Positions 1-64,000 of a stretch of 64,000 nt of DNA are shown piece by piece. Within the stretch, counting starts at the first letter, position 1. Every line of letters begins with the position of its first letter. Position numbers and translations under genes: made by a program. Origin of the DNA: Paenibacillus andongensis (GTDB lineage: Bacteria > Bacillota > Bacilli > Paenibacillales > NBRC-103111); the NCBI RefSeq assembly GCF_025369935.1, contig NZ_CP104467.1, positions 124,001-188,000 of the forward strand. The letters run 5' to 3'. Under the pieces are notes generated by a model. That model worked only from the letters and a program-made list of their open reading frames with translations. It was not told the origin of the DNA and made no database searches.

Positions 1-1
1 T

Positions 2-811
2 ATGCGTGATATTGATTATGTATTTCATGTTGCAGCGATGAAGCATGTTCCGTTCTGTGAATATAATCCGTTTGAAGCGGTACAAACAAATATTATTGGA
101 ACCCAAAATGTTATACAAGCCTCAATATCTGCAGGCGTAAAGAAAACAATATTTACAAGTACAGATAAAGCGATAGCTCCTACTAACACGTATGGGGCGT
201 CAAAATTAATGGCCGAAAGATTAATTGCTTCAGCTCAATATAATAGCGGTTCTCATGGTACTGTATTCGCGGCGGTTCGTTTCGGTAATGTGATGGGTTC
301 AAGAGGATCTGTTATCCCATTGTTCATAAACCAAATTCAAAAAAATCGCCAAATTAGCATTACTGATCCTACTATGACAAGATTCATGATGACACAACAA
401 CAGGCAACTTCATTGACGATTAAAGCCATGGAGCTAGCTAATGGCGGGGAAATTTTTGTACTAAAGATGCCTGTACTAAAATTAGATGACTTAGCTAATG
501 CTGTAATCGAGCTTGCTGCTCCAAAGTTTGGAATAGATCCTTCTGAGGTACAGATCAAAGCAATAGGTCTTAGAACAGGAGAGAAGATGTTTGAGGAATT
601 AATGACTGAGATAGAAGCGAAGGATGCTATAGAGCAAGAGGACATGTTCGTTATTGTGAATCCACTATTAGATAAAGCAACTACGCACACTCTTAAGAAG
701 AAAGCTGAGCCTCATTCTTACAGCTCTCACGAGCAAATGCCGATTTCTAAAAAAGAAGTGATTAGTATGGTCGAGGAATTCTTATCAGACTATACTATCT
801 ATAAGGGATAG
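2..811 (+). CDS. pseB: UDP-GlcNAc 4,6-dehydratase, PseB/CapD family (5' truncated by window)
   Basis: Short-chain dehydrogenase/reductase of the polysaccharide-biosynthesis (CapD/PseB/FlaA1) family. PseB oxidises and dehydrates UDP-GlcNAc as the first step of pseudaminic acid synthesis in the cytoplasm. What is seen is the C-terminal three quarters: the AAMKHVP segment, a STDKA segment, the catalytic YGASK (YxxxK) motif and the RFGNVMGSRGSV substrate loop are present, while the N-terminal GxxGxxG nucleotide-binding part lies before base 1. The first visible Met is therefore not the true start. It is followed after 2 bases by the next gene, as in an operon. CapD-type enzymes making other 6-deoxy sugars look alike; the PseB assignment leans on the PseG/PseI/PseC neighbours. 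Confidence 0.8.
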   Translation: MRDIDYVFHVAAMKHVPFCEYNPFEAVQTNIIGTQNVIQASISAGVKKTIFTSTDKAIAPTNTYGASKLMAERLIASAQYNSGSHGTVFAAVRFGNVMGSRGSVIPLFINQIQKNRQISITDPTMTRFMMTQQQATSLTIKAMELANGGEIFVLKMPVLKLDDLANAVIELAAPKFGIDPSEVQIKAIGLRTGEKMFEELMTEIEAKDAIEQEDMFVIVNPLLDKATTHTLKKKAEPHSYSSHEQMPISKKEVISMVEEFLSDYTIYKG

Positions 812-813
812 AT

Positions 814-1929
814 ATGAATATAAAGAAATTGAGTTTAGAACAAAAAATTGCTGATACTTTTCAAAGGAAATATTGTGTCCTAGTTGGCTCGGGTACATCG
901 GGATTAACTTTATTGTTTCAAGCATTGCAGCTTTCTTCAAATCAGAGGCCTTTGTTTCCCAGTACAAGTTGTCTAGTAGCCTATAGTGCTGCAATGTATG
1001 CGGGAACAACACCAGAATTCTCTGATATATCACTTTCTGATTTTACAATGGATCTGACTAAGCTTGAAGAGGCCTTGCAAAATAATCGGCAGATTAAATA
1101 TATTGTACCTACTCATTTGTACGGTCATATATATGATGTGGAAACAATTCAATCCATTGCTAACAAATATAGTGTGCAAGTAATCGAAGATGCTGCCCAG
1201 TCTATGGGAGCTTCGTATAAAGGGAAGCCTTGTGGATCATTTGGTCTTGCCAGTATTCTTAGTTTTGGTCATACTAAAGTTCTTGAAGCAGGACATGGTG
1301 GAGCTGTATTGACCGATGACTTAGTACTCTATAATGAAATATGTAAATTAGAAAAGAAACTTCAGGAAAATTTTCTTAAGGGAAGTCATTTTTCTGTAAA
1401 TGATATGCAAGAAAATTACAGAAAAGAATACTACGAAAGTATTCGAAACCAAACTGCTTGGAATAAGAACTCTACTGAAAATCTGTTAAATATACAGACT
1501 AATTATAAAGATTGTTTTGTTATGCCATATCAGCCAACTTATTCAGAGAAAATTGCTCTTTTGTTAGATTCCCTTTCTGATAAAACCGCACTGAGATTAG
1601 AGAACGCTCAATTGTATAAAGATTTATTAAGCAGAGATGATATTGACTTAGCGCAAATCCATGAGGGAAGCACTTCGTGGAGATTCACTTTTAGAATGGA
1701 TTCCAACAAACGGGACTCATTACTAGCATACTTGCGTTCGAAGAATATTCATTGCAGCTCGTGGTATCCTTATTACCCGAGGCTTTTTGAAGGAAATGAA
1801 ATTCATTTGAACAGTTTGATTTTGGAAAAAGAGGTAGTAAATTTATGGGTGGACGGGACATATAGCAAAGAACAAATAAAGGATATATGTACTCATGTTA
1901 ATGAATGGGACTTTCATGCTTGTTCTTAA
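814..1929 (+). CDS. DegT/DnrJ/EryC1 (AHBA_syn) family PLP aminotransferase
   Basis: A sugar aminotransferase of the DegT/DnrJ/EryC1/StrS family (371 aa), expected to aminate a nucleotide-linked keto sugar in the cytoplasm. The family pattern is visible: GSGTSGL near residue 26 (phosphate-binding), VIEDAAQSMGA with the cofactor-contacting Asp, and SFGHTKVLEAGHGG carrying the Schiff-base lysine. It starts 2 bases after the dehydratase stop and ends just before the cytidylyltransferase gene. It is more divergent than the PseC-like aminotransferase at 7005-8192, so the locus carries two such enzymes. Either could act at C4 of the pseudaminic precursor; I favour the later gene for that step and leave this one's substrate open. 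Confidence 0.82.
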   Translation: MNIKKLSLEQKIADTFQRKYCVLVGSGTSGLTLLFQALQLSSNQRPLFPSTSCLVAYSAAMYAGTTPEFSDISLSDFTMDLTKLEEALQNNRQIKYIVPTHLYGHIYDVETIQSIANKYSVQVIEDAAQSMGASYKGKPCGSFGLASILSFGHTKVLEAGHGGAVLTDDLVLYNEICKLEKKLQENFLKGSHFSVNDMQENYRKEYYESIRNQTAWNKNSTENLLNIQTNYKDCFVMPYQPTYSEKIALLLDSLSDKTALRLENAQLYKDLLSRDDIDLAQIHEGSTSWRFTFRMDSNKRDSLLAYLRSKNIHCSSWYPYYPRLFEGNEIHLNSLILEKEVVNLWVDGTYSKEQIKDICTHVNEWDFHACS

Positions 1930-1932
1930 GGA

Positions 1933-2661
1933 GTGTTATTTATCAAATTCGTAACCATCATTCAAGCAAGAATGGGCTCAGAGAGGCTACCAGGTAAAGT
2001 GCTTTTACCTCTTGGAGATAGTTGTGTTCTAGATTATGTAATTTCGCGAAGTAAACATTTCCTATCTGATGAAGTAGTTGTAGCGACAACAGAGAATCCT
2101 TTGGACGATATACTTACCGAATGGTGTAAGGATTACCAAATCCCTTATTTTCGAGGTTCGGAGCAGGATGTCCTTTCTCGGTTTTATGATTGTGCTAAAC
2201 AGTATGACGCTGATTACGTAATACGAGTTACTTCGGATTGTCCTTTTGTTGACTTTAAACAAGCCAGAAAAGGAATGGATACCTTAAGGAACAATCCTGT
2301 TGATTTTGTAGTATTTCCAGAAGATCAACCGAGAGGATTAACCGTAGAAATCGTTTCATTCGAAGCGTTAGCGTATTTTCATACTAAGGGGCATGAAGCA
2401 AGGCATCGGGAACATGTAACTTACTATGGATATGAGTTTATTGAGGAATTTAAGACGGTTTCATGTGATATTCCACTAAAGATGAAAGAATCTAATTTGA
2501 GAATTACCTTAGATACTGAAGATGATTATGAATTATGTAAAAAATTAGCTGATGTATATCCCGATAAACTTATTGATTGTGAACATATTGTTGATTTCTT
2601 GGTAAAACATCCGGAAGTCGCATCCATAAATTCACATATAATACAAAAACCAGTCATATAG
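1933..2661 (+). CDS. pseF: CMP-nonulosonate cytidylyltransferase, PseF/SpsF family
   Basis: Nucleotidyltransferase of the SpsF/PseF/NeuA group. In this setting it would activate the finished pseudaminic-type acid with CTP. The N-terminal IIQARMGSERLPGKVL motif, the NTP-binding signature, is plain, followed by RVTSDCPFVD with the metal-binding aspartate region. The only canonical in-frame start is GTG at 1933, which shares a base with the AAGGAG ribosome site at 1928-1933 and so is too close. An ATC codon at 1942 lies 8 bases after that site and matches where family members start (M-K-x-V-x-I-I-Q). The true start may be that near-cognate codon. SpsF proteins of spore polysaccharide pathways are the alternative identity. 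Confidence 0.8.
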   Translation: MLFIKFVTIIQARMGSERLPGKVLLPLGDSCVLDYVISRSKHFLSDEVVVATTENPLDDILTEWCKDYQIPYFRGSEQDVLSRFYDCAKQYDADYVIRVTSDCPFVDFKQARKGMDTLRNNPVDFVVFPEDQPRGLTVEIVSFEALAYFHTKGHEARHREHVTYYGYEFIEEFKTVSCDIPLKMKESNLRITLDTEDDYELCKKLADVYPDKLIDCEHIVDFLVKHPEVASINSHIIQKPVI

Positions 2662-2670
2662 GTGAGGACT

Positions 2671-3723
2671 ATGAATGTAATTATTAGAACAGATGCATCT
2701 GTTGAAATAGGGACTGGCCATGTTATGCGTTGTTTAGCACTTGCTGACTACCTCAAAAAAAATTATCATGCTAATGTAACATTTGTATGCAAAACAGCTA
2801 TGGGGAATCTATGTGATTGGCTTGAAGACAAAAGTTACAATGTCGTCAGGTTAGATCAGGAACTTAATTGGGAACAAGATGCTTATGGGACGATTAAAGC
2901 AATTAATCAATTATTTATGAAGGTAGATTGGATAATAGTCGATCATTACGGATTAGATTATCAATGGGAACAAAAATTACGAGAGAAAACTCGAAGTATT
3001 ATTGTCATAGATGATCTAGCAAATCGTAACCATGATTGTGATGTATTGATCGATCAGAATCTTGATTTGGATATGCAGACGAGATACATAGGTAAGACAC
3101 CTCCAAATTGCCAGCTGCTATTAGGGCCGCAATATGCTTTTCTTAGAGAAGAATTTTATTGGGAAAGAAAGAAGCTCACCCAACGAAGCGGCACTGTAAA
3201 ACGTGTTCTCGTTTTTCTTGGGGGAAGTGATCCATATAATACAACATTTAAAGTAATAACTGCACTATCCAAACTTGATTTAGGAAATAGAAAGATAGAT
3301 GTTGTGATAGGCGCATCGAATCCGTATAAAAACCAAATCGAGGAATTTTGTAAGCGTGATAGTCATTTCTGCACACATTTCCAAGTTTCAAATATGGCAG
3401 AAATGATGGCAAAATCGGATTTGGCCATTGGAGCTGGCGGTATAACCACATGGGAAAGATGCTTCCTAGGATTACCATCGTTCACTATTCTATTGGCTGA
3501 AAATCAAAGACGATCAACAGAGGCTGTTGAATCAACTGGAGCTACACGTTGTTTAGGATGGGAAGCAACATTAAATGATCAGGTGATTGCCGAACAAATA
3601 TCCAAAGCATTTGAACAGAAAGAAATGCTCCTAGAGATGAGTCATAAAGCTCTTCTACTCATGGGCAACAGCGAATGCCAAGGAATTGCTGCTATTTTCG
3701 ATAAAATTAAGGACAAGTTGTAA
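2671..3723 (+). CDS. pseG: UDP-2,4-diacetamido-2,4,6-trideoxy-altropyranose hydrolase, PseG family
   Basis: PseG removes UDP from the diacetamido-trideoxy-altrose intermediate to give the free sugar used by PseI. The N-terminal block IIRTDASVEIGTGHVMRCL is the PseG/SpsG hallmark (GxGHxMRC, with the catalytic His in GTGH). LGGSDPYN and GAGGITTWER are the UDP-binding loops of the GT-B-like fold. Length (350 aa) fits the family. I chose ATG 2671, preceded by AGGTGAGG, over the GTG at 2662, which would place the ribosome site inside the gene. PseG is the most diagnostic member of the cluster, because sialic and legionaminic routes use hydrolysing epimerases instead. Confidence 0.88.
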   Translation: MNVIIRTDASVEIGTGHVMRCLALADYLKKNYHANVTFVCKTAMGNLCDWLEDKSYNVVRLDQELNWEQDAYGTIKAINQLFMKVDWIIVDHYGLDYQWEQKLREKTRSIIVIDDLANRNHDCDVLIDQNLDLDMQTRYIGKTPPNCQLLLGPQYAFLREEFYWERKKLTQRSGTVKRVLVFLGGSDPYNTTFKVITALSKLDLGNRKIDVVIGASNPYKNQIEEFCKRDSHFCTHFQVSNMAEMMAKSDLAIGAGGITTWERCFLGLPSFTILLAENQRRSTEAVESTGATRCLGWEATLNDQVIAEQISKAFEQKEMLLEMSHKALLLMGNSECQGIAAIFDKIKDKL

Positions 3724-3739
3724 AGTGAGAAGGTGACTT

Positions 3740-4918
3740 ATGCGGAAACTATTAATCTTAGGAGCGGGAAACTTGCAAATTCCTTTGATTCGTAAAGCGA
3801 AAAGCAAAGGGATTTATACTATTGCAGCTGATATGAACAATGATGCTCCTGGAAAATTTGAGGCAGATGAGTTTCATCCTATCAGTACTAATAACACAAA
3901 TGAGTTATTGAAACTAGCTTGTCAAGAGGATGTGTCTGGGGTTATTACAAATTCGGATTATCCTATGCGAACCACAAGTTCAATTTCACAAGAACTGGGT
4001 CTGATTGGTTTAAGTCCTGTGACAGCATTAATTGCTACTAATAAGCTGTTGTTACGTGAGATACTAAGTGAAAGTGGCATTTTATCACCGAAGTTCGCCA
4101 AAATAACCAAAGAGGCAGATATTAATTATCAGGTTGAAAATATTGGTTTGCCTTTCATTCTCAAACCGGTTGATTCTTCGGCAAGCCGTGGTGTTTTTAG
4201 AATTGATCATAACGAAGAAATTAAACTAGCGTATGAACAATCATTGCTTTCATCTAAAAATCAAATTCTGATTATGGAACAATACATAACTGGAAATGAG
4301 TACTCCGTTGAGAGTATTACCATTAAAGGGAAAACAAAAATGATTGCGATTACGGAAAAAAGTACTACAGGAGCACCGCATTATGTAGAGTTAGGGCACA
4401 TAATACCAGCTAACTTATCTCATGATAGGTATGAGCAAATAGAAAATTTGATTAAGTCTGCCTTATATGCAATTGGCTTCTCAAATGGTGTAGCCCACAC
4501 TGAATTGAAAATTAATGATGAAGGTATATTTATTATCGAAATTGGGCCGCGTTTAGGCGGGGATTATATTACTTCTGATCTTGTACCTCTAGCAACTGGT
4601 TATGACATGTTGGGGAATAACATTAATCTTATTCTAGATGAACCGATTATTGAGGAAATATCCATAAATAGGTTCGCTGGCATTGTCTTTTTTACCGCTC
4701 CATCAGGTAAATTAATGGAGATAAGGGGCTTAGAGTTCCTGAGAACAAATAAGAAAATAGTGCGTTATGAATTCTTTGTTGGAATTGGCGATATAGTTTC
4801 TCAATTGCGCAGTAGTCTCGATCGTGTAGGATATGCTATCGTGGTTGATGATAGTTATGATGCTTTTTGTTCAATGCTAAATGAATTGAAAAAAAATGTA
4901 TCATTTGATATAAATTAA
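3740..4918 (+). CDS. ATP-grasp domain ligase, function unassigned
   Basis: A 392-residue ATP-grasp protein of the carbamoyl-phosphate-synthase-like/biotin-carboxylase-like type. A Rossmann-like preATP-grasp start (LILGAGNLQIPL) is followed by the glycine-rich ATP loop KPVDSSASRGV near residue 140, EQYITGNEYSVES, and the metal-binding EIGPRLGGD near residue 275. Such enzymes join a carboxylate, through an acyl phosphate, to an amine or thiol. It sits between pseG and pseI with a good ribosome site (GAAGGTGA). No ATP-grasp step belongs to the textbook pseudaminic acid pathway, so this one may decorate the sugar, for example by N-aminoacylation, or supply a precursor. The specific substrate cannot be read from the sequence. 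Confidence 0.8.
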   Translation: MRKLLILGAGNLQIPLIRKAKSKGIYTIAADMNNDAPGKFEADEFHPISTNNTNELLKLACQEDVSGVITNSDYPMRTTSSISQELGLIGLSPVTALIATNKLLLREILSESGILSPKFAKITKEADINYQVENIGLPFILKPVDSSASRGVFRIDHNEEIKLAYEQSLLSSKNQILIMEQYITGNEYSVESITIKGKTKMIAITEKSTTGAPHYVELGHIIPANLSHDRYEQIENLIKSALYAIGFSNGVAHTELKINDEGIFIIEIGPRLGGDYITSDLVPLATGYDMLGNNINLILDEPIIEEISINRFAGIVFFTAPSGKLMEIRGLEFLRTNKKIVRYEFFVGIGDIVSQLRSSLDRVGYAIVVDDSYDAFCSMLNELKKNVSFDIN

Positions 4919-4946
4919 TTTAACACTTAAGTTTGGAGGGGATAAT

Positions 4947-5999
4947 TTGAGTGAGATAACGGTTGGTAAATTTCGCATAGGTTCTGGTCATAGACCATTC
5001 ATCATCGCAGAAATGTCCGGAAATCATAATCATTCACTGGAAAGAGCATTAGCTATTGTAGATGCTGCCGCAGCATCAGGCGCACATGCATTAAAATTGC
5101 AAACTTACACAGCGGATACAATGACTCTTGACTTGTCAGAGAGAGAATTTTTTATAAGTGATTCCGAAAGTCTATGGAAAGGGACCTCCTTACATAAATT
5201 ATATGGGGAAGCCTACACTCCATGGGAGTGGCACAAACCGATTTTTGATCGTTGTCGTGAACTAGGGATGATAGGGTTTAGTACACCATTTGATGAGTCA
5301 TCTGTTGAATTTCTAGAGTCGTTAGATGTTCCGCTTTACAAAATAGCTTCATTCGAAAACACGGATCTGCCTTTGATTAGGAAAGTTGCTTCTACACGAA
5401 AACCAATGATTATTTCGACTGGTATGGCCACTGCAGCAGAGCTGGACGAAACAGTAAGAGCGGCACGTGAAGCGGGTTGTCAAGATATCGTTTTGTTGAA
5501 GTGTACAAGCACATATCCTTCAACTCCAGACAACACGAATATATTGACGATTCCGCATATGAAGGAGTTATTTCAATGCCAAGTAGGGTTATCTGATCAT
5601 ACGATGGGTGTTGGCGTAGCGGTGGCAAGTGTTGCTGTAGGTGCAACTGTTATTGAAAAGCATTTTACTCTTCGACGTGCGGATGGCGGCGTTGATTCGA
5701 CTTTTTCTATGGAACCTGAAGAGATGGCTGCTTTGGTTATTGAAAGTGAGAGGGCATGGCAATCTCTCGGTCATATTAGCTATGGTCCCACGGATAAAGA
5801 GAAGGCGTCACTACAATATCGCAGATCCCTATATATCTCCGAAGATATCCAAGCGGGAGAAGTCCTAACTGACAAAAATATGCGTGCAATTCGTCCAGGT
5901 TTCGGACTGCCGCCTAAATATTATGACATTCTGTTGGGGAAACGAGTACAAACAGATGTGAAAAAGGGTACACCAGTAACATGGGAACTATTTCAATGA
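4947..5999 (+). CDS. pseI: Pseudaminic acid synthase, PseI (NeuB family)
   Basis: NeuB-family synthase that condenses the free diacetamido hexose with phosphoenolpyruvate. The N-terminal TIM-barrel starts with IIAEMSGNHNHSLERAL; LKLQTYTADTMTLD and LSDHTMGVGVAVA are PEP/metal-site segments, and a C-terminal SAF (antifreeze-like) domain contains RPGFGLPPKY. Within the family, the AEMSGNHN and QTYTADTMTLD variants resemble PseI more than NeuB or LegI. The start is TTG 4947 behind GGAGGGG at 4936-4942; no nearer ATG fits. It ends 20 bases before the epimerase gene. The pseudaminic assignment is strong by motif and by the pseG neighbour, though exact stereochemistry cannot be proved from sequence. 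Confidence 0.88.
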   Translation: MSEITVGKFRIGSGHRPFIIAEMSGNHNHSLERALAIVDAAAASGAHALKLQTYTADTMTLDLSEREFFISDSESLWKGTSLHKLYGEAYTPWEWHKPIFDRCRELGMIGFSTPFDESSVEFLESLDVPLYKIASFENTDLPLIRKVASTRKPMIISTGMATAAELDETVRAAREAGCQDIVLLKCTSTYPSTPDNTNILTIPHMKELFQCQVGLSDHTMGVGVAVASVAVGATVIEKHFTLRRADGGVDSTFSMEPEEMAALVIESERAWQSLGHISYGPTDKEKASLQYRRSLYISEDIQAGEVLTDKNMRAIRPGFGLPPKYYDILLGKRVQTDVKKGTPVTWELFQ

Positions 6000-6019
6000 T
6001 TACTCAGGAGGCACAAAAA

Positions 6020-6967
6020 ATGAATGTATTATTAACCGGCGGAGCCGGCTTCATCGGGCGATGGGTCGCTAAAAGGTTGCTTGCAGACGGCCACCAAGTC
6101 TGGATTCTTGATGATCTGTCCAATGGTCGTCAAGATAATTTAGATGAGTTTCGTGACCATTCTGGGTTACGTGAAATCATCATTGGTGATATCAAAGATG
6201 AAGCGCTTCTAGAGCGTTTATTTTCGTCTGTAAACTTCGAGATCTGTTATCATCTTGGAGCTTCCATTAATGTTCAAGATTCTATTGATGACCCTCGTAC
6301 GACCTTTAATAATGATGCTGTAGGTACATTCTATGTCATGGAACAATGTCGCAAGCATAACGTTAAAGTTGTGTTTATGAGCACGTGTATGGTGTATGAT
6401 CGTTGTACGGATGAAACAGGAATAACAGAGCTTCATCCTACGAAGCCTGCTTCTCCATATGCAGGGGCGAAAATTGCTGCTGAGAACATGGTACTCTCCT
6501 ATTATTATGCCTATGACCTTCCTGTGGTTGTAATCCGACCTTTTAATACATACGGGCCTTTCCAAAAGACGGGCGGAGAAGGCGGAGTGGTCGCTATTTT
6601 CCTAAGAAATAAATTAAATGGCAATGATCTCAATATTTACGGTGAGGGTACTCAGACACGTGATCTACTTTATGTAGAAGACTGTGCTCGTTTCGTGGTT
6701 GAATCGGGATATTCCGATGCCGTCAATGGTCAAATTGTCAATGCGGGTCTTGGCCGGGATATCTCCGTTAATGATTTGGCAAAGCTTATTGTTGGCGATG
6801 AATCGAGAATTAAACATGTTCCTCATATCCATCCCCAAAGTGAAATTCAGAAATTGCTTAGCAATTACGATAAAGCGAAATCTCTACTTGGATGGGAGCC
6901 TCAATTTTCTCTCGAGGAAGGTATTTCTCGCACGGAACAATGGATACAAACAAGTCACCTGATGTAA
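6020..6967 (+). CDS. NAD-dependent epimerase/dehydratase (extended SDR)
   Basis: Extended short-chain dehydrogenase of the UDP-sugar epimerase/dehydratase class (315 aa). The NAD-binding GGAGFIGRWV motif opens the protein; STCMVYD and SPYAGAK give the Ser/Thr and YxxxK catalytic residues; RPFNTYGPFQ is the usual sugar-site motif. An upstream in-frame ATG (5981) lies inside pseI; ATG 6020, with CAGGAGG at 6005-6011, fits the family start (MNVLLTGGAG). It probably interconverts a nucleotide sugar for the glycan. It is not one of the six standard Pse enzymes, so it either makes a second sugar or a variant nonulosonate. Confidence 0.82.
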   Translation: MNVLLTGGAGFIGRWVAKRLLADGHQVWILDDLSNGRQDNLDEFRDHSGLREIIIGDIKDEALLERLFSSVNFEICYHLGASINVQDSIDDPRTTFNNDAVGTFYVMEQCRKHNVKVVFMSTCMVYDRCTDETGITELHPTKPASPYAGAKIAAENMVLSYYYAYDLPVVVIRPFNTYGPFQKTGGEGGVVAIFLRNKLNGNDLNIYGEGTQTRDLLYVEDCARFVVESGYSDAVNGQIVNAGLGRDISVNDLAKLIVGDESRIKHVPHIHPQSEIQKLLSNYDKAKSLLGWEPQFSLEEGISRTEQWIQTSHLM

Positions 6968-7004
6968 TAGGTGGCTTGTTTTATAATAGGGGAGGTTCGT
7001 TCAA

Positions 7005-8192
7005 ATGAATCAATTAGCTATTAACGGTGGAAATCCAGTTAGACCTACCCTGTTACCTTATGGTCAGCAGTGGATTGATGAAGAAGATATTCAATCTGTT
7101 CTTGATGTTTTGCGAGGCGAACTAATCACTCAAGGGCCTAAGATTGCAGAGTTTGAACAAAAGGTAGCTAAGTATGCAGGTACGAAGTACGCGGTCGCTT
7201 TTTCAAGTGGAACTGCTGCTTTGCATGGAGCTTGTTTTGCCGCGGGCATTGGTCCGGGTGATGAGGTCATTACTTCGGCCATCACATTTGCAGCAAGCAG
7301 TAATTGCGTATTGTATCAAGGCGGTACCCCTGTTTTTGCAGATATTAATCCACTAACTTATAACATAGATCCTCAAGATATCCGAGCTAAATTATCATCT
7401 CGCACGAAAGCTATTATTCCTGTTGATTTCACTGGACAGCCTGTGGAGATGGATGAGATCCGACAGATTGCTAATGAACATAACTTGATCATTATTGAAG
7501 ACGCCGCCCATTCTATAGGTGCTACTTACAAAGGTCGTAAAGTAGGCACACTTGCCGACATGACAATGTTCAGCTTTCATCCTGTCAAACACGTAACTAC
7601 AGCTGAGGGCGGCGTTATTGTTACCAATAACGAGGATTTTTATTATAGAATGCAGCTTTTCCGTAGTCATGGAATCACGAAAGATCCTTCTTTGTTAACT
7701 CACAATGAGGGTCCTTGGTATTATGAAATGCAAGAATTAGGATACCACTATAGAATGCCTGATATGCAAGCAGCTTTGGGCATTACCCAAATGGATAAGT
7801 TAGATCGTTTCGTTGCAAGACGTAGAGAAATCGCTTCTTATTATCAATCAGAATTGAGTGGGCTTCCTGGTATTACATTACCTCGTCAACATGAAGATAC
7901 TTCATCTAGTTGGCACTTATTTATTTTGAGATTTGATTTGTCCAAGTCAAAGTTGTCGCGCAAAGAGATTTTTGAAGCATTTCGTGCGGAGAATATTGGA
8001 GTCAACGTTCACTATCTACCTGTTTACCTACACCCTTACTATGAAAAACTAGGCTACACAAAAGGCATTTGCCCCGAAGCTGAGACATTATATAAGGAAA
8101 TAATAACTATTCCGTTATTTCCTAGAATGACAACCAAAGATATGGAAGATGTCGTGGGAGCGGTTCGTAAAATCCAAAATGAAACTTTCTAA
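7005..8192 (+). CDS. pseC: UDP-4-amino-4,6-dideoxy-N-acetyl-altrosamine transaminase, PseC
   Basis: DegT-family PLP aminotransferase closely matching PseC, which transfers an amino group to C4 of the PseB product. Seen: the PseC-like N-terminus LAINGGNPVRPTLLPYG, SSGTAALHGACFAAGIGPGD, IIEDAAHSIGATYKG, and SFHPVKHVTTAEGG with the PLP lysine. Length (395 aa) is typical. The ribosome site GGGGAGG precedes ATG 7005. It is the last gene of the glycan cluster: a strong terminator overlaps its final codons, and the flagellar operon follows. Together with PseB/G/I/F it leaves only the N-acetyltransferase step (PseH) without a candidate in this window. Confidence 0.87.
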   Translation: MNQLAINGGNPVRPTLLPYGQQWIDEEDIQSVLDVLRGELITQGPKIAEFEQKVAKYAGTKYAVAFSSGTAALHGACFAAGIGPGDEVITSAITFAASSNCVLYQGGTPVFADINPLTYNIDPQDIRAKLSSRTKAIIPVDFTGQPVEMDEIRQIANEHNLIIIEDAAHSIGATYKGRKVGTLADMTMFSFHPVKHVTTAEGGVIVTNNEDFYYRMQLFRSHGITKDPSLLTHNEGPWYYEMQELGYHYRMPDMQAALGITQMDKLDRFVARRREIASYYQSELSGLPGITLPRQHEDTSSSWHLFILRFDLSKSKLSRKEIFEAFRAENIGVNVHYLPVYLHPYYEKLGYTKGICPEAETLYKEIITIPLFPRMTTKDMEDVVGAVRKIQNETF

Positions 8193-8217
8193 GCCATCTA
8201 GAAAGTTTCATTTTTAC
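8179..8217 (+). terminator. Rho-independent terminator after pseC
   Basis: A near-perfect stem, AATGAAACTTTCTA pairing with TAGAAAGTTTCATT around a short loop, followed by a T-rich tail. The left arm includes the last codons and the stop of pseC. Confidence 0.85.
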
Positions 8218-8220
8218 TAT

Positions 8221-8247
8221 TACAGTTTATCTTCGCTTAGCCGATAA
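8221..8247 (+). promoter_or_regulatory. Sigma-D (flagellar) promoter of flaG-fliD-fliS-fliT
   Basis: TACA at 8221-8224, 15 bases, then GCCGATAA at 8240-8247. The B. subtilis sigma-D consensus is TAAA-N15-GCCGATAT, so one mismatch in each element. It lies about 36 bases upstream of the flaG start and just after the pseC terminator, the right place to drive the filament-assembly operon. Confidence 0.75.
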
Positions 8248-8282
8248 TAAAGGTATATATTTTATTAGTGGAGGTTATCTAA

Positions 8283-8684
8283 ATGGCTAGCGATTTTTCT
8301 GTTGGAAACGGAGCTTCATTCTCAAGTGCATCGATTGGTAATACCCCAATTGTTAGCCCTTCCCCTTCCCCCAAAGAACCAGATGTTAATGTTACCGAGA
8401 ACATTCAAACAACTAGTGATTTAAAGAAAATTGAAATGGAAGGGGCACCTGTTACATACGGTGACCAGCAGATTATCAAAGCTATTGAACGTGCTAATAA
8501 AGAGCTGCAAGGACGGACAACTTCCTTCGAATTTTCAATTCACGAGAAAACGAAGCAAATCATGGTAAAGGTACTCGATAAAGATACTGGTGAAGTTATT
8601 CGCGAGATTCCCCCAGAGAAAACGTTAGATATGGTAGCTAAGCTATGGGAAATGGCAGGAATTATGGTAGATGAAAGAAGATAG
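8283..8684 (+). CDS. flaG: FlaG family flagellar protein
   Basis: FlaG/YvyC-family protein (133 aa) that accompanies flagellin and the filament cap and influences filament length in some bacteria. The N-terminal 50 residues are low-complexity (Ser/Pro/Asn rich). The conserved C-terminal FlaG domain shows FEFSIHEKTKQIMVKVLDKD followed by TGEVIREIPPEK, the family signature. The ribosome site GGAGG precedes ATG 8283. It is the first gene behind the sigma-D promoter and 32 bases before fliD. In B. subtilis the homologous yvyC also sits between hag and fliD; here the flagellin gene is not in the window. Confidence 0.9.
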   Translation: MASDFSVGNGASFSSASIGNTPIVSPSPSPKEPDVNVTENIQTTSDLKKIEMEGAPVTYGDQQIIKAIERANKELQGRTTSFEFSIHEKTKQIMVKVLDKDTGEVIREIPPEKTLDMVAKLWEMAGIMVDERR

Positions 8685-8716
8685 GGAGAACGAAATAAAA
8701 AAGGAGTTGAAGTAAC

Positions 8717-10597
8717 ATGGTGACAAGAATGTCTGGGCTTGCCTCCGGCATGGATATTGACTCAATGGTCACGAAACTGATGACTGCTGAAAGAATACCC
8801 TTAAATAAATTAAATTCAAATAAACAGATTTTAACATGGCAAAGAGATCAATATCGGACTATCAACAGTAAAGTATTAGACTTCCGCAATACGGCTTTTA
8901 ATATGAAATTAGACGCTGCATATTTGGCAAAGAAAGCTTCTTCGAGTGACGATTCGGTTGCCTCAGTTACGGCTTCTGCTAGTGCTACGGAAGGTAATTA
9001 CAAGCTTGAGGTTACTGCGCTAGCTAAGGCAGCAAATTTAACCTCAGGGGATTTAATGGCGGGGGCTGGTGACGCTACGAAGACTCTTGGGACTGTTGCT
9101 GGTGTACCAGGGTTAGGTTTGGCGGGAAATACTACTCTTGTTATTACGGGGGGCAAAGGATCCGCGAATATTCAAGTGAATACTACGGATACACTAAGCC
9201 AATTTGTTACTAATGTTAATGCAAAGTCAAGTATTACAGGTGTGAAGTTAAGTTATGATTCTACGTTAGATAGCCTCTTTTTTGTTTCTTCGTCTACGGG
9301 GGATGCGGCTAAGATCGATTTGAAATCTACAGACCCCGATCTTCTTGGAACAGTTTTGAAATTGCCAGGTGCTGGAGCGGGGGCAACAACTTCAGAAACG
9401 GAAACCGGAACTAGACCTACTCCCTTTGCTAGTTCGACAGCGGTTATTGATCCAACTCTTACTGCGACACAAACCTTACGTATTACCTATCAACCAACGG
9501 GTGTTGGAGCTCCAAATAATTATGATGTACAAATTACTAAGGGTAAAACAATTGGACAACTAGTTGATGACATCAATGGCTCTCCTTTAGGGCAAACGGG
9601 TGTAACGGCTTACCTTGATTCTACAGGACAACTTGCTTTTATGAATCCTGATAATACCCATCATCTTACGTTTACTGATCAAACTGCAGATGGTACGGAT
9701 ATAGTTGACAAGTTAGGATTAACTTCTTCCACAAGATCTGCTGGTCAGGCATTCAATACTGTAAGCAAAGCTGGGAACAATGCTTCTGTTAAATTTAATA
9801 ATGTCGTCGGATCATATGCTACGAACACTTTCACGATTAACGGATTGACCTTTACTGCCAAAAAAGAAGGTGCCGCTGCTACGACTAATTTAACAGTAAG
9901 TGAAGATGTAGACACGATTTATAATAATATTAAGGGTTTTGTAGATAAATATAATGATTTAATCTCCACTGTGAATACGAAAACTAGTGAAACTCGATAT
10001 CGTGACTTTACGCCTCTTACAGATGAACAAAAAAAAGCAATGAAAGACGATGATATTAAAGCTTGGCAAGACAAAGCACAATCAGGCCTACTTCATAATG
10101 ATGGTATTCTTACAAGTGGAATTTCAAACTTAAGGAGTTCATTGACTAAGACAGTATCAGGCATACCTACTAGTGATTTTAATCAGCTAGCTGAGATTGG
10201 TATCACAACAGGATCTTATCAGGAACAAGGTAAGTTATATATTGACGATACTAAGCTGAAAGATGCTATAGCCAACCATCCAGATCAAGTAAAGAAGCTT
10301 TTCACAGCTAATGATGGGATTACAACAAGTGATGATGGTCATGGTCTTGCAGTTCGTTTATATGATCAAGCTAAATCATGGAATGAAAAATTAATTGCTA
10401 AGGCAGGGGTATCGACAAGTGTCGACAGTGCCTATCTAATTGGAAAGAATTTAAAAAATCTTAATACAAGTATTGATAAAATGAACACGAAATTGACTGC
10501 TACCGAAACTCGTTATTACAATCAGTTTAATGCTATGGAATCGGCCATCAATAAGCTAAATTCACAAAGTTCATATTTGTCACAGTTAGGTAAATAA
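8717..10597 (+). CDS. fliD: Flagellar filament cap protein FliD (HAP2)
   Basis: Secreted filament cap that directs flagellin polymerisation at the tip. The N-terminal FliD_N signature SGLASGMDIDSMVTKLM (residues 6-22) and a C-terminal heptad-rich FliD_C tail (KNLNTSIDKMNTKL) are clear. At 626 aa it is longer than the roughly 500-aa B. subtilis protein; the extra length is in the central Thr/Ala/Gly-rich domains, which are the surface-exposed variable part. No signal peptide is seen, as expected for a type III export substrate. It has a good AAAGGAG ribosome site and lies between flaG and its export chaperone genes fliS/fliT. Confidence 0.95.
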   Translation: MVTRMSGLASGMDIDSMVTKLMTAERIPLNKLNSNKQILTWQRDQYRTINSKVLDFRNTAFNMKLDAAYLAKKASSSDDSVASVTASASATEGNYKLEVTALAKAANLTSGDLMAGAGDATKTLGTVAGVPGLGLAGNTTLVITGGKGSANIQVNTTDTLSQFVTNVNAKSSITGVKLSYDSTLDSLFFVSSSTGDAAKIDLKSTDPDLLGTVLKLPGAGAGATTSETETGTRPTPFASSTAVIDPTLTATQTLRITYQPTGVGAPNNYDVQITKGKTIGQLVDDINGSPLGQTGVTAYLDSTGQLAFMNPDNTHHLTFTDQTADGTDIVDKLGLTSSTRSAGQAFNTVSKAGNNASVKFNNVVGSYATNTFTINGLTFTAKKEGAAATTNLTVSEDVDTIYNNIKGFVDKYNDLISTVNTKTSETRYRDFTPLTDEQKKAMKDDDIKAWQDKAQSGLLHNDGILTSGISNLRSSLTKTVSGIPTSDFNQLAEIGITTGSYQEQGKLYIDDTKLKDAIANHPDQVKKLFTANDGITTSDDGHGLAVRLYDQAKSWNEKLIAKAGVSTSVDSAYLIGKNLKNLNTSIDKMNTKLTATETRYYNQFNAMESAINKLNSQSSYLSQLGK

Positions 10598-10611
10598 GGG
10601 AGCGTTGGATT

Positions 10612-11004
10612 ATGATTCCACAACAACAGAATAAATATCTTGAAAACACCGTCCAAAACGCCACACCCGCACAACTACTAATTATGCTTTGTGATGGTGC
10701 CATTCGATTTTGCAAACTAGGTATTGAAGGAATCAATCATAAAAAGTATGATGACGCAAGTAAGTATCTTTTTCGGGTGCAAGATATTATTAAAGAATTT
10801 ATAATAACACTTGATCAGAACTCAGCAATTGCTGAACAATTGCTCCCATTATATGAGTATTTTATCCAACGGATTATTGAGGCAAATACGAAAAAAGATC
10901 CGAACCCTGCTATTGAAGTTCTCGGTTTTCTAGTAGAACTAAAGGAAACTTGGTACCAAGCTGCTAAATCAGCTATGGCCGCTCCAGGCATTCGTCATGG
11001 ATAA
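10612..11004 (+). CDS. fliS: Flagellar export chaperone FliS
   Basis: Small helical cytoplasmic chaperone (130 aa) that binds the flagellin C-terminus and prevents premature polymerisation. The family segment QNATPAQLLIMLCDGAIRFC near residues 20-40 is characteristic. It starts 14 bases after fliD with GGGAGCG as ribosome site and overlaps the next gene by 8 bases, suggesting translational coupling with the FliT-like partner. Confidence 0.93.
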   Translation: MIPQQQNKYLENTVQNATPAQLLIMLCDGAIRFCKLGIEGINHKKYDDASKYLFRVQDIIKEFIITLDQNSAIAEQLLPLYEYFIQRIIEANTKKDPNPAIEVLGFLVELKETWYQAAKSAMAAPGIRHG

Positions 11005-11347
11005 AATTGTTGAGGCCATTGTTGAGTTAACCACTCAGTTTGTGCAAGGGATTGAGGAGATAAGGTACGAAGATATAAATCCTTTTTTAGATCAGAGAGA
11101 GAGATTGCTCACGCAATTGAAGCAAGGAACATGGACACCTGAGGTTGTGAACAAGAATAAAGAGTTACTTGAATCGATTACGCCTTTGAATATTATTATC
11201 ATGGCCAAGATTAAAGAGTTTAAGCAAGAGGCTGCCTTTCAATTAGGCAAGATGGAGCAGGCTAAAGTTCAAAAACAAGGCTATGATGTTCATTATTCAT
11301 CGGATGCCGCTTATTTTGATAAGCGAATTGGAACTAATGGTATTTGA
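10997..11347 (+). CDS. fliT: FliT-like flagellar chaperone
   Basis: A 116-residue, mostly helical protein with no strong motif. Position is the main evidence: it overlaps fliS by 8 bases and is followed by a terminator, exactly where B. subtilis has fliT, the chaperone of FliD. The N-terminus (IVELTTQFVQGIEEIRYED, then LDQRERLL) has the FliT/FlgN-type helical pattern. The symbol is assigned mainly from synteny. Confidence 0.7.
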   Translation: MDKIVEAIVELTTQFVQGIEEIRYEDINPFLDQRERLLTQLKQGTWTPEVVNKNKELLESITPLNIIIMAKIKEFKQEAAFQLGKMEQAKVQKQGYDVHYSSDAAYFDKRIGTNGI

Positions 11348-11351
11348 AGAT

Positions 11352-11399
11352 AGCCCCAAAAGACTTGGAACTACAAAGTCTTTTGGGGTTATTTTATTT
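11352..11399 (+). terminator. Terminator of the flaG-fliDST operon
   Basis: AGCCCCAAAAGACTT and AAGTCTTTTGGGGTT pair around a short loop, with a T-rich ATTTTATTT tail. It begins 5 bases after the fliT stop. Confidence 0.88.
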
Positions 11400-11410
11400 C
11401 TAACCATTAT

Positions 11411-11591
11411 TGTGGACAAACTATTTCTAAAATGTTCTCTTGTGCATAAACCAACCACAATAAACCCAAGTTATCCAAAACCCTCCCCCCACAACCTGTG
11501 GATAATGTGTACAATTATGTGTATAACTTTGTTGATAAAATGTAAAGAAGCCCGATACGACAAGTTTTTACAAATTCTGCAGTTATCCACG
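11411..11591. promoter_or_regulatory. Cluster of DnaA-box-like 9-mers between fliT and csp
   Basis: This lies within a 382-base gap without a gene (11348-11729). Seen relative to TTATCCACA (complement TGTGGATAA): one perfect box at 11497-11505; one-mismatch boxes at 11411 (TGTGGACAA), 11441 (TGTGCATAA), 11471 (TTATCCAAA), 11518 (TGTGTATAA) and 11583 (TTATCCACG); and a two-mismatch site at 11506. The first three begin exactly 30 bases apart. No gene or AT-rich unwinding element typical of an origin accompanies them, so a DnaA-titrating or DnaA-regulated site is more likely than oriC. Confidence 0.6.
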
Positions 11592-11643
11592 GCTTGTATA
11601 TACCCGAATTTTCAAAATATTTCATCAAATGGTAAGTTAGAAA

Positions 11644-11671
11644 TTGACAGGTCAAGCAGGCTGGTGATATA
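11644..11671 (+). promoter_or_regulatory. Sigma-A promoter of the cold-shock gene
   Basis: Perfect TTGACA at 11644-11649 and a weak -10 (TGATAT/GATATA, 11665-11671) with about 16 bases between. It leaves a leader of roughly 50 bases before csp. Confidence 0.5.
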
Positions 11672-11674
11672 GTC

Positions 11675-11706
11675 AAAAAGTAAGGGCTTACATTTTATTA
11701 CTTTTT
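11675..11706 (+). promoter_or_regulatory. Hairpin in the csp 5' leader
   Basis: AAAAAGTAA (11675-11683) pairs perfectly with TTACTTTTT (11698-11706) across a 14-base loop. It is A/U-only apart from one G-C pair, so it should be weak and temperature-sensitive. It ends 5 bases before the AAAGGA ribosome site. Confidence 0.5.
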
Positions 11707-11729
11707 AAAACGAAAGGAATGTGTACGTT

Positions 11730-11927
11730 ATGCAAGGTAAAGTAAAATGGTTTAACGCAGAAAAAGGGTATGGTTTCATTGAGCGTGAAGATGGTGGAGA
11801 TGTATTTGTACATTTCTCCGCGATTCAATCCGAAGGCTTCAAAACGTTAGACGAAGGTCAGGCTGTAGAGTTTGACATCGTTGAAGGCGCAAGAGGACCA
11901 CAAGCCGCTAACGTAAGCAGATTATAA
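11730..11927 (+). CDS. csp: Cold-shock protein, CspA/CspB family
   Basis: A 65-residue OB-fold RNA-binding protein acting as RNA chaperone. Both RNP motifs are intact: KGYGFIE (RNP1) and VFVHFSAI (RNP2), after the standard [13 protein letters not shown] start. ATG 11730 is chosen over GTG 11721 because every family member begins MQ/MN-GKVKWF and because AAAGGA (11713-11718) is then properly spaced. It is monocistronic, with its own promoter, a leader hairpin and a terminator. Confidence 0.95.
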
Positions 11928-11978
11928 CCGCATTCGGCACCACAGTGCCGCTCGAATACATCTACGAATGAGCTAGCA

Positions 11979-12008
11979 CCCTGGGAATAATCCTGGGGTG
12001 TTTTTTTG
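11979..12008 (+). terminator. Terminator after csp
   Basis: CACCC and GGGTG arms with an inner GG/CC pairing around AATAAT, followed by a run of seven T. Confidence 0.75.
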
Positions 12009-12030
12009 CATAATGGATAGATCGGAATTT

Positions 12031-12058
12031 AAAGGAATTATGAAGATGGGGGTGGAAT
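12031..12058 (+). promoter_or_regulatory. Sigma-H promoter of hpf
   Basis: AAAGGAATT (12031-12039), 12 bases, GTGGAAT (12052-12058) is an exact fit to the sigma-H consensus RnAGGAwWW-N11/12-RnnGAAT. B. subtilis hpf (yvyD) is known to be under sigma-H and sigma-B control. A TATAAT at 12063-12068 is a weaker second candidate without a convincing -35. Confidence 0.75.
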
Positions 12059-12093
12059 GTAGTATAATGTAAGCAGGAAGGGAGATGTTGAAC

Positions 12094-12642
12094 ATGGAAA
12101 TTAGCATTCGCGGAGAACACCTTGAAGTAACTGAAGCCCTCAGGGACTATGTCGACAAGAAATTGAACAGACTAGAGAGGTATTTTGAAGCTCCCCTTAC
12201 ATCAGATGTACAAGTAAAGCTTAGCGTGGTCAAAGGTTTACAAGCTATTGAGGTAGGTATTCCCCTAACAGGCGTGCTGCTGAGAGCTGAAGAACGCAAC
12301 AATGATATGTATGCGTCGATTGATTTGGTCGTAGACAAGTTGGAGCGTCAGATTCGTAAGCATAAGACGAGAACAAACCGGAAAATTCGCCAAGAAGGCG
12401 GCAAGCGTGATTTATTTAAAGTGGAAACATCACCTGTTACTTATCTGGAAGAGGAAGATGACTTTGAACTGGTCCGCAACAAACGCTTCGATTTGAAGCC
12501 GATGGATGTGGAAGAAGCGATTCTACAAATGAACATGGTAGGCCATAATTTCTTCGTTTTTTCGAACATGGATACGGATCAAGTCAATGTAGTTTACAAA
12601 CGTGATGATGGCAAGTATGGTCTGATTGAGCCGGCTGTTTAA
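12094..12642 (+). CDS. hpf: Ribosome hibernation promoting factor, long form
   Basis: Long-form HPF (182 aa) that binds 30S subunits and dimerises ribosomes into inactive 100S particles in stationary phase. The N-terminal S30AE domain (ISIRGEHLEVTEALRDYVDK, residues 3-22) and the separate C-terminal dimerisation domain (MDVEEAILQMNMVGHNFFVF) are both present. The first ATG (12085) directly abuts GGAAGGGAG; ATG 12094 is 9 bases away and fits the family start MEISIRG. It lies upstream of secA as in B. subtilis (yvyD). Confidence 0.95.
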   Translation: MEISIRGEHLEVTEALRDYVDKKLNRLERYFEAPLTSDVQVKLSVVKGLQAIEVGIPLTGVLLRAEERNNDMYASIDLVVDKLERQIRKHKTRTNRKIRQEGGKRDLFKVETSPVTYLEEEDDFELVRNKRFDLKPMDVEEAILQMNMVGHNFFVFSNMDTDQVNVVYKRDDGKYGLIEPAV

Positions 12643-12676
12643 TAAGAAGCGGAGCAACTCGAGACATCCCTATAAC

Positions 12677-12722
12677 AAAAAAATGAGCTTGATTCGATTT
12701 TGTCGAATTAAGCTTTTTCTTA
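12677..12722 (+). terminator. Terminator after hpf
   Basis: AGCTTGATTCGA and TCGAATTAAGCT form a 12-bp stem with one G-T pair around a TTTTG loop, followed by a T-rich tail. Confidence 0.8.
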
Positions 12723-12824
12723 TGCATGCAATCGGGACATCGATTCAATACTATAGAAATAAGGAAAAACGTGATCTTTTCATCCGCCTTGGATGTTGTG
12801 TATTGATGTAGGAATGGTCATTTG

Positions 12825-12854
12825 TTGCGGCAAGACCGTCAAAAGTGGTACAAT
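12825..12854 (+). promoter_or_regulatory. Possible sigma-A promoter of secA
   Basis: TTGCGG (12825-12830), 18 bases, TACAAT (12849-12854), about 36 bases before the secA ATG. The spacing is acceptable and the match moderate. Confidence 0.4.
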
Positions 12855-12889
12855 TTAAGGATACGAATGCAAGGGAAAGGGGTTCACCG

Positions 12890-15409
12890 ATGCTAGGACT
12901 AGTGAAGAAAATTTTTGGTGATTCCAATGAACGGGAAATTAAACGGATGCTCAAGGCTGTTGATTATATCAACGACCTCGAAGCTAGCATTAAGCCGCTG
13001 TCCGATGAGGAATTGAAAGGCAAGACAATCGAATTCAGAAATCGCTTGGAAAAAGGCGAGGAACTGGATGATTTGCTGCCTGAAGCTTTTGCTGTCGTTA
13101 GAGAAGCAGGCTTACGTGTTTTGGGTAAACGTCATTACGATGTTCAGCTTATTGGGGGTATGGTGCTTCACGAAGGCCGTATCGCGGAGATGAGAACAGG
13201 GGAAGGGAAAACGCTCGTTGGAACACTTCCTGTTTATTTGAATGCTTTGCTTGGCAGAGGCGTTCACGTGGTTACGGTCAATGATTATTTGGCTCAACGT
13301 GATAGCGCCGAGATGGGACAGATCTATGAGTTCCTCGGTTTGACGGTTGGGGTTAATCTACATGACCTATCCCATGAGGAAAAGCAAGCGGCTTACGCTT
13401 GTGATATTACGTATGGTACGAATAACGAATACGGTTTTGACTACTTGCGTGATAACATGGTGCTTTACAAAGAGCAGATGGTTCAGCGTCCGCTTTATTT
13501 TGCGGTTATCGATGAAGTTGACTCCATTTTGGTCGATGAGGCGAGAACGCCTTTGATTATTTCGGGACAAGCGGCTAAGTCGACAGACTTGTACTACGCG
13601 GCTGACCGTTTTGTGGCTAAGTTGAAAGAAGAAGAGGATTACACGATTGATATTAAAGTGCGTTCCGTGGCTCTTACTGAAGAAGGGGTAGCTAAAGCGG
13701 AGCGTGCATTCGGCATTGAGAACTTATTCGATCATCAAAATGTGAATATCAACCATCACGTGACTCAAGCGCTTAAGGCTCGTTTCATTATGAAGCGCGA
13801 TGTGGATTATGTGGTACAAGAAGACGAAGTCATGATTGTTGATGAATTCACGGGCCGTATTATGACTGGCCGTCGTTATAGTGATGGGTTGCATCAAGCC
13901 ATTGAGGCCAAAGAGCAGCTTCAAGTTCAGAATGAGAGCATGACGCTGGCGACAATTACATTCCAGAACTATTTCCGGATGTACCGCAAACTAGCGGGTA
14001 TGACAGGTACTGCGAAGACGGAAGAGGAAGAGCTCAAGAAGATTTATGGTCTTGAAGTTATCATTGTTCCGACAAACCGCCCGATGATTCGTAAGGATAT
14101 GCCGGATGTTGTTTATAAGTCAGAGATGGGTAAATTCAGAGCGGTTGTTGAGCAAATTGTAGAGCGTCATAAGCTGAACCAACCGGTACTTGTAGGTACG
14201 GTATCTATTGAGAACTCCGAGAAACTTTCGGAAATGCTTAAGAAAAAAGGCGTTCAGCATAAAGTACTCAATGCGAAGTACCATGCCGAGGAAGCTGAAA
14301 TCGTAGCGCGTGCAGGTCAACCAGGCGCTGTGACGATAGCAACGAACATGGCGGGCCGCGGTACGGACATTATGCTCGGTGAAGGTGTACATGAAGCAGG
14401 CGGACTGCATATCATAGGTACAGAACGTCATGAAAGCAGACGGATCGATAACCAGCTGCGCGGGCGCGCAGGCCGTCAAGGTGACCCTGGTTCATCACAG
14501 TTCTACCTCTCCCTTGAGGACGAATTGATGAAACGTTTCGGCGCTGACAATATCATGGCGATGATGGATCGCCTCGGGATGGAAGAAGATCAGCCGATTG
14601 AAAGTAAATTGATCTCGCGTGCCGTCGAATCGGCCCAAAAACGCGTTGAGGGTAACAACTTCGACGTGCGTAAAGTCGTTCTTCAGTATGACGATGTAAT
14701 GAATCAACAACGGGAAATTATATATAAACAGCGCCGCGAGCTGCTGGAGTCCGAAAATATTCGTGAAGTTATCGAGGGTATGATCAACGCGGTTATCGAA
14801 CGCATCGTGAAAGCACACTGTCCGGAGGAACAAATTCCGGAGGAGTGGGAGCTTCAGGAAGTAGCTAACTTCGTGAACAACAACTTCTTAACTGAAGAAG
14901 GCCAGATTACGGATCAAGATATTTGGGGCAAAGAACAAGAAGAGATTATCGACTATATCAAAGATCTCGTTAGCAAACGTTATGATGAGCGTGAAGCTGA
15001 GATCGGTGAAGAATTCATGCGAGAATTCGAAAAGGTTGTTGCTCTTCGTGCGGTAGATAGCAAATGGATGGATCATATCGATGCGATGGATCAGCTGCGC
15101 CAAGGTATTCATCTTCGTGCTTACGGCGGAACGGATCCGCTGCGTGAGTATCAATTCGAAGGCTTCGAGATGTTCCAAGAAATGATCGACAATATCCGCG
15201 AAGAAGTTGCGATGTACATCATGAAGGCTCACGTACAAAGCAACCTGGAGCGTCAAGCGGTAGCCGAAGGTCAAGCGGTGGATACGAAGAACGAAGCTGG
15301 CGGGAAGAAACCGCTCGTGCGCGGCGATGAGCAGCGTATTGGACGCAACGACCCATGTCCATGCGGCAGCGGGAAGAAATTCAAGCAATGCCACGGACAA
15401 GGTAGCTAA
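12890..15409 (+). CDS. secA: Preprotein translocase ATPase SecA
   Basis: The motor ATPase of Sec export (839 aa). Visible: Walker A MRTGEGKT near residue 103, the DEAD-type box VIDEVDSIL, helicase-like motifs NMAGRGTDI and [13 protein letters not shown], and a C-terminal zinc/SecB-binding tail [17 protein letters not shown] 12890 gives the standard [16 protein letters not shown] start with AAAGGGG as ribosome site; an upstream GTG (12845) would overlap the promoter. It sits between hpf and prfB as in Bacillus. Confidence 0.98.
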
Positions 15410-15476
15410 TCGATCTGAGAAGCGTGCGCCCAAGTCCGGTTGGCAGGTCACAAGCAGAATAAATGAGGTGTAAGAC

Positions 15477-16590
15477 ATGCTGGAACCAGAAGTAAAACAA
15501 GATTTAAGAGAGACAGCAAAGCGACTAACCGAATTACGGGGGTCTCTTTGACTTAGATCATAAGCTTGAAGCGATCGGGGATTTTGAGGAAAAAATGGGG
15601 GCGCCGGACTTCTGGGACGATAATGATCGTGCCCAGAAGACCATCGCGGACCTCAACGCCATCAAAAGTGTCGTTGATCAGTTCCAAGGCTTCTCGAACG
15701 AGTTCGACGACCTGCAGGTCATGGTCGAGCTCGAGGAAGAGGAGAGTGATGCCGGCCTAGTGAAAGACATTGAAGCAGGCATCGATGCTTTGAAGAAGAA
15801 GCTCGAATCCTTCGAGCTAGGGTTGCTTCTCAATCAGCCGTATGACCGGCTGAATGCGATCCTGGAGCTGCATCCCGGTGCCGGCGGCACCGAGTCGCAG
15901 GACTGGGCGGAGATGCTGCTGCGCATGTACCGCCGCTGGGCGGAGAAGCGGGGCTACAAAGTCGAGGTACTCGACTATTTGCCCGGCGACGAAGCCGGCG
16001 TGAAGAGCGTCACGCTGCAGATCACAGGCTTCAACGCCTACGGCTATTTGAAGGCAGAGAAGGGCGTGCATCGGCTCGTACGGATCTCGCCGTTCGACGC
16101 CTCCGGTCGTCGTCACACCTCGTTTGCGTCGTGTGACGTCATGCCGGAGATCGAGGACGACACAGACGTGGGAGAGATCCGCTCCGAGGATCTCAAAATC
16201 GACACGTACCGCGCAAGCGGCGCCGGCGGTCAACACATCAACACCACGGATTCGGCTGTGCGGATTACGCACATACCAACGGGTGTCGTGGTGAGCTGTC
16301 AGCAAGAACGCTCGCAGATTAAGAACCGCGAGAAAGCGATGAAGATGCTTAGGTCTAAGCTCTACGAGCGGAAGATCGAAGAGCAGCTGAAGCATCTCGC
16401 AGAGATTCGCGGCGAGCAGTCTGACATTGCCTGGGGCAGTCAGATTCGTTCTTATGTGTTTCACCCATATAGCATGGTCAAAGATCACAGGACTTCAGCG
16501 GAAACTGGGAATATTGGCGCAGTCATGGATGGAGATCTCAATATGTTCATCGATGCTTACCTGCGTCATCAAATTCGGAAGCCCGAGTAG
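15477..16590 (+). CDS. prfB: Peptide chain release factor 2 (programmed +1 frameshift)
   Basis: RF2 reads UAA and UGA. The gene is in two frames: ATG 15477 opens 24 codons ending at an in-frame TGA (15549-15551), and a +1 shift on CTT continues from GAC at 15550 to the stop at 16590, giving about 370 aa. The shift site has the classical layout of an internal Shine-Dalgarno-like GGGGG, CTT, TGA, C. The SPF-type region [12 protein letters not shown] and the peptidyl-transferase GGQ motif ([12 protein letters not shown]) are intact. GAGGTG precedes the start. It lies 67 bases after secA, the usual Bacillus order. The GC content inside the gene (about 15600-16250) is visibly higher than its flanks. 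Confidence 0.97.
15537..15552 (+). promoter_or_regulatory. Programmed frameshift signal in prfB
   Basis: CGGGGGTCTCTTTGAC: a G-rich Shine-Dalgarno-like stimulator, slippery CTT (15546-15548) and TGA followed by C. Low RF2 slows termination at the UGA and lets the ribosome shift +1, the autoregulation known from E. coli and most bacteria. Confidence 0.95.
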
Positions 16591-16678
16591 AACCTTTGCA
16601 CAGGAAGCTGTGCGGGGAGGATCTAAGCCACCGAACCATTACCAAACGCAAAACGCATACATGGAGCTATAGAAGTTT

Positions 16679-16709
16679 ATCCTACATCTGAAAGGTGTAG
16701 GATTTTTTC
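16679..16709 (+). terminator. Terminator after prfB
   Basis: TCCTACA pairs with TGTAGGA around a loop and is followed by TTTTTTC. Confidence 0.85.
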
Positions 16710-16778
16710 AAGTTTAATGTCAATCAGGGTTTGGGTAAGGAAATAGTGGGGATGGAACAACGAGGAGGAAGAAAAATT

Positions 16779-17597
16779 ATGACACTTACTACGGAGCAGC
16801 GCATCACACTGCACGGCTTTAACAACCTTACGAAATCATTGAGCTTCAATATGTACGATATTTGCTACACCAGGACCAAAGAAGAACGCGAAGCGTACAT
16901 AGAATATATTGACGAGCAGTACAATGCTGCCAGACTAACCAAAATTCTCAAAGCGGTAGCGGACATTATCGGTGCTCATGTGCTCAATATAGCCAAGCAG
17001 GATTATGATCCCCAAGGGGCAAGCGTAACGATGTTGGTCTCTGAGGGTCCTGTTGAAGGCGCTCCTGAAGCTTCGTTTAAGGAATCCCCGGGGCCTTTGC
17101 CGGAGACAGTGCTTATGCACCTGAACACCAGCCATATCACGGTTCATACTTATCCGGAGTATCACCCTGATGAAGGGATCAGCACGTTTAGGGCGGACAT
17201 TGATGTATCCACATGCGGGGAAATTTCGCCGCTAAAAGCACTGAATTACTTAATCCATTCCTTCGATACGGATATTATGACGATGGACTACCGGGTTCGA
17301 GGCTTCACTCGGGATATTAACGGGCATAAGCTGTTTATTGATCATGATATCAGTTCGATTCAGAATTACATTCCTGAGGAAATCAAAAACATGTACGACA
17401 TGATCGATGTGAACGTGTATCAGGAGAATATTTTTCATACAAAATGTAAGCTGAAAAAATTTGATTTAAACAATTATTTGTTCGGTTACACGAAAGAGAA
17501 GCTGAGCGAAGCGGAACAGAAGGACATTACAGAAAGTGTAAAGTGGGAAATGGACGAAATATTTTACGGTAAAAATATGAGTGCACCCCTGTTGTAG
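16779..17597 (+). CDS. speD: S-adenosylmethionine decarboxylase proenzyme (E. coli-type, long)
   Basis: Makes decarboxylated SAM, the aminopropyl donor for spermidine. At 272 aa it is the long E. coli-type form, not the short form of about 125 aa found in B. subtilis. The self-processing site lies in [14 protein letters not shown]: Ser118 would become the pyruvoyl cofactor. The residue before it is Thr, where E. coli has Lys. The catalytic [14 protein letters not shown] segment follows. ATG 16779 with GAGGAGG is preferred to the upstream in-frame 16731 start. No speE is adjacent. Confidence 0.92.
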
Positions 17598-17629
17598 GAG
17601 TAGGTTTGGTACCGAGAGGAGGGCCGTTC

Positions 17630-18499
17630 GTGCCCAGAAGAGAACCGCGAATACGGATAGGAAGTCCAGCACATTCCGTATTTGAGTATACATTGATGTT
17701 GATCGGCTCGCTCATTATGGCGGCTAGTTTTAACTGTTTTTTGAATCCGAATCAAATTGCCACGGGCGGGGTTTCAGGTATTTCTACGATTGTTCAACAT
17801 TTGACGGGTCTTAATCCGGCGTTGACGCAGTGGGCCCTGAACATCCCGATTTTCTTGTTAGCTTTATGGCTGCTAGGCGGACAGTACGGAGTTAAGGCGG
17901 CGGTTGGGTCGGTTATATTTCCATTGTGTGTACTCGTAACCAGCCATTTAGGAGTGCCAACGCAAAATCCCTTGCTTGCATCCGTCTATGGAGGCATTGG
18001 TGTTGGACTTGGACTCGGCATCGTCTTTCGAGGACGAGGTTCCACGGGGGGACTTGGGCTAGCGGCGCAAATACTGCATAAATACACGGGCTTAAGTTTA
18101 GGATTCTCTGTAGCGGTTTTTGATGGATTGGTCATTCTAAGCTCCGCACTTGTTTTTACGCCTGAAAATGCCCTGTACGGGTTAATTGGGTTGTTTGTCA
18201 CCACGAAAACGATCGATATCGTTCAACTCGGCTTCAACTATGCCAAAGTGGCCTTCATTATTTCTGATCATACAGAAGCTATACGCAAAGCGATTTTATA
18301 TGATTTGGACCGTGGACTTACGGAGCTTAATGGATCCGGCGGATTTACAGGGGAATCGCGAACAGTCTTGATGGTCGTAGTGAAACAAAATGAAGTAAGT
18401 CGATTGAAAACGCTAGTCCAGTCGGTGGATCCGCAGGCTTTTGTTATTTTGAGTGAAACGAATGAGGTACTTGGGGAAGGTTTCAAACGACATGCATAG
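17630..18499 (+). CDS. YitT family integral membrane protein (DUF161/DUF2179)
   Basis: A 289-residue membrane protein with about five predicted hydrophobic spans (first at LMLIGSLIMAASFNCFL), the family segment NQIATGGVSGISTI after span 1, and a C-terminal soluble DUF2179 domain (GLTELNGSGGFTGESRTVL onward). Function of the family is not established. GTG 17630, 6 bases after AGAGGAGGG, is preferred over TTG 17606. It lies 32 bases after speD, so cotranscription with speD is likely, and it is closed by a terminator. Confidence 0.85.
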   Translation: MPRREPRIRIGSPAHSVFEYTLMLIGSLIMAASFNCFLNPNQIATGGVSGISTIVQHLTGLNPALTQWALNIPIFLLALWLLGGQYGVKAAVGSVIFPLCVLVTSHLGVPTQNPLLASVYGGIGVGLGLGIVFRGRGSTGGLGLAAQILHKYTGLSLGFSVAVFDGLVILSSALVFTPENALYGLIGLFVTTKTIDIVQLGFNYAKVAFIISDHTEAIRKAILYDLDRGLTELNGSGGFTGESRTVLMVVVKQNEVSRLKTLVQSVDPQAFVILSETNEVLGEGFKRHA

Positions 18500-18520
18500 C
18501 GTGAGGCTAAATAATAGAAT

Positions 18521-18545
18521 GGCGCACTTAGGTGCGTCTTTTTTG
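18521..18545 (+). terminator. Terminator after yitT
   Basis: GGCGCAC/GTGCGTC stem with a TTA-containing loop and a T6 tail. Confidence 0.75.
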
Positions 18546-18623
18546 TGTATAACTTTGCAAAAGAATGAACCGACTGTGGATAAATTGTGCATAATCTGTG
18601 GATAATTACACCACTTACCCACA
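18544..18623. promoter_or_regulatory. DnaA-box cluster upstream of argC
   Basis: This lies in a 458-base gap (18500-18957). It has two perfect TGTGGATAA boxes (18575-18583 and 18597-18605), one-mismatch boxes TGTGTATAA (18544) and TGTGCATAA (18586), and TTACCCACA (18615, opposite orientation). The boxes at 18575, 18586 and 18597 have the same orientation and begin exactly 11 bases apart, about one helical turn, which favours cooperative DnaA binding. Apart from this cluster, the preceding terminator and the arg control region, I see nothing definite in the gap. Confidence 0.7.
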
Positions 18624-18890
18624 TTCCTCAAAAATGAAGAAATAATCACATACAAGATTTGCCTATATGCCGTATAATTTGGGATAATTGATTTGTTACA
18701 ATAAACGGGTATCGATAAGGAAGAATTGGTTTTATGCACATGTTACGTGTAATTGATGCATATTGTGTATACTTCTTGTCGAAAGACAGGAATCCAAAGA
18801 ATGAAAGAAGCGTCGTTTTTCAATGCAAAAATCCTTGAAATTCCTTGCTTAGTGACAACAATATTGTCAAAATTAGCACAAAAAAATTCA

Positions 18891-18927
18891 TTGAATTATT
18901 ATGTATACGACTGTATAATAATACATA
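18891..18927 (+). promoter_or_regulatory. argC promoter overlapped by two ARG boxes
   Basis: TTGAAT (18891-18896), 17 bases, TATAAT (18914-18919) form a good sigma-A promoter. The ArgR/AhrC half-site pattern TGNATWWWWATNCA is met exactly by TGTATAATAATACA (18912-18925, over the -10). It is met with one mismatch by TGAATTATTATGTA (18892-18905, over the -35). The two boxes start 20 bases apart, on the same DNA face. Arginine-bound repressor would block RNA polymerase directly. Confidence 0.8.
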
Positions 18928-18957
18928 TATTTTCGGAACATCGGGAGGGAAATTCGA

Positions 18958-20007
18958 ATGAGTCATGGAGTTAGAGCGGCTATTATTGGAGCCACGGGTT
19001 ATGGTGGTGCGGAGTTGATTCGTCTGTTGCAGGCGCATCCTTTGGTACAGATTACTTCGGTCATCTCGACCTCTAATGCAGGAGCGCCGCTTGCGGAGCA
19101 TTTTCCACACTTGCAGGAAGTGGTTGTTGATATTCTAGATGTGCTTGATGTTGATTTGATTGCGGGCAAAGCGGACGTTGTGTTCTTGGCGACACCAGCT
19201 GGTGTGAGTGCAGAACTTTCACCAAAGCTTCTGGCAGCTGGCCTGAAGGTCATTGATATTTCTGGCGATTTAAGATTGAAGTCGAGTAGCGACTATGAAA
19301 AATGGTATAAAAAGCCGGCGGCTTCCGAGGAAGCATTGGCGCAATCGATTTATGGCTTGTCTGAGGTGTTCGGAGATGAAGTGAAGGGAAGCGATTTAAT
19401 TGCTAACCCAGGCTGCTATCCGACAGCAACGCTGCTTGGTCTCATTCCGGCTGTCAAAGCGGGTTGGATTGATCCATCGACGATCATTATTGATGCTAAA
19501 TCTGGCGTGTCCGGAGCGGGTCGCGGCGTTAATTTGGGCGTGCATTACGCGGAAGTGAATGAGAATTTAACAGCCTATAAAGTAAATAAGCATCAGCATA
19601 TTCCGGAAATCGAGCAGGCGCTCAGCCGGATAGCAGGTAAGCCAGTTATAACAACGTTCACGACACACCTCGTTCCGATGACGCGCGGAATTATGTCTAC
19701 CATGTACGCAACGATACAAGGTGAGCACACCGCCGAGGAATTTATTGAACTGTACCGTCAATATTATGAAGGTCGGAGATTTGTACGTATTCGTCAAAAT
19801 GGTAAGCTCCCTTCTACGAAGGAAGTGTTCGGCTCGAACTACTGCGACATCGGCTTTGCGGTGGATGAGCGCACGGGGCGTGTGACCATCGTTTCCGTCA
19901 TTGACAATGTGGTTAAAGGCGCTGCAGGTCAGGCCATTCAGAATTTAAATATTATGCAAGGCTGGGACGAAACGACAGGGCTGTTGTTCGCACCGGTGTA
20001 TCCATAA
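18958..20007 (+). CDS. argC: N-acetyl-gamma-glutamyl-phosphate reductase
   Basis: NADPH-dependent reduction of N-acetylglutamyl phosphate to the semialdehyde, third step of arginine synthesis. N-terminal Rossmann motif GATGYGGAELIRLL and the catalytic cysteine in NPGCYPTATLLGL are visible. Its 349 aa is normal length. GGGAGGG precedes ATG 18958. It is first in the arginine operon, directly behind the ARG-box promoter. Confidence 0.96.
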   Translation: MSHGVRAAIIGATGYGGAELIRLLQAHPLVQITSVISTSNAGAPLAEHFPHLQEVVVDILDVLDVDLIAGKADVVFLATPAGVSAELSPKLLAAGLKVIDISGDLRLKSSSDYEKWYKKPAASEEALAQSIYGLSEVFGDEVKGSDLIANPGCYPTATLLGLIPAVKAGWIDPSTIIIDAKSGVSGAGRGVNLGVHYAEVNENLTAYKVNKHQHIPEIEQALSRIAGKPVITTFTTHLVPMTRGIMSTMYATIQGEHTAEEFIELYRQYYEGRRFVRIRQNGKLPSTKEVFGSNYCDIGFAVDERTGRVTIVSVIDNVVKGAAGQAIQNLNIMQGWDETTGLLFAPVYP

Positions 20008-20031
20008 ACAAACAGACGAGGACGGATGAAG

Positions 20032-21255
20032 ATGTCGGGTCAAAAGTTTACCGTTGTGTCGGAAGGCACAGTAACAACGCCGAAAGGCTTTCGTGCAGGG
20101 GGGCTGCACTGTGGATTGAAGAAGACGGAGCGCTATGATCTAGGCGCAATCGTCTGTGATGTACCAGCGGCAGCGGCGGGCGTGTACACGCTGAACGCGT
20201 TTCAAGCGGCACCGCTGCGGGTGACGCAGGAGAGCATCGCCCAAGGCGGCAAGCTGCAGGCGATGATCGTCAACAGCGGCAACGCCAATGCGTGTACCGG
20301 CGAGCAGGGCGAGCAAGACGCGTACGCGATGCGCGCTGCTAGTGCGAAGGCGCTAGGCGTGGCGGAGCACCACGTCGGCGTGACGAGCACAGGCGTCATC
20401 GGCGAGCTTCTGCCGATGGGGAAAGTGCTGAGCGGCATCGAGCAGCTGCCGCTTAAAGTGAAGGCAGACGGCGGCGAAGACTTCTGCCAAGCGATCCTGA
20501 CCACGGATCTCACGCAGAAGATGACGTGTGTCCGTGTTGTCGTTGGCGGCAAGGAGGTTCACATTGCCGGGGCAGCGAAGGGTTCGGGGATGATTCACCC
20601 GAACATGGCGACGATGCTCGGTTTCATGACAACCGACGCGCCGATCGAGAGCGAATACCTGCAGCAGCTGCTTAGCAGGATCACAGATTCCACGTTCAAC
20701 ATGATCACCGTTGACGGGGATACGAGCACCAACGACATGGTCGTGGCGATGGCAAGCGGGTTGGCCGGCGGCGAAGCTTTGAATCCGGAGCATCCGGATT
20801 GGGAAGCGTTCGCGGCAGGGTTCCAGTACGTTGGCGAGTACCTCGCCAAGGCGATCGCGCGCGACGGCGAGGGCGCGACGAAGCTGATCGAGACGACGGT
20901 AGTCGGCGCGGAGAGCATTGAAGTGGCACGCAAGATCGTGAAGTCGATCATTGGCTCTAGCTTGGTCAAATCCGCTGTCTATGGCGCAGATGCGAACTGG
21001 GGTCGGATCATTGCGGCTGTCGGTTACTCAGGACAGCCGGTGAACGTGAACACCGTCGATATTCGCTTAGGTGATATCCCCGTGTTGGAGCAGTCGCGTC
21101 CGGTGAAGTTCGACGAGGAAGCGGCGCTTGCCTATTTGAAAACAGACACGATTCAAATTCATGTGAATTTACATATGGGCGCTGGCAAGGCTACGGGCTG
21201 GGGCTGCGACTTAACATATGATTATGTGCGGATCAATGCGGCTTATCGGACTTAG
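20032..21255 (+). CDS. argJ: Bifunctional ornithine acetyltransferase / N-acetylglutamate synthase
   Basis: ArgJ recycles the acetyl group from acetylornithine to glutamate. The proenzyme (407 aa) self-cleaves before the nucleophilic Thr in HPNMATMLGFMTTDAP. GSGMIHPNMAT and the C-terminal DANWGRIIAAVGYSG block are conserved. ATG 20032 is 9 bases after GAGGA; ATG 20026 is too close. Its presence means the operon can run the cyclic route without ArgE. The central part (about 20160-20960) is much more GC-rich than the two ends. Confidence 0.95.
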   Translation: MSGQKFTVVSEGTVTTPKGFRAGGLHCGLKKTERYDLGAIVCDVPAAAAGVYTLNAFQAAPLRVTQESIAQGGKLQAMIVNSGNANACTGEQGEQDAYAMRAASAKALGVAEHHVGVTSTGVIGELLPMGKVLSGIEQLPLKVKADGGEDFCQAILTTDLTQKMTCVRVVVGGKEVHIAGAAKGSGMIHPNMATMLGFMTTDAPIESEYLQQLLSRITDSTFNMITVDGDTSTNDMVVAMASGLAGGEALNPEHPDWEAFAAGFQYVGEYLAKAIARDGEGATKLIETTVVGAESIEVARKIVKSIIGSSLVKSAVYGADANWGRIIAAVGYSGQPVNVNTVDIRLGDIPVLEQSRPVKFDEEAALAYLKTDTIQIHVNLHMGAGKATGWGCDLTYDYVRINAAYRT

Positions 21256-21315
21256 GTTTAGTTAAGTTACCGCAATAGGATCGCCACATAAGGAAGCAAA
21301 GGGGAACGAAAGCTT

Positions 21316-22107
21316 GTGAAGAACAATTGCTTTGTGATGAAATGCGGCGGCAGCACGCTCACTGCGTTACCGTTTAGTTTTTTTGAAGATATGCGTCAGC
21401 TTCAGGATGAGGGTATAGTAACTGTTATCGTTCATGGCGGAGGTCCTGCTATTTCAGAAACGCTAGGGAAGCTAGGGATAGAGTCCGGCTTCGTGAATGG
21501 CCTTCGGGTGACGAATGAAGCGGTGCTCGACGTTGTGGAGATGGTGCTTTCCGGCCAGATCAACAAAGAGATCGTACGCCGAATTCAGTTAACAGGCGCA
21601 ATGGCGCTTGGATTGTCCGGTGTGGATGGACATTTGATTGAAGCGAAGCCGGTGGCGAATAGTCACGAGGTTGGCCTTGTTGGTGAGGTCACGAAAGTGA
21701 ACGCAGAGCTGATACAAGGTGTCGTGAATATGGGCTACATCCCGGTGATCGCACCAGTTGGACTTGGCGCCGATGGCGGTCAGCGTTACAACATCAATGC
21801 AGATACGGCTGCAGGAGCTGTTGCTTCTCACCTTGGTGTGGAGCAGATGGTCGTGGTGACGGACGTTCCAGGCATTATGAAAACGGTGGATGGCGAGAAG
21901 CGGGTGCTTCCCGTTGTCAGCGTGGCAGAAATTGAAGAGATGATCGCTAGCGGAGATATCTACGGGGGGATGATTCCGAAAGTTCGAGCAGCGATTGCTT
22001 GTATCCAAGGCAGGGTCCAAGAAGTTGTCATCGTAAACGGCTCTGAGCCTAATGTGCTCAGCAAAGTACTGAAGGGCACGGGCATTGGCACGAGGATTGT
22101 GCGCTAA
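21316..22107 (+). CDS. argB: Acetylglutamate kinase
   Basis: Amino acid kinase family enzyme phosphorylating N-acetylglutamate. MKCGGSTLTALP (lysine and glycine loop), VHGGGPAISETL, GLSGVDGHLIEA and NADTAAGAVASHLG are the usual substrate and ATP sites. Its 263 aa lacks the N-terminal helix of arginine-inhibited long forms. The start is GTG 21316 behind AAAGGGG. It is separated from the next gene by a 269-base spacer full of palindromes. Confidence 0.95.
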   Translation: MKNNCFVMKCGGSTLTALPFSFFEDMRQLQDEGIVTVIVHGGGPAISETLGKLGIESGFVNGLRVTNEAVLDVVEMVLSGQINKEIVRRIQLTGAMALGLSGVDGHLIEAKPVANSHEVGLVGEVTKVNAELIQGVVNMGYIPVIAPVGLGADGGQRYNINADTAAGAVASHLGVEQMVVVTDVPGIMKTVDGEKRVLPVVSVAEIEEMIASGDIYGGMIPKVRAAIACIQGRVQEVVIVNGSEPNVLSKVLKGTGIGTRIVR

Positions 22108-22342
22108 CAATGGTTTTCATTGTAACAACGACCGATACGAGCTTGAAAATACCGCTTTAACGCTGTTTTTCATCCTAATGGTACAATTACAGGGGGCCGG
22201 AGCGAATTTAATGCTGTTTTTCATCTTTAAATAGGGCTGTAACGCTGGTTAACCTGTAAATGGACACACTTAACGATGATTATCATCGTTATAATTGAGA
22301 TTCACCGTCAGGCTGTCTCCATAGCGATGAATAACATCGTTA
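22106..22342. repeat. Phased array of six imperfect palindromes in the argB-argD interval
   Basis: Six related sites approximate AACGATG-N5-CATCGTT. They start at 22106 (AACAATG..CATTGT), 22159 (AACGCTG..CATC), 22210 (AATGCTG..CATC), 22241 (AACGCTGGTTAACC), 22272 (AACGATGATTATCATCGTT, nearly perfect) and 22323 (AGCGATG..CATCGTT). Start-to-start distances are 53, 51, 31, 31 and 51 bases, close to 5, 5, 3, 3 and 5 helical turns. They do not match the ARG box. They could be operator sites for an unidentified regulator or copies of an interspersed repeat. Confidence 0.6.
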
Positions 22343-22376
22343 CCATACAAAAGGTTCTTAAACGGAGGTATCTGTG

Positions 22377-22652
22377 ATGCAGCGGATTACGTTTATGTTT
22401 AAACAATTCTTAAGAGAGCCTCTATGGTTTAAAATACTTATTTCGACAACCTTGCTGGTTGCACTCATTTTTAGTAATTCTTATTTCTCCAATGATCCAG
22501 CTTATCAAGGTTTTTCCAAATTAGCGGCAGCAATCTTTTTCATTGCATACGGGATGAAAATGCGAAGGAATCGAACAACAGTTTTTATTTTATACGCAGC
22601 TGCAGCGATATGTCTTTATTTAGCTTGGCACAAGTTCGAACTTATGGGTTGA
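22377..22652 (+). CDS. Small membrane protein, unknown function
   Basis: A 91-residue protein with two or three hydrophobic segments (ILISTTLLVALIFSNSYF, LAAAIFFIAYGMKM, VFILYAAAAICLYLAW) and a basic loop MRRNRTT. I do not recognise it with certainty; small DUF3953-like proteins have this build. GGAGGT lies 7 bases before ATG 22377. It sits inside the arginine operon between argB and argD, preceded by the palindrome array and followed after 27 bases by argD. Nothing in the sequence links it to arginine. Confidence 0.7.
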   Translation: MQRITFMFKQFLREPLWFKILISTTLLVALIFSNSYFSNDPAYQGFSKLAAAIFFIAYGMKMRRNRTTVFILYAAAAICLYLAWHKFELMG

Positions 22653-22679
22653 ACCACAAACATTAAGGAGGGAATGTAC

Positions 22680-23876
22680 ATGACTGAAACGGGAAAAAGC
22701 TCGTTATTTCCAACCTATGCAAGATATCCAATCACACTAGTAAAGGGTGAGGGCAGCCGTCTGTGGGATGATACTGGCAAGGAATATATCGACTTGATGA
22801 GCGGGATCGCGGTGGCGAACCTCGGGCATGCGCCACAAGCGGTGAAGGAGAAGTTGATTGAACAACTAGATCAATTGTGGCATGTGAGCAATCTTTTCCA
22901 TATTCCGAATCAAGAGAAGCTGGCTACTCTACTCACAGATAATAGCTGTGCAGACGCGGTGTTCTTCTGTTCCACTGGTGCGGAAGCGAATGAGGCTGCG
23001 ATTAAGCTGGCGCGTCGCTATAACCAGAAGGTTTTGAACAATGGTCGGTACGAGATTATCACGTTCAACATGTCGTTCCATGGACGCACGCTGGCGACTT
23101 TGACCGCTACAGGTCAAGATAAAGTGAAGGAAGGCTTCCATCCGCTTCCCGGCGGCTTCGTTTATGCGCCTTATAACGATTTCGAGGCTGTCCGCAGTCT
23201 TGTAAACGAGCATACATGTGCCATTATGTTAGAGATGGTGCAAGGGGAAGGCGGCGTGCTGCCGGCTGATCCGGAGTTCGTGAAACAAATTGCAGAGCTG
23301 TGCAAGCAAGAGAACCTGCTTCTGATCGTGGATGAAATCCAGACGGGCGTAGGCCGTACAGGTAAGCTTTTTGCCTATGAGCATTATGGGGTGGAGCCGG
23401 ATATTTTCACGTTGGCCAAAGGCCTTGGTGGAGGGTTTCCGATCGGTGCTATGTTAGGCAAAGCGTTCTTGGCTGAAGGATTCAGCGCTGGAAGCCACGG
23501 TTCAACCTTTGGTGGAACGCCGATAGCTACGGCTGCCGGATATGCGGCTGTGGACACAATTATCACGAATAAACTTCCAGAGCGTGCTGCAGAATTAGGC
23601 GATTACACGGTGAAGAAGCTGGAAAGCAAGCTTGCAGGCAATCCGCTTATTAGCAATATTCGCGGTATTGGTCTCCTCATCGGGATCGAATGCACACAGC
23701 CAGCAGGTGAAATCATTAGCGAAATTCATAAGCAAGGCGTACTCGTCATTCCGGCAGGGCCAAACGTTATTCGTCTGGTGCCCGCTTTGACCATACCGCA
23801 AGAAGATTTAGATCAAGCCCTAGATGTGGTGTGCAGTGTCCTCTCCCAGAAGGCATCAACCATCAGCAGCGTCTAG
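22680..23876 (+). CDS. argD: Acetylornithine aminotransferase
   Basis: Class III PLP aminotransferase (398 aa) converting acetylglutamate semialdehyde to acetylornithine. Visible: [27 protein letters not shown] with the PLP-binding Asp, and [14 protein letters not shown] with the Schiff-base Lys. ATG 22680 is 8 bases from AAGGAGG; the in-frame ATG at 22674 is too close. It is followed by argF. Confidence 0.94.
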
Positions 23877-23906
23877 TAAAAGTTCCGTTTAGAGAGGTTG
23901 GATAAC

Positions 23907-24866
23907 ATGAATATGGCTGTAAAGGAAGAACTGGCTGCCCAGTTGAAGGGCAAGGATTTTCTTGCTTTAGTTGATTATACATCGGAAGAAATTGAATATT
24001 TGATTCACTATGCGATTGAGCTTAAACGTAAACAGAAAGCAAGAGAGCCGCATGCTGTGCTCGCTGGTAAGACGCTGGGAATGATTTTTGAAAAATCCTC
24101 GACGCGTACGCGTGTTTCCTTTGAAGTAGGGATGTACCAACTAGGCGGTCAGGCTCTATTCCTTAGCAAAAATGATCTGCAGCTTGGACGCGGCGAAACC
24201 GTTTGGGATACCGCTCAAACATTGTCCCGTTACCTGGATGGTATCATGATTCGTACGTACGAACACCGCAAAGTGATTGACCTTGCACGTGGATCAACGG
24301 TACCGGTCATTAACGGATTGACGGATTATGCCCACCCTTGTCAGGTTATGGCTGATTATCAGACGGTTTTGGAGAAAAAAGGCCGTTTGAAAGGTCTCAA
24401 AGTCGCCTATATCGGAGATGGCAACAATATGGTGCACTCCCTTATGATGGGTGCAAGCAAATTGGGAATGAATTTCGCGATTGCCTCGCCAGAAGGCTAT
24501 GATCCTGATAAGGAAGTCATTCAGATTTCTAAGGAAAACGCAGCGCAAACCGGAGGCAGTGTCCTTCTTACTCGTGATCCACGCGAAGCCATTGAAAATG
24601 CGGACATCGTCTATACAGACGTTTGGGCAAGCATGGGCTTTGAGGCGGAGCAGCAGGAGCGGGAGATTGCTTTCAAGAATTTCCAAATCAACGAGGCGCT
24701 TGTGAAGCATGCCAAATCGGATTATTTGTTCATGCACTGCTTGCCTGCACACCGCGGGGAAGAAGTGAGTGAGGGCGTCATTGACGGCCCGAATTCCATC
24801 ATTTTTGACCAAGCAGAGAATCGTCTTCATGCGCAAAAGGCCATTATGGCCGCGACAATGATATAA
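23907..24866 (+). CDS. argF: Ornithine carbamoyltransferase
   Basis: Transfers carbamoyl from carbamoyl phosphate to ornithine, giving citrulline. SSTRTRVSFEVG is the carbamoyl-phosphate loop, HPCQ sits in YAHPCQVMADY, and MHCLPAHRGEEV carries the catalytic Cys. ATG 23907 is placed 9 bases after GAGAGG, and 319 aa is standard. carAB, which supply carbamoyl phosphate and are linked to arginine genes in B. subtilis, are absent here. Confidence 0.95.
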   Translation: MNMAVKEELAAQLKGKDFLALVDYTSEEIEYLIHYAIELKRKQKAREPHAVLAGKTLGMIFEKSSTRTRVSFEVGMYQLGGQALFLSKNDLQLGRGETVWDTAQTLSRYLDGIMIRTYEHRKVIDLARGSTVPVINGLTDYAHPCQVMADYQTVLEKKGRLKGLKVAYIGDGNNMVHSLMMGASKLGMNFAIASPEGYDPDKEVIQISKENAAQTGGSVLLTRDPREAIENADIVYTDVWASMGFEAEQQEREIAFKNFQINEALVKHAKSDYLFMHCLPAHRGEEVSEGVIDGPNSIIFDQAENRLHAQKAIMAATMI

Positions 24867-24905
24867 TAATTCGTAACAGACATAGAAACGGAGAGATTAG
24901 TAGAC

Positions 24906-26144
24906 ATGGCTAAGGAAAAAATCGTTCTCGCCTATTCCGGCGGATTGGATACATCGGTTATACTCAAATGGCTTAAGGAGACTTACGACGCGGAAATCAT
25001 TGCTTTCACAGCGGATATCGGGCAAAAGGATGAGCTGGACGGTCTGGAGGAAAAAGCGCTCCAAACCGGCGCATCCAAGATCTACATCGACGACCTGCGG
25101 GATGAGTTCGCGAAGGATTTTATCAACCCGATGTTCCAAGCGGGTGCCTTGTATGAAGGGCAATACCTGCTTGGCACTTCGATTGCTCGTCCTTTGATCG
25201 CGAAGCGCATGGTTGAGATCGCTCGCGCTGAAGGCGCAACAGCGATTGCTCACGGCGCTACAGGCAAAGGAAACGACCAAGTGCGTTTCGAGCTGACAGC
25301 AGCGGCGTTGGCGCCTGAGCTGTCCGTGATCGCGCCTTGGCGTCTAGAAGAATTCCGCGAACAGTTCCCGGGTCGCGCAGAGATGATCGCATATGCCGAG
25401 AAACACGGCATTCCGGTTACGGCATCAGCGGCGAAGCCGTATTCGACGGATCGTAACCTGCTGCACATCTCTTTCGAGAGCGGCATGTTGGAGGATCCTT
25501 GGTTTGATGCTGCATCCGACGAGAACAAAGGCATGTACGTCCTGAGCGTAGCTCCGGAAGATGCGCCAGATCAAGCGGAGTATATCGAGCTTGAGTTCGA
25601 CAAAGGTGACTGCGTAGCCATCAATGGCAACAAGTTGTCCCCTCTGCAAGTTATGGAAACTTTGAATGAGATCGGCGGCAAGCATGGTATTGGCCGTGTG
25701 GACATGGTCGAGAACCGTTTCGTCGGCATGAAGAGCCGCGGCGTGTACGAGACTCCAGGCGGTACGATCCTTTTCACCGCTCACCGCAAAATGGAATCCC
25801 TTACGATGGACCGCGATGTTATGCACCTTCGTGATTCCCTTATTACGAAATATGCGACACTTGTCTACAACGGCTTCTGGTTCGCACCTGAGCGTTTGGC
25901 GATTCAAGCTCTTGTGGACGAAAGCCAAAAGAACGTAACAGGTACTGTACGCTTGAAATTGTACAAAGGCAACGTGATGGGCGCTGGTGTGAAAAGCCCA
26001 GTATCCTTGTACAATCCAGATATTGCTACAATGGAAGCAGATCCGACGAAAGCATACGACCAAGGCGATGCAGCAGGATTCATCCGCTTGAACGCGCTTC
26101 GTCTGAAAGTATCTTCCGGCGTGGAACAAAAGGCAAAGAAGTAA
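24906..26144 (+). CDS. argG: Argininosuccinate synthase
   Basis: Joins citrulline and aspartate with ATP. The N-terminal PP-loop [31 protein letters not shown] and [10 protein letters not shown] are family signatures. The 412-aa length is full. It starts 39 bases after argF with GGAGAG as ribosome site. A hairpin of 8 bp lies in the gap to argH. Confidence 0.96.
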
Positions 26145-26166
26145 TTCTATAGCAGCTCGGCCCGCT

Positions 26167-26195
26167 GGCTTTCCCTTCGTGGAAAGCCTTTGGGT
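26167..26195 (+). terminator. Weak hairpin between argG and argH
   Basis: GGCTTTCC and GGAAAGCC pair perfectly around CTTCGT, followed by TTTGGGTT, a poor U tract. It may reduce read-through or stabilise mRNA ends between argG and argH rather than end transcription fully. Confidence 0.45.
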
Positions 26196-26257
26196 TGTCC
26201 ATAAGTTTTTTCATAAGTCTTTCCATAAGTGTGTTAATACGAGAGGAGCCATGCACG

Positions 26258-27673
26258 GTGTCTAAGCTTTGGGGTGGGCGATTTACGAAGAAAACCGACC
26301 AATTGGTCGAAGAATATACCGCATCGATTACATTTGATAAAGAGTTAGCCGAGGAAGATATTGAAGGCAGCTTAGCGCATGTGACGATGCTTGGCAAGTG
26401 CGGCATTCTTCCTGCGGATGATGTAGAGAAAATCAAGGATGGCTTGCTGGCTGTGCAGGGCATGATCCGCCGCGGCGAGTTGGAGTACACGATTCAGAAT
26501 GAAGATATTCATATGAATATTGAGAAAACCTTGATCGACTTGATCGGGCCTGTCGGCGGGAAGCTTCATACGGGCCGCAGCCGTAACGATCAAGTGGCGA
26601 CGGACATGCATCTCTACCTGCGCAAGCGGGTGGTTGAGTTCGTAGGCCTGCTGATCAAGCTGCAAGAAGCTTTGCTTGAGAAAGCGAAGGATAATCTCGA
26701 TACGATTATCCCTGGGTATACGCATCTGCAGCGTGCGCAGCCGATTCTGTTCGCGCATCACATGATGGCTTACGTCAGCATGTTCCAGCGTGACCTGGAG
26801 CGCTTGCAGGACAGCTACAAGCGCGTAGACATGCTGCCGCTCGGCGCTGGCGCGCTCGCCGGCACGACCTTCCCGATCGACCGCCATTTCGTGGCGGAGC
26901 AGCTCGGGTTCGGACGCGTGTACGAGAACTCCCTGGATGCGGTCAGCGACCGCGACTTCATCCTAGAGTTCCTCTCTAACGCGTCCATGATCATGATGCA
27001 CCTTTCTCGCTTCAGCGAGGAAATGGTGCTCTGGTCCTCAACCGAGTTCGCGTTCATCGAACTCGATGATGCTTTCTGCACCGGCAGCTCGATCATGCCG
27101 CAGAAGAAGAACCCGGACGTGGCGGAGCTCGTCCGCGGCAAAACAGGCCGCGTCTACGGCAACTTGTTCGGTCTGATGACCGTGCTCAAGTCGCTGCCGC
27201 TGGCGTACAACAAGGACATGCAGGAAGACAAAGAAGGCATGTTCGATACGGTTCGCACCCTGCAGGGCGCGCTTCAACTATTCGCTCCTATGGTTGCTAC
27301 GATGAAGGTAAACTCAGATCGTATGAGACAAGCTGTGAACCAAGATTTCTCGAACGCAACAGATATCGCAGATTACCTAGTGAACAAAGGTCTGCCTTTC
27401 CGTCAAGCACACGAAGTTATCGGCAAAACGGTTCTGTACTGCATCCAAAACAAAAAATATCTACTCGATATGAGCATCGAGGAGTTCAAAACCTTCTCCA
27501 GCCTCTTTGAGTCCGATATTTATCAGGTCCTACAGCCTGAGCAAGTGGTTAACGCGCGTAATGTTTACGGGGGAACGGCCAGCAACCAAGTAACAGAGGC
27601 GATCGCACGCGCTGAGCAAGTACTGGCGCAGTCGAACGAGTGGTTGCAAGTATATTTAGAAAAAAGCAAGTAA
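26258..27673 (+). CDS. argH: Argininosuccinate lyase
   Basis: Fumarase/aspartase superfamily enzyme releasing arginine and fumarate. The superfamily signature [11 protein letters not shown], with the catalytic Ser at its start, and [14 protein letters not shown] are intact; 471 aa is normal. The start is GTG 26258 ([14 protein letters not shown]) behind GAGAGGA; upstream in-frame starts would add an unrelated extension. It is the last gene of the operon, closed by a strong terminator. The central 500 bases are GC-rich compared with the ends. Confidence 0.95.
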
Positions 27674-27683
27674 ACGAATAGAC

Positions 27684-27729
27684 AAAAAGCCTTCAAAGCC
27701 ATCAAATCTGATGGTCTTGAAGGCTTTTT
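27684..27729. terminator. Bidirectional terminator between argH and the DUF4097 gene
   Basis: AAAAAGCCTTCAA and TTGAAGGCTTTTT, with inner CCATCA/TGATGG, form a long stem with A and T runs on both sides. It serves the two converging operons. Confidence 0.9.
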
Positions 27730-27730
27730 C

Positions 27731-28618
27731 TTATCTGCCGGTAACGGAGATAAACCCTGTATCTGCCCGTACCGTTATTTTTTTACTGCCATCACCAATG
27801 GTACCCTTTACGGAATGATGATCGGTCCGTTGTACATTTACACCAGGTACTTCCAGATTGGCACTGCCCGTGTCGGTTCTTAGATCGAAGCTTGCACTTT
27901 TGGGAGTAGGATCGAGCTGAAGACGAATCGAGCCTGTGTCGGATTCAATCGATACGGAATCTCCGATATCGTGCAATTTAGCCGTGATGCCGCCTGTATC
28001 TGTTCTCATCTTTACATCGCCTTGCCCATCCTCTACGTTAATACGCCCTGTATCTGTTTGAAGATTTAGCTGCTTCCCTTCGTAACGATCAATGGAAATG
28101 CCGCCTGTGTCGGTGCTGACGGTAAGTTTGTCGGCTTTTACTTCTTTGAAGTTGATGCCCCCAGTATCCGAGGAAACGGTGATAGCTTTGTACATTTTTT
28201 CTGGAAGAGTGACTTCTGTTCGTAATCGGAAACCTTGGTTATTGATCAGGGCTTTCAATTGTGTCAAATCGAAACCAAAATTAATTTGTGGTTTCTTCTG
28301 TGTACATACGTCTACTCGCCATACATTGCTTCCTTCTGTTGCCGCCTCAATCGTGCAGTTTTTAGCAGCATTCTCTCCAAGTGTTCCTACGAGATGTACT
28401 TTAATTTCATCGGAATTACTTGGGATAAACGTTACTCCGGAGATGTCATTTTGAATAATTAATGTATCAATATTGGCTGCGGGAATCTTCTTTTCGATAT
28501 CAATATTCGTTACACCTGCGCTCCAGTCTACCTCTTTGAAAGAAACAGCTGCTCCAATTAGACCGACCCCAAGGCAGGCAAAGCCGAGCAATAAGAAAAA
28601 TTTGACGCCACGTTTCAT
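27731..28618 (-). CDS. DUF4097 family beta-helix envelope protein
   Basis: A 295-residue protein with an N-terminal membrane anchor or signal (FFLLLGFACLGVGLIGAAV) and a repetitive beta-strand body. SSDTGGINF, STDTGGISI, QTDTGRINV, RTDTGGITA and ESDTGSIRL recur about every 20 residues, followed by a looser RTDTGSANL and a final RADTGFISV. This is the DUF4097 (YvlB/LiaG-like) right-handed beta-helix pattern. Its start lies 3 bases after the DUF1700 gene, with the ribosome site inside that gene's end. Such pairs are often linked to cell envelope stress, but no function can be stated from the sequence. Confidence 0.82.
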   Translation of the reverse strand: MKRGVKFFLLLGFACLGVGLIGAAVSFKEVDWSAGVTNIDIEKKIPAANIDTLIIQNDISGVTFIPSNSDEIKVHLVGTLGENAAKNCTIEAATEGSNVWRVDVCTQKKPQINFGFDLTQLKALINNQGFRLRTEVTLPEKMYKAITVSSDTGGINFKEVKADKLTVSTDTGGISIDRYEGKQLNLQTDTGRINVEDGQGDVKMRTDTGGITAKLHDIGDSVSIESDTGSIRLQLDPTPKSASFDLRTDTGSANLEVPGVNVQRTDHHSVKGTIGDGSKKITVRADTGFISVTGR

Positions 28619-28621
28619 AGC

Positions 28622-29326
28622 TTAAGCCCCCTTAATCAATTTGGCATTAAATTGGATGTACATCCAGCTGAGTTTGAAAAATACTTTGAACAACCATGAG
28701 CTTAGCGTCGTCAAAATGATACCCAAGCCGAAACAAGCAAGCATGGCGAATCCAATGAAACGCATATCGCTGCCGACAGTTCCCATGTAACTGCCAAGAA
28801 TGCCGACGATTGGCGAAATGATGAGCGCGAAGCCCGAAACAAATAGTCCAATCAATGATGCGAGAATACCGAACCAAGGACCAACGACGAATATAAGGTT
28901 AAAAAATCCAAGCGCAATGCTTACGATAATAGCCTTAATACTCGACTCCTGTTTAACCGGATAAGGGTAGGGATTGGGATTCATATAAGGATTCGTGCTC
29001 TGTGGAGGCGTATAGGGTGGGAAGCCTCTAGTTTCGGGAACATGTTTAGGTGTCTCTGTCGGTTCGGGTTTGGGATGAGATTTCTCAACTCGTTCGCCAG
29101 ACGTGTTTTTGGGAGGCTCCTGTTCCTTACTAGGTGTCTCCTTCTGAGCATCCCAATTAGGAACTCGCGGATAGCCGAGAGACTGCGCTACATCATCCTC
29201 TTGCTTGCCGTTTTCAATGGCTTTCTGAAACAATTCTTCATAAACAGACAATATATTTTGGCGCTCCTTCTCGGGAAGTCCGCGCAGTCGATAGTTTAAT
29301 TCTTTGAAATAATCGATTTTGCTCAT
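28622..29326 (-). CDS. DUF1700 family membrane protein
   Basis: A 234-residue protein. The N-terminal 50 residues (FKELNYRLRGLPEKERQNIL, then a conserved YEELFQKAIENG) form the helical DUF1700 head. A Pro-rich linker of about 60 residues follows, then two to three transmembrane segments. The family commonly sits between a PadR regulator and a DUF4097 protein; the DUF4097 partner follows here but no PadR gene is seen upstream. AGGAGG precedes the ATG. Confidence 0.8.
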   Translation of the reverse strand: MSKIDYFKELNYRLRGLPEKERQNILSVYEELFQKAIENGKQEDDVAQSLGYPRVPNWDAQKETPSKEQEPPKNTSGERVEKSHPKPEPTETPKHVPETRGFPPYTPPQSTNPYMNPNPYPYPVKQESSIKAIIVSIALGFFNLIFVVGPWFGILASLIGLFVSGFALIISPIVGILGSYMGTVGSDMRFIGFAMLACFGLGIILTTLSSWLFKVFFKLSWMYIQFNAKLIKGA

Positions 29327-29422
29327 TCGCCTAGCCTCCTTGTGTGCTATTTCATATTCCTATCATAATAGAAAAAAGTCATAATGACCTAGTAACTACA
29401 GTCACATGACCTTTCCTATTCG

Positions 29423-29442
29423 CAAAAGAGGCAGAAGCCTCT
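29423..29442 (-). terminator. Terminator after the VanW gene
   Basis: On the minus strand AGAGGC and GCCTCT pair around TTCT, followed by TTTTGCG, immediately after the VanW stop. Confidence 0.7.
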
Positions 29443-29447
29443 AACTA

Positions 29448-30890
29448 TTACCGGTTAACCGGTCCTTTCACCCCATCTTCAAGGATGGGCTGCTCGGGTG
29501 TTGAGGGAATCATTTCTTCCGGCTTGATGTCACTCCGGTTGGCGGCGATGATCGTAGGCACTGGAGAATACTGATCTTTCGAGATTAGTTCTTTACTGAC
29601 GATTGTACCATTTTCTCTTTTGATCCGATACGTCTCTACCTTATAGCCGACCTTGCCGGTGCTGATAGGGCGTGTAACGCCAGGCTTCAGGCTGGCATTT
29701 TGCAAGTATTTAACCGGTGGTTGAATGGTTTCTACAATGTTGGAGTTAATATCATACGTAATGGATGGCGACAAATGACCGAAAAGCTTCACGGTGACGG
29801 CTTGATCTGTTGTTATCGTTCTTATCAACAGATAGGCATCTGTGTTGTTGCGGAATTTGAAATTAATATAACCGTTGGCGAAAGTCGCATCTTGGCCGAG
29901 CGTAACATAACTGACGGGGAGCGAATGATTACGCCGCTCAACAATGTCGAGACCGCCACGCAGGACAGCATTATAAAGCGTAGTCGAAACTTGGCAAATA
30001 CCGCCTCCGATGCCTGGCACGAGCTTGCCGTTTAGGATGACGGGTGCTTCCTTATAGCCGAATTTGGCTTCGGTTTGTTCAATAATCTTGCTATAGTCAA
30101 AAGTCTCTCCCGGAGCCATTAGATAATCCTGAATAGAGGCGGCTGTGGAGCGTATATTGTGAATTCTTCCTTCACCCGATGGAGGAAATGAGGTCGTAAA
30201 TTCCGAGATTTTGCGATCGATGCCTTGACGCTTCAATGTTTCTATCGTTACCGCGGGACCCTGCTCGTATAAAGGCAAGGACAGTATGATAGGAGCGGCA
30301 TTGTGAATATAGGCTATGGACGGGGCAACTTCTTTCAAGTGTTCAAGCAAATGGGCCGTATCAATTCTCAGCACTTTACGTTCGGGTTCAAAAGCTAATA
30401 AATCTTCATTGGTTACGATTCGTTTGGCGGCAACGGGCTGAAGACTGTAGAGGTCTTTCCAAGCTTCTTTAACTACGGTGTTTAACTGCGCTTGATTGAC
30501 AGTGACCTCGAGTGGTATATCTGCATGACGCAGCGTCCAACGAGCTTTTATACGCGCTATCGGAGAGCCTCCGAATAGTTGCTCAAGTGAACGAGCTAGG
30601 GTTTCCTTTTGATACTGAACACCGAGTTGTCCAAGCGCCAGTTGTTTATCGGGAATGTTCGAACGGGAGGATTGCAATTGAACGGGATAGGAGGAGAGCA
30701 GCTGTAGGCGCTTTTCGTATTCTGGTTGAAACTTATCATAGGGCATGCCTCCAACCCGCCAGCCAGCAACTGTGAAACCTGCAGGAAATGTAGGTTGAGA
30801 TCCATAGATATATAGAGCAATGCTAAACGCACTAAGTAAGCCTATGAAGATGGACGCATAGAAGATAACTTTTCTAATTTGGCTAGGCAT
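29448..30890 (-). CDS. VanW family protein with peptidoglycan-binding-like and G5-type regions
   Basis: A 480-residue membrane-anchored extracytoplasmic protein. The N-terminal anchor is VIFYASIFIGLLSAFSIALY. Two PG_binding_4-like repeats (TVAGWRVGGMPYDKFQPEYE and the following copy) lead to a VanW domain with MAPGETFDYSKI and VPGIGGGICQVSTTLYNAVL. The C-terminus (QYSPVPTI, about residue 450) resembles a G5 domain. ATG 30890, 9 bases from AAGGAG, is preferred over an upstream 30920 start. VanW proteins accompany some vancomycin-resistance loci but are widespread and their function is unknown. Confidence 0.85.
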   Translation of the reverse strand: MPSQIRKVIFYASIFIGLLSAFSIALYIYGSQPTFPAGFTVAGWRVGGMPYDKFQPEYEKRLQLLSSYPVQLQSSRSNIPDKQLALGQLGVQYQKETLARSLEQLFGGSPIARIKARWTLRHADIPLEVTVNQAQLNTVVKEAWKDLYSLQPVAAKRIVTNEDLLAFEPERKVLRIDTAHLLEHLKEVAPSIAYIHNAAPIILSLPLYEQGPAVTIETLKRQGIDRKISEFTTSFPPSGEGRIHNIRSTAASIQDYLMAPGETFDYSKIIEQTEAKFGYKEAPVILNGKLVPGIGGGICQVSTTLYNAVLRGGLDIVERRNHSLPVSYVTLGQDATFANGYINFKFRNNTDAYLLIRTITTDQAVTVKLFGHLSPSITYDINSNIVETIQPPVKYLQNASLKPGVTRPISTGKVGYKVETYRIKRENGTIVSKELISKDQYSPVPTIIAANRSDIKPEEMIPSTPEQPILEDGVKGPVNR

Positions 30891-31015
30891 GTACAGCGGC
30901 TCCTTTGCGCTCAGATACAAGCGGTACAGGCAGTAGAATGCCTGTACTATTATATGTATCGTTAGCTAAGGGGTTTTAGTACTTGCTAGGGAATTAACCA
31001 GCAGCCCAGGAGAAC

Positions 31016-31046
31016 AAAAACCGTCGGACATAATCCAACGGTTTTT
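31016..31046. terminator. Bidirectional terminator-like hairpin
   Basis: AAAAACCGT/ACGGTTTTT with an inner GGA/TCC pair. It lies in the 571-base gap (30891-31461) between the VanW gene and ftsE, which also holds a second hairpin, a weak promoter and the ftsE leader repeats. Confidence 0.7.
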
Positions 31047-31157
31047 CAAATATAGCTTTATTAGTCCCTTAAACCAACAGCACTGATGGTGCTACCAGCG
31101 GAACTTCTCGTCCGATCTAGTGTAGCCGCACCTAAAAATAGACAAAATTAATGACAT

Positions 31158-31183
31158 GACCGTCCTATGCAGGGCGGTTTTTG
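31158..31183 (+). terminator. Terminator-like hairpin upstream of ftsE
   Basis: GACCGTCC pairs with GGGCGGTT (one G-T pair) around TATGCA, with T5 inside and after the right arm. No plus-strand gene ends just before it, so it may end an unannotated short transcript. Confidence 0.5.
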
Positions 31184-31225
31184 CGTATGGTATAGTTTTC
31201 TAGTTCGACATTACTAGCGTTGGAT

Positions 31226-31255
31226 TTCTCATATTCTCTAAGAAAATGATATAAT
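31226..31255 (+). promoter_or_regulatory. Possible ftsE promoter
   Basis: TATAAT at 31250-31255 with a weak -35 (TTCTCA at 31226-31231, 18-base spacer). It implies a leader of about 200 bases before ftsE that contains the tandem hairpins. Confidence 0.35.
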
Positions 31256-31340
31256 GACGGTATTCAACAGGAATTGCAGAGCTTTTTTAAAAGGAATTTC
31301 AGCTTTTGTGTCGAATGGTTAAAAGCTATCTTTACAAGCA

Positions 31341-31443
31341 GAGAGACTTTGGGTAAACTCAAAGATCCCAAAACGGAGAGACTTTGAGCCTGGGCTCAAA
31401 GATCCCAAAGCAGAGAGACTTTGAGCTCCGCTCAAAGATCCCT
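31341..31443 (+). repeat. Three tandem hairpin repeats in the ftsE leader
   Basis: Three copies of GAGAGACTTTG..loop..CAAAGATCCC start at 31341, 31376 and 31413 (35 and 37 bases apart). Copies 2 and 3 form perfect GACTTTGAGC/GCTCAAAG stems with 3-4 base loops; copy 1 is weaker (GACTTTG..CTCAAAG). They end 19 bases before the ftsE start. Confidence 0.75.
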
Positions 31444-31461
31444 ATATTAGGATGTGATATT

Positions 31462-32148
31462 GTGATCGAAATGCAGGACGTATGGAAAACATACTCCAAC
31501 GGCACTCATGCATTGCGAGGGATTAATGTAAAAGTGGACAGTAACGAATTTGTCTATGTTGTTGGACCTTCCGGCGCAGGTAAATCTACATTTATGAAGT
31601 TGATGTATAGAGAAGAGAGGCCGACCAAGGGGCAAATCTTCGTGAACGGTTTTAATTTGGAAAAGCTGAAACAGCGTAAGATTCCTTACGTGCGTCGTAA
31701 TATTGGTGTTATTTTCCAAGATTATCGACTGCTTCCTAAGCTTAATATTTTTGAAAATGTAGCTTTCGCTATGGAAGTTATCGAGGCACCTAAGAAGCAG
31801 ATTAAGAAACGCACAATGGAAGTGCTCGAGCTTGTTAAGCTGAAGGATAAAGCGAATTCGCTGCCTTCTCAGCTTTCTGGTGGCGAGCAGCAGCGGGTAG
31901 CGATTGCCCGGGCAATAATTAACAACCCAGCTGTCATTATCGCCGATGAACCGACAGGAAATCTCGACCCTGAGACATCCTGGGGGATCATGAAATTGAT
32001 GGAGGAAATTAACTTCCGGGGAACCACCATAGTCATGGCTACGCATAACAAGGAAATCGTCAATACGATGCGTAAACGAGTCATTGCGATTGAGCATGGA
32101 CTCATTGCTCGTGATCAGGCACGGGGGGAATACGGCTATGAAGATTAG
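31462..32148 (+). CDS. ftsE: Cell division ATP-binding protein FtsE
   Basis: ABC ATPase (228 aa) of the FtsEX complex, which controls peptidoglycan hydrolases at the membrane. Walker [10 protein letters not shown], signature [10 protein letters not shown] and Walker [13 protein letters not shown] are intact. GTG 31462 gives the standard [18 protein letters not shown] start; the longer frame upstream reads through the hairpin repeats and is not likely coding. It overlaps ftsX by 11 bases. Confidence 0.95.
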
Positions 32149-33055
32149 TACGATTTCTCGTCATTTGCGAGAAGGCACGAAGAATGTCGTTCGGAATGGT
32201 TGGATGACGTTCGCATCGATCAGTTCGATTGCCATTTCGTTATTTATTTTAGGTGTTTTCGTCCTTATTACCCTTAATGTGAATGATATTGCCGGTCAGA
32301 TTGAGAAACAGGTTGAGATTAATGTGTATCTGGAGGTTAACACTTCGCAGGATCAGATTAAGGCGCTTGAATCTCAAATCCAAGCTATTCATGAGGTGAA
32401 AACGATCAAGTTTGTTTCGAAAGAAGAAGGCCTTGTTTATTTAAGGCAAAAGCTTGGTGAGAGCGGTAAAGCTTTGTTAGATGGATTTGAAGGGGATAAT
32501 AACCCGCTAAACGATGCATTCACTATCGAAGTCGATGAGCCGCGAAATGTGGCCGTCGTTGCTGATCAAATCAGTGCGCTCAACATTGGCAAAGATCCAA
32601 AGCCTATCTATAAGGTGAATTATGGCAAAGGTACGGTGGAAGCCCTATTTAAGGTGACAGAAATTGTTCGTTGGATCGGGATTGGTATCGTGGTTTTACT
32701 TTCATTTACCGCCGTGTTCCTGATCGCCAATACGATCAAAATTACGATTTTGGCCAGACGCAAAGAAATATCAATTATGAAACTGGTGGGTGCGACGAAT
32801 TCCTTTATTCGTTGGCCGTTCTTTATAGAAGGTGCTCTACTCGGATTCATTGGCTCTGTGATCCCGACAGCTATTATTCTAGGTGGGTACTGGAAGCTGC
32901 TTAACACAAGTTCACTGAACTTGAATCTGCTTATGGTTGAATTAACACCTTTCGGGAAGATTGCTCCTACGATGACTGCTTTATTGTTAGGTATTGGTAT
33001 GGTTATCGGAATCTGGGGATCCCTAATCTCCGTCCGCAAATTCCTCCGCGTCTAA
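32138..33055 (+). CDS. ftsX: Cell division membrane protein FtsX
   Basis: Permease-like partner of FtsE (305 aa) with four transmembrane segments: one near residue 30 (ISLFILGVFVLITL) and three near the C-terminus. A large extracellular loop between spans 1 and 2 (about residues 50-165) contacts the hydrolase activator. KLVGATNSFIRWPFFIEGAL is the FtsX-domain signature. ATG 32138 behind GGGGGGAA overlaps the end of ftsE, so the two are translationally coupled. Confidence 0.95.
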   Translation: MKISTISRHLREGTKNVVRNGWMTFASISSIAISLFILGVFVLITLNVNDIAGQIEKQVEINVYLEVNTSQDQIKALESQIQAIHEVKTIKFVSKEEGLVYLRQKLGESGKALLDGFEGDNNPLNDAFTIEVDEPRNVAVVADQISALNIGKDPKPIYKVNYGKGTVEALFKVTEIVRWIGIGIVVLLSFTAVFLIANTIKITILARRKEISIMKLVGATNSFIRWPFFIEGALLGFIGSVIPTAIILGGYWKLLNTSSLNLNLLMVELTPFGKIAPTMTALLLGIGMVIGIWGSLISVRKFLRV

Positions 33056-33062
33056 GACGGAA

Positions 33063-33231
33063 GCTTTTATAACCGACTTTGATAACGATGATGTTACAGG
33101 TAGCTTATTCGGCGTCGAATCTTGAACGAAATCCGGGAAGTGCGGTACTCACTTAGCAAAACACTAAGCTCCGTTCCTCCTTCTCCGGATTTCGTCCAAC
33201 CTTCTCGGTTCTGAAAGCCGATTACAAAAGC
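33063..33231. repeat. Nested large inverted repeat downstream of ftsX
   Basis: Inner arms ACGAAATCCGG (33126-33136) and CCGGATTTCGT (33185-33195) are perfect. Outer arms GCTTTTATAACCGACTTT (33063-33080) and the complementary stretch ending at 33231 match at most positions. A third small stem CTTAG/CTAAG lies at the centre. It occupies most of the 302-base gap between ftsX and the M23 gene. No T tract follows, so it is not a standard terminator. Confidence 0.65.
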
Positions 33232-33357
33232 GTTATTTAAGTTTTCTACTGATTTTTCATTTTCAAAGATTCATAGATTAAAAGATAAGAGACTAAGAGT
33301 TTCAAAGTTTTAATGACTCGAGAAGAACCAGGTTTTGATGATGGGGAGGCTACGTGC

Positions 33358-34548
33358 TTGAAGAAGAAGATTCTACCTGTGGTGTTGACACTTGGGATTG
33401 CGGCTTCATTGGCGGTTCCATATGCGGGATATGCCGCTTCAACAACGGAAAAGATCGATCAGCAGTTGACTCAGCTCAAGAAAATGAAGGCGCAAGCGCA
33501 GCAGAAGGCGAATGACGCGCAGAATCAAATAACGAAGGTCCATAATGAGAAGGACCAGGCAACCAAAGATATGAACACACTGGTCAATCAGGTGAATGAG
33601 GCTAGTAAGAAGCTCACGAAGCTGAATGAAGAAATCGACAAAGTGTCGGATACCTTAGAGGATAACGCTAAACAATTGGATGAAGCGGAGGCGCGTGTGG
33701 AGAGCCGTGATCAAATGCTGAAATCCAGAGTGCGTTTGATGTACATGAACGGATTTGTTTCCTACATGGATGTGGTGCTTAGCGCGACTAGTTTTTCTGA
33801 TTTCTTGAACCGTATTGAAGCTTTGAAATCTATTGTTAATCAAGATAAAGAGATACTAGTTTCGAATAAGAAAGATAAAGAGACGGTTGCCCAGAAGAAA
33901 GTAGATACAGAGCAGCAGCTTGAGAAGGTTAAAGCGCTTTACGCGGACGCCGACGCCCTTAGGGATGACCTGCAAGCGAAGGAGAAGGCCAAGGAAGTCA
34001 AGATTGCTTCCCTTACGAAGCAAGAGAAGGTGCTAGAGGATATTTCAGAAGAAAGCGATAAACAGATTACACAACTAGCGAAGCAAGAATCAGACCTACA
34101 AGCGAAGAAGCGGGCTGCTAGTAATGCGAAGTCGCCTTTCACATATTCCGGGGGGAAATTGGGTTACCCATTAGCCGTTCAAGCGCCACTTACATCTGAT
34201 TTTACGAATAGAATCAACCCAGTTACAGGCAGAGCAGAGAGCCATAAAGGGATTGATTTGGGAGCTCCCAAAGGAACGGACATTCTCGCGGCTGAGAACG
34301 GCTCCGTCATCTATGCATCATGGATGAACGGCTACGGGAATTGCGTCATCTTGGATCATGGGAATGGGTTATGGACGGTATATGGACATATTATGAATGA
34401 TGGAATCTACGTCAAAGTTGGCGATGTCGTGAAACGCGGACAGAAGATTGCGGGAGTTGGCTCGACAGGTCAATCGACTGGGTACCATTTGCATTTTGAA
34501 GTTAGGAAGAATGAAGTTCCAACCGATCCTAAACCGTTCTTGCGATAG
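33358..34548 (+). CDS. Murein hydrolase activator / M23 peptidase with coiled coil (EnvC-like)
   Basis: A secreted 396-residue protein. The signal peptide (ILPVVLTLGIAASLAVPYAG) is followed by a long charged coiled coil (about residues 25-250) and a C-terminal LytM/M23 domain. The zinc-site pattern is intact: HKGIDLGAP (HxxxD) and HLHFE (HxH). TTG 33358 behind GGGGAGG is the best start, since it puts Lys-rich residues directly before the hydrophobic core. Adjacent ftsEX suggests it is the FtsX-controlled hydrolase or activator, the role of CwlO in Bacillus and EnvC in E. coli. Confidence 0.9.
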   Translation: MKKKILPVVLTLGIAASLAVPYAGYAASTTEKIDQQLTQLKKMKAQAQQKANDAQNQITKVHNEKDQATKDMNTLVNQVNEASKKLTKLNEEIDKVSDTLEDNAKQLDEAEARVESRDQMLKSRVRLMYMNGFVSYMDVVLSATSFSDFLNRIEALKSIVNQDKEILVSNKKDKETVAQKKVDTEQQLEKVKALYADADALRDDLQAKEKAKEVKIASLTKQEKVLEDISEESDKQITQLAKQESDLQAKKRAASNAKSPFTYSGGKLGYPLAVQAPLTSDFTNRINPVTGRAESHKGIDLGAPKGTDILAAENGSVIYASWMNGYGNCVILDHGNGLWTVYGHIMNDGIYVKVGDVVKRGQKIAGVGSTGQSTGYHLHFEVRKNEVPTDPKPFLR

Positions 34549-34627
34549 GGTAACTTGGTTATAAAACGGGAATAGCTTGTCATATACTACAAACAGGCGA
34601 ACCCAAATGGGTTTTAGGAAAAAGGTG

Positions 34628-36103
34628 GTGAAACGCGCTTTGCAATTCAAAGGACGCACGGTCATTGTATTTGTTTTGTTAGCCATGTTTGCAAGCAGTA
34701 TCGTAACACTGACGGTTGTGGATTCATCCTTTTCTTGGGGGCGGAAAGAGCAGCCAGCGGGCAGTACAGCCGCATCCACTGCTACTTCATCCGGGCTATC
34801 GAGTAAGGATTTGAGTAAAATCTCTACAACGTTTCAATTGATCGAGAGTAAATATTTGAAGCAGCCGGATCATGATAAGTTGGTCAACGGCGCAATCAAT
34901 GGCATGCTGGAATCTCTGGAAGATCCGTTTACTGTCTATATGGATCAGAAGGAAGCGAAGCAGTTCGACGAGAGTATTACGTCCTCTTTTCAAGGCATAG
35001 GGGCAGAGGTTTCGATTGAGGAAGGTAAGTTCGTTATCGTCTCTCCAATCAAGGGCTCTCCTGCTGAGAAAGCGGGTATCCAATCCAAAGACGTGATCGT
35101 CTCCGTTAACGGAGAGAAGTTGGACGGGCTTACACTCAACCAAGCAGTGATGAAAATCCGCGGTCCTAAAGGGACACAGGCAAAGCTGGATCTGCTTCGT
35201 CAAGGTGCCGGTGATCCGGTGCAAGTCATCGTGGTCAGGGATAATATTGACGTTGAAACAGTTTATGGCGAAATGCTTCAGGACCAAATCGGGAAAATTG
35301 AGATTCGCCAATTCTCCTCGAATACAGCCGTCCGTTTCGCTGAAGAACTGAAAAGTCTTGAAGCCAAAGGGATGAAAGGACTTGTTATCGACGTGCGTAA
35401 TGACCCGGGCGGTCTGCTCAACGTAGTCGTTGATATCGTGAATCCTTTCGTTAAGAGCGGCAAGCCAATCGTTCAGGTCGAGAACCGAGATGGGAAGCGG
35501 GAGCCGACACCTTCGACGGGTTCAGGCAAGAACTATCCGGTTACTGTACTTGTGAATAAGGGCAGTGCGAGTGCTTCGGAGATATTGGCAGGAGCCTTCC
35601 AAGAAGCGGTTGGCAGCAAGATTATTGGCGAAACTTCCTACGGGAAAGGAACCGTTCAGGTTACTTTTGAGAAGGAAATGGGCGACGGCAGCAATATTAA
35701 AATGACGGTGTACAAATGGTTAACGCCGAACGGCAACTGGATCCACAAAACAGGGATCCAACCGGATATCCCAGTTGAGCAGCCAGGTTATTTTAAAGCA
35801 GCTCCGCTGTCTAAGAAAAGTGTGCTTAAACAGGATACGACAAGCGATGATGTGAAGAATCTTCAGCTCATGTTATCCGGTCTTGGCTTTAACCCAGAGC
35901 GTACGGATGGTTATTTCAATGATAAAACAGTTACGGCTGTTAAAGCATTCCAACGGACTAACGGTTTGCCTATGACTGGCGAAGTCGATACGGAGACAGC
36001 GACTAAAATTGAAAAATCAATTTTAGCTCAAATTCGTGAGCCGAAAAACGATTTGCAATTAAAAGCAGCAATTGGGCAAATTCAAAAGCAACTCGGGAAA
36101 TAA
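34628..36103 (+). CDS. ctpB: S41 C-terminal processing peptidase, CtpB-like
   Basis: Membrane-anchored serine protease (about 491 aa). The order is an N-terminal anchor (VIVFVLLAMFASSIVTLTV), a PDZ domain (GSPAEKAGIQSKDVIVSVNG), an S41 catalytic domain with Ser in GSASASEILAGAF and Lys in SYGKGTVQ, and a C-terminal peptidoglycan-binding_1 domain (VKNLQLMLSGLGF). B. subtilis CtpB cleaves SpoIVFA in sporulation. The start is uncertain: GTG 34628 (8 bases after AGGA), GTG 34625 or ATG 34607. It sits between the M23 gene and minJ, as expected from Bacillus synteny. Confidence 0.92.
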   Translation: MKRALQFKGRTVIVFVLLAMFASSIVTLTVVDSSFSWGRKEQPAGSTAASTATSSGLSSKDLSKISTTFQLIESKYLKQPDHDKLVNGAINGMLESLEDPFTVYMDQKEAKQFDESITSSFQGIGAEVSIEEGKFVIVSPIKGSPAEKAGIQSKDVIVSVNGEKLDGLTLNQAVMKIRGPKGTQAKLDLLRQGAGDPVQVIVVRDNIDVETVYGEMLQDQIGKIEIRQFSSNTAVRFAEELKSLEAKGMKGLVIDVRNDPGGLLNVVVDIVNPFVKSGKPIVQVENRDGKREPTPSTGSGKNYPVTVLVNKGSASASEILAGAFQEAVGSKIIGETSYGKGTVQVTFEKEMGDGSNIKMTVYKWLTPNGNWIHKTGIQPDIPVEQPGYFKAAPLSKKSVLKQDTTSDDVKNLQLMLSGLGFNPERTDGYFNDKTVTAVKAFQRTNGLPMTGEVDTETATKIEKSILAQIREPKNDLQLKAAIGQIQKQLGK

Positions 36104-36168
36104 TAAGGATCAGATATTGGAAATTCATCAAGTTGGGCAGGAGTTAAGCTCTACTAGTCGAATTAGTG

Positions 36169-36207
36169 TAGGAAGGTTGCTTCGGCTGCCTTCCTATTTC
36201 TTTTTCA
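36169..36207 (+). terminator. Terminator between ctpB and minJ
   Basis: TAGGAAGGTTGC and GCTGCCTTCCTA form a stem with a TTCG loop, followed by TTTCTTTTT. Confidence 0.85.
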
Positions 36208-36227
36208 TCAAGGAGACCCAGATTCGT

Positions 36228-37511
36228 ATGGATGTATTGATTCAACTCTTGGACAGACTGCTGCAAGCTGTAGGGCAGTTGTTTGCGAATCCTTTTTACT
36301 ATATAGGTATTCTATTTATCGTGCTGCATTATCGGAAGCAGATTCAGATGGAGCGTAAGCTGTTTCACACGCGCTTGCATTCTTTATTGAATGAAACGTG
36401 GCGAACCGTTCTCTGGGGATGGCTGGGCGGTATCAGTGCCTCCGTTCTTATGCTTTTCGTAGGTGTTAATATTCAGGCAAACACGGTAATTCTGTTATGG
36501 GTTCTTTCGATTATCCTAGTGATGATGCGCGTTAGATTCTTCTGTTTGGCTTATGCGGTGGGTATTTTGGGAATCGCGCAAGTGATTCTTTCGTGGCTGC
36601 CGAATGCTGCTAGTCTGCAGGAGGCGGTTCCGGTTCTGGACATAGTAGTTGGCGCGGATATCCCTTCCTTGCTGGTCATAGTCGCCGTACTTCATCTTCT
36701 AGAAGGGACGCTCGTTGGCTTTCAAGGGGCACGCATGGCAACACCGCTGTTTCTCGAGGGAAGGCGAGGGCAAATTATCGGCGGGCAACAGCTGCAAGGC
36801 TTCTGGCCTGTTCCTTTATTCTTGCTCGTTCCTATGACGGGAGGAAGTATACAAGGTCTTCCATGGGAAACGCTGTTTGGCTCGAACCTCGCATCGGGAT
36901 GGACACTTCTTGCCTTTCCGGCCATGATTGGCTTCACGGAGCTTACGATATCGAAGCTTCCCCGCAAACAAGCACGTTTCAGCGCAAGCTTGCTCTACGT
37001 ATATGGCATCATCCTGTTAGTTACAGCGCTTGCCGCTCATTTCTGGCCGCCGATTCTGCTTGTAGGAGCCGTATTAAGCATTGCTTTACATGAAGGATTG
37101 ATTCGCTATAACCAATGGATGGAAGATAAGCTGGTTCCGTTCTACGTTCACTCACAGCAAGGTCTAATGGTGTTGTCGGTAGTGCCCAATAGCCCTGCTC
37201 ACGAGCTAGGTATTCAAACGGGCGAACTTATTCACAAGGTGAACGGGCACAAAATCAAGACGAAAACCGATCTGCACGTTGCCATGGGGCTGAATTCCGC
37301 CTTCTGCAGGCTGGAAGTGCTGAATGAGCAAGGTGAGGTACGCTTCTTGCAGCGAGCAATTTTCTCTGGCGATCATCATCAATTAGGCATTATTTTAGCT
37401 CCGGATCAGGATGCACTGTACTTCCTAGAGCAAAGACCTCTGCATCTGTTTTCCTATTTGCGAAGCAAACTGACCGGCTTGTTATCCAATGATTCGACGA
37501 AAACCATGTGA
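36228..37511 (+). CDS. minJ: PDZ-domain polytopic membrane protein, MinJ-like
   Basis: A 427-residue protein with about seven hydrophobic segments in residues 15-300 and a C-terminal PDZ domain (VPNSPAHELGIQTGELIHKVN). This is the build of B. subtilis MinJ (YvjD), which links DivIVA to MinD at poles and septa, and the position between ctpB and uvrB is the same. ATG 36228 is preceded by AAGGAGA; the earlier in-frame start (36072) overlaps ctpB and the terminator. Symbol by synteny and domain build. Confidence 0.78.
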   Translation: MDVLIQLLDRLLQAVGQLFANPFYYIGILFIVLHYRKQIQMERKLFHTRLHSLLNETWRTVLWGWLGGISASVLMLFVGVNIQANTVILLWVLSIILVMMRVRFFCLAYAVGILGIAQVILSWLPNAASLQEAVPVLDIVVGADIPSLLVIVAVLHLLEGTLVGFQGARMATPLFLEGRRGQIIGGQQLQGFWPVPLFLLVPMTGGSIQGLPWETLFGSNLASGWTLLAFPAMIGFTELTISKLPRKQARFSASLLYVYGIILLVTALAAHFWPPILLVGAVLSIALHEGLIRYNQWMEDKLVPFYVHSQQGLMVLSVVPNSPAHELGIQTGELIHKVNGHKIKTKTDLHVAMGLNSAFCRLEVLNEQGEVRFLQRAIFSGDHHQLGIILAPDQDALYFLEQRPLHLFSYLRSKLTGLLSNDSTKTM

Positions 37512-37514
37512 TTT

Positions 37515-37560
37515 TAAAAAAAGACCCTAACCTCTCGTTTGAAAGAGGAAGGGTCTTTGC
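37515..37560. terminator. Bidirectional terminator between minJ and motB
   Basis: AAAGACCC/GGGTCTTT and CCTCT/AGAGG arms, with an A run on the left and TTT on the right. It serves the converging minJ and motAB units. Confidence 0.85.
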
Positions 37561-38376
37561 TCATTTAACCGTTGTTGTGGGAGATAGCCCATCACGCAGC
37601 ACAATGATTTCGACGCGGCGATTTTTGCTGCGATTCTCATCGCTGGTGTTGGCTACTTTGGGCATCGTATCGGCATACGCTGTTGCAATAAATTTATTGT
37701 TATCCAGTTTGGCTGTATCGCTAAAATAACGAAGCACCGAAAGGGATCGGGCGAAGGATAGGCCCCAGTTATCTTTGAAAGGAGATCCTGTCGCCAGCGG
37801 CAAGTTGTCGGTGTGCCCTTCAATGCTTACCTTACTGTTCAATGTAGGAATGAGTGAAGCGAGTTTCTGCAGAATAGGAAAGGAGGCCGTTTTCAGATCT
37901 GCTTTTCCTAGATCGAATAAGAATAAGTCGTTTAGTGTGATAGCTACACCGCGTTCTGTATCGCTAGCGGATACTTGTGCCTCTAGATTTTGATCCTTAA
38001 TATAAGCCTGGACTTGTTTTAAAAGATCTTGAAGTTCCTTTTCACGCTTCTCTTTTTCATTCTCTTCAGGCTTTGTTTTATCTTTCTCTTCCTTTTGATC
38101 GTCTTGGCTCTGATTCTGGTTCTGTGGCGTCTTGGCATCGCCTTGCTTAGGAGTCATTTGGCCGCTGACGCCAAAGCCTTTATCCAAAACGGAGTCGGCT
38201 TTCTGGAATTGCATGTTTAAGGCTTGAGCCAGAACGGAATACTTTTGAACATCGACTTTACTCATTGCATACATAATAATGAAGAAAACGAGCAGAAGGG
38301 TGATTAAATCAGCGTAAGTAATGAGCCATCTCTCATGATTGACATGTTCCTCGTGCTTCTTACCTCTCCGCGCCAT
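37561..38376 (-). CDS. motB: Flagellar motor stator protein MotB
   Basis: Stator subunit (271 aa) anchoring the motor to peptidoglycan. The single N-terminal span contains the proton-binding Asp in TYADLITLLLVFFIIMYAM. A Lys/Glu/Gln-rich plug and linker (about residues 70-115) leads to an OmpA-like C-terminal domain (SIEGHTDNLPL, NRRVEIIVL). ATG 38376 is 9 bases after GAGGAGG; the ATG at 38385 directly abuts it. It overlaps motA by 17 bases. Confidence 0.95.
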   Translation of the reverse strand: MARRGKKHEEHVNHERWLITYADLITLLLVFFIIMYAMSKVDVQKYSVLAQALNMQFQKADSVLDKGFGVSGQMTPKQGDAKTPQNQNQSQDDQKEEKDKTKPEENEKEKREKELQDLLKQVQAYIKDQNLEAQVSASDTERGVAITLNDLFLFDLGKADLKTASFPILQKLASLIPTLNSKVSIEGHTDNLPLATGSPFKDNWGLSFARSLSVLRYFSDTAKLDNNKFIATAYADTMPKVANTSDENRSKNRRVEIIVLRDGLSPTTTVK

Positions 38377-39154
38377 TGTCGACATCCTCCTCTACGACTT
38401 TTTTCGTTGATTTATCGTGGAGGAAGGAATTCAGTTTTTTCTTAATTAACTGTGGATTTTCACCGGCTTGAAGGGCAAGAATGCCTTCTAACATCAGTTC
38501 CATTTCGGAAACCATTTCTTTGCCGCGAACTTTAATTTTATTAGCAATCGGAAGATAGACCAGGTTGGCGCTCATAACACCGTATAAGGTAGCTGTGAAA
38601 GCAACAGCAATGGCAGGTCCCAGACTGGAAGGGTCGTCGAGATTGCCGAGAACGTGAATGAGCCCCATAACGGTACCGATAATTCCCATGGTTGGCGCAT
38701 ATCCGCCTCCGGCTTCGAACACCTTTGACATATTGTTAACCTGGTGCTCAATAGCGTCCATTTCAAGTTCCAGAATTTGTCTGGTTAGCTCAGGATCTGT
38801 TCCATCCACCACCATAAGCAAGCCATCTTTGAGGAATGGATTTGTATGCTCCTGTGCGCGCTGCTCTAGGGCAAGTACTCCTTCTCGACGAGCGATCGAA
38901 GCCATGTCCACAAGTTCATCAATCGTTGCCCCCGGATCTCTTTTTACTTCTTTGAAGGCAATGCCTAGAGCTTTAGGGATTTTGGCTAAAATAGAGAGCG
39001 GGAAGCTGATGGCTACTGCACCAAAGGTTCCGCCGAAAACGATCAGCATGGCACTTGGGATAATCAATGAACTAAGATGACCGCCATCCCACATGTACCC
39101 GCCGACTAAACCTGCAAGACCCAATACTAATCCTAAAACTGTTGTCAAATCCAT
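38360..39154 (-). CDS. motA: Flagellar motor stator protein MotA
   Basis: Four-span stator subunit (264 aa) forming the proton channel with MotB. Spans are visible near residues 3-20, 32-50, 145-170 and 180-200; GGGYAPTMGIIGTVMGLIHV and ATLYGVMSANLVYLPIANKI are the conserved proline-containing segments. ATG 39154 with AGGAGTGG is chosen; the longer frame to 39310 has no ribosome site. The motBA pair is divergent from uvrB. Confidence 0.95.
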   Translation of the reverse strand: MDLTTVLGLVLGLAGLVGGYMWDGGHLSSLIIPSAMLIVFGGTFGAVAISFPLSILAKIPKALGIAFKEVKRDPGATIDELVDMASIARREGVLALEQRAQEHTNPFLKDGLLMVVDGTDPELTRQILELEMDAIEHQVNNMSKVFEAGGGYAPTMGIIGTVMGLIHVLGNLDDPSSLGPAIAVAFTATLYGVMSANLVYLPIANKIKVRGKEMVSEMELMLEGILALQAGENPQLIKKKLNSFLHDKSTKKVVEEDVDNGAER

Positions 39155-39265
39155 GACTGTACCACTCCTAATTAGCATAAAAAGAATAGGAACCATAAAG
39201 CAACCTGATCCATTCGTTGGAGACTCTCCACAAAAATTTATACAGGCCGTAACAGATATTGCCGT

Positions 39266-39294
39266 TTGCATCCATGATTCAAAAAGAGTATAAT
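39266..39294 (+). promoter_or_regulatory. uvrB promoter
   Basis: TTGCAT (39266-39271), 17 bases, TATAAT (39289-39294), in the 338-base gap between the divergent motA and uvrB genes. Confidence 0.65.
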
Positions 39295-39303
39295 GGAAAA
39301 ACC

Positions 39304-39317
39304 AGAACAAACATTCT
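39304..39317 (+). promoter_or_regulatory. Candidate LexA (SOS) box at uvrB
   Basis: AGAACAAACATTCT resembles the Gram-positive LexA box CGAACRNRYGTTYC with mismatches at the outer bases and at the G of GTTY. It sits about 10 bases after the -10 element, a usual operator position. uvrBA is LexA-controlled in B. subtilis. Confidence 0.45.
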
Positions 39318-39410
39318 TATGATGGATGAATTTGAGATTCCTTCATATTTGTGCAGAATAAGTTCCATAAACTTCTATATCGGAAATAGCATAAGGAAAG
39401 TTAATAGGAT

Positions 39411-39465
39411 AAAAGTTCGATTTATTTCGATAAAATGAAGGTTTAAAAAGTCGAACTTTTTAAAC
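39411..39465 (+). promoter_or_regulatory. Overlapping palindromes in the uvrB leader
   Basis: GTTTAAAAAGT and ACTTTTTAAAC (39441-39465) form a perfect 11-bp stem around CGA. The right half also pairs with an upstream arm: AAAAGTTCGA (39411-39420) with TCGAACTTTT (39451-39460). The two structures exclude each other. The second ends 16 bases before the uvrB ribosome site. Confidence 0.55.
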
Positions 39466-39492
39466 AACCTCTATAAGTGTAGGTGATTATTG

Positions 39493-41490
39493 ATGAGTGA
39501 ACTAGTAGTTAGCTCTAAGAAGTTTGAGCTTGTATCCGATTTTTCTCCGCAGGGTGACCAGCCTCAAGCGATTGAGGAAATTGTTCAAAGTATACAAGCG
39601 GGTAATAAGCATCAAACGCTCTTAGGTGCGACGGGAACGGGAAAAACGTTCACAGCGGCGCAAGTCATTGCCAAGTTGAACCGTCCTACCCTGATTATTG
39701 CGCATAACAAAACGTTAGCCGCACAGTTGTGCAGTGAATTTAAAGAATTTTTCCCTCATAATGCCGTATCCTACTTCGTTAGTTACTATGATTACTACCA
39801 ACCAGAAGCCTACATTGCCTCCTCTGACACTTACATCGAGAAAGATTCCAGCATCAATGAAGAGATCGATAAGCTCCGCCACTCGGCGACAAGCTCGTTA
39901 TTTGAACGCCGTGACGTTATTGTCGTTGCCAGCGTGTCGTGTATTTATGGCTTGGGTTCGCCAATTGAATATGGAAGTATGCTGCTTTCTTTACGTGTAG
40001 GTATGGAGAAATCGCGCAATGAGATTTTACACAAGCTCGTGGATATTCAATATCAGCGGAATGATTTGAATTTTGTCCGCGGGACGTTTCGCGTGCGCGG
40101 AGATGTCGTTGAGATTTTTCCAGCGTCGCATGGCGAACAAGCGGTGAGAGTTGAGTTGTTTGGTGACGAAATTGAACGAATTACGGAAATCGATGTGCTT
40201 ACTGGCGAGATTATCGGCGAGCGCGAACATATCGCGATCTTCCCGGCGTCTCACTTTGTGACGCACGAAGATACGATGAAGCGCGCGCTAGTGAATATTG
40301 AGCGTGAGCTCGAAGAGCGTCTCGCAGAGCTGAAAGAGCAAGGGAAGCTGCTCGAAGCGCAGAGATTGGAACAACGGACGCGCTACGATATGGAAATGAT
40401 GCAAGAGATGGGTTTCTGCAGTGGCATCGAGAACTACTCAGGACCGCTGACTTTCCGGGAGCGGGGGGCTACGCCTTATACGCTTTTGGATTATTTCCCA
40501 GACGATATGCTCTTTATGGTCGATGAATCTCACGTGACTTTGCCACAAATTCGCGCGATGTATAATGGGGATAGGGCGAGAAAAGAAGTATTGGTTGATC
40601 ATGGTTTCCGGTTGCCATCTGCACTAGATAACCGACCTCTGCGTTTTGAGGAATTTGAGGAGAAAATCAGCCAAATTTTATATATATCGGCGACACCTGG
40701 ACCTTATGAGCTGGAACATTGTCCGACGATGACACAGCAAATTATTCGTCCTACAGGGTTATTGGATCCGATTATTGAAGTAAGACCAACCAAGGGTCAG
40801 ATCGATGATTTAATAGCCGAAATTCAGGATCGAATCCGTAAAGATGAGCGGGTGCTCGTTACGACCTTGACGAAAAAGATGTCAGAGGATTTAACCGATT
40901 ACTTTAAGGAAATAGGCATTAAGGTTCGGTATTTGCACTCAGATATCAAGACATTTGAACGTATGCAGATTTTACGTGATTTGCGGTTGGGGACTTTCCA
41001 TGTTCTCGTGGGGATTAACCTCCTTAGGGAAGGGCTTGATTTACCTGAGGTATCGCTGGTCGCTATTCTAGATGCGGACAAAGAAGGGTTCTTGCGTTCG
41101 GAACGATCGTTGATTCAAACCATCGGCCGTGCGGCGAGGAATGCAGACGGTCGTGTTATTATGTATGGAGATAAGATAACGGATTCCATGCAGAAAGCGA
41201 TCTATGAGACTAGTCGCCGTCGAGGTCTTCAAGAAGCGCATAATGAGAAGCTGGGGATTACGCCGCAAACGATTGCCAAGAAAATTCGCGATGTCATTGA
41301 AGCTACGAAGGTGGCTGAACAGAAAGCGGATTATCTAGCTGATGTGAAGGGTGCGAAGATGTCCAAGAAGGATCGCGCATCGCTGATCGAGCGTTTGGAA
41401 GGCGAGATGAAAGAGGCTGCGAAGAACCTACAGTTCGAACGAGCCGCGCAGCTGCGTGATGCAATTATGGAAATGAAAGCTGATGCCTAG
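39493..41490 (+). CDS. uvrB: Excinuclease ABC subunit B
   Basis: DNA damage recognition helicase-like subunit (665 aa). Walker A GATGTGKT near residue 40, the beta-hairpin region [20 protein letters not shown], the DEAD-type MVDESH, helicase motif QTIGRAARN and a C-terminal UVR domain ([20 protein letters not shown]) for UvrC contact are all present. ATG 39493 is used; the preceding TTG is in frame but too close to AGGTGA. uvrA follows after 38 bases. Confidence 0.97.
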
Positions 41491-41528
41491 AAGGGGCATC
41501 AGCTTCACATAGGAGAGGAAGGGTACCC

Positions 41529-44411
41529 GTGTCTAGAGATCAAATCGTCATTAAAGGAGCGAGAGCTCATAATCTAAAAAATATCGATGTCACGATTCCG
41601 CGTGATAAGTTTGTTGTTCTCACAGGCTTAAGTGGATCAGGGAAATCTTCGCTTGCCTTTGATACGATTTATGCGGAAGGGCAGCGCAGATACGTTGAAT
41701 CTCTATCTGCCTATGCCAGACAATTTCTAGGGCAAATGGATAAGCCGGATGTAGATTCGATTGAAGGTCTATCACCGGCTATTTCCATTGATCAGAAAAC
41801 AACTAGCCGTAATCCGCGTTCCACGGTTGGAACCGTAACGGAGATTTATGACTATTTGCGACTGTTATATGCTCGAATTGGACGACCGCATTGTCCGACC
41901 CATGGCATCGAGATTACGTCGCAAACCGTGGAACAAATGGTGGATCGTATTATGGAGTATCCGGAACGAACGAAGCTCCAGATTCTAGCTCCGCTTATTT
42001 CAGGACGCAAAGGTGAACATACGAAGCTGCTTGCCGATATACAAAAGCAAGGATTCGTAAGGGTACGCGTCAACGGAGAAACGGTCGATCTCGCTGAGAA
42101 GATAGAACTCGACAAAAATAAGAAGCATACGATCGAGGTCGTTGTTGACCGTATCGTGATCAAAGAGGACGTTCAAACTCGTCTTGCGGATTCTCTGGAG
42201 ACAGCGCTCAAGTTGGCAAATGGCCGGGTCATCGTCGATGTCATTGACCAGGAAGAGCTGCTCTTTAGCCAGAACTTGGCCTGTCCGGAGTGCGGCTTCA
42301 GCGTTGAGGAATTAGCGCCGAGAATGTTTTCGTTTAATAGTCCTTTCGGTGCTTGTCCGGATTGTGATGGACTAGGCAGCCAGATGATCGTTGATCCGGA
42401 TTTACTTGTTCCTGATGCGAAGCTAACGATTGAAGAGGGAGCGTTCGAAGCTTGGGCGGGCAGCACTTCCAACTATTATCCGCAGTTTCTTGCAGCGGTT
42501 TGTGAACATTATTCCATTCCGCGTAATGTACCTGTTTCTGAGATCAGCAGTGATCAGATGAAGGTGATTCTATATGGAACAGGCGGGGAGAAGATTCGTT
42601 TCCGCTACGAGAATGATATGGGAGCGAGCAAGGAAGCGCTAGTTCCATTTGAGGGTATCATTCGCAACTTAGAACGCAGATTCAAAGATACGTTCTCTGA
42701 GGGTATCAGAGAGCATATCCAGACGTATATGAGCACGAAGCCTTGTCCGAAGTGTAAAGGACAGCGTCTGAAGCCGGAAACGTTAGCTGTGACGATCAAT
42801 GGCAAAAATATTGCACATGCAACTTCCCTTTCGATTGGTGACGCTGAGGAATGGTTTAAAGGGCTGGACTTGAATGAGCGGGAGTTGACGATTTCTAATT
42901 TGATTCTCAAAGAAATCAGATCTCGCCTAGGGTTCCTAGTCAACGTAGGTCTTGATTACTTAACGATGCATCGTGCCGCAGGTACGTTATCGGGTGGAGA
43001 AGCGCAGCGGATACGCTTGGCTACTCAGATCGGTTCTAGTTTGATGGGTGTCCTTTATATTTTGGATGAGCCCAGCATCGGGCTGCATCAAAGAGATAAC
43101 ACGCGTCTGATTCAGACACTCGAACATATGCGTGATCTCGGCAACACATTAATCGTTGTAGAACATGATGAAGACACAATGATGGCTGCGGATTACATTA
43201 TCGATATTGGTCCTGGCGCCGGTATTCATGGCGGACAAGTCATTGCACAAGGTACGCCTAAAGAGTTAATGAAAGACGAAAACTCACTTACAGGGCAATA
43301 CCTTAGCGGCAAACGTTTCATTCCTATTCCAGCAGCGCGACGCAAACCGAACGGGAAATGGATCGAGGTCAAAGGCGCCAAAGAAAATAATTTGCGCAAC
43401 GTCTCGGCTAAAGTGCCACTCGGAGTATTTACCTGTGTAACAGGGGTATCCGGTTCAGGCAAAAGTACGTTGATTAACGAGATTTTGTTCAAAACCTTGT
43501 CGCGTGATTTAAACGGAGCTAAGGTGCGTCCTGGTGAGCACAAGGAAATTGTGGGACTTGAACACATTGATAAAGTCATCGACATCGACCAATCACCGAT
43601 TGGCCGTACGCCACGCTCGAATCCAGCGACGTATACCGGTGTGTTTGACGATATTCGTGATGTTTATGCGAATACGAACGAAGCCAAGGTTCGCGGTTAC
43701 AAGAAGGGCCGCTTCAGCTTTAACGTGAAGGGCGGCCGTTGTGAGGCTTGTCGCGGAGACGGCATCATCAAGATCGAGATGCATTTCTTACCGGACGTGT
43801 ACGTGCCTTGTGAAGTCTGTAAAGGCAAGCGATACAACCGCGAGACGATGGAAGTTAAGTACAAAGGCAAGAGTATTTCTGAAGTGTTAGAGATGACGAT
43901 TGAGGACGGCTGCGAGTTCTTTAAGAACCTGCCGCGTATTCATCGTAAATTGACGACACTTCTGGATGTGGGACTGGGCTACATGACCCTCGGCCAGCCA
44001 GCAACTACGCTGTCCGGCGGCGAAGCCCAGCGTGTGAAGCTCGCGGCGGAGCTGTACCGCCGCAGCACAGGCAAGACGATCTACATCCTGGATGAGCCCA
44101 CTACGGGGCTCCACATCCACGATATCGATCGTCTGCTGAAGGTGCTTCACCGTCTCGTTGAGAACGGTGAAACCGTACTTGTCATCGAGCATAACCTCGA
44201 TGTCATCAAGACGGCGGACCACGTCATCGATCTAGGCCCCGAGGGTGGTACCCGCGGAGGACTGATCGTGGCTGCCGGTACGCCGGAGGATGTCGTGAAA
44301 GTGGCCGGGTCTTACACCGGCCAGTACTTGAAACCGATCCTTGAACGGGATCGGGAGCGCTCTGAGAACTACGCGAAGCGCCTTGAAGTGTTAGAAGAAT
44401 CAGTCGGCTAG
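41529..44411 (+). CDS. uvrA: Excinuclease ABC subunit A
   Basis: ABC-type damage sensor (960 aa) with two nucleotide-binding halves: Walker [10 protein letters not shown] and GVSGSGKST, and signatures [12 protein letters not shown] and [12 protein letters not shown]. Two zinc modules are visible: CPECGF..CPDCDG, and [14 protein letters not shown]. The start is GTG 41529 behind GGAGAGGAAGGG. It is cotranscribed with uvrB and closed by a strong terminator. Confidence 0.97.
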
Positions 44412-44422
44412 CCAATTATCCG

Positions 44423-44478
44423 AATAAGCTTGGCTCACGATACAAGAGACCGTGACGCCAAGCTTATTTTGTTCTTTT
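44423..44478 (+). terminator. Terminator after uvrA
   Basis: AATAAGCTTGGC and GCCAAGCTTATT pair perfectly, with an inner TCACG/CGTGA stem, followed by TTGTTCTTTT. Confidence 0.88.
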
Positions 44479-44680
44479 GTCACAAATTCGACGAACAAAC
44501 CTTGGATTTTGTTAAGACTTAATTGAATGATACAAGCTTCGACAATTTAACCCTCTATCACAATGAAGGAGAATAGACCTATAATTAGGATATAAGTTGC
44601 ATACAGAAATATCCCTCATACTAACTATCCATGATCGAGGATATATGCATTCTAATCTATCTACTTTATGGAGGCTTGTT

Positions 44681-44839
44681 ATGAAACCGACGCTAGAATT
44701 ACAAGAGATTGTTTCTGCTTTAGGTATTGATCCTTTTCGATTCCTAGCTTGGCAGGAGAAAGAATTAGCTGAAAAACTACAAAATGCATATCTAGAGGAG
44801 CATAAAGAATTCGACCCTGTTTACGGACTAGTCGTTTAA
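44681..44839 (+). CDS. Small protein, unknown function (52 aa)
   Basis: A short acidic, mostly helical protein with no signal peptide or membrane span (ELQEIVSALGIDPFRFLAWQ, then EKELAEKLQNAYLEEHKEFD). ATG 44681 follows GGAGG at 44671-44675 with good spacing, and a strong terminator follows the stop, which supports a real monocistronic gene. I do not recognise the family. Confidence 0.6.
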   Translation: MKPTLELQEIVSALGIDPFRFLAWQEKELAEKLQNAYLEEHKEFDPVYGLVV

Positions 44840-44865
44840 GAAGTGCAACTCTATGAAAACATAGA

Positions 44866-44908
44866 ACCCGAGCTGTCCCTCGATAGGGATTTCGGGTTTA
44901 TTTTTTAT
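44866..44908 (+). terminator. Terminator after the 52-aa gene
   Basis: AACCCGA and TCGGGTT with inner TCCCT/AGGGA around CGAT, followed by a run of T. It opens a 312-base gap (44840-45151) that otherwise holds only the promoter region of the next small gene. Confidence 0.8.
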
Positions 44909-45045
44909 TTTGATATATAGGTAAGAGCTGAATCACAGTATGCCCGGTTATAAATATCTGAAGAGATGGACATTTTATACTTACGAGGCAGGTTTGAGAA
45001 ATCTCGATTCATCAAGAAGAAACCCTGCAAAAGGTGACAAACTTG

Positions 45046-45094
45046 TTACACATCAGTGTAATCACTTGCATCTAGTGCTCAATCAAGCTAACAT
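45046..45094 (+). promoter_or_regulatory. Promoter and operator-like palindrome before the 66-aa membrane protein
   Basis: TTACAC-ATCA-GTGTAA (45046-45061) is a perfect 6-bp palindrome that ends 4 bases before TTGCAT (45066-45071). A 17-base spacer leads to TAACAT (45089-45094). The palindrome position suggests a regulator site. No leader feature was seen. Confidence 0.5.
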
Positions 45095-45151
45095 AGAATT
45101 AAAATAGCAGGACGTGTGCCTTGCACCGAGTTACTATAAGGAGGTTTCACC

Positions 45152-45352
45152 ATGTTATTAGCGGAAGCAGCAGCAACAACAAGTACGTATACAAGCTTTG
45201 ATATTTACGTTTTAATCTTCACGGTGGTCATCGCCATTGCTTTCATCAGAGAGCTGATCAATCCTAAAAGAAATTTGTTTGCCCTAGGGTTTGCGGGGGT
45301 TGCCTTGTTCGTATTCGGCTTCATGGATGTTGTTATGATCAGAGGCTGGTAA
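45152..45352 (+). CDS. Small membrane protein, DUF2759-like
   Basis: A 66-residue protein with two hydrophobic helices (IYVLIFTVVIAIAFI and FALGFAGVALFVFGFMDVV) joined by a short basic turn (NPKRN). AGGAGG lies before ATG 45152. The length and two-helix build recall DUF2759 (YqgW) proteins, but the match is only by shape. Flanked by its own promoter and a bidirectional terminator. Confidence 0.65.
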   Translation: MLLAEAAATTSTYTSFDIYVLIFTVVIAIAFIRELINPKRNLFALGFAGVALFVFGFMDVVMIRGW

Positions 45353-45370
45353 TTCCGAGCAAAACAAGAT

Positions 45371-45425
45371 AAAAGCCCACAGGACCAAGATCGTAAGATC
45401 AACGGAGCCTGCGGGCTTTTTTGTT
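45371..45425. terminator. Bidirectional terminator
   Basis: AAAAGCCCACAGG and CCTGCGGGCTTTT, with inner GATC-containing arms, lie between the small membrane protein gene and the converging isomerase gene. Confidence 0.85.
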
Positions 45426-45442
45426 TTATTTAAAATGAATGC

Positions 45443-46411
45443 TTATACCCACCACATTTCACCAAGAGGTTCCTTGATGAGCACTTGTTGGAGATTTTGC
45501 ACGGCTTTGGAGAATCCTTCTTCAACGGACATTAAACCGTCTTCATGCTCGATGCTCACGACATAGTCATAACCAACAAGGCGCAGAGCACTGATGATGT
45601 CAGCCCAAACTTTCATATCGTGACCGTAACCAACGGAACGGAACTGCCAAGCGCGGTCAAGCATGTTGGCATAGGATTGCATATCTGTTACACCATAACG
45701 GTTCACATTGTTCACATCAAGGGATGTATCTTTGGCGTGGAAATGGTGGATCGCGCCGGCACGGCCAAGAATTTGAACCGCTTGAACAGGATCGATACCT
45801 TGCCACCACATGTGACTCGGGTCAAGATTTGCTCCAATTGCTTCACCTGCAGCTTCACGAAGACGAAGGAGGGTTGCTGGCGTATGTACGGAGAAACCAC
45901 CGTGCAGCTCCAGTCCGATTTTAATATTTCGGTCGGAAGCGTACTTGCCTGTTTCTGTCCAGTAAGGAATAACTTTGTTCCCCCACTGCCAGTCCAGAAT
46001 TTCTTGGAAATCGTTCGGCCAAGGCGCTACCGGCCAGTTCGGATACTTCGCATCCTCATGGTCTCCAGGGCAGCCAGAGAATGTGTTAACCACAGGTACC
46101 TCTAAGCGTTCAGCAAGATCAATCGTTTGTATGATAGCATCGTGAAACTCTTTTGCAATGTGTTTTTGCGGGTGCAGCGGGTTACCGTGGGCACTAAGGG
46201 CGCTGATTGTCAAACCGCGGGATTCCACCGCATGTTTAAATGCTTTTAGTTTCCCTGCGTCTGCGAGGAGTTCGCTTGGGTTGCAATGCGCTGTACCGGG
46301 ATAGCCCCCTGTACCAATTTCAACAGCATCTAAGCCTTTTGCAGCAATGTAATCCAACGCTTCCTCGAAAGGTTTTCCACCGAACAGAACCATAAAAACG
46401 CCTAACTTCAT
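45443..46411 (-). CDS. Sugar phosphate isomerase/epimerase family (TIM barrel, AP endonuclease 2 fold)
   Basis: A 322-residue xylose-isomerase-like TIM-barrel protein. Metal-site candidates are visible in IGLELHGGFSVH, GANLDPSHMWWQG, HHFHAKDT and VVSIEHEDGL, the usual Glu/Asp/His/Glu set. Such enzymes isomerise or epimerise sugars or inositol derivatives; the substrate is not readable. ATG 46411 follows GGAGGTG. It is the last gene of the minus-strand unit with the MBOAT, DltX-like and SGNH genes (49 bases after the MBOAT stop), so it may make or modify a sugar of the same polymer, or may be a passenger. Confidence 0.8.
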   Translation of the reverse strand: MKLGVFMVLFGGKPFEEALDYIAAKGLDAVEIGTGGYPGTAHCNPSELLADAGKLKAFKHAVESRGLTISALSAHGNPLHPQKHIAKEFHDAIIQTIDLAERLEVPVVNTFSGCPGDHEDAKYPNWPVAPWPNDFQEILDWQWGNKVIPYWTETGKYASDRNIKIGLELHGGFSVHTPATLLRLREAAGEAIGANLDPSHMWWQGIDPVQAVQILGRAGAIHHFHAKDTSLDVNNVNRYGVTDMQSYANMLDRAWQFRSVGYGHDMKVWADIISALRLVGYDYVVSIEHEDGLMSVEEGFSKAVQNLQQVLIKEPLGEMWWV

Positions 46412-46459
46412 TAGGTACACCTCCATAAATGGTAAACAACCACACAAATTATACCACTA

Positions 46460-47614
46460 TCATCCAGTAAAATGAAGCAAGCCTTTATAGATCCGAAGGA
46501 CCGTCTCATAATTGGAGCTGTAGATAATAACCGAGAACGTAACCAACGCTTGTGTCACGAAACAACGGAAGTAGAAATAGGTTTTGGATACTTTCTTTTT
46601 ATTAACGGTAGTGATTTTAAACATATTTTCGATGGCAAGAATGATCCCATGATAGAGCCCGTAGAAAAAATAAAGCCACGTAAAGCCATGCCACAGACCA
46701 ATCAAGACCATAATCAGAACGGACAAGCTGGAGGCTACCCAGCGGGATGGGGCGGTACGGGAGAAGAACATGAAAATATGATCACGGAAAAAATCACCTA
46801 GCGTCGCATGCCAATTCCGCCAAAACTGCGTCATGGAAGGCGAGAGGAGTGGACGCTTGAAGTTCTCAGGCATCGTGTAACCCATCAATCGTCCAAAGCC
46901 GATCGCCATATCGGAATAACCGGAGAAATCGAAGTAAATGAGTGCATAGAACCAGATCAATAGAAATAACGACTGATGGGTGTGCAGATCCTGCTTTAGC
47001 ACTTGATCGAAAACGCTGGTCATCCAAGTGACCACAACAATTTTCTTAAACAATCCTAAAATGATTCGTTTCACACTGTCTTCGAAGAGCGCTGCATCTA
47101 CGTTGTAAGGCTTTTTGCTATCGGCCATGAAGTCACGGAATTTTAAAATCGGCCCTGATGTAAAAGTTGGAATGAAGAGCAGGTAATTCGCGTAATCAAT
47201 AACTGGAACTTGGCCTTCTTTACCGAAGAAATAAGCAAAATAATAAGCATCGATCACTTTAAGAACGTTATAAATGAGGCCTAAATAGATGATAGCATCG
47301 AACAATGGGTTGTGAAAAATGTCCATGACGAAAAGCCGGACACCGAGAAACACACCGACAACATTAGCAGCAATCGCGAAAATAAAGGTCGCTTTACGCC
47401 ATAACGTCGTTCGACATAGATAAACAAAGCCGGCATAATTAATGACCGTAAAAGCGGCATAGAAAATAAGCAGCTTCTGGCTGAAGAGCAGCAGGAAGCA
47501 TAGGCTGAAAATAATCATCAGAATGCGTTTATTATTAGCCCACTTGCGGGTGAGCATCAGAACAGCAACCATGCCGATCATAGCAATAATTGCGTTCATG
47601 TGCATATAAAACAT
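46460..47614 (-). CDS. MBOAT family membrane O-acyltransferase, DltB-like
   Basis: Polytopic membrane-bound O-acyltransferase (384 aa, about 10 hydrophobic segments) of the DltB/AlgI/PatA group. Both MBOAT histidine motifs are present: WRNWH with H269 and GLWHG with H309, the residue equivalent to the catalytic His of DltB. FDFSGYSDMAIGFGRLMGY is also a DltB/AlgI signature. These proteins move acyl groups across or at the membrane to extracellular polymers. It follows the DltX-like peptide gene by 68 bases, with GAGGAG before the ATG. The context (carrier protein, aaRS-like ligase, SGNH protein) suggests an aminoacyl rather than an acetyl donor. Confidence 0.87.
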   Translation of the reverse strand: MFYMHMNAIIAMIGMVAVLMLTRKWANNKRILMIIFSLCFLLLFSQKLLIFYAAFTVINYAGFVYLCRTTLWRKATFIFAIAANVVGVFLGVRLFVMDIFHNPLFDAIIYLGLIYNVLKVIDAYYFAYFFGKEGQVPVIDYANYLLFIPTFTSGPILKFRDFMADSKKPYNVDAALFEDSVKRIILGLFKKIVVVTWMTSVFDQVLKQDLHTHQSLFLLIWFYALIYFDFSGYSDMAIGFGRLMGYTMPENFKRPLLSPSMTQFWRNWHATLGDFFRDHIFMFFSRTAPSRWVASSLSVLIMVLIGLWHGFTWLYFFYGLYHGIILAIENMFKITTVNKKKVSKTYFYFRCFVTQALVTFSVIIYSSNYETVLRIYKGLLHFTG

Positions 47615-47682
47615 AGCTTAAGAACTCCTCGCTTCGAATGCTTAATCAGTCTCATCTTAGACTTCTAGAAGATTTAGAAATA

Positions 47683-47793
47683 CTAGAATTTCTCGTAGAT
47701 AAACAAGCCTTTGCCAGTAAAATAGATGAAAACCAAATACAGCATTACGAGATAGATCAGGACTTCGATGGTTTTCCTAAGGATTTTAACCAT
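47683..47793 (-). CDS. DltX-like micropeptide (36 aa) ending in FIYEKF
   Basis: A 36-residue peptide with a basic N-terminus (MVKILRKTIE), one transmembrane helix (VLIYLVMLYLVFIYF), the turn TGKGL and the extreme C-terminus FIYEKF. DltX peptides of dlt operons have one helix and a conserved C-terminal FxYxxF motif, whose Tyr is reported to carry the D-alanyl group for transfer; here that is Tyr33. A near-ideal ribosome site, AAGGAGG, lies 7 bases before the ATG, inside the 3' end of the SGNH gene (37-base overlap), and the MBOAT gene follows. Short length makes it easy to overlook. Confidence 0.78.
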   Translation of the reverse strand: MVKILRKTIEVLIYLVMLYLVFIYFTGKGLFIYEKF

Positions 47794-48668
47794 GTGTCTA
47801 CCTCCTTCGTAAATAACGGTGCGCCCTCTTCGCGGTTTAAGTGGACAAGGTCATGGAAATAGCGTGGATCGTATTTGTGCAGCAAATCCAGCGTAGGGAC
47901 ATTCGCTGCTTGCAGCTGGCGGTTTGCCTCTTGCATCAAGGAGGCGACGTAAGGCGGATCCGCATAGCCTTTGTTCCACGGCATCCAGATCACACGCAGA
48001 GGAAGTTGATGCTTATTCGCATACTGGATAACCCACTTCAGAGCATCCAAATTTGCTTGAAAATCTTTTAGTGTCATGGCACCGAAACGCTTGTCGTAAT
48101 CGGTCCATTTCGTCTTTAGGAAAGCATCGTCTTTGCGACCGGGGTACAGTTCTTTATCAATCCAGCGGGGTTCGTAGGCTAGGCTGCCTTTGCGCAAATT
48201 ACGAGCAAACTCTTCACCAGTATCCCGGAAATAGTCGCGGTACGTATAAACATAAGGCTGATACCATGGTTTGAACCATTGGTAGGTTGGATCCGTTTCA
48301 AGTGAATCCAGCATGGTGTGAACATCGATGCCAATCACAAGCTCATCCTTAACTTGGTAAAGGTTATTCGATAGGATGGCTTTCAGGTCGGTTAGCTTTC
48401 CATAAGAAAGTCCCATCTCGACTAAATGTGCTTCAGATTTCTCTTCGATATAGGCACCAGTAACGGACGAATTACCGAAGAAAACCGGACCCGATTGGGA
48501 CCAGCCGTGGTGGTAGAGTGTTTTGGTAAAGTCGTTTTTGTAAAAACGGCGCGAGCTAACCATCGGGTTCCACCAGGAGATGAGCTGGTCGGAGACGACG
48601 ATTGCTAATAGCAGGCCGAGTACGAAGCTATTTTTTTTGAGAAATGCAGCTGCTTTCAACGGTATCAC
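47757..48668 (-). CDS. Membrane-anchored SGNH-type protein, DltD-like
   Basis: A 303-residue protein with one N-terminal anchor (FVLGLLLAIVVSDQLISWW) and an extracytoplasmic SGNH-hydrolase-like domain. The block GNSSVTGAY (Ser67, as in GDSxx of the family) and the C-terminal DLVHLN with Asp273 and His276 would supply the Ser-Asp-His triad. DltD, which completes D-alanyl transfer to teichoic acid, has this topology; overall length is shorter than the roughly 390 aa of DltD. The GTG start has no strong ribosome site, so the exact start is less certain. It is first in the unit SGNH-DltX-MBOAT-isomerase. Confidence 0.75.
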   Translation of the reverse strand: MIPLKAAAFLKKNSFVLGLLLAIVVSDQLISWWNPMVSSRRFYKNDFTKTLYHHGWSQSGPVFFGNSSVTGAYIEEKSEAHLVEMGLSYGKLTDLKAILSNNLYQVKDELVIGIDVHTMLDSLETDPTYQWFKPWYQPYVYTYRDYFRDTGEEFARNLRKGSLAYEPRWIDKELYPGRKDDAFLKTKWTDYDKRFGAMTLKDFQANLDALKWVIQYANKHQLPLRVIWMPWNKGYADPPYVASLMQEANRQLQAANVPTLDLLHKYDPRYFHDLVHLNREEGAPLFTKEVDTWLKSLGKPSKS

Positions 48669-49067
48669 TCATTATCTTTGTATAGGATGGACGCTACATA
48701 ACGTCTGGCTTGCCATAGAGAACGTATGAAGCATTAGGTGGCCCACAGCTGACATGGAACTGTAATCGAACAGCTAATGTCGGCGTGTGGGCTATAGTAA
48801 TGTTACTTGGTTGTAGATAGGTAGGTTGCCTAATGTATCCAGCACCCTCGAGAAATAAACGAACATTATTGGTTTATGCAGCCTAGATCGGTACCAACAA
48901 ACATAGCGCCTAGAAAATACCCGGCGAACCTAACTCATCCAGAACAGCCCAATGTATTGGACGAGTTCGATGAGCATGAGCGCTCCGCACCCAACGAATG
49001 AAGTTGCATTTTGTGCACTGATTAGAAGGCCAAGCAAAAGTAGTTAGGAATAAAACAGAAAAGGCAC
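48669..49067 (-). other. 399-base gap inside the envelope-modification locus
   Basis: No convincing gene is seen on either strand. It holds a large hairpin at 48739-48797 (GCCCACA and TGTGGGC, continuing as GACAT/ATGTC) without a T tract, and the terminator of the upstream ligase gene at its right end. A promoter for the SGNH-MBOAT unit should lie here on the minus strand, but I cannot point to clear -35 and -10 elements. Confidence 0.55.
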
Positions 49068-49079
49068 TTACAGCGCCTT
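49051..49079 (-). terminator. Terminator overlapping the ligase stop codon
   Basis: On the minus strand AAGGCGC..GTGCCTT forms a stem with the TAA stop in its loop, followed by TTCTGTTTTA. It separates the FG-GAP/carrier/ligase unit from the SGNH/MBOAT unit. Confidence 0.6.
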
Positions 49080-50267
49080 CTCCTGCCAAGCATGGTACTG
49101 CTCACGGAATGCAGCAGGCCACTGCTGCTCGTCGAGACCGTACTGCGCCAGGAATGCGAACGCCCAGCGTTCAATTCCGAAGCCTACACAGCCAGTAACG
49201 GCGTTGCGCTTGCCCATTTTAATATTAAAAGCATTCCCAAACGTATTGCTATGAAAATTTACAGAGGAGCACGCGATTGATTTCTTCACATGAGGAATGC
49301 TCAAGCGCAGCTCATATTTCATCTCCTGATTTCGTTGGAAGGACGCTTTCACTTGGAAATCGTTCGTGAAGAACGGGTCGTTGGCGATCTCCATCATGCT
49401 GTCTACGTTCCACTCAACGGCAAGCTCTTTGAGATATTCGATGGATTTTAGGCGATTTTCTTTGACGAAGTCGGGTTTACCGACGAAAATAATTTCACGC
49501 ATCGAGAAGTCGAGCAGACGACCGAAATCGGTGTGGTTTTTGGACTCGAAACGATGACATTTCGCAATGGCTGTCACGACGATGCCGTCACCTTCAAGCG
49601 TTTCATTCTCTAGGCCTTCATAGCAGTGATAACAAGTAGAAGGATTCATCATGAAGTTCGGCTTCACCATGTTGTTATCAAGCGCGAGGGGCTGCTCTTG
49701 GTTCCAACCGCCAGCTTCGCGGATCGATTGGGAGAAGGATTCAATGACATCCAAATCTTCACGCAAATGAGTCACGAAGTGGATATGCTCAGGGAATGAA
49801 GTGAAGTGATTCGTTTTATTCAAAGTGTGGCTATGAATGACAGCTGGATAAGATTCTTCCTGCATGCCTTCGAAACGCTTGGCGATCTTCGTTACGAAAG
49901 AGTAGTCGAAGAAACGCATTAAGCTGGAAAACGGCTCGCGGAAAATAAAAAGGCCGGGCTCCAACACTTTAATGGCTTTACGCTCTACAAGCTCAGCGAT
50001 AATATCGCCTTCGTAGGGAGTGTCGACTTTGTTCTCGAAGAGAATGTTTTCTTTGAAGCCGAAATCACCATGGGAGAAACGTTCAATAAGACGCCCCACC
50101 CGCTCGGTAATACCTTCGTTTCCGCTAGGAGAGTTATGCGTAATGATAATGTGGCCATCTACAAGGGCAATATCCTGAATATGCTCATCGGCAAAGGCAG
50201 ACGCATATTTGACTTGTCCATGCTGACTTTCAGCCAGGCCTTCTAAAGAAACTTTACATGTCAACAT
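49068..50267 (-). CDS. Class II aaRS-like amino acid:[carrier protein] ligase
   Basis: A 399-residue cytoplasmic enzyme resembling the catalytic core of atypical (zinc-type) seryl-tRNA synthetase without a tRNA-binding arm. Class II motif 2 is clear, KCHRFE (236-241) then HTDFGRLLDFSMREIIFVG, as is motif 3, GFGIERWAFAFLAQYGL (362 onward). CYHCYE (212-217) and ACSSVNFHSNTFG (332 onward) carry candidate zinc ligands C212 or C215, E241 and C333. Homologues in Bradyrhizobium and Agrobacterium activate glycine or alanine and load it onto a carrier protein, not tRNA. The carrier gene lies 7 bases upstream. ATG 50267 follows GAGGTAA by 7 bases. The amino acid used here is unknown. Confidence 0.82.
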   Translation of the reverse strand: MLTCKVSLEGLAESQHGQVKYASAFADEHIQDIALVDGHIIITHNSPSGNEGITERVGRLIERFSHGDFGFKENILFENKVDTPYEGDIIAELVERKAIKVLEPGLFIFREPFSSLMRFFDYSFVTKIAKRFEGMQEESYPAVIHSHTLNKTNHFTSFPEHIHFVTHLREDLDVIESFSQSIREAGGWNQEQPLALDNNMVKPNFMMNPSTCYHCYEGLENETLEGDGIVVTAIAKCHRFESKNHTDFGRLLDFSMREIIFVGKPDFVKENRLKSIEYLKELAVEWNVDSMMEIANDPFFTNDFQVKASFQRNQEMKYELRLSIPHVKKSIACSSVNFHSNTFGNAFNIKMGKRNAVTGCVGFGIERWAFAFLAQYGLDEQQWPAAFREQYHAWQEKAL

Positions 50268-50274
50268 GAGTGGG

Positions 50275-50532
50275 TTACCTCGCAGTCTTCTTGGAAATAA
50301 AATCGGCAATTTCGCTTACCGTGTTCATGGAGTACAGCATTAAATCTTGATTCGTCACTTGGATGCTGTACGTTTTCTCAATATGGGCGATGAGCGCTGT
50401 GGCGCCTATGGAGTCGATGAACCCATAATCAAACAGATGAACATCAACGTCAAAATCATCGTCATCCTCAGCAATTTCATAACGCTCGCGAATATGCTGT
50501 TCAAGCTGCGCTACTAATTCTTCATTAGACAT
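50275..50532 (-). CDS. Acyl/peptidyl carrier protein, DltC-like
   Basis: An acidic 85-residue carrier protein. The phosphopantetheine site is Ser41 in FDYGFIDSIGATALI; the surrounding pattern (LFDYGFIDS) resembles DltC and amino-acid carriers more than fatty-acid AcpP. ATG 50532 lies 9 bases after AGGAGG. It is followed almost immediately by the aaRS-like ligase, whose presumed acceptor it is, and preceded by the FG-GAP gene (47-base gap). It would need a phosphopantetheinyl transferase encoded elsewhere. Confidence 0.85.
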   Translation of the reverse strand: MSNEELVAQLEQHIRERYEIAEDDDDFDVDVHLFDYGFIDSIGATALIAHIEKTYSIQVTNQDLMLYSMNTVSEIADFISKKTAR

Positions 50533-50579
50533 GTTGGAAAGCCTCCTGGTTAATTTAAAAGTGGTAAAGGAACGATAGT

Positions 50580-53500
50580 TCATTTTGCGGTAAACGAGAG
50601 TGTCGTCAAATCACCGTAGCGGGTGATGGTGTACATATGGGCTTGGGCGTCATGCTCAATCTTGACCTCGGATGATCCGTTGAAGAGCAGCTCCGTAGGA
50701 CTGAATACTTTCACTTGCTGCAGACCTGCTGATTTCAGGGCTAATTGATGTGTGTTTCTTTGCTGTGTCAGCTCAAAAGGGACATTAGAACGCACAACGT
50801 GGAACTTTTCCTTGTTTGCTCCAATACCGATGGAGGATGGCTTAGCCAAACCTAGGTAGAATCGGTTGTCAATCGTCGTGTAAATATCCGAATCACTTTG
50901 GAGAGAGTATTGGGCTAGCTTATCTCCCTTATCGATGACGACTCCCAGTGTTGAAGAATACTCATCAGCCAAGCTTGGCACCTTGTCGGTATTGGGTGTC
51001 AAAGTGGCATGAAAGTGTGGACTGCCGCCAGATAATCGATCTTTCAGCTTGTCCCATAAATAAGAGGCCCATGACTGACTGATACGAACTTCGCTTTTCA
51101 TAGCGGTTAGGAATGACTTCGCCATCTGTGTTTCGGTCATAAAATTATAATCATGCTTCGTACGAAGCTTATTAAAGTAGTCGGCGAATTCGGTTAAATC
51201 AGCAACTTTAGATGGTACGGGAAAATGGTACTCGATGTGCTCGAAATAATCAATCGGCATGTCCAATTTAACCATTGATTCGAAAACATCCGTTGTCGCG
51301 TAGTCTCCTGTCCGCAGTACCGGCGTCGGTGTATGAATCAGCATCGTATGATCCATACTCCCTTGTTTATCCTGTAATAGAAAGGGAAGCGACCAAATCT
51401 CTTCCGGACGTGGAATGACGGGCGAATCGGGCGCTAAGAATCCGAAATTGTACCATAATCCTTGCTGCTGTTCATTCACCAGTGTTTGCTGGTGGTCAAT
51501 GTTATTGATGCGCCACGTGTGTTGGTTCGTTCCAACATGCAGCCAAGGGATACCAAGCTTATCGAAAGCTTTCTTGTGAAGGGAAAGCTCGGTGCGTTCC
51601 TCTTCAGTACTTTTGAAATTATGCACAAACACGTGCGGATCGATTTGTAAATGATTGTCACGCGCGTATTGGATGAACTCCTGGAGCTCCGCTTGATAAG
51701 GAAACTGCGGGTCGTCAATCGAAATGGGGGACCCGAATTCGATACCGCCAACGACCAAGTCGTCTTTGCCGTCGTGATTAAGATCTATCCAAAGCGGGAC
51801 GGAGTAGTGGCCGGCAACCAAGGCGTGATCGCCGACTTGGTTCAGGGTTGTGCCCTGTAGGGGACCCGCATCCGCCCAAGCGCCATCAGCGCTATGGAGA
51901 TACACCTGTAGGTCCCCATCACTGCTGCCGACCACGATATCGAGTCGGCCGTCGCCATTGATGTCACGCACGGATGGTGCGGCGTGCGTGGCTTTATTAG
52001 GCAGCGTGATGATCACGCTGGCTTGGTCGAGTAGCAGGCCCGCTGCGCTGCGGCCCTTGTAGAGCCGCACTTGTCCATCGGCTCCGCCTAGGACAAGGTC
52101 AAGCTTGCCGTCGCCATCGACGTCGGCGACGAACGGCGCTGCAGGCCCTCCGGGCAGCTGCAGCGCCTTCCCGCCCGCGAGCATCGCCGCGGGCTTCGCG
52201 AACCTGCCGCTAGCAAGCTGCGGCAGAAGCCGTACCGCCCCGGACTCGTCGGACACGACGAGGTCCGTGCGGCCATCCCCGTTCACGTCTGCGGCGTGAA
52301 CGGCACTGTAAGAGCCAAGCTGGAGCGGCTCGCCGGACTCCAGCAGCAGCTTTACCGGCGCGCCGAACGTGTCCGGCAGCGCCAAGCCCTCAGGCGGCGG
52401 CTCACTCGTGTAGGCCGCCGCGTCAACGCCTTGATTCGTGTACACATACACGAATCCGTCCGAGCTGCCGACCACGAGGTCCGTGCGGCCGTCGCCGTTC
52501 ATATCCGCGGCCGTCGGGTACGCGCGGTAAGGCAGCTCAATCGCGCTCGACAGATCGCGATACTGCGGAAACAAAGCCTGCCGCAGGGGCTTGCCGGCAG
52601 CCATCACGTGCAGCCCGCTCGCGTAGCCCGAGCCAGGCAGCTCACCATAGAACGTCGGCTTCGCGTTCGTTCCTGTGTTGAGCTGCACTGTCACGCTCTC
52701 GCGCCATTGCCCCCAGTAAAAGGCGTTCCGCACAAGTGTAAACGAGGGAATCTCGTTATATTCCTTCAGCTTCTCCGCCCAAGCTATGCCGTCCTTTTGA
52801 CCAATGGCCGGCATCGCCTCAAAATGATTCTGAAAAGCCATCGCGGGCCGCCCATAGGGACCGAGGACTTTCCGCACACTGTAACCAAGTGTTTCTTTCG
52901 ATACATAAGCCAGCTGCTCACTGCGGTACTGCATGTTCGCGGCAGCAAAAGCAAAGTTAAAGTAAGGCTCAATCGGCAACGTTTTTCTATTGAAATAAGT
53001 CGTTCCCGGAACTCGTTTCATGTCATCTTGGTACTTGGTGGCCAGTTGGGAGAAGCCTAGCTTCGGATCCATCCCGCTCATCATGTCGTAGCCAGTTTGG
53101 AAGTACCGGTTCGGCAGGAAATTGCTGCTGATCAGCACGGCGCCTTTTCCAACGCGGTTTTGCATAACTAGCGAAACGGGCATTTTCGACTCCACTGGAT
53201 TATTCATGGCCACAATCGTTTGACCTGTGGAGGGATCGAAACCGAATCCGAGGTTAAAGCCAGGTAGATCGTCCATTTTATGATGCTTAAGATAGCTTTG
53301 CGTAAATAATTGAAAGGTTTGTTGAATGCCCTCAAGATTAACTGGCACCTGCGGGTAGCTGAGAGACAGTGAATCCCCAGATAAGAAAGGCGAGCCAAAA
53401 TTGTTCAGTGGTATCTTTTTTAAATCAACAATTCTGGCAGCTCCAAGAAAATCCAGCGGAAATCGGTCAGCAAACTCATTTTCCAACAATAAATGTCCGC

Positions 53501-53825
53501 CCTGCTTCACGAATGTTACGAGTTTCGAAACTTGTTCCGCCCACCCGGCATCTTGCGCAAGGGCAGGATCCAAATAGATTGCATTGTACTTACGAAGCTG
53601 GCTCGTTGATAAGGAAGGCAGGTTTTGTTTGTCAATGTGAAAGCCCGCTTGCAAGGTTTGCTGAAAATTCCCATAGGCTGCCGCATCATAAAGATCCCCG
53701 CTCGTCGCATAGAGGAGCTTGGTTTCATCTACTTTTGGCAAAAATAAAAGTAAGCCTAATACAAATAAGAGACCAAGGCCTAGTCCAATAACGAATTTTA
53801 AAACACGAATTTTCGACAAAACCAA
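50580..53825 (-). CDS. Large exported FG-GAP/VCBS repeat protein
   Basis: A 1081-residue protein with an N-terminal membrane anchor (FVIGLGLGLLFVLGLLLFL). Residues about 35-250 look like a glutamine-amidotransferase-type (ThuA/DUF4350-like) fold (LVTFVKQGGHLLLENEFADR). A mixed region follows, then five FG-GAP/VCBS beta-propeller repeats with calcium-type loops (DMNGDGRTDLVVGS, DVNGDGRTDLVV, DVDGDGKLDLVLGG, DINGDGRLDIVVGS, DLNHDGKDDLVVGG). The C-terminal 350 residues may hold a deacetylase-like barrel (HVGTNQHTWRINNIDH), a weak call. The start is TTG 53825 behind GAGGGA. The repeat region (about 51900-52720) is markedly GC-rich. It heads the unit with the carrier and ligase; polymer binding or processing is inferred from position only. 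Confidence 0.8.
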   Translation of the reverse strand: MVLSKIRVLKFVIGLGLGLLFVLGLLLFLPKVDETKLLYATSGDLYDAAAYGNFQQTLQAGFHIDKQNLPSLSTSQLRKYNAIYLDPALAQDAGWAEQVSKLVTFVKQGGHLLLENEFADRFPLDFLGAARIVDLKKIPLNNFGSPFLSGDSLSLSYPQVPVNLEGIQQTFQLFTQSYLKHHKMDDLPGFNLGFGFDPSTGQTIVAMNNPVESKMPVSLVMQNRVGKGAVLISSNFLPNRYFQTGYDMMSGMDPKLGFSQLATKYQDDMKRVPGTTYFNRKTLPIEPYFNFAFAAANMQYRSEQLAYVSKETLGYSVRKVLGPYGRPAMAFQNHFEAMPAIGQKDGIAWAEKLKEYNEIPSFTLVRNAFYWGQWRESVTVQLNTGTNAKPTFYGELPGSGYASGLHVMAAGKPLRQALFPQYRDLSSAIELPYRAYPTAADMNGDGRTDLVVGSSDGFVYVYTNQGVDAAAYTSEPPPEGLALPDTFGAPVKLLLESGEPLQLGSYSAVHAADVNGDGRTDLVVSDESGAVRLLPQLASGRFAKPAAMLAGGKALQLPGGPAAPFVADVDGDGKLDLVLGGADGQVRLYKGRSAAGLLLDQASVIITLPNKATHAAPSVRDINGDGRLDIVVGSSDGDLQVYLHSADGAWADAGPLQGTTLNQVGDHALVAGHYSVPLWIDLNHDGKDDLVVGGIEFGSPISIDDPQFPYQAELQEFIQYARDNHLQIDPHVFVHNFKSTEEERTELSLHKKAFDKLGIPWLHVGTNQHTWRINNIDHQQTLVNEQQQGLWYNFGFLAPDSPVIPRPEEIWSLPFLLQDKQGSMDHTMLIHTPTPVLRTGDYATTDVFESMVKLDMPIDYFEHIEYHFPVPSKVADLTEFADYFNKLRTKHDYNFMTETQMAKSFLTAMKSEVRISQSWASYLWDKLKDRLSGGSPHFHATLTPNTDKVPSLADEYSSTLGVVIDKGDKLAQYSLQSDSDIYTTIDNRFYLGLAKPSSIGIGANKEKFHVVRSNVPFELTQQRNTHQLALKSAGLQQVKVFSPTELLFNGSSEVKIEHDAQAHMYTITRYGDLTTLSFTAK

Positions 53826-53864
53826 TGGGATCCCTCAATTACTAAAAAGGTCACTATCCTTGCC

Positions 53865-53893
53865 ATTATAGCATTCATAGGAAGCTTTGTTAA
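53865..53893 (-). promoter_or_regulatory. Promoter of the FG-GAP/carrier/ligase unit
   Basis: On the minus strand TTAACA (53893-53888), a 17-base spacer and TATAAT (53870-53865), 40 bases before the TTG start. Confidence 0.7.
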
Positions 53894-54067
53894 CTTATAA
53901 AGGGTTTCTGTTAAGTGAGGAAACGTTTGGCAATCAGCTGTGACTGTCGGATATTGGCTAAGTTTGTAATTACCCCCCGCCCTAGATTCCTACCTATCCT
54001 TTCTGTTACACTAAAGAGAAGACTTTGAGGATGACCCGAGGATCTATTATTGAAAGGATTTGCTGCC

Positions 54068-56611
54068 ATGCGTACGATACGCAGAGAAGATATAGAATTG
54101 TTGGCCCCTGCGGGGGATTGGGATTGTTTGAGAGCGGCTGTTGCCAATGGGGCGGATGCCGTGTTTTTTGGTGTGGAGAAATTTAATGCTAGAGCACGTG
54201 CGCATAACTTTACGATGGCTGAACTGCCGGATATTATGTCGTTTCTTCATCTATATGGGGTGAAAGGCTTCCTGACCTTCAACATCCTCGTGTTTGAGGA
54301 AGAATTGAATGATGCGAAGCAATTGATAGATGCCTGTGTGGACGCCGGTGTGGATGCGGTCATTGTACAGGATCTTGGTTTGGTTAAAATGATTCGCCAA
54401 ATCTCCCCGGATTTCCCGATTCACGGATCCACACAGATGACGATTACATCGCCTGAGGCGGTTGAATTTACGAAGCCGTTCGATATTGAACGCGTTGTGT
54501 TAGGACGCGAAAATAACTTGAAGCAGATCAAACAAATCGGCGATCAAGCGAAGCTTCCGATGGAAGTATTCGTGCATGGTGCGCTTTGCGTATCTTATTC
54601 CGGTCAGTGTCTGACTTCTGAAATGTGGGGCGGGCGTTCCGCCAACCGCGGAGAATGCGCACAAGCCTGCCGCTTGCCGTATGATCTGATGGTCGATGGC
54701 GTGCAAAAGCCGATGGGCGACGTAACCTATTTGCTGTCGCCAAAGGATTTGGCAGCGATAGAGATCGTGCCGGAGCTTATTGAAGCCGGCGTACGCTCTT
54801 TCAAAATTGAAGGTCGTTTGAAGACCCCTGAATATGTGGCCAATGTCGTGAGCAAGTACCGCCGTGCGATTGACCGTTATTTCAATGGGGAGGACGCTCG
54901 TCCAACCAAAGAAGAGGTACGTGAGCTTCAGCAAAGCTTCTCGCGTGGATTTACGGTTGGTTTCTTGAATGGAACCAACAATAAGCAGCTCGTAGACGGC
55001 ACGTTTCCGAAGAGCCGTGGGGTGTTCGTGGGCCGCATCAAGCAGATTTTGCGCGATGGCGTAATCTGTGAGCTGGAGGCGCCGCTCAAGCGCGGTGACG
55101 GGCTTGTTTTCGATGCCGGGGATCCGACGAAGAAGGAAGAAGGCGGGCGCATCTACGATTTGCGCCGCAAGGGAGAGAAGCTCGAAGGCGAAGCCGAGGG
55201 CGGACTCATCGAGATCGTTATGGGACGTAACGATGTGGAGCTCGGCCGTCTGCATGTCGGCGACCGCATCTGGAAGACGAATGATCCACAGCTGGACAAG
55301 CGCCTGCGCCAGACGTTCGAGACCGATAAGCCTTACCGGACATTCCCGGTAAGCGTGAAGGTAAGCGGCGTAGAGGGCGAGCCGCTCAAAAGCTGGTGGA
55401 CGGATGTGCAAGGCGGACATACCGTCTTCGTACAATCCGAGCTTCCGCTGGTTCGCGCGGAGAAAAGACCGATGGACGAACAGCTCTTTACGGAGCAGTT
55501 CGGACGCCTTGGCGGCACGATTTATGAGCTCAGTCAGCTGGATGTGCAGCTGACTGGTGAACTGATCGTGCCGATGCGTGAGCTTAACAGCATGCGCCGC
55601 ATGGCTGTGGAGCTGATGGAAGACGAGCGGCAGAAGCCGCGCACTTACATGAAGCGTGAAATCGGCGTGTATGACGATGTGCTTCAGCCAGCTGCTGAGT
55701 CTGCAGTCACCGCCGCTGCTCCTGCGCTTTCCCTAGCGGAACGCAAGGCTGTGGAGCTTACGGCACTTTGCCGTAACTTGGATCAGGTGAAGGCCGTGCT
55801 TGAAACAACCGATATCGAGTTTATTTACGCGGATTTCGAATTTATTAAGCAGTTCCCTGCGGCCGTGGAAGCCGTTCGTGCAGCCGGGCGTCGGATCGCC
55901 TTGGTGACACCGCGTATTCACATGCCAGGGGAAACGGGCTATTTTAACCATATATTAAAGCTTAATCCCGATGCAGTATTGATCCGCAATACGGGCGCAG
56001 CCTACTTTTTCTTGAAGCATCGGTTGGAAAATCCGGACGCGCCGAAACCGCAGTTAATCGGGGATTTCTCGCTCAATGTGGCCAACCACAAAACAGCTGC
56101 CTTGTTCCTAGAAGCGGGTCTCTCGAAGATTACGCCTTCGTACGATTTGAACATTCAGCAAATGGTCGATTTGCTTCGTCGTGCTGAAACCTCGAAGCTT
56201 GAGGTTGTTATCCATCAGCACATGCCGATGTTCCATACGGAGCACTGCGTGTACTGTACGTTCCTGAGCGAGGGCACTGACTTTACAAACTGTGGCCGTC
56301 CTTGTGAGGATCACAGCGTTTCTTTGCAAGATCGTGTCGGTATGTCTCACCCGGTGCGTGTCGATGAAGGCTGTCGCAATACGGTGTATAACGCGGTGGA
56401 TCAGTCTGGTGCCGAGTACTTGAGTCATTTCATGGATCTGGGGATTCGCTCCTTCCGTGTTGAGTTCCTTGAAGAAACGCCAGACAAAGTGCGTGAAATT
56501 CTTGACTTGTACCGTCGCGCGATTGATGGAGAGATTAGCGGTACGCAAGTATGGCGTTCATTGAAGGCGACGAATCAATTAGGTGTTACTCGCGGTCAGT
56601 TGGTGAAGTAG
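54068..56611 (+). CDS. Peptidase U32 family protein, RlhA-like rRNA hydroxylation enzyme
   Basis: An 847-residue U32-family protein. The signature MEVFVHGALCVSYSGQC with C174 and C181, then GECAQAC with C197 and C201, forms the four-cysteine iron-sulfur site known in RlhA/TrhP-type enzymes, which hydroxylate RNA rather than cut protein. The N-terminal barrel begins LLAPAGDWDCLRAA. A second, C-terminal half (from about residue 560) has its own cysteine pattern (HTEHCVYCTFLSEG, NCGRPCEDH), giving greater length than E. coli RlhA (about 650 aa). ATG 54068 is 9 bases after AAAGGA. The 23S rRNA C2501 role is inferred from the family. Confidence 0.85.
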   Translation: MRTIRREDIELLAPAGDWDCLRAAVANGADAVFFGVEKFNARARAHNFTMAELPDIMSFLHLYGVKGFLTFNILVFEEELNDAKQLIDACVDAGVDAVIVQDLGLVKMIRQISPDFPIHGSTQMTITSPEAVEFTKPFDIERVVLGRENNLKQIKQIGDQAKLPMEVFVHGALCVSYSGQCLTSEMWGGRSANRGECAQACRLPYDLMVDGVQKPMGDVTYLLSPKDLAAIEIVPELIEAGVRSFKIEGRLKTPEYVANVVSKYRRAIDRYFNGEDARPTKEEVRELQQSFSRGFTVGFLNGTNNKQLVDGTFPKSRGVFVGRIKQILRDGVICELEAPLKRGDGLVFDAGDPTKKEEGGRIYDLRRKGEKLEGEAEGGLIEIVMGRNDVELGRLHVGDRIWKTNDPQLDKRLRQTFETDKPYRTFPVSVKVSGVEGEPLKSWWTDVQGGHTVFVQSELPLVRAEKRPMDEQLFTEQFGRLGGTIYELSQLDVQLTGELIVPMRELNSMRRMAVELMEDERQKPRTYMKREIGVYDDVLQPAAESAVTAAAPALSLAERKAVELTALCRNLDQVKAVLETTDIEFIYADFEFIKQFPAAVEAVRAAGRRIALVTPRIHMPGETGYFNHILKLNPDAVLIRNTGAAYFFLKHRLENPDAPKPQLIGDFSLNVANHKTAALFLEAGLSKITPSYDLNIQQMVDLLRRAETSKLEVVIHQHMPMFHTEHCVYCTFLSEGTDFTNCGRPCEDHSVSLQDRVGMSHPVRVDEGCRNTVYNAVDQSGAEYLSHFMDLGIRSFRVEFLEETPDKVREILDLYRRAIDGEISGTQVWRSLKATNQLGVTRGQLVK

Positions 56612-56633
56612 AGGTTCTATTGTATGGAAAACA

Positions 56634-56668
56634 GCCCAGTGCCTATTAGGTACTGGGTTTGTTGTTTT
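56634..56668 (+). terminator. Terminator after the U32 gene
   Basis: CCCAGTGCC and GGTACTGGG around TATTA, followed by TTTGTTGTTTT. Confidence 0.82.
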
Positions 56669-56800
56669 CTGGAAGAAAAGGAAAGCGGGGTCTCAATTGT
56701 TTTGTTCATTTATTGTCATTTGTATGATGTCCTGAATAATATGTTACAGCTAATGCCTAAGCCTAACGGACATAAGAAGAAAGGATGACGATGGATTACG

Positions 56801-58948
56801 ATGAAAAGGACATATAAGTTGACCGAGATCGCTGGTAAAATCGGAAAAACGCGAGCTGTTGTAACGGAATGGTCAAATTATTTTCGCGAATTTCTTCCGA
56901 CTAAAGCTGTTGGCGGATTCCTAAGGTACACAGAAGAAGCCATCGAAATTTTTGAGATCATTGCCAAGATGAGCGATACCAATAAACCGCCTAAATTTAT
57001 AAAAGAACATTTACAGGAAATGCGTCAGAAGTCAATTATTGCACTCAATGAAGAAAAGCCTTTACCTCCTACACCCACTATTGTTCCTAGCTCCAATTTA
57101 CCTCCTTCCGTAGACAACACAATCCTACCTCCAGTTATGAATAACTCCAGTTTGCAATTAAGTAAAGAAACCATGGAATTAAGTAACATGGTACAGCTCC
57201 TCACGCGAAAGATTGAAGCGAATAAATCGCCAAGGCATTTAAAGGACCCTATCGACGACCTGAATCAAAAGGCTGGTATATCATCTATAGCAGGTGGCAG
57301 GCTTTTGTCATCTATGATGGATCATTCAAACTCTCAGTTCGTTCAATTAAGTAATGAAGTCACGGAACTTAGCAACATCATCCATGCGCTCAAGCAAAAA
57401 GTGAACGAAGTTTCGGGCGTTTCTGAAGAAGTAACGGAACTGCGGAACGTGATTCAGATTCTCACTCAACATGTAACTAATTTGTTCGAACAAGACATTA
57501 AAAATGAAGTTGCTGCCACTTTAGAATTACTGTACAGACAAATTGAGGGTATATCTGTAGAGGTAATAGGGCAGAAGAATGTGATCCAATCCGTGCAGCA
57601 AAAGGTAACCGAAGTTTCGGAGCAAGATCTTAAAGGTGAAATACTTACGGCCACAACGGAGTTGCTGAATCAACGCAATGAAGGCGTTTCGAAGGATGTA
57701 AAAAACCTGCGTAACGAGATTCATCTTCACACGCAAAAGATAAGTAAAATGCTGGAACAAGAAATCCGGAGTGAAATAAATGCTACGGCAGAATCGCTAG
57801 ATAAACGTTATGATACCGTATCCGAAGAAGTAACGAGGCTGCGGAACGTGATCAAGATTCTCACTCAAAAGGTAGCTGAGGTGCTGAAACAAGACATCAG
57901 AAGTGAGGTTGTTTCCACAATTGAGTTGCTGAACACACAAATTGAGGGTGTTTCTACAGAAGTATCAGGGTTGCAGCATGCGATCCAAAACGTACAGCAA
58001 CAGGTAACTGAAGCATCGGATCGTGATCTCAAAGGTGAAGTGCTTACTGCTGCAACGGAGTTACTGAACCAACGCTTTGAAGGCGTTTCGGAGGATGTAA
58101 AAAAACTGCGTAATGAGATTCATCTCCAGACGCAAAAGATAAGTGAAAAGTTTGAACAAGACATCCGGAGTGAAATAAATGCTACGGCAGAATTGCTAGA
58201 TAAACGTTATGATACCGTATCTGAAGAAGTAACGGAGCTGCGGAACGTGATCGCGATTCTCACTCAAAAGGTGGCAGAGGTGTTTGAACAAGACATCAAA
58301 AGTGAGGTTGTTTCCACAATTGAATGGCTGAAAAGACAAATTGAGGGTGTTTCTACAGAAGTAACAGGATTGCAGCATGCGGTCCAAAGCGTACAACAAA
58401 CGGTAACTGAAACTTCGGATCGAGATCTCAAAGGTGAAATACTTACTGCCACGGCGGAGTTGCTGAACCAACGCTATGAAGGCGTTTCTATGGATGTAAA
58501 AAACCTGCAGAATGGGATTCATCTTCATATGCAAAAGGCAAGCGAATTGTTGAAACAAGAAATCCGAAGTGATGTTTTTTCCGCAATTGAATTACTGAAC
58601 AGACAATTTGAGGGTGTTTCTTCAGAAGTATCAGGGCTGCAGCATGCGATCCAAAGCGTACAACAAACAGTAACTGACGCATCGGACCGTGATCCTGAAG
58701 GTGAAGTGCTAACTGCTACAACGGAGTTACTGAACCAACGCTATGACACTGTATCTGAGGAAGTAACGGAACTGCGCAATTTGATTCATCTTCACACGCA
58801 AAAGGTAAGTGAAGAGTTGAAACAAGAAATCCGAAGTGACATGCTGGCTACGGCAGAATCACTAAACAAACGCTATGATGACATATCTGAACAATTGACA
58901 TCACAGCAACGACTACTTGAAAAGATCTCTAGAATGTTAGGTTTTTAG
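56801..58948 (+). CDS. MerR-type HTH protein with long repetitive coiled coil (RacA-like)
   Basis: A 715-residue protein. Residues 1-70 form a MerR-like helix-turn-helix (YKLTEIAGKIGKTRAVVTEW, then GGFLRYTEEAIEIFEIIAKM), as in RacA and plasmid DUF3967-type proteins. A Pro/Ser linker follows, then a coiled coil from about residue 190 built of 44-45-residue units (VSEEVTELRNVIAILTQKVA is typical), three of which make a 133-residue superrepeat. Matching points recur exactly 399 bases apart (57626, 58025, 58424), then 267 (58691). RacA anchors chromosomes at the pole in sporulating Bacillus; a DNA-binding scaffold role here is inference. The ribosome site AAAGGA is far (15 bases) from ATG 56801. 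Confidence 0.75.
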   Translation: MKRTYKLTEIAGKIGKTRAVVTEWSNYFREFLPTKAVGGFLRYTEEAIEIFEIIAKMSDTNKPPKFIKEHLQEMRQKSIIALNEEKPLPPTPTIVPSSNLPPSVDNTILPPVMNNSSLQLSKETMELSNMVQLLTRKIEANKSPRHLKDPIDDLNQKAGISSIAGGRLLSSMMDHSNSQFVQLSNEVTELSNIIHALKQKVNEVSGVSEEVTELRNVIQILTQHVTNLFEQDIKNEVAATLELLYRQIEGISVEVIGQKNVIQSVQQKVTEVSEQDLKGEILTATTELLNQRNEGVSKDVKNLRNEIHLHTQKISKMLEQEIRSEINATAESLDKRYDTVSEEVTRLRNVIKILTQKVAEVLKQDIRSEVVSTIELLNTQIEGVSTEVSGLQHAIQNVQQQVTEASDRDLKGEVLTAATELLNQRFEGVSEDVKKLRNEIHLQTQKISEKFEQDIRSEINATAELLDKRYDTVSEEVTELRNVIAILTQKVAEVFEQDIKSEVVSTIEWLKRQIEGVSTEVTGLQHAVQSVQQTVTETSDRDLKGEILTATAELLNQRYEGVSMDVKNLQNGIHLHMQKASELLKQEIRSDVFSAIELLNRQFEGVSSEVSGLQHAIQSVQQTVTDASDRDPEGEVLTATTELLNQRYDTVSEEVTELRNLIHLHTQKVSEELKQEIRSDMLATAESLNKRYDDISEQLTSQQRLLEKISRMLGF

Positions 58949-58960
58949 GCTTATCCTTTA

Positions 58961-58993
58961 GAACTCCCTAACAGCTAGGGAGTTCTATTATTT
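58961..58993 (+). terminator. Terminator after the RacA-like gene
   Basis: GAACTCCCT and AGGGAGTTC pair perfectly around AACAGCT, followed by TATTATTTAT. Confidence 0.82.
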
Positions 58994-59181
58994 ATACAAA
59001 CATTTCAGCTTGCTATCTAGCAATCGACGATACAGCCTCCTACCATCCTCTTCCACACTCATTCGTTCACAATTTAGACACAATTTTTTAATCTATTTTT
59101 CAGATTTGCTTAAGGTTGGTTTATTGTTCCACGGGTATAGTGATGATGGTTATATGAACGAGTAGAAATGGGGGATCTTGG

Positions 59182-60255
59182 ATGCTTGAGGTCAAACAAG
59201 TCAGCAAGCTGTACGAAAATGATCGCGGCGTACACAACATCGACTTCTCGATGCAGCGCGGCGAAATCGTCGGCTTTTTAGGACCAAACGGTGCCGGCAA
59301 AACAACGACGATGCGCATGATTACGGGTTATTTGAACCCTACGCATGGTCAAATATGGGTGGATGGTCACTCCATGGCGGATAACCCGAAGAAAGCACGC
59401 CGCAAAATCGGCTACTTACCCGAAACGCCGCCTCTCTATCCCGAGATGACAGTGCAAGCTTATTTGCGATTCATCGCAAATCTTCGCGATGTGCCTGCAC
59501 GAGAACAGAAGCTGCGTGTCGGCGAAGCAATCGACAAGCTAGGTCTTCAAGGCCGCGAGAAGCAAATTATTCGCTCCTTGTCTAAGGGCTACAAGCAGCG
59601 CTTGGGCCTCGCGCAAGCGATTCTGCACCAACCGGATCTGCTTATCCTGGACGAGCCTACGTCCGGCCTTGATCCGAAGCAGATCATCGAGATTCGCCAG
59701 CTGATTCATGAGCTGGGGGAGAACCATACAGTGCTGCTGAGCACGCACATTCTCCCGGAAATTAACGCGATTTGCAACCGCGTTCTCATTATTAACCAAG
59801 GCCGCGTCGTTCTCGACGAGCGCCCTGAGCATCTCGGCCGCACGATGGGCGAGACGTTCGAGGTGTCGCTCGAGGTCAAGGGACCTCGCGAGCGGATCTT
59901 GACCGAGCTGCGCAGCCTAGAGGCGGTCGCAGCGGTGAAAGAAGTCGACGCGCCAAGCGACGCTGCAGCTATCGCTGCGCCTGCTGCGCAGGATGTGTTC
60001 AACAGTGACAATGCAGTTGTGGAAGCGGCGATCTCTGAGCCAGTATCAGCCGAAACCGTGAAGCTGCTCGTAACCTCGGCGGATCGCTCCGATATCCGCG
60101 AAGCGCTGTTTTTCCGCTTAGCCGGTGCCGGCTACCCGATCCTTGAGATGAAGCGGGAAAGCCTCAGCCTAGAGGATATCTTCCTCAAGCTGACGACGGA
60201 TGAACCTGTTGAAGCCGACAGCACTCCGAAGGAGGAGGTAGATGCCGATGCGTAG
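59182..60255 (+). CDS. ABC transporter ATP-binding protein, GldA-type
   Basis: ABC ATPase (357 aa). Walker A GPNGAGKTTTMRMI, signature LSKGYKQRLGLAQA, Walker B LLILDEPTSGLD and the His-switch LLSTHILPE are intact. The C-terminal about 130 residues carry an Ala-rich insertion (roughly 245-275) before the final DUF4162-like part. The group resembles GldA of Bacteroidetes gliding and many uncharacterised Firmicute exporters. It is first of four overlapping genes (permease, GldG-like, DUF4340). Confidence 0.92.
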   Translation: MLEVKQVSKLYENDRGVHNIDFSMQRGEIVGFLGPNGAGKTTTMRMITGYLNPTHGQIWVDGHSMADNPKKARRKIGYLPETPPLYPEMTVQAYLRFIANLRDVPAREQKLRVGEAIDKLGLQGREKQIIRSLSKGYKQRLGLAQAILHQPDLLILDEPTSGLDPKQIIEIRQLIHELGENHTVLLSTHILPEINAICNRVLIINQGRVVLDERPEHLGRTMGETFEVSLEVKGPRERILTELRSLEAVAAVKEVDAPSDAAAIAAPAAQDVFNSDNAVVEAAISEPVSAETVKLLVTSADRSDIREALFFRLAGAGYPILEMKRESLSLEDIFLKLTTDEPVEADSTPKEEVDADA

Positions 60256-60964
60256 AATCTGGGCCATTTGCTCGAAAGAGCTGCAAATGTATTTCTTTTC
60301 GCCGGTTGCTTACGTGGCATTCGCTTTCTATGTGCTGCTATCGAGCTTCTTCTTCTACATCAACTTCGTTAACGGCCAGCCGCCGATTGTGGATGCGCGT
60401 TCCGTTGTTGGTAACACCACATTCGTGTATCTCTTTATCATCCCGCTATTGACGATGCGTCTCATCGCAGATGAGTTCCGTCAAGGGACAGATGAGCTGT
60501 TGCTGACTTCACCTGCAGGCATTGGTGAAATCGTGCTGGGTAAATATTTGTCTGCTTTTATTGTACAAGTGGGACTAGTGGGGATCAGCTTAATTTACCC
60601 GCTCATCATGTCTGCCTTCGGAACGCTGGATAAGCCTGTTATGTGGCTGTCCTATCTAAGCATGTTCCTATTAGGCTGCGCGATGATGGCCATTGGCTTG
60701 TTCGCTTCCAGCTTGTCCAACAATCAGATGGTTGCCGGTATATCAGGCTTTGTTATCTTGCTTTTGCTGTGGCTGCTTGATTGGGTAAGCGGCAGCATGA
60801 CAGGCAAGCTGAAGGATTACGTCGCTCAATTCTCATTGACGAGCCATCTGACGAACTTGCAAAAGGGCGTCCTGCACGGCGGAGACATCCTCTTTTATAT
60901 CACATTAACAGCTGTGTTCCTGGTTCTTTGCATACAAGTCCTTGAAAGAAAGCGTTGGAGGTGA
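60248..60964 (+). CDS. ABC-2 type permease, GldF-like
   Basis: A 238-residue permease with six hydrophobic segments. RLIADEFRQGTDELLLTSP between spans 2 and 3 is the coupling-helix signature of the GldF/NosY group. ATG 60248, 9 bases after GAGGAGG, is favoured over ATG 60242; either way it overlaps the ATPase gene. With the neighbours it forms a complete exporter-like module. Confidence 0.9.
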   Translation: MRRIWAICSKELQMYFFSPVAYVAFAFYVLLSSFFFYINFVNGQPPIVDARSVVGNTTFVYLFIIPLLTMRLIADEFRQGTDELLLTSPAGIGEIVLGKYLSAFIVQVGLVGISLIYPLIMSAFGTLDKPVMWLSYLSMFLLGCAMMAIGLFASSLSNNQMVAGISGFVILLLLWLLDWVSGSMTGKLKDYVAQFSLTSHLTNLQKGVLHGGDILFYITLTAVFLVLCIQVLERKRWR

Positions 60965-60969
60965 GCGGG

Positions 60970-62358
60970 ATGAATAAGTGGATACGGGGAACTAATGCGA
61001 CTGTTTTATCGATCGCCGTTATCGGCATTTTCATTATACTGACGATCTTCCTTCATTCGCTGAAAGGCTTTCAGGTCGATTTGACGAAAAATAAGAGCTT
61101 TACGCTCTCCGAGCAAACAGTTGCCACACTCAAAAACTTAAATCAAGATATTCACATCGTTGCCTTTACGAATAGTGGGGACAACAACGGTTTTGTGACC
61201 CGTCAAGTCACTGATATGGTGACCGAATATAAGAAGCAAAGCGGTAAGATTACGTATGATGAGTACGATATGCTGAAACAGCCTTCGATGGCCAAGCAGT
61301 ATGGTGTCGATCAAGGCGGAACCATTATTTTTGAAATGGGTTCTAAAAAGCAGAATATCAATTTCTATGAATTGTTTGCCGGTCAACAAGATGGTTCTTA
61401 CACGTTCTCAGGGGAAGAAAAGTTTACCCAAGCCATTAAGAGCCTCACGTCTACAGAGAAGCACACGGTTTATCTGCTTTCCGGTCATCAGGAATATCCT
61501 CAGAATGCCATGACCATTTTGAAAAGCAGTTTGGAAGCCGCTAATTATGTCGTGAAGGACCTTAATCTGTTCGTTGAGGGTAAAATACCGGACGATGCGC
61601 AGATGCTTATGCTGCTTGGTCCGCAAAATGACCTCAATGATAAAGAAGCAGCGCTAATTGAAGCTTATTTGAAGGATAAAGGCAAGATTTATATGGCATT
61701 AGGCTTCAATAAAGATATGGCGACTAAGTGGAAAAACATCGATGCGATCATGAAAACGTACGGCATTCAGGATCAACATGCGATTGCGATTGAACCGAAA
61801 CAAACGTCGCTCTATGATCCGCTGACGATTATTCCGGAGTATGGTCCCCATGACATTACCAACAAGCTGTCCAGCAATAATTTGGTTACGATGTTGTCGC
61901 TGGCTGTAAGTTTGAATACGGATGGCAGTGCACCAGACTATACCCAGTCTCTGCTATTGAAAACAACAGATAAAGCTTACGGGGAAACAGATATCAACCT
62001 TCTAGCACAATCCAAAACCAAGCAGGATGCGACAGATGTCAAAGGACCGCTCAACCTTGGCTACGCGATTTCGAATAAGGATAACAAGCCTAAAGCTGTC
62101 ATTCTTGGGGGATCTACGTTTGTACTAGATGAAGATATTCAGAATCAAGGCAACAAGGATTTTGCTTTGAACAGTATTGGCTGGCTGCAGGAACAGAAGG
62201 ATCAGATCACGATCCGTCCGCGTCAAGGGGATGCGTTCCAGCAAGCGATGATTACGCCTAGCCAAGCGAATACGATTTTCCTCGTAACGATCGTGTTCTT
62301 ACCGCTCTTGTTCCTAGTGATTGGCGGCTTGATTTGGTGGAGGAGGAGACGAGGATGA
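60970..62358 (+). CDS. GldG-like ABC-associated extracytoplasmic protein
   Basis: A 462-residue protein with an N-terminal anchor (TVLSIAVIGIFIILTIFLHS), a large outside domain of the ABC_transp_aux (GldG) family starting at LTKNKSFTLSEQTVATLKNL, and a C-terminal span (TIVFLPLLFLVIGGLIWW) ending in a basic tail. Residues YLLSGHQEYP belong to the family core. ATG 60970 follows GGAGGTGA. It overlaps the next gene by 4 bases (ATGA), so translation is coupled. Its transport substrate is unknown. Confidence 0.88.
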   Translation: MNKWIRGTNATVLSIAVIGIFIILTIFLHSLKGFQVDLTKNKSFTLSEQTVATLKNLNQDIHIVAFTNSGDNNGFVTRQVTDMVTEYKKQSGKITYDEYDMLKQPSMAKQYGVDQGGTIIFEMGSKKQNINFYELFAGQQDGSYTFSGEEKFTQAIKSLTSTEKHTVYLLSGHQEYPQNAMTILKSSLEAANYVVKDLNLFVEGKIPDDAQMLMLLGPQNDLNDKEAALIEAYLKDKGKIYMALGFNKDMATKWKNIDAIMKTYGIQDQHAIAIEPKQTSLYDPLTIIPEYGPHDITNKLSSNNLVTMLSLAVSLNTDGSAPDYTQSLLLKTTDKAYGETDINLLAQSKTKQDATDVKGPLNLGYAISNKDNKPKAVILGGSTFVLDEDIQNQGNKDFALNSIGWLQEQKDQITIRPRQGDAFQQAMITPSQANTIFLVTIVFLPLLFLVIGGLIWWRRRRG

Positions 62359-63287
62359 AACGGTTTATTCCTACGATTCTGTTAGTCGTTATTTGCATCG
62401 GCGGTTTTTGGTACGCATCGAGCAAAGACTTCTTTCAAGAGAAAAAAGATGAACCGAAATCGCTCATCACACTCAAGCAAGAAGACGTACAGTCCATTCA
62501 TGTGAAAAAAGAGGAAGAGCAGATCGAGCTAGCTCGAAATGGTAGCGGTTGGGAGATGAAAACCCCGGCACCAGCGCCGATCAATACGAGTCAAGTGGGT
62601 TCGTGGTTGGACGCCCTAGGTTTGGTGACATCAACGAAAGTAGTTGAAGATCAGGCAAGTAATTTATCCACCTATGGACTAGATAAGCCTGTAGGAACTT
62701 ACGAAGTTACGTTAAAAGACGGCTCGAAGAAAGGGCTGCTGGTCGGTACAGCTCTTCCCATCGAAGGCTTCTCCTATGTTCAGGTGGAAGGATCTCCTGC
62801 CGTGTATCAGGTGAGCGATCAGTCGCTCTCTGCCATCAGCAAAGAACCGGTAGACTTCGCTGATGCTAGCCCAGTCCAATTCGAAAGCGACAAGGTGCAA
62901 AGCGTAAAACTGACATGGAAAGGCCAGACTTTTACGCTTGCCAAAACGGATAAAGACAAGGTAGCTGCTGAGGCAAACTGGAAGCTTGGTGATAAAGAGC
63001 TAAAAGGCGCGGAGGCCACTCCGCTGCTGAATGAGCTGAACTTCCTGCATAGCGTTGATCTTCCACAGCCAGCGGCTCAGAAGCCAACTGCGGGCGGTGA
63101 GCTCAAAATAGAGCTTGGGTTGTCTGTTGATGGCAAAGAGGTCACCGAGATCTATGAAGGCAAGCTAAGCCAAGATCAGGTCTGGCTCTCGAAGCAAGGC
63201 GGACAGTGGGCGTACCCGCTTACAGCCGCGGACATACAGAAATTGACGGATGCCTATGCCGGTAAGCCGGCTCAGCCCGCCTCTTAA
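62355..63287 (+). CDS. DUF4340 domain protein
   Basis: A 310-residue protein with an N-terminal membrane anchor (FIPTILLVVICIGGFWYA) and a DUF4340 domain built of two similar beta-rich halves (YGLDKPVGTYEVTLKDGSKK in the first). DUF4340 proteins regularly follow GldG-like genes in Firmicutes and are thought to be extracytoplasmic parts of the same ABC system. The start overlaps the GldG-like stop by 4 bases, and a terminator closes the unit. Confidence 0.85.
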   Translation: MKRFIPTILLVVICIGGFWYASSKDFFQEKKDEPKSLITLKQEDVQSIHVKKEEEQIELARNGSGWEMKTPAPAPINTSQVGSWLDALGLVTSTKVVEDQASNLSTYGLDKPVGTYEVTLKDGSKKGLLVGTALPIEGFSYVQVEGSPAVYQVSDQSLSAISKEPVDFADASPVQFESDKVQSVKLTWKGQTFTLAKTDKDKVAAEANWKLGDKELKGAEATPLLNELNFLHSVDLPQPAAQKPTAGGELKIELGLSVDGKEVTEIYEGKLSQDQVWLSKQGGQWAYPLTAADIQKLTDAYAGKPAQPAS

Positions 63288-63291
63288 CAAG

Positions 63292-63336
63292 AAAACTGCT
63301 CTCTACAGCTATTGTGCTGTGGGGGCAGTTTTTCTT
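63292..63336 (+). terminator. Terminator of the Gld-type operon
   Basis: AAAACTGC and GCAGTTTT with an inner ACAGC/GCTGT stem, followed by TTTTTC. Confidence 0.83.
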
Positions 63337-63488
63337 TGGTTTTTGTTCTTGTTCTTTTTCTTCATTTTAGCTGCAGTAGTTCGGGACCTAGTTTTTCAAA
63401 TTTTGTTTAACTTTTTTTTCCAATAGCACATAAAACGGAATATTTTGGGAAACCTACAAAAAAGGAATAGAAAGGAGGTAAGATTCAC

Positions 63489-63713
63489 ATGTATAGCAAT
63501 CAAGGGAACCAACAAATTTCGGGCAAAGAGCTTTTGTATGTAGCCGATACGCTAAAAAATGAGGAGCTGCTAGCGAAGCTTTGTGTACAAGGTGCGGTGA
63601 ACAGCCAAAGTCAATCCTTGAAACAAACCTTGTCTCATCTTTCTCAGGAGCGTCTGCAAAACATTAACGTCCTCATCAACACCCTACAGCAGCAATCAGG
63701 CATTACCCATTAA
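63489..63713 (+). CDS. Small CotF-like spore coat protein
   Basis: A 74-residue Gln/Asn-rich helical protein (ISGKELLYVADTLKNEELLA, then VNSQSQSLKQTLSHLSQERL). The pattern resembles one half of the CotF/spore-coat four-helix ferritin-like family, where coat proteins are encoded by adjacent small genes. AAAGGAGG precedes ATG 63489, and a second CotF-like gene follows after 29 bases. Confidence 0.65.
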   Translation: MYSNQGNQQISGKELLYVADTLKNEELLAKLCVQGAVNSQSQSLKQTLSHLSQERLQNINVLINTLQQQSGITH

Positions 63714-63742
63714 TTCGTACATAATAGGAGGTGCAAGAAGAT

Positions 63743-64000
63743 ATGTATCAGCAAAACCCGTATCAACAACAGCAGCAGTCTCACCAGATACAAGCACAAT
63801 TAAAAGACGAGGACTTCGCGAACTTTGTCCTTTCCGAGTTGAAACGCAGTGCTCGTGAATATACAACTGCCGCTTTGGAGGCCTCTAATCCACAGCTTAG
63901 GCAGACCTTCCAGTCTCTATTGCAAAAGACACTGCAGGATCAAGCTGCCGTATTTCAGGAAATTCAGAAGCTTGGCCAATATGAGATTCAAGCTGCTCCT
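63743..64000 (+). CDS. CotF-like spore coat protein (3' truncated by window)
   Basis: An open frame from ATG 63743 (AGGAGGT upstream) to the window end, 86 codons without a stop. After a Gln-rich start (QQNPYQQQQQSHQIQ) come two helices, LKDEDFANFVLSELKRSARE and TTAALEASNPQLRQTFQSLL, which fit the CotF (spore coat F) family. It pairs with the preceding small gene. The C-terminus is not in the window. Confidence 0.75.
   Translation, partial: MYQQNPYQQQQQSHQIQAQLKDEDFANFVLSELKRSAREYTTAALEASNPQLRQTFQSLLQKTLQDQAAVFQEIQKLGQYEIQAAP

Follow-up and report, generated by a model that had tools for sequence, protein, structure and literature searches.

A block of six genes on the minus strand of a Paenibacillus andongensis genome (7.64 Mb, single contig) probably encodes a Dlt-type aminoacyl relay that is charged by a relative of the aminoacyl-tRNA synthetases (aaRS). 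The block lies in a stretch of 64,000 nucleotides, called the window below, to which all coordinates refer. The six genes are one inherited module. The parts that the initial annotation had listed from the letters of the window, namely a carrier protein, an aaRS-like ligase, an MBOAT, a small peptide ending FIYEKF, an SGNH protein and a FG-GAP protein, were all found on the minus strand at the place it gave.

Results

Organization of the gene block

In the order of transcription, the block comprises the genes of an exported, membrane-anchored FG-GAP protein (50580..53825, 1081 aa; FG-GAP repeats 118 bits in Pfam), a carrier protein (50275..50532, 85 aa from an internal ATG at 50532 which is preceded by AGGAGG; PF00550 45.6 bits), an aaRS-like amino acid:[carrier protein] (aa:CP) ligase (49068..50267, 399 aa), an SGNH acyltransferase-like protein with an N-terminal TM helix, in a DltD-like position (47757..48668), a DltX-like membrane micropeptide of 36 aa (MVKILRKTIEVLIYLVMLYLVFIYFTGKGLFIYEKF; 47683..47793), and a DltB-like MBOAT acyltransferase (46460..47614, 384 aa). 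The ligase ORF is open to 50309, and its ATG follows the stop codon of the carrier gene by 7 bp; the start of the peptide ORF overlaps the 3' end of the SGNH gene by 37 bp. Between the ligase and SGNH genes of the window there are about 400 bp with a terminator-like hairpin, which counts against a single relay; such hairpin sites show no excess over chance (11 found, 11.0 expected). Upstream of the block, a promoter-like site on the minus strand (53865..53893; TTAACA-17-TATAAT, with TG before the -10) agrees with 11 of 12 consensus positions and is the best of 23 in the region, and its assignment is only suggestive because 14.1 (sd 4.2) sites are expected there by chance. On one side the block has UvrB and UvrA genes as neighbours, on the other the gene of a U32 peptidase, and the window ligase is 99% identical to that of Paenibacillus loci, for example in P. 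alginolyticus.

Conservation of the six genes as one module

When loci were scanned with the window proteins (the six and the AP_endonuc_2 protein encoded beside them), the whole gene order and strand proved to be kept in 67 of 71 loci, and the remaining four (L093, L097, L098 and L100) are cut by contig ends; two broken copies (L095 and L096) are scored as present in this count, and in L094 the peptide and MBOAT genes are about 5 kb apart. The carrier gene stands before the ligase gene in 70 of the 71, the last one being cut inside the ligase. Among 104 genomes of the window's family, orthologues were found in 96 for the ligase, 94 for the MBOAT (E<=1e-60) and 95 for the FG-GAP protein (E<=1e-30), counts that come from related genomes and are not independent. 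All three are absent from the identical eight genomes, and the extra absences concern the MBOAT in G007 (68% complete) and G026 (78%) and the FG-GAP protein in G005 (70%).

What is more, the sites themselves can be seen without the block. In four genomes the AP_endonuc_2 and U32 genes are still close to each other and the six-gene block is gone from between them, the gap between the two ORFs being 44 bp in G014, 1.2 kb with two unrelated ORFs in G013, 2.1 kb with three in G003, and 2.5 kb with two in G087. No remnants of the six genes were found at these four empty sites, the sole match being a 3.5-bit trace of AP_endonuc_2. In G020 and G021 (loci L174 and L177) the AP_endonuc_2 gene is present and the U32 gene is absent from the fetched stretch, and the G001 copy of the AP_endonuc_2 gene is at a contig end. 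The kept order, the joint absences and the empty sites rule out chance adjacency, and the earlier suggestion that these genes belong together is thus borne out.

The range 45443..53825 had been proposed as the module, which is right for the six genes; its last part is an AP_endonuc_2 gene of sugar isomerase type (45443..46447, minus strand), which the initial annotation did not name and which is a conserved neighbour. As a candidate member this gene is ruled out by its retention in seven of the eight module-less genomes (G080 has no AP_endonuc_2 match) and by intervening stretches of 0.6-1 kb with opposite-strand ORFs that separate it from the MBOAT gene in several clades. Since the AP_endonuc_2 ORF stays where the module is lacking, we place the end of the module at the MBOAT gene. 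In an AP_endonuc_2 protein tree, the bootstrap of which had not settled, the module-less rows are scattered: G020 stands with two module-bearing rows at 100/97, G001 falls within a 98/93 group, and the remainder is unresolved.

Regarding the range beyond the family, a sample of 392 genomes of the order has strong ligase orthologues in two genomes outside it, both from a single other family (680 and 593 bits); the next-best score outside the window's family in this sample is 219 bits. Both of these genomes have the set complete, and their peptides end FIYEGF and FLYEGF. In 18 divergent ligase loci, hand-picked from the order-sample list and covering 12-18 kb each, SGNH, peptide, MBOAT and FG-GAP genes are absent, which suggests that coupling to the relay is special to one ligase clade; carriers adjoin the divergent ligases in two of the 18 (L143 and L146). 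In a sample of 398 genomes of the phylum, one of the 397 besides the window's own has a ligase match at E<=1e-20, and this match is divergent.

MBOAT, micropeptide and SGNH protein

The MBOAT protein, the only match to its family in the whole window genome, scores 70.4 bits with PF03062 and 179 bits with the DltB model TIGR04091, whose cut-off is 375. The DltB chains 6bug and 8jem are the only PDB matches of its profile at E<=0.01, and the same profile scores the DltB proteins of two canonical dlt operons (L153 and L154) at 142 and 120 bits, with His269 and His309 landing on W-H-M-S-L and G-V-W-H-G in the alignment of L153. Both histidines are invariant in 68 rows; for the row sets of the MBOAT, SGNH protein, carrier and ligase the window protein is included and rows shorter than 85% of its length are removed (2 of 69, 1 of 70, 1 of 70 and 4 of 71, respectively).

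The F-x-Y-x-x-F motif is described as an acyl-Tyr shuttle motif in the cited part of PMC12148441. The C terminus of the module MBOAT (IYKGLLHFTG) has no such motif of its own, and the micropeptide ends F-I-Y-E-[GKD]-F in all 70 loci, to be compared with FVYNEF and FIYTEF as the tails of canonical DltX in the L153 and L154 dlt operons. Over codons 14-36, the 70 loci differ from the window by 251, 137 and 677 changes at codon positions 1, 2 and 3, from which we conclude that the frame is translated and constrained. Both the size of the peptide and its C-terminal motif are DltX-like; the window peptide gives no match to Pfam DltX (PF12459) in a search that does match the canonical DltX of two relatives.

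The SGNH protein has no Pfam match, and its profile reaches at best E 0.08 against PDB sequences and finds the two canonical DltD of the L153 and L154 operons weakly (E 0.3 and 0.036). Its predicted structure takes the SGNH fold, and the matches to it include DltD and PatB; Ser67, Asp273 and His276 show no variation in 70 rows.

Ligase and carrier

The ligase matches PRK07080 (E 9e-46) with 156 bits, below the cut-off of 357, and scores nearly the same, 147 bits, with the type-2 seryl-tRNA synthetase (SerRS) model, far below the cut-off. Among the solved structures of the PDB it comes closest to 3mey, the aa:CP ligase of Bradyrhizobium (E 9.5e-28; 4h2w is a near-identical chain), and next to the type-2 SerRS 3w3s (E 4.9e-23). 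Cys226, Glu272 and Cys374 align with the Cys/Glu/Cys of both 3mey and type-2 SerRS and are taken here as the zinc site; Arg253, Glu255 and Arg381, likewise common to both, presumably belong to motifs 2 and 3 and contact ATP. As judged from these aligned residues, the ligase has the core of a class II aaRS. The match with SerRS begins at residue 191 of 3w3s, which leaves the synthetase unmatched in its N-terminal part; the first ~97 ligase residues are also outside this match. The module ligases form a group of their own (13 rows, support 100/100) in a tree where the two solved chains sit on long branches and two rows are omitted, and whose deeper order is not relied on. The ligase sequence gave no pointer to the substrate; most of the compared residues are common to the ligase and the SerRS chain.

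Proteins of this kind charge carriers with amino acids and have lost the tRNA-binding domain, according to the cited part of PMC9437257, in which no biological role of this charging is given as known. In the carrier of the module, the phosphopantetheine serine is Ser41, or Ser58 in the numbering of the long ORF (open to 50583), and it is invariant in 70 rows. Against the DltC models the carrier reaches 29 and 22 bits, below the cut-offs and alongside other carrier models. The original papers on aa:CP ligases are said to be those of Mocibob from 2010 and 2013.

The exported FG-GAP protein

For the largest protein of the block the FG-GAP repeats and the export that had been noted at first both stand, and the predicted fold adds to them that the protein is mainly a PelA/Agd3-like carbohydrate-esterase protein. 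The model has a TM helix at 2-28, an alpha/beta domain at ~30-310, a carbohydrate-esterase-like barrel that is split by a beta-propeller (~405-701), and a C-terminal beta-sandwich. His731 and His735, assigned by eye to motif 2 (H-x-x-x-H), are invariant in 28 of 28 rows. Gln332-Asn333-His334, invariant in the same 28 rows and in four paralogues, stands where the Asp-Asp of motif 1 is expected, a position placed by eye on predicted strands. This Asp-Asp of Agd3 and PelADA, which we assume to be the base and a metal ligand, is absent, and its replacement by Gln-Asn-His makes deacetylation by the protein doubtful. A phmmer search with the C-terminal part gave nothing at E<=5, and the gene contexts of second FG-GAP copies, read by eye, held no nameable polymer synthase. 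The PelA/Agd3-type predicted fold points to an amino-sugar polymer, which would probably contain N-acetyl amino sugars.

DltA and DltB in the family

No DltA-type adenylation domain was found in the six proteins scanned. Matches to the DltA model at E<=1e-30 occur in 89 of the 104 family genomes, which cannot be taken as DltA-bearing since three of them pass the cut-off (G083, G002 and G066); most of the others, among the matches listed, lie in ORFs of more than 1000 aa, which is an NRPS-like size. The best match in the window genome is within an ORF of 4233 aa and reaches 325 bits, where the cut-off is 560. In G068 a match of 545 bits, slightly below that cut-off, adjoins a DltB above its own. 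With 93 of 96 ligase-bearing genomes having no DltA over the cut-off, the early proposal that the aaRS relative occupies the place of DltA agrees with the co-occurrence. DltB passes its cut-off in four of the 104 genomes (G083, G002, G066 and G068), beside dltA each time, and all four also carry the module ligase and MBOAT. A full dlt operon that uses the module MBOAT, which would have refuted the early proposal, is thus not seen: where a DltB passes the cut-off, it is a separate gene by dltA.

Discussion

A proposed relay from an aaRS relative to the cell surface

In the relay that we propose, the aaRS-like ligase would activate an amino acid with ATP and transfer it as a thioester to the phosphopantetheine of the carrier. 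The DltB-like MBOAT would pass it, on the cytoplasmic side of the membrane, from the carrier to the Tyr in the F-x-Y-x-x-F tail of the peptide; outside, Ser67 of the SGNH protein would receive it from this tail, and the SGNH protein would form an ester on an extracellular polymer, which the anchored PelA/Agd3-like protein may bind or trim. More tentatively, the module might represent a translation-derived enzyme powering the aminoacylation of a wall polymer, with glycine or an L-amino acid being placed on an amino-sugar polymer that is bound or remodelled by the PelA/Agd3-like partner; we regard this fuller version as possible, somewhat short of an even chance.

A rival view is that of ordinary teichoic-acid D-alanylation with the charging enzyme alone swapped, in which the ligase loads D-alanine and lipoteichoic acid is the acceptor. 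The MBOAT, peptide, carrier and SGNH protein all fit Dlt roles, and there are three LtaS-like ORFs with a sulfatase domain in the window genome, but their scores (70, 32 and 37 bits) fall far short of the cut-off, which is 970, and a TagB/TagF-family match (PF04464) is absent from the genome in a search that is positive in Bacillus subtilis. A canonical teichoic acid is unlikely as the acceptor on account of the missing TagB/TagF and the remoteness of the LtaS-like ORFs. Class II aaRS relatives, moreover, are expected to use L-amino acids or glycine, so that the amino acid carried is more likely glycine or an L-amino acid (alanine, for example) than D-alanine. The carbohydrate-esterase-like partner has no place in Dlt, and canonical dltA-dltB coexists with the module in the four genomes noted above. 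We thus consider D-alanylation by this route unlikely.

Less probable still is that two pathways share one operon, the ligase and carrier serving a metabolite or another target while the MBOAT, peptide and SGNH protein acetylate from acyl-CoA in the manner of PatA and PatB. The divergent relatives of the ligase do stand in MBOAT-free contexts, and acetyl-CoA is the donor of PatA in the cited part of PMC12148441. There, however, the motif of PatA-type MBOATs is part of the protein itself, fused to its C terminus, with no separate microprotein or carrier, whereas here a separate peptide supplies it; the nearest relative of the module MBOAT is DltB, a user of carriers, and presence and absence of the ligase go with those of the MBOAT and the FG-GAP protein. 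A third alternative takes the aaRS-like protein for a second seryl-tRNA synthetase, arisen as a duplicate, or for a tRNA-dependent enzyme placed here by chance. This would account for its 147 bits to type-2 SerRS and the common Cys/Glu/Cys and motif residues, but is very improbable in view of the unmatched N-terminal part of the synthetase (alignment from residue 191) and of the carrier gene, which ends 7 bp before the ligase ATG and stands ahead of the ligase in 70 of the 71 loci.

If the relay charged by the aaRS relative is real, it would be a third feed for MBOAT-SGNH acylation, besides DltA with D-alanine and acyl-CoA, and would show that the charging enzyme of such a relay can be replaced by an unrelated one. 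The MBOAT-microprotein-SGNH relay would then be an outlet for carrier-bound amino acids beyond DltA-charged D-alanine. It would also give a first physiological role to the carrier-charging aaRS relatives. These have solved structures in the PDB and, according to the cited part of PMC9437257, no biological role that is known, and the block offers a testable candidate route from ligase to surface polymer. Among the matches listed in a literature search that covered few subscription journals and no preprints, no paper joined an aaRS-like ligase with an MBOAT relay.

Comparison with known systems

Compared with the Dlt system (DltX-A-B-C-D), the module has in common a carrier, a DltB-like MBOAT, a small membrane peptide with F-x-Y-x-x-F, an SGNH protein and the arrangement in a single cluster. 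It differs by an aaRS-like ligase for DltA, by a gene order of its own, and by an extra PelA/Agd3-like protein, and in addition its peptide stays outside Pfam DltX and its MBOAT below the DltB cut-off. Because DltA and Pfam DltX were both searched for and are lacking, we do not file the module as Dlt, although it would be Dlt-like in its working.

With the O-acetylation of peptidoglycan by PatA and PatB and with comparable MBOAT-SGNH pairs, the module shares an MBOAT, an SGNH protein and the acyl-Tyr shuttle motif, which here is on a separate peptide, and a carrier and ligase replace acyl-CoA. The MBOAT-SGNH pathways other than Dlt are without a carrier protein or a DltX-like microprotein in the cited part of PMC12148441.

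The Bradyrhizobium ligases of the Bll0957 type are the best solved relatives of the module ligase and have the same Cys/Glu/Cys and motif residues, and a carrier gene adjoins the module ligase; the latter has about 140 residues before the matched part, belongs to a clade of its own, and is tied to a membrane relay. Finally, the FG-GAP protein resembles PelA, Agd3 and the PelADA of Bacillus cereus (CE21, CE18 and CE26) in the predicted overall fold and the H-x-x-x-H pair, and is set apart from them by the inserted beta-propeller, by Gln-Asn-His in place of Asp-Asp, and by the putative acylation relay encoded alongside it.

Variation within the module and at its borders

Among the genes of the minus-strand module, the one for the aminoacyl-tRNA synthetase (aaRS)-like ligase is separated from that for the SGNH protein by a spacer of about 400 bp (window 48669-49067), at the start of which lies a terminator-like hairpin of 12 pairs. 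This spacer differs in length among close relatives, and its sequence is common to them in parts only. Two of the fetched loci of relatives carry an insertion that parts the peptide gene from that of the MBOAT, of about 5 kb in L094 (12214-17582) and of about 1.4 kb in L102 (12214-13640). In L095 and L096 (genomes G078 and G023), pieces of the ligase gene, and likewise of the MBOAT gene, occupy separate open frames, and these split genes represent either decaying copies or assembly errors. Between the MBOAT gene and the neighbouring AP_endonuc_2 gene, five loci (L057, L066, L070, L078 and L101) have two small opposite-strand ORFs, of about 116-131 aa and 86-133 aa, which were judged by eye to be alike across the clades concerned.

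Related genes in other settings and the flanking transporter set

Divergent aaRS-like ligases are found within the same order in contexts other than the module (L137, L139, L143, L145 and L146), where their neighbours resemble, by eye, dehydrogenases and other metabolic enzymes; a carrier protein adjoins the divergent ligase in L143 and L146. A second, extra-modular copy of the PelA/Agd3-like FG-GAP protein occurs in four genomes (L161, L162, L163 and L164), and in L163 and L164 it lies near ORFs that by eye resemble FtsW/RodA-type proteins.

Past the U32 peptidase gene, which flanks the module, the window holds ABC transporter genes together with those encoding an ABC_transp_aux and a DUF4340 protein (59182-63287). 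Of the four sites inspected that lack the module, three likewise have at least part of this set next to the U32 gene. The layout of the set in the window is what we take to be a gliding-type arrangement.
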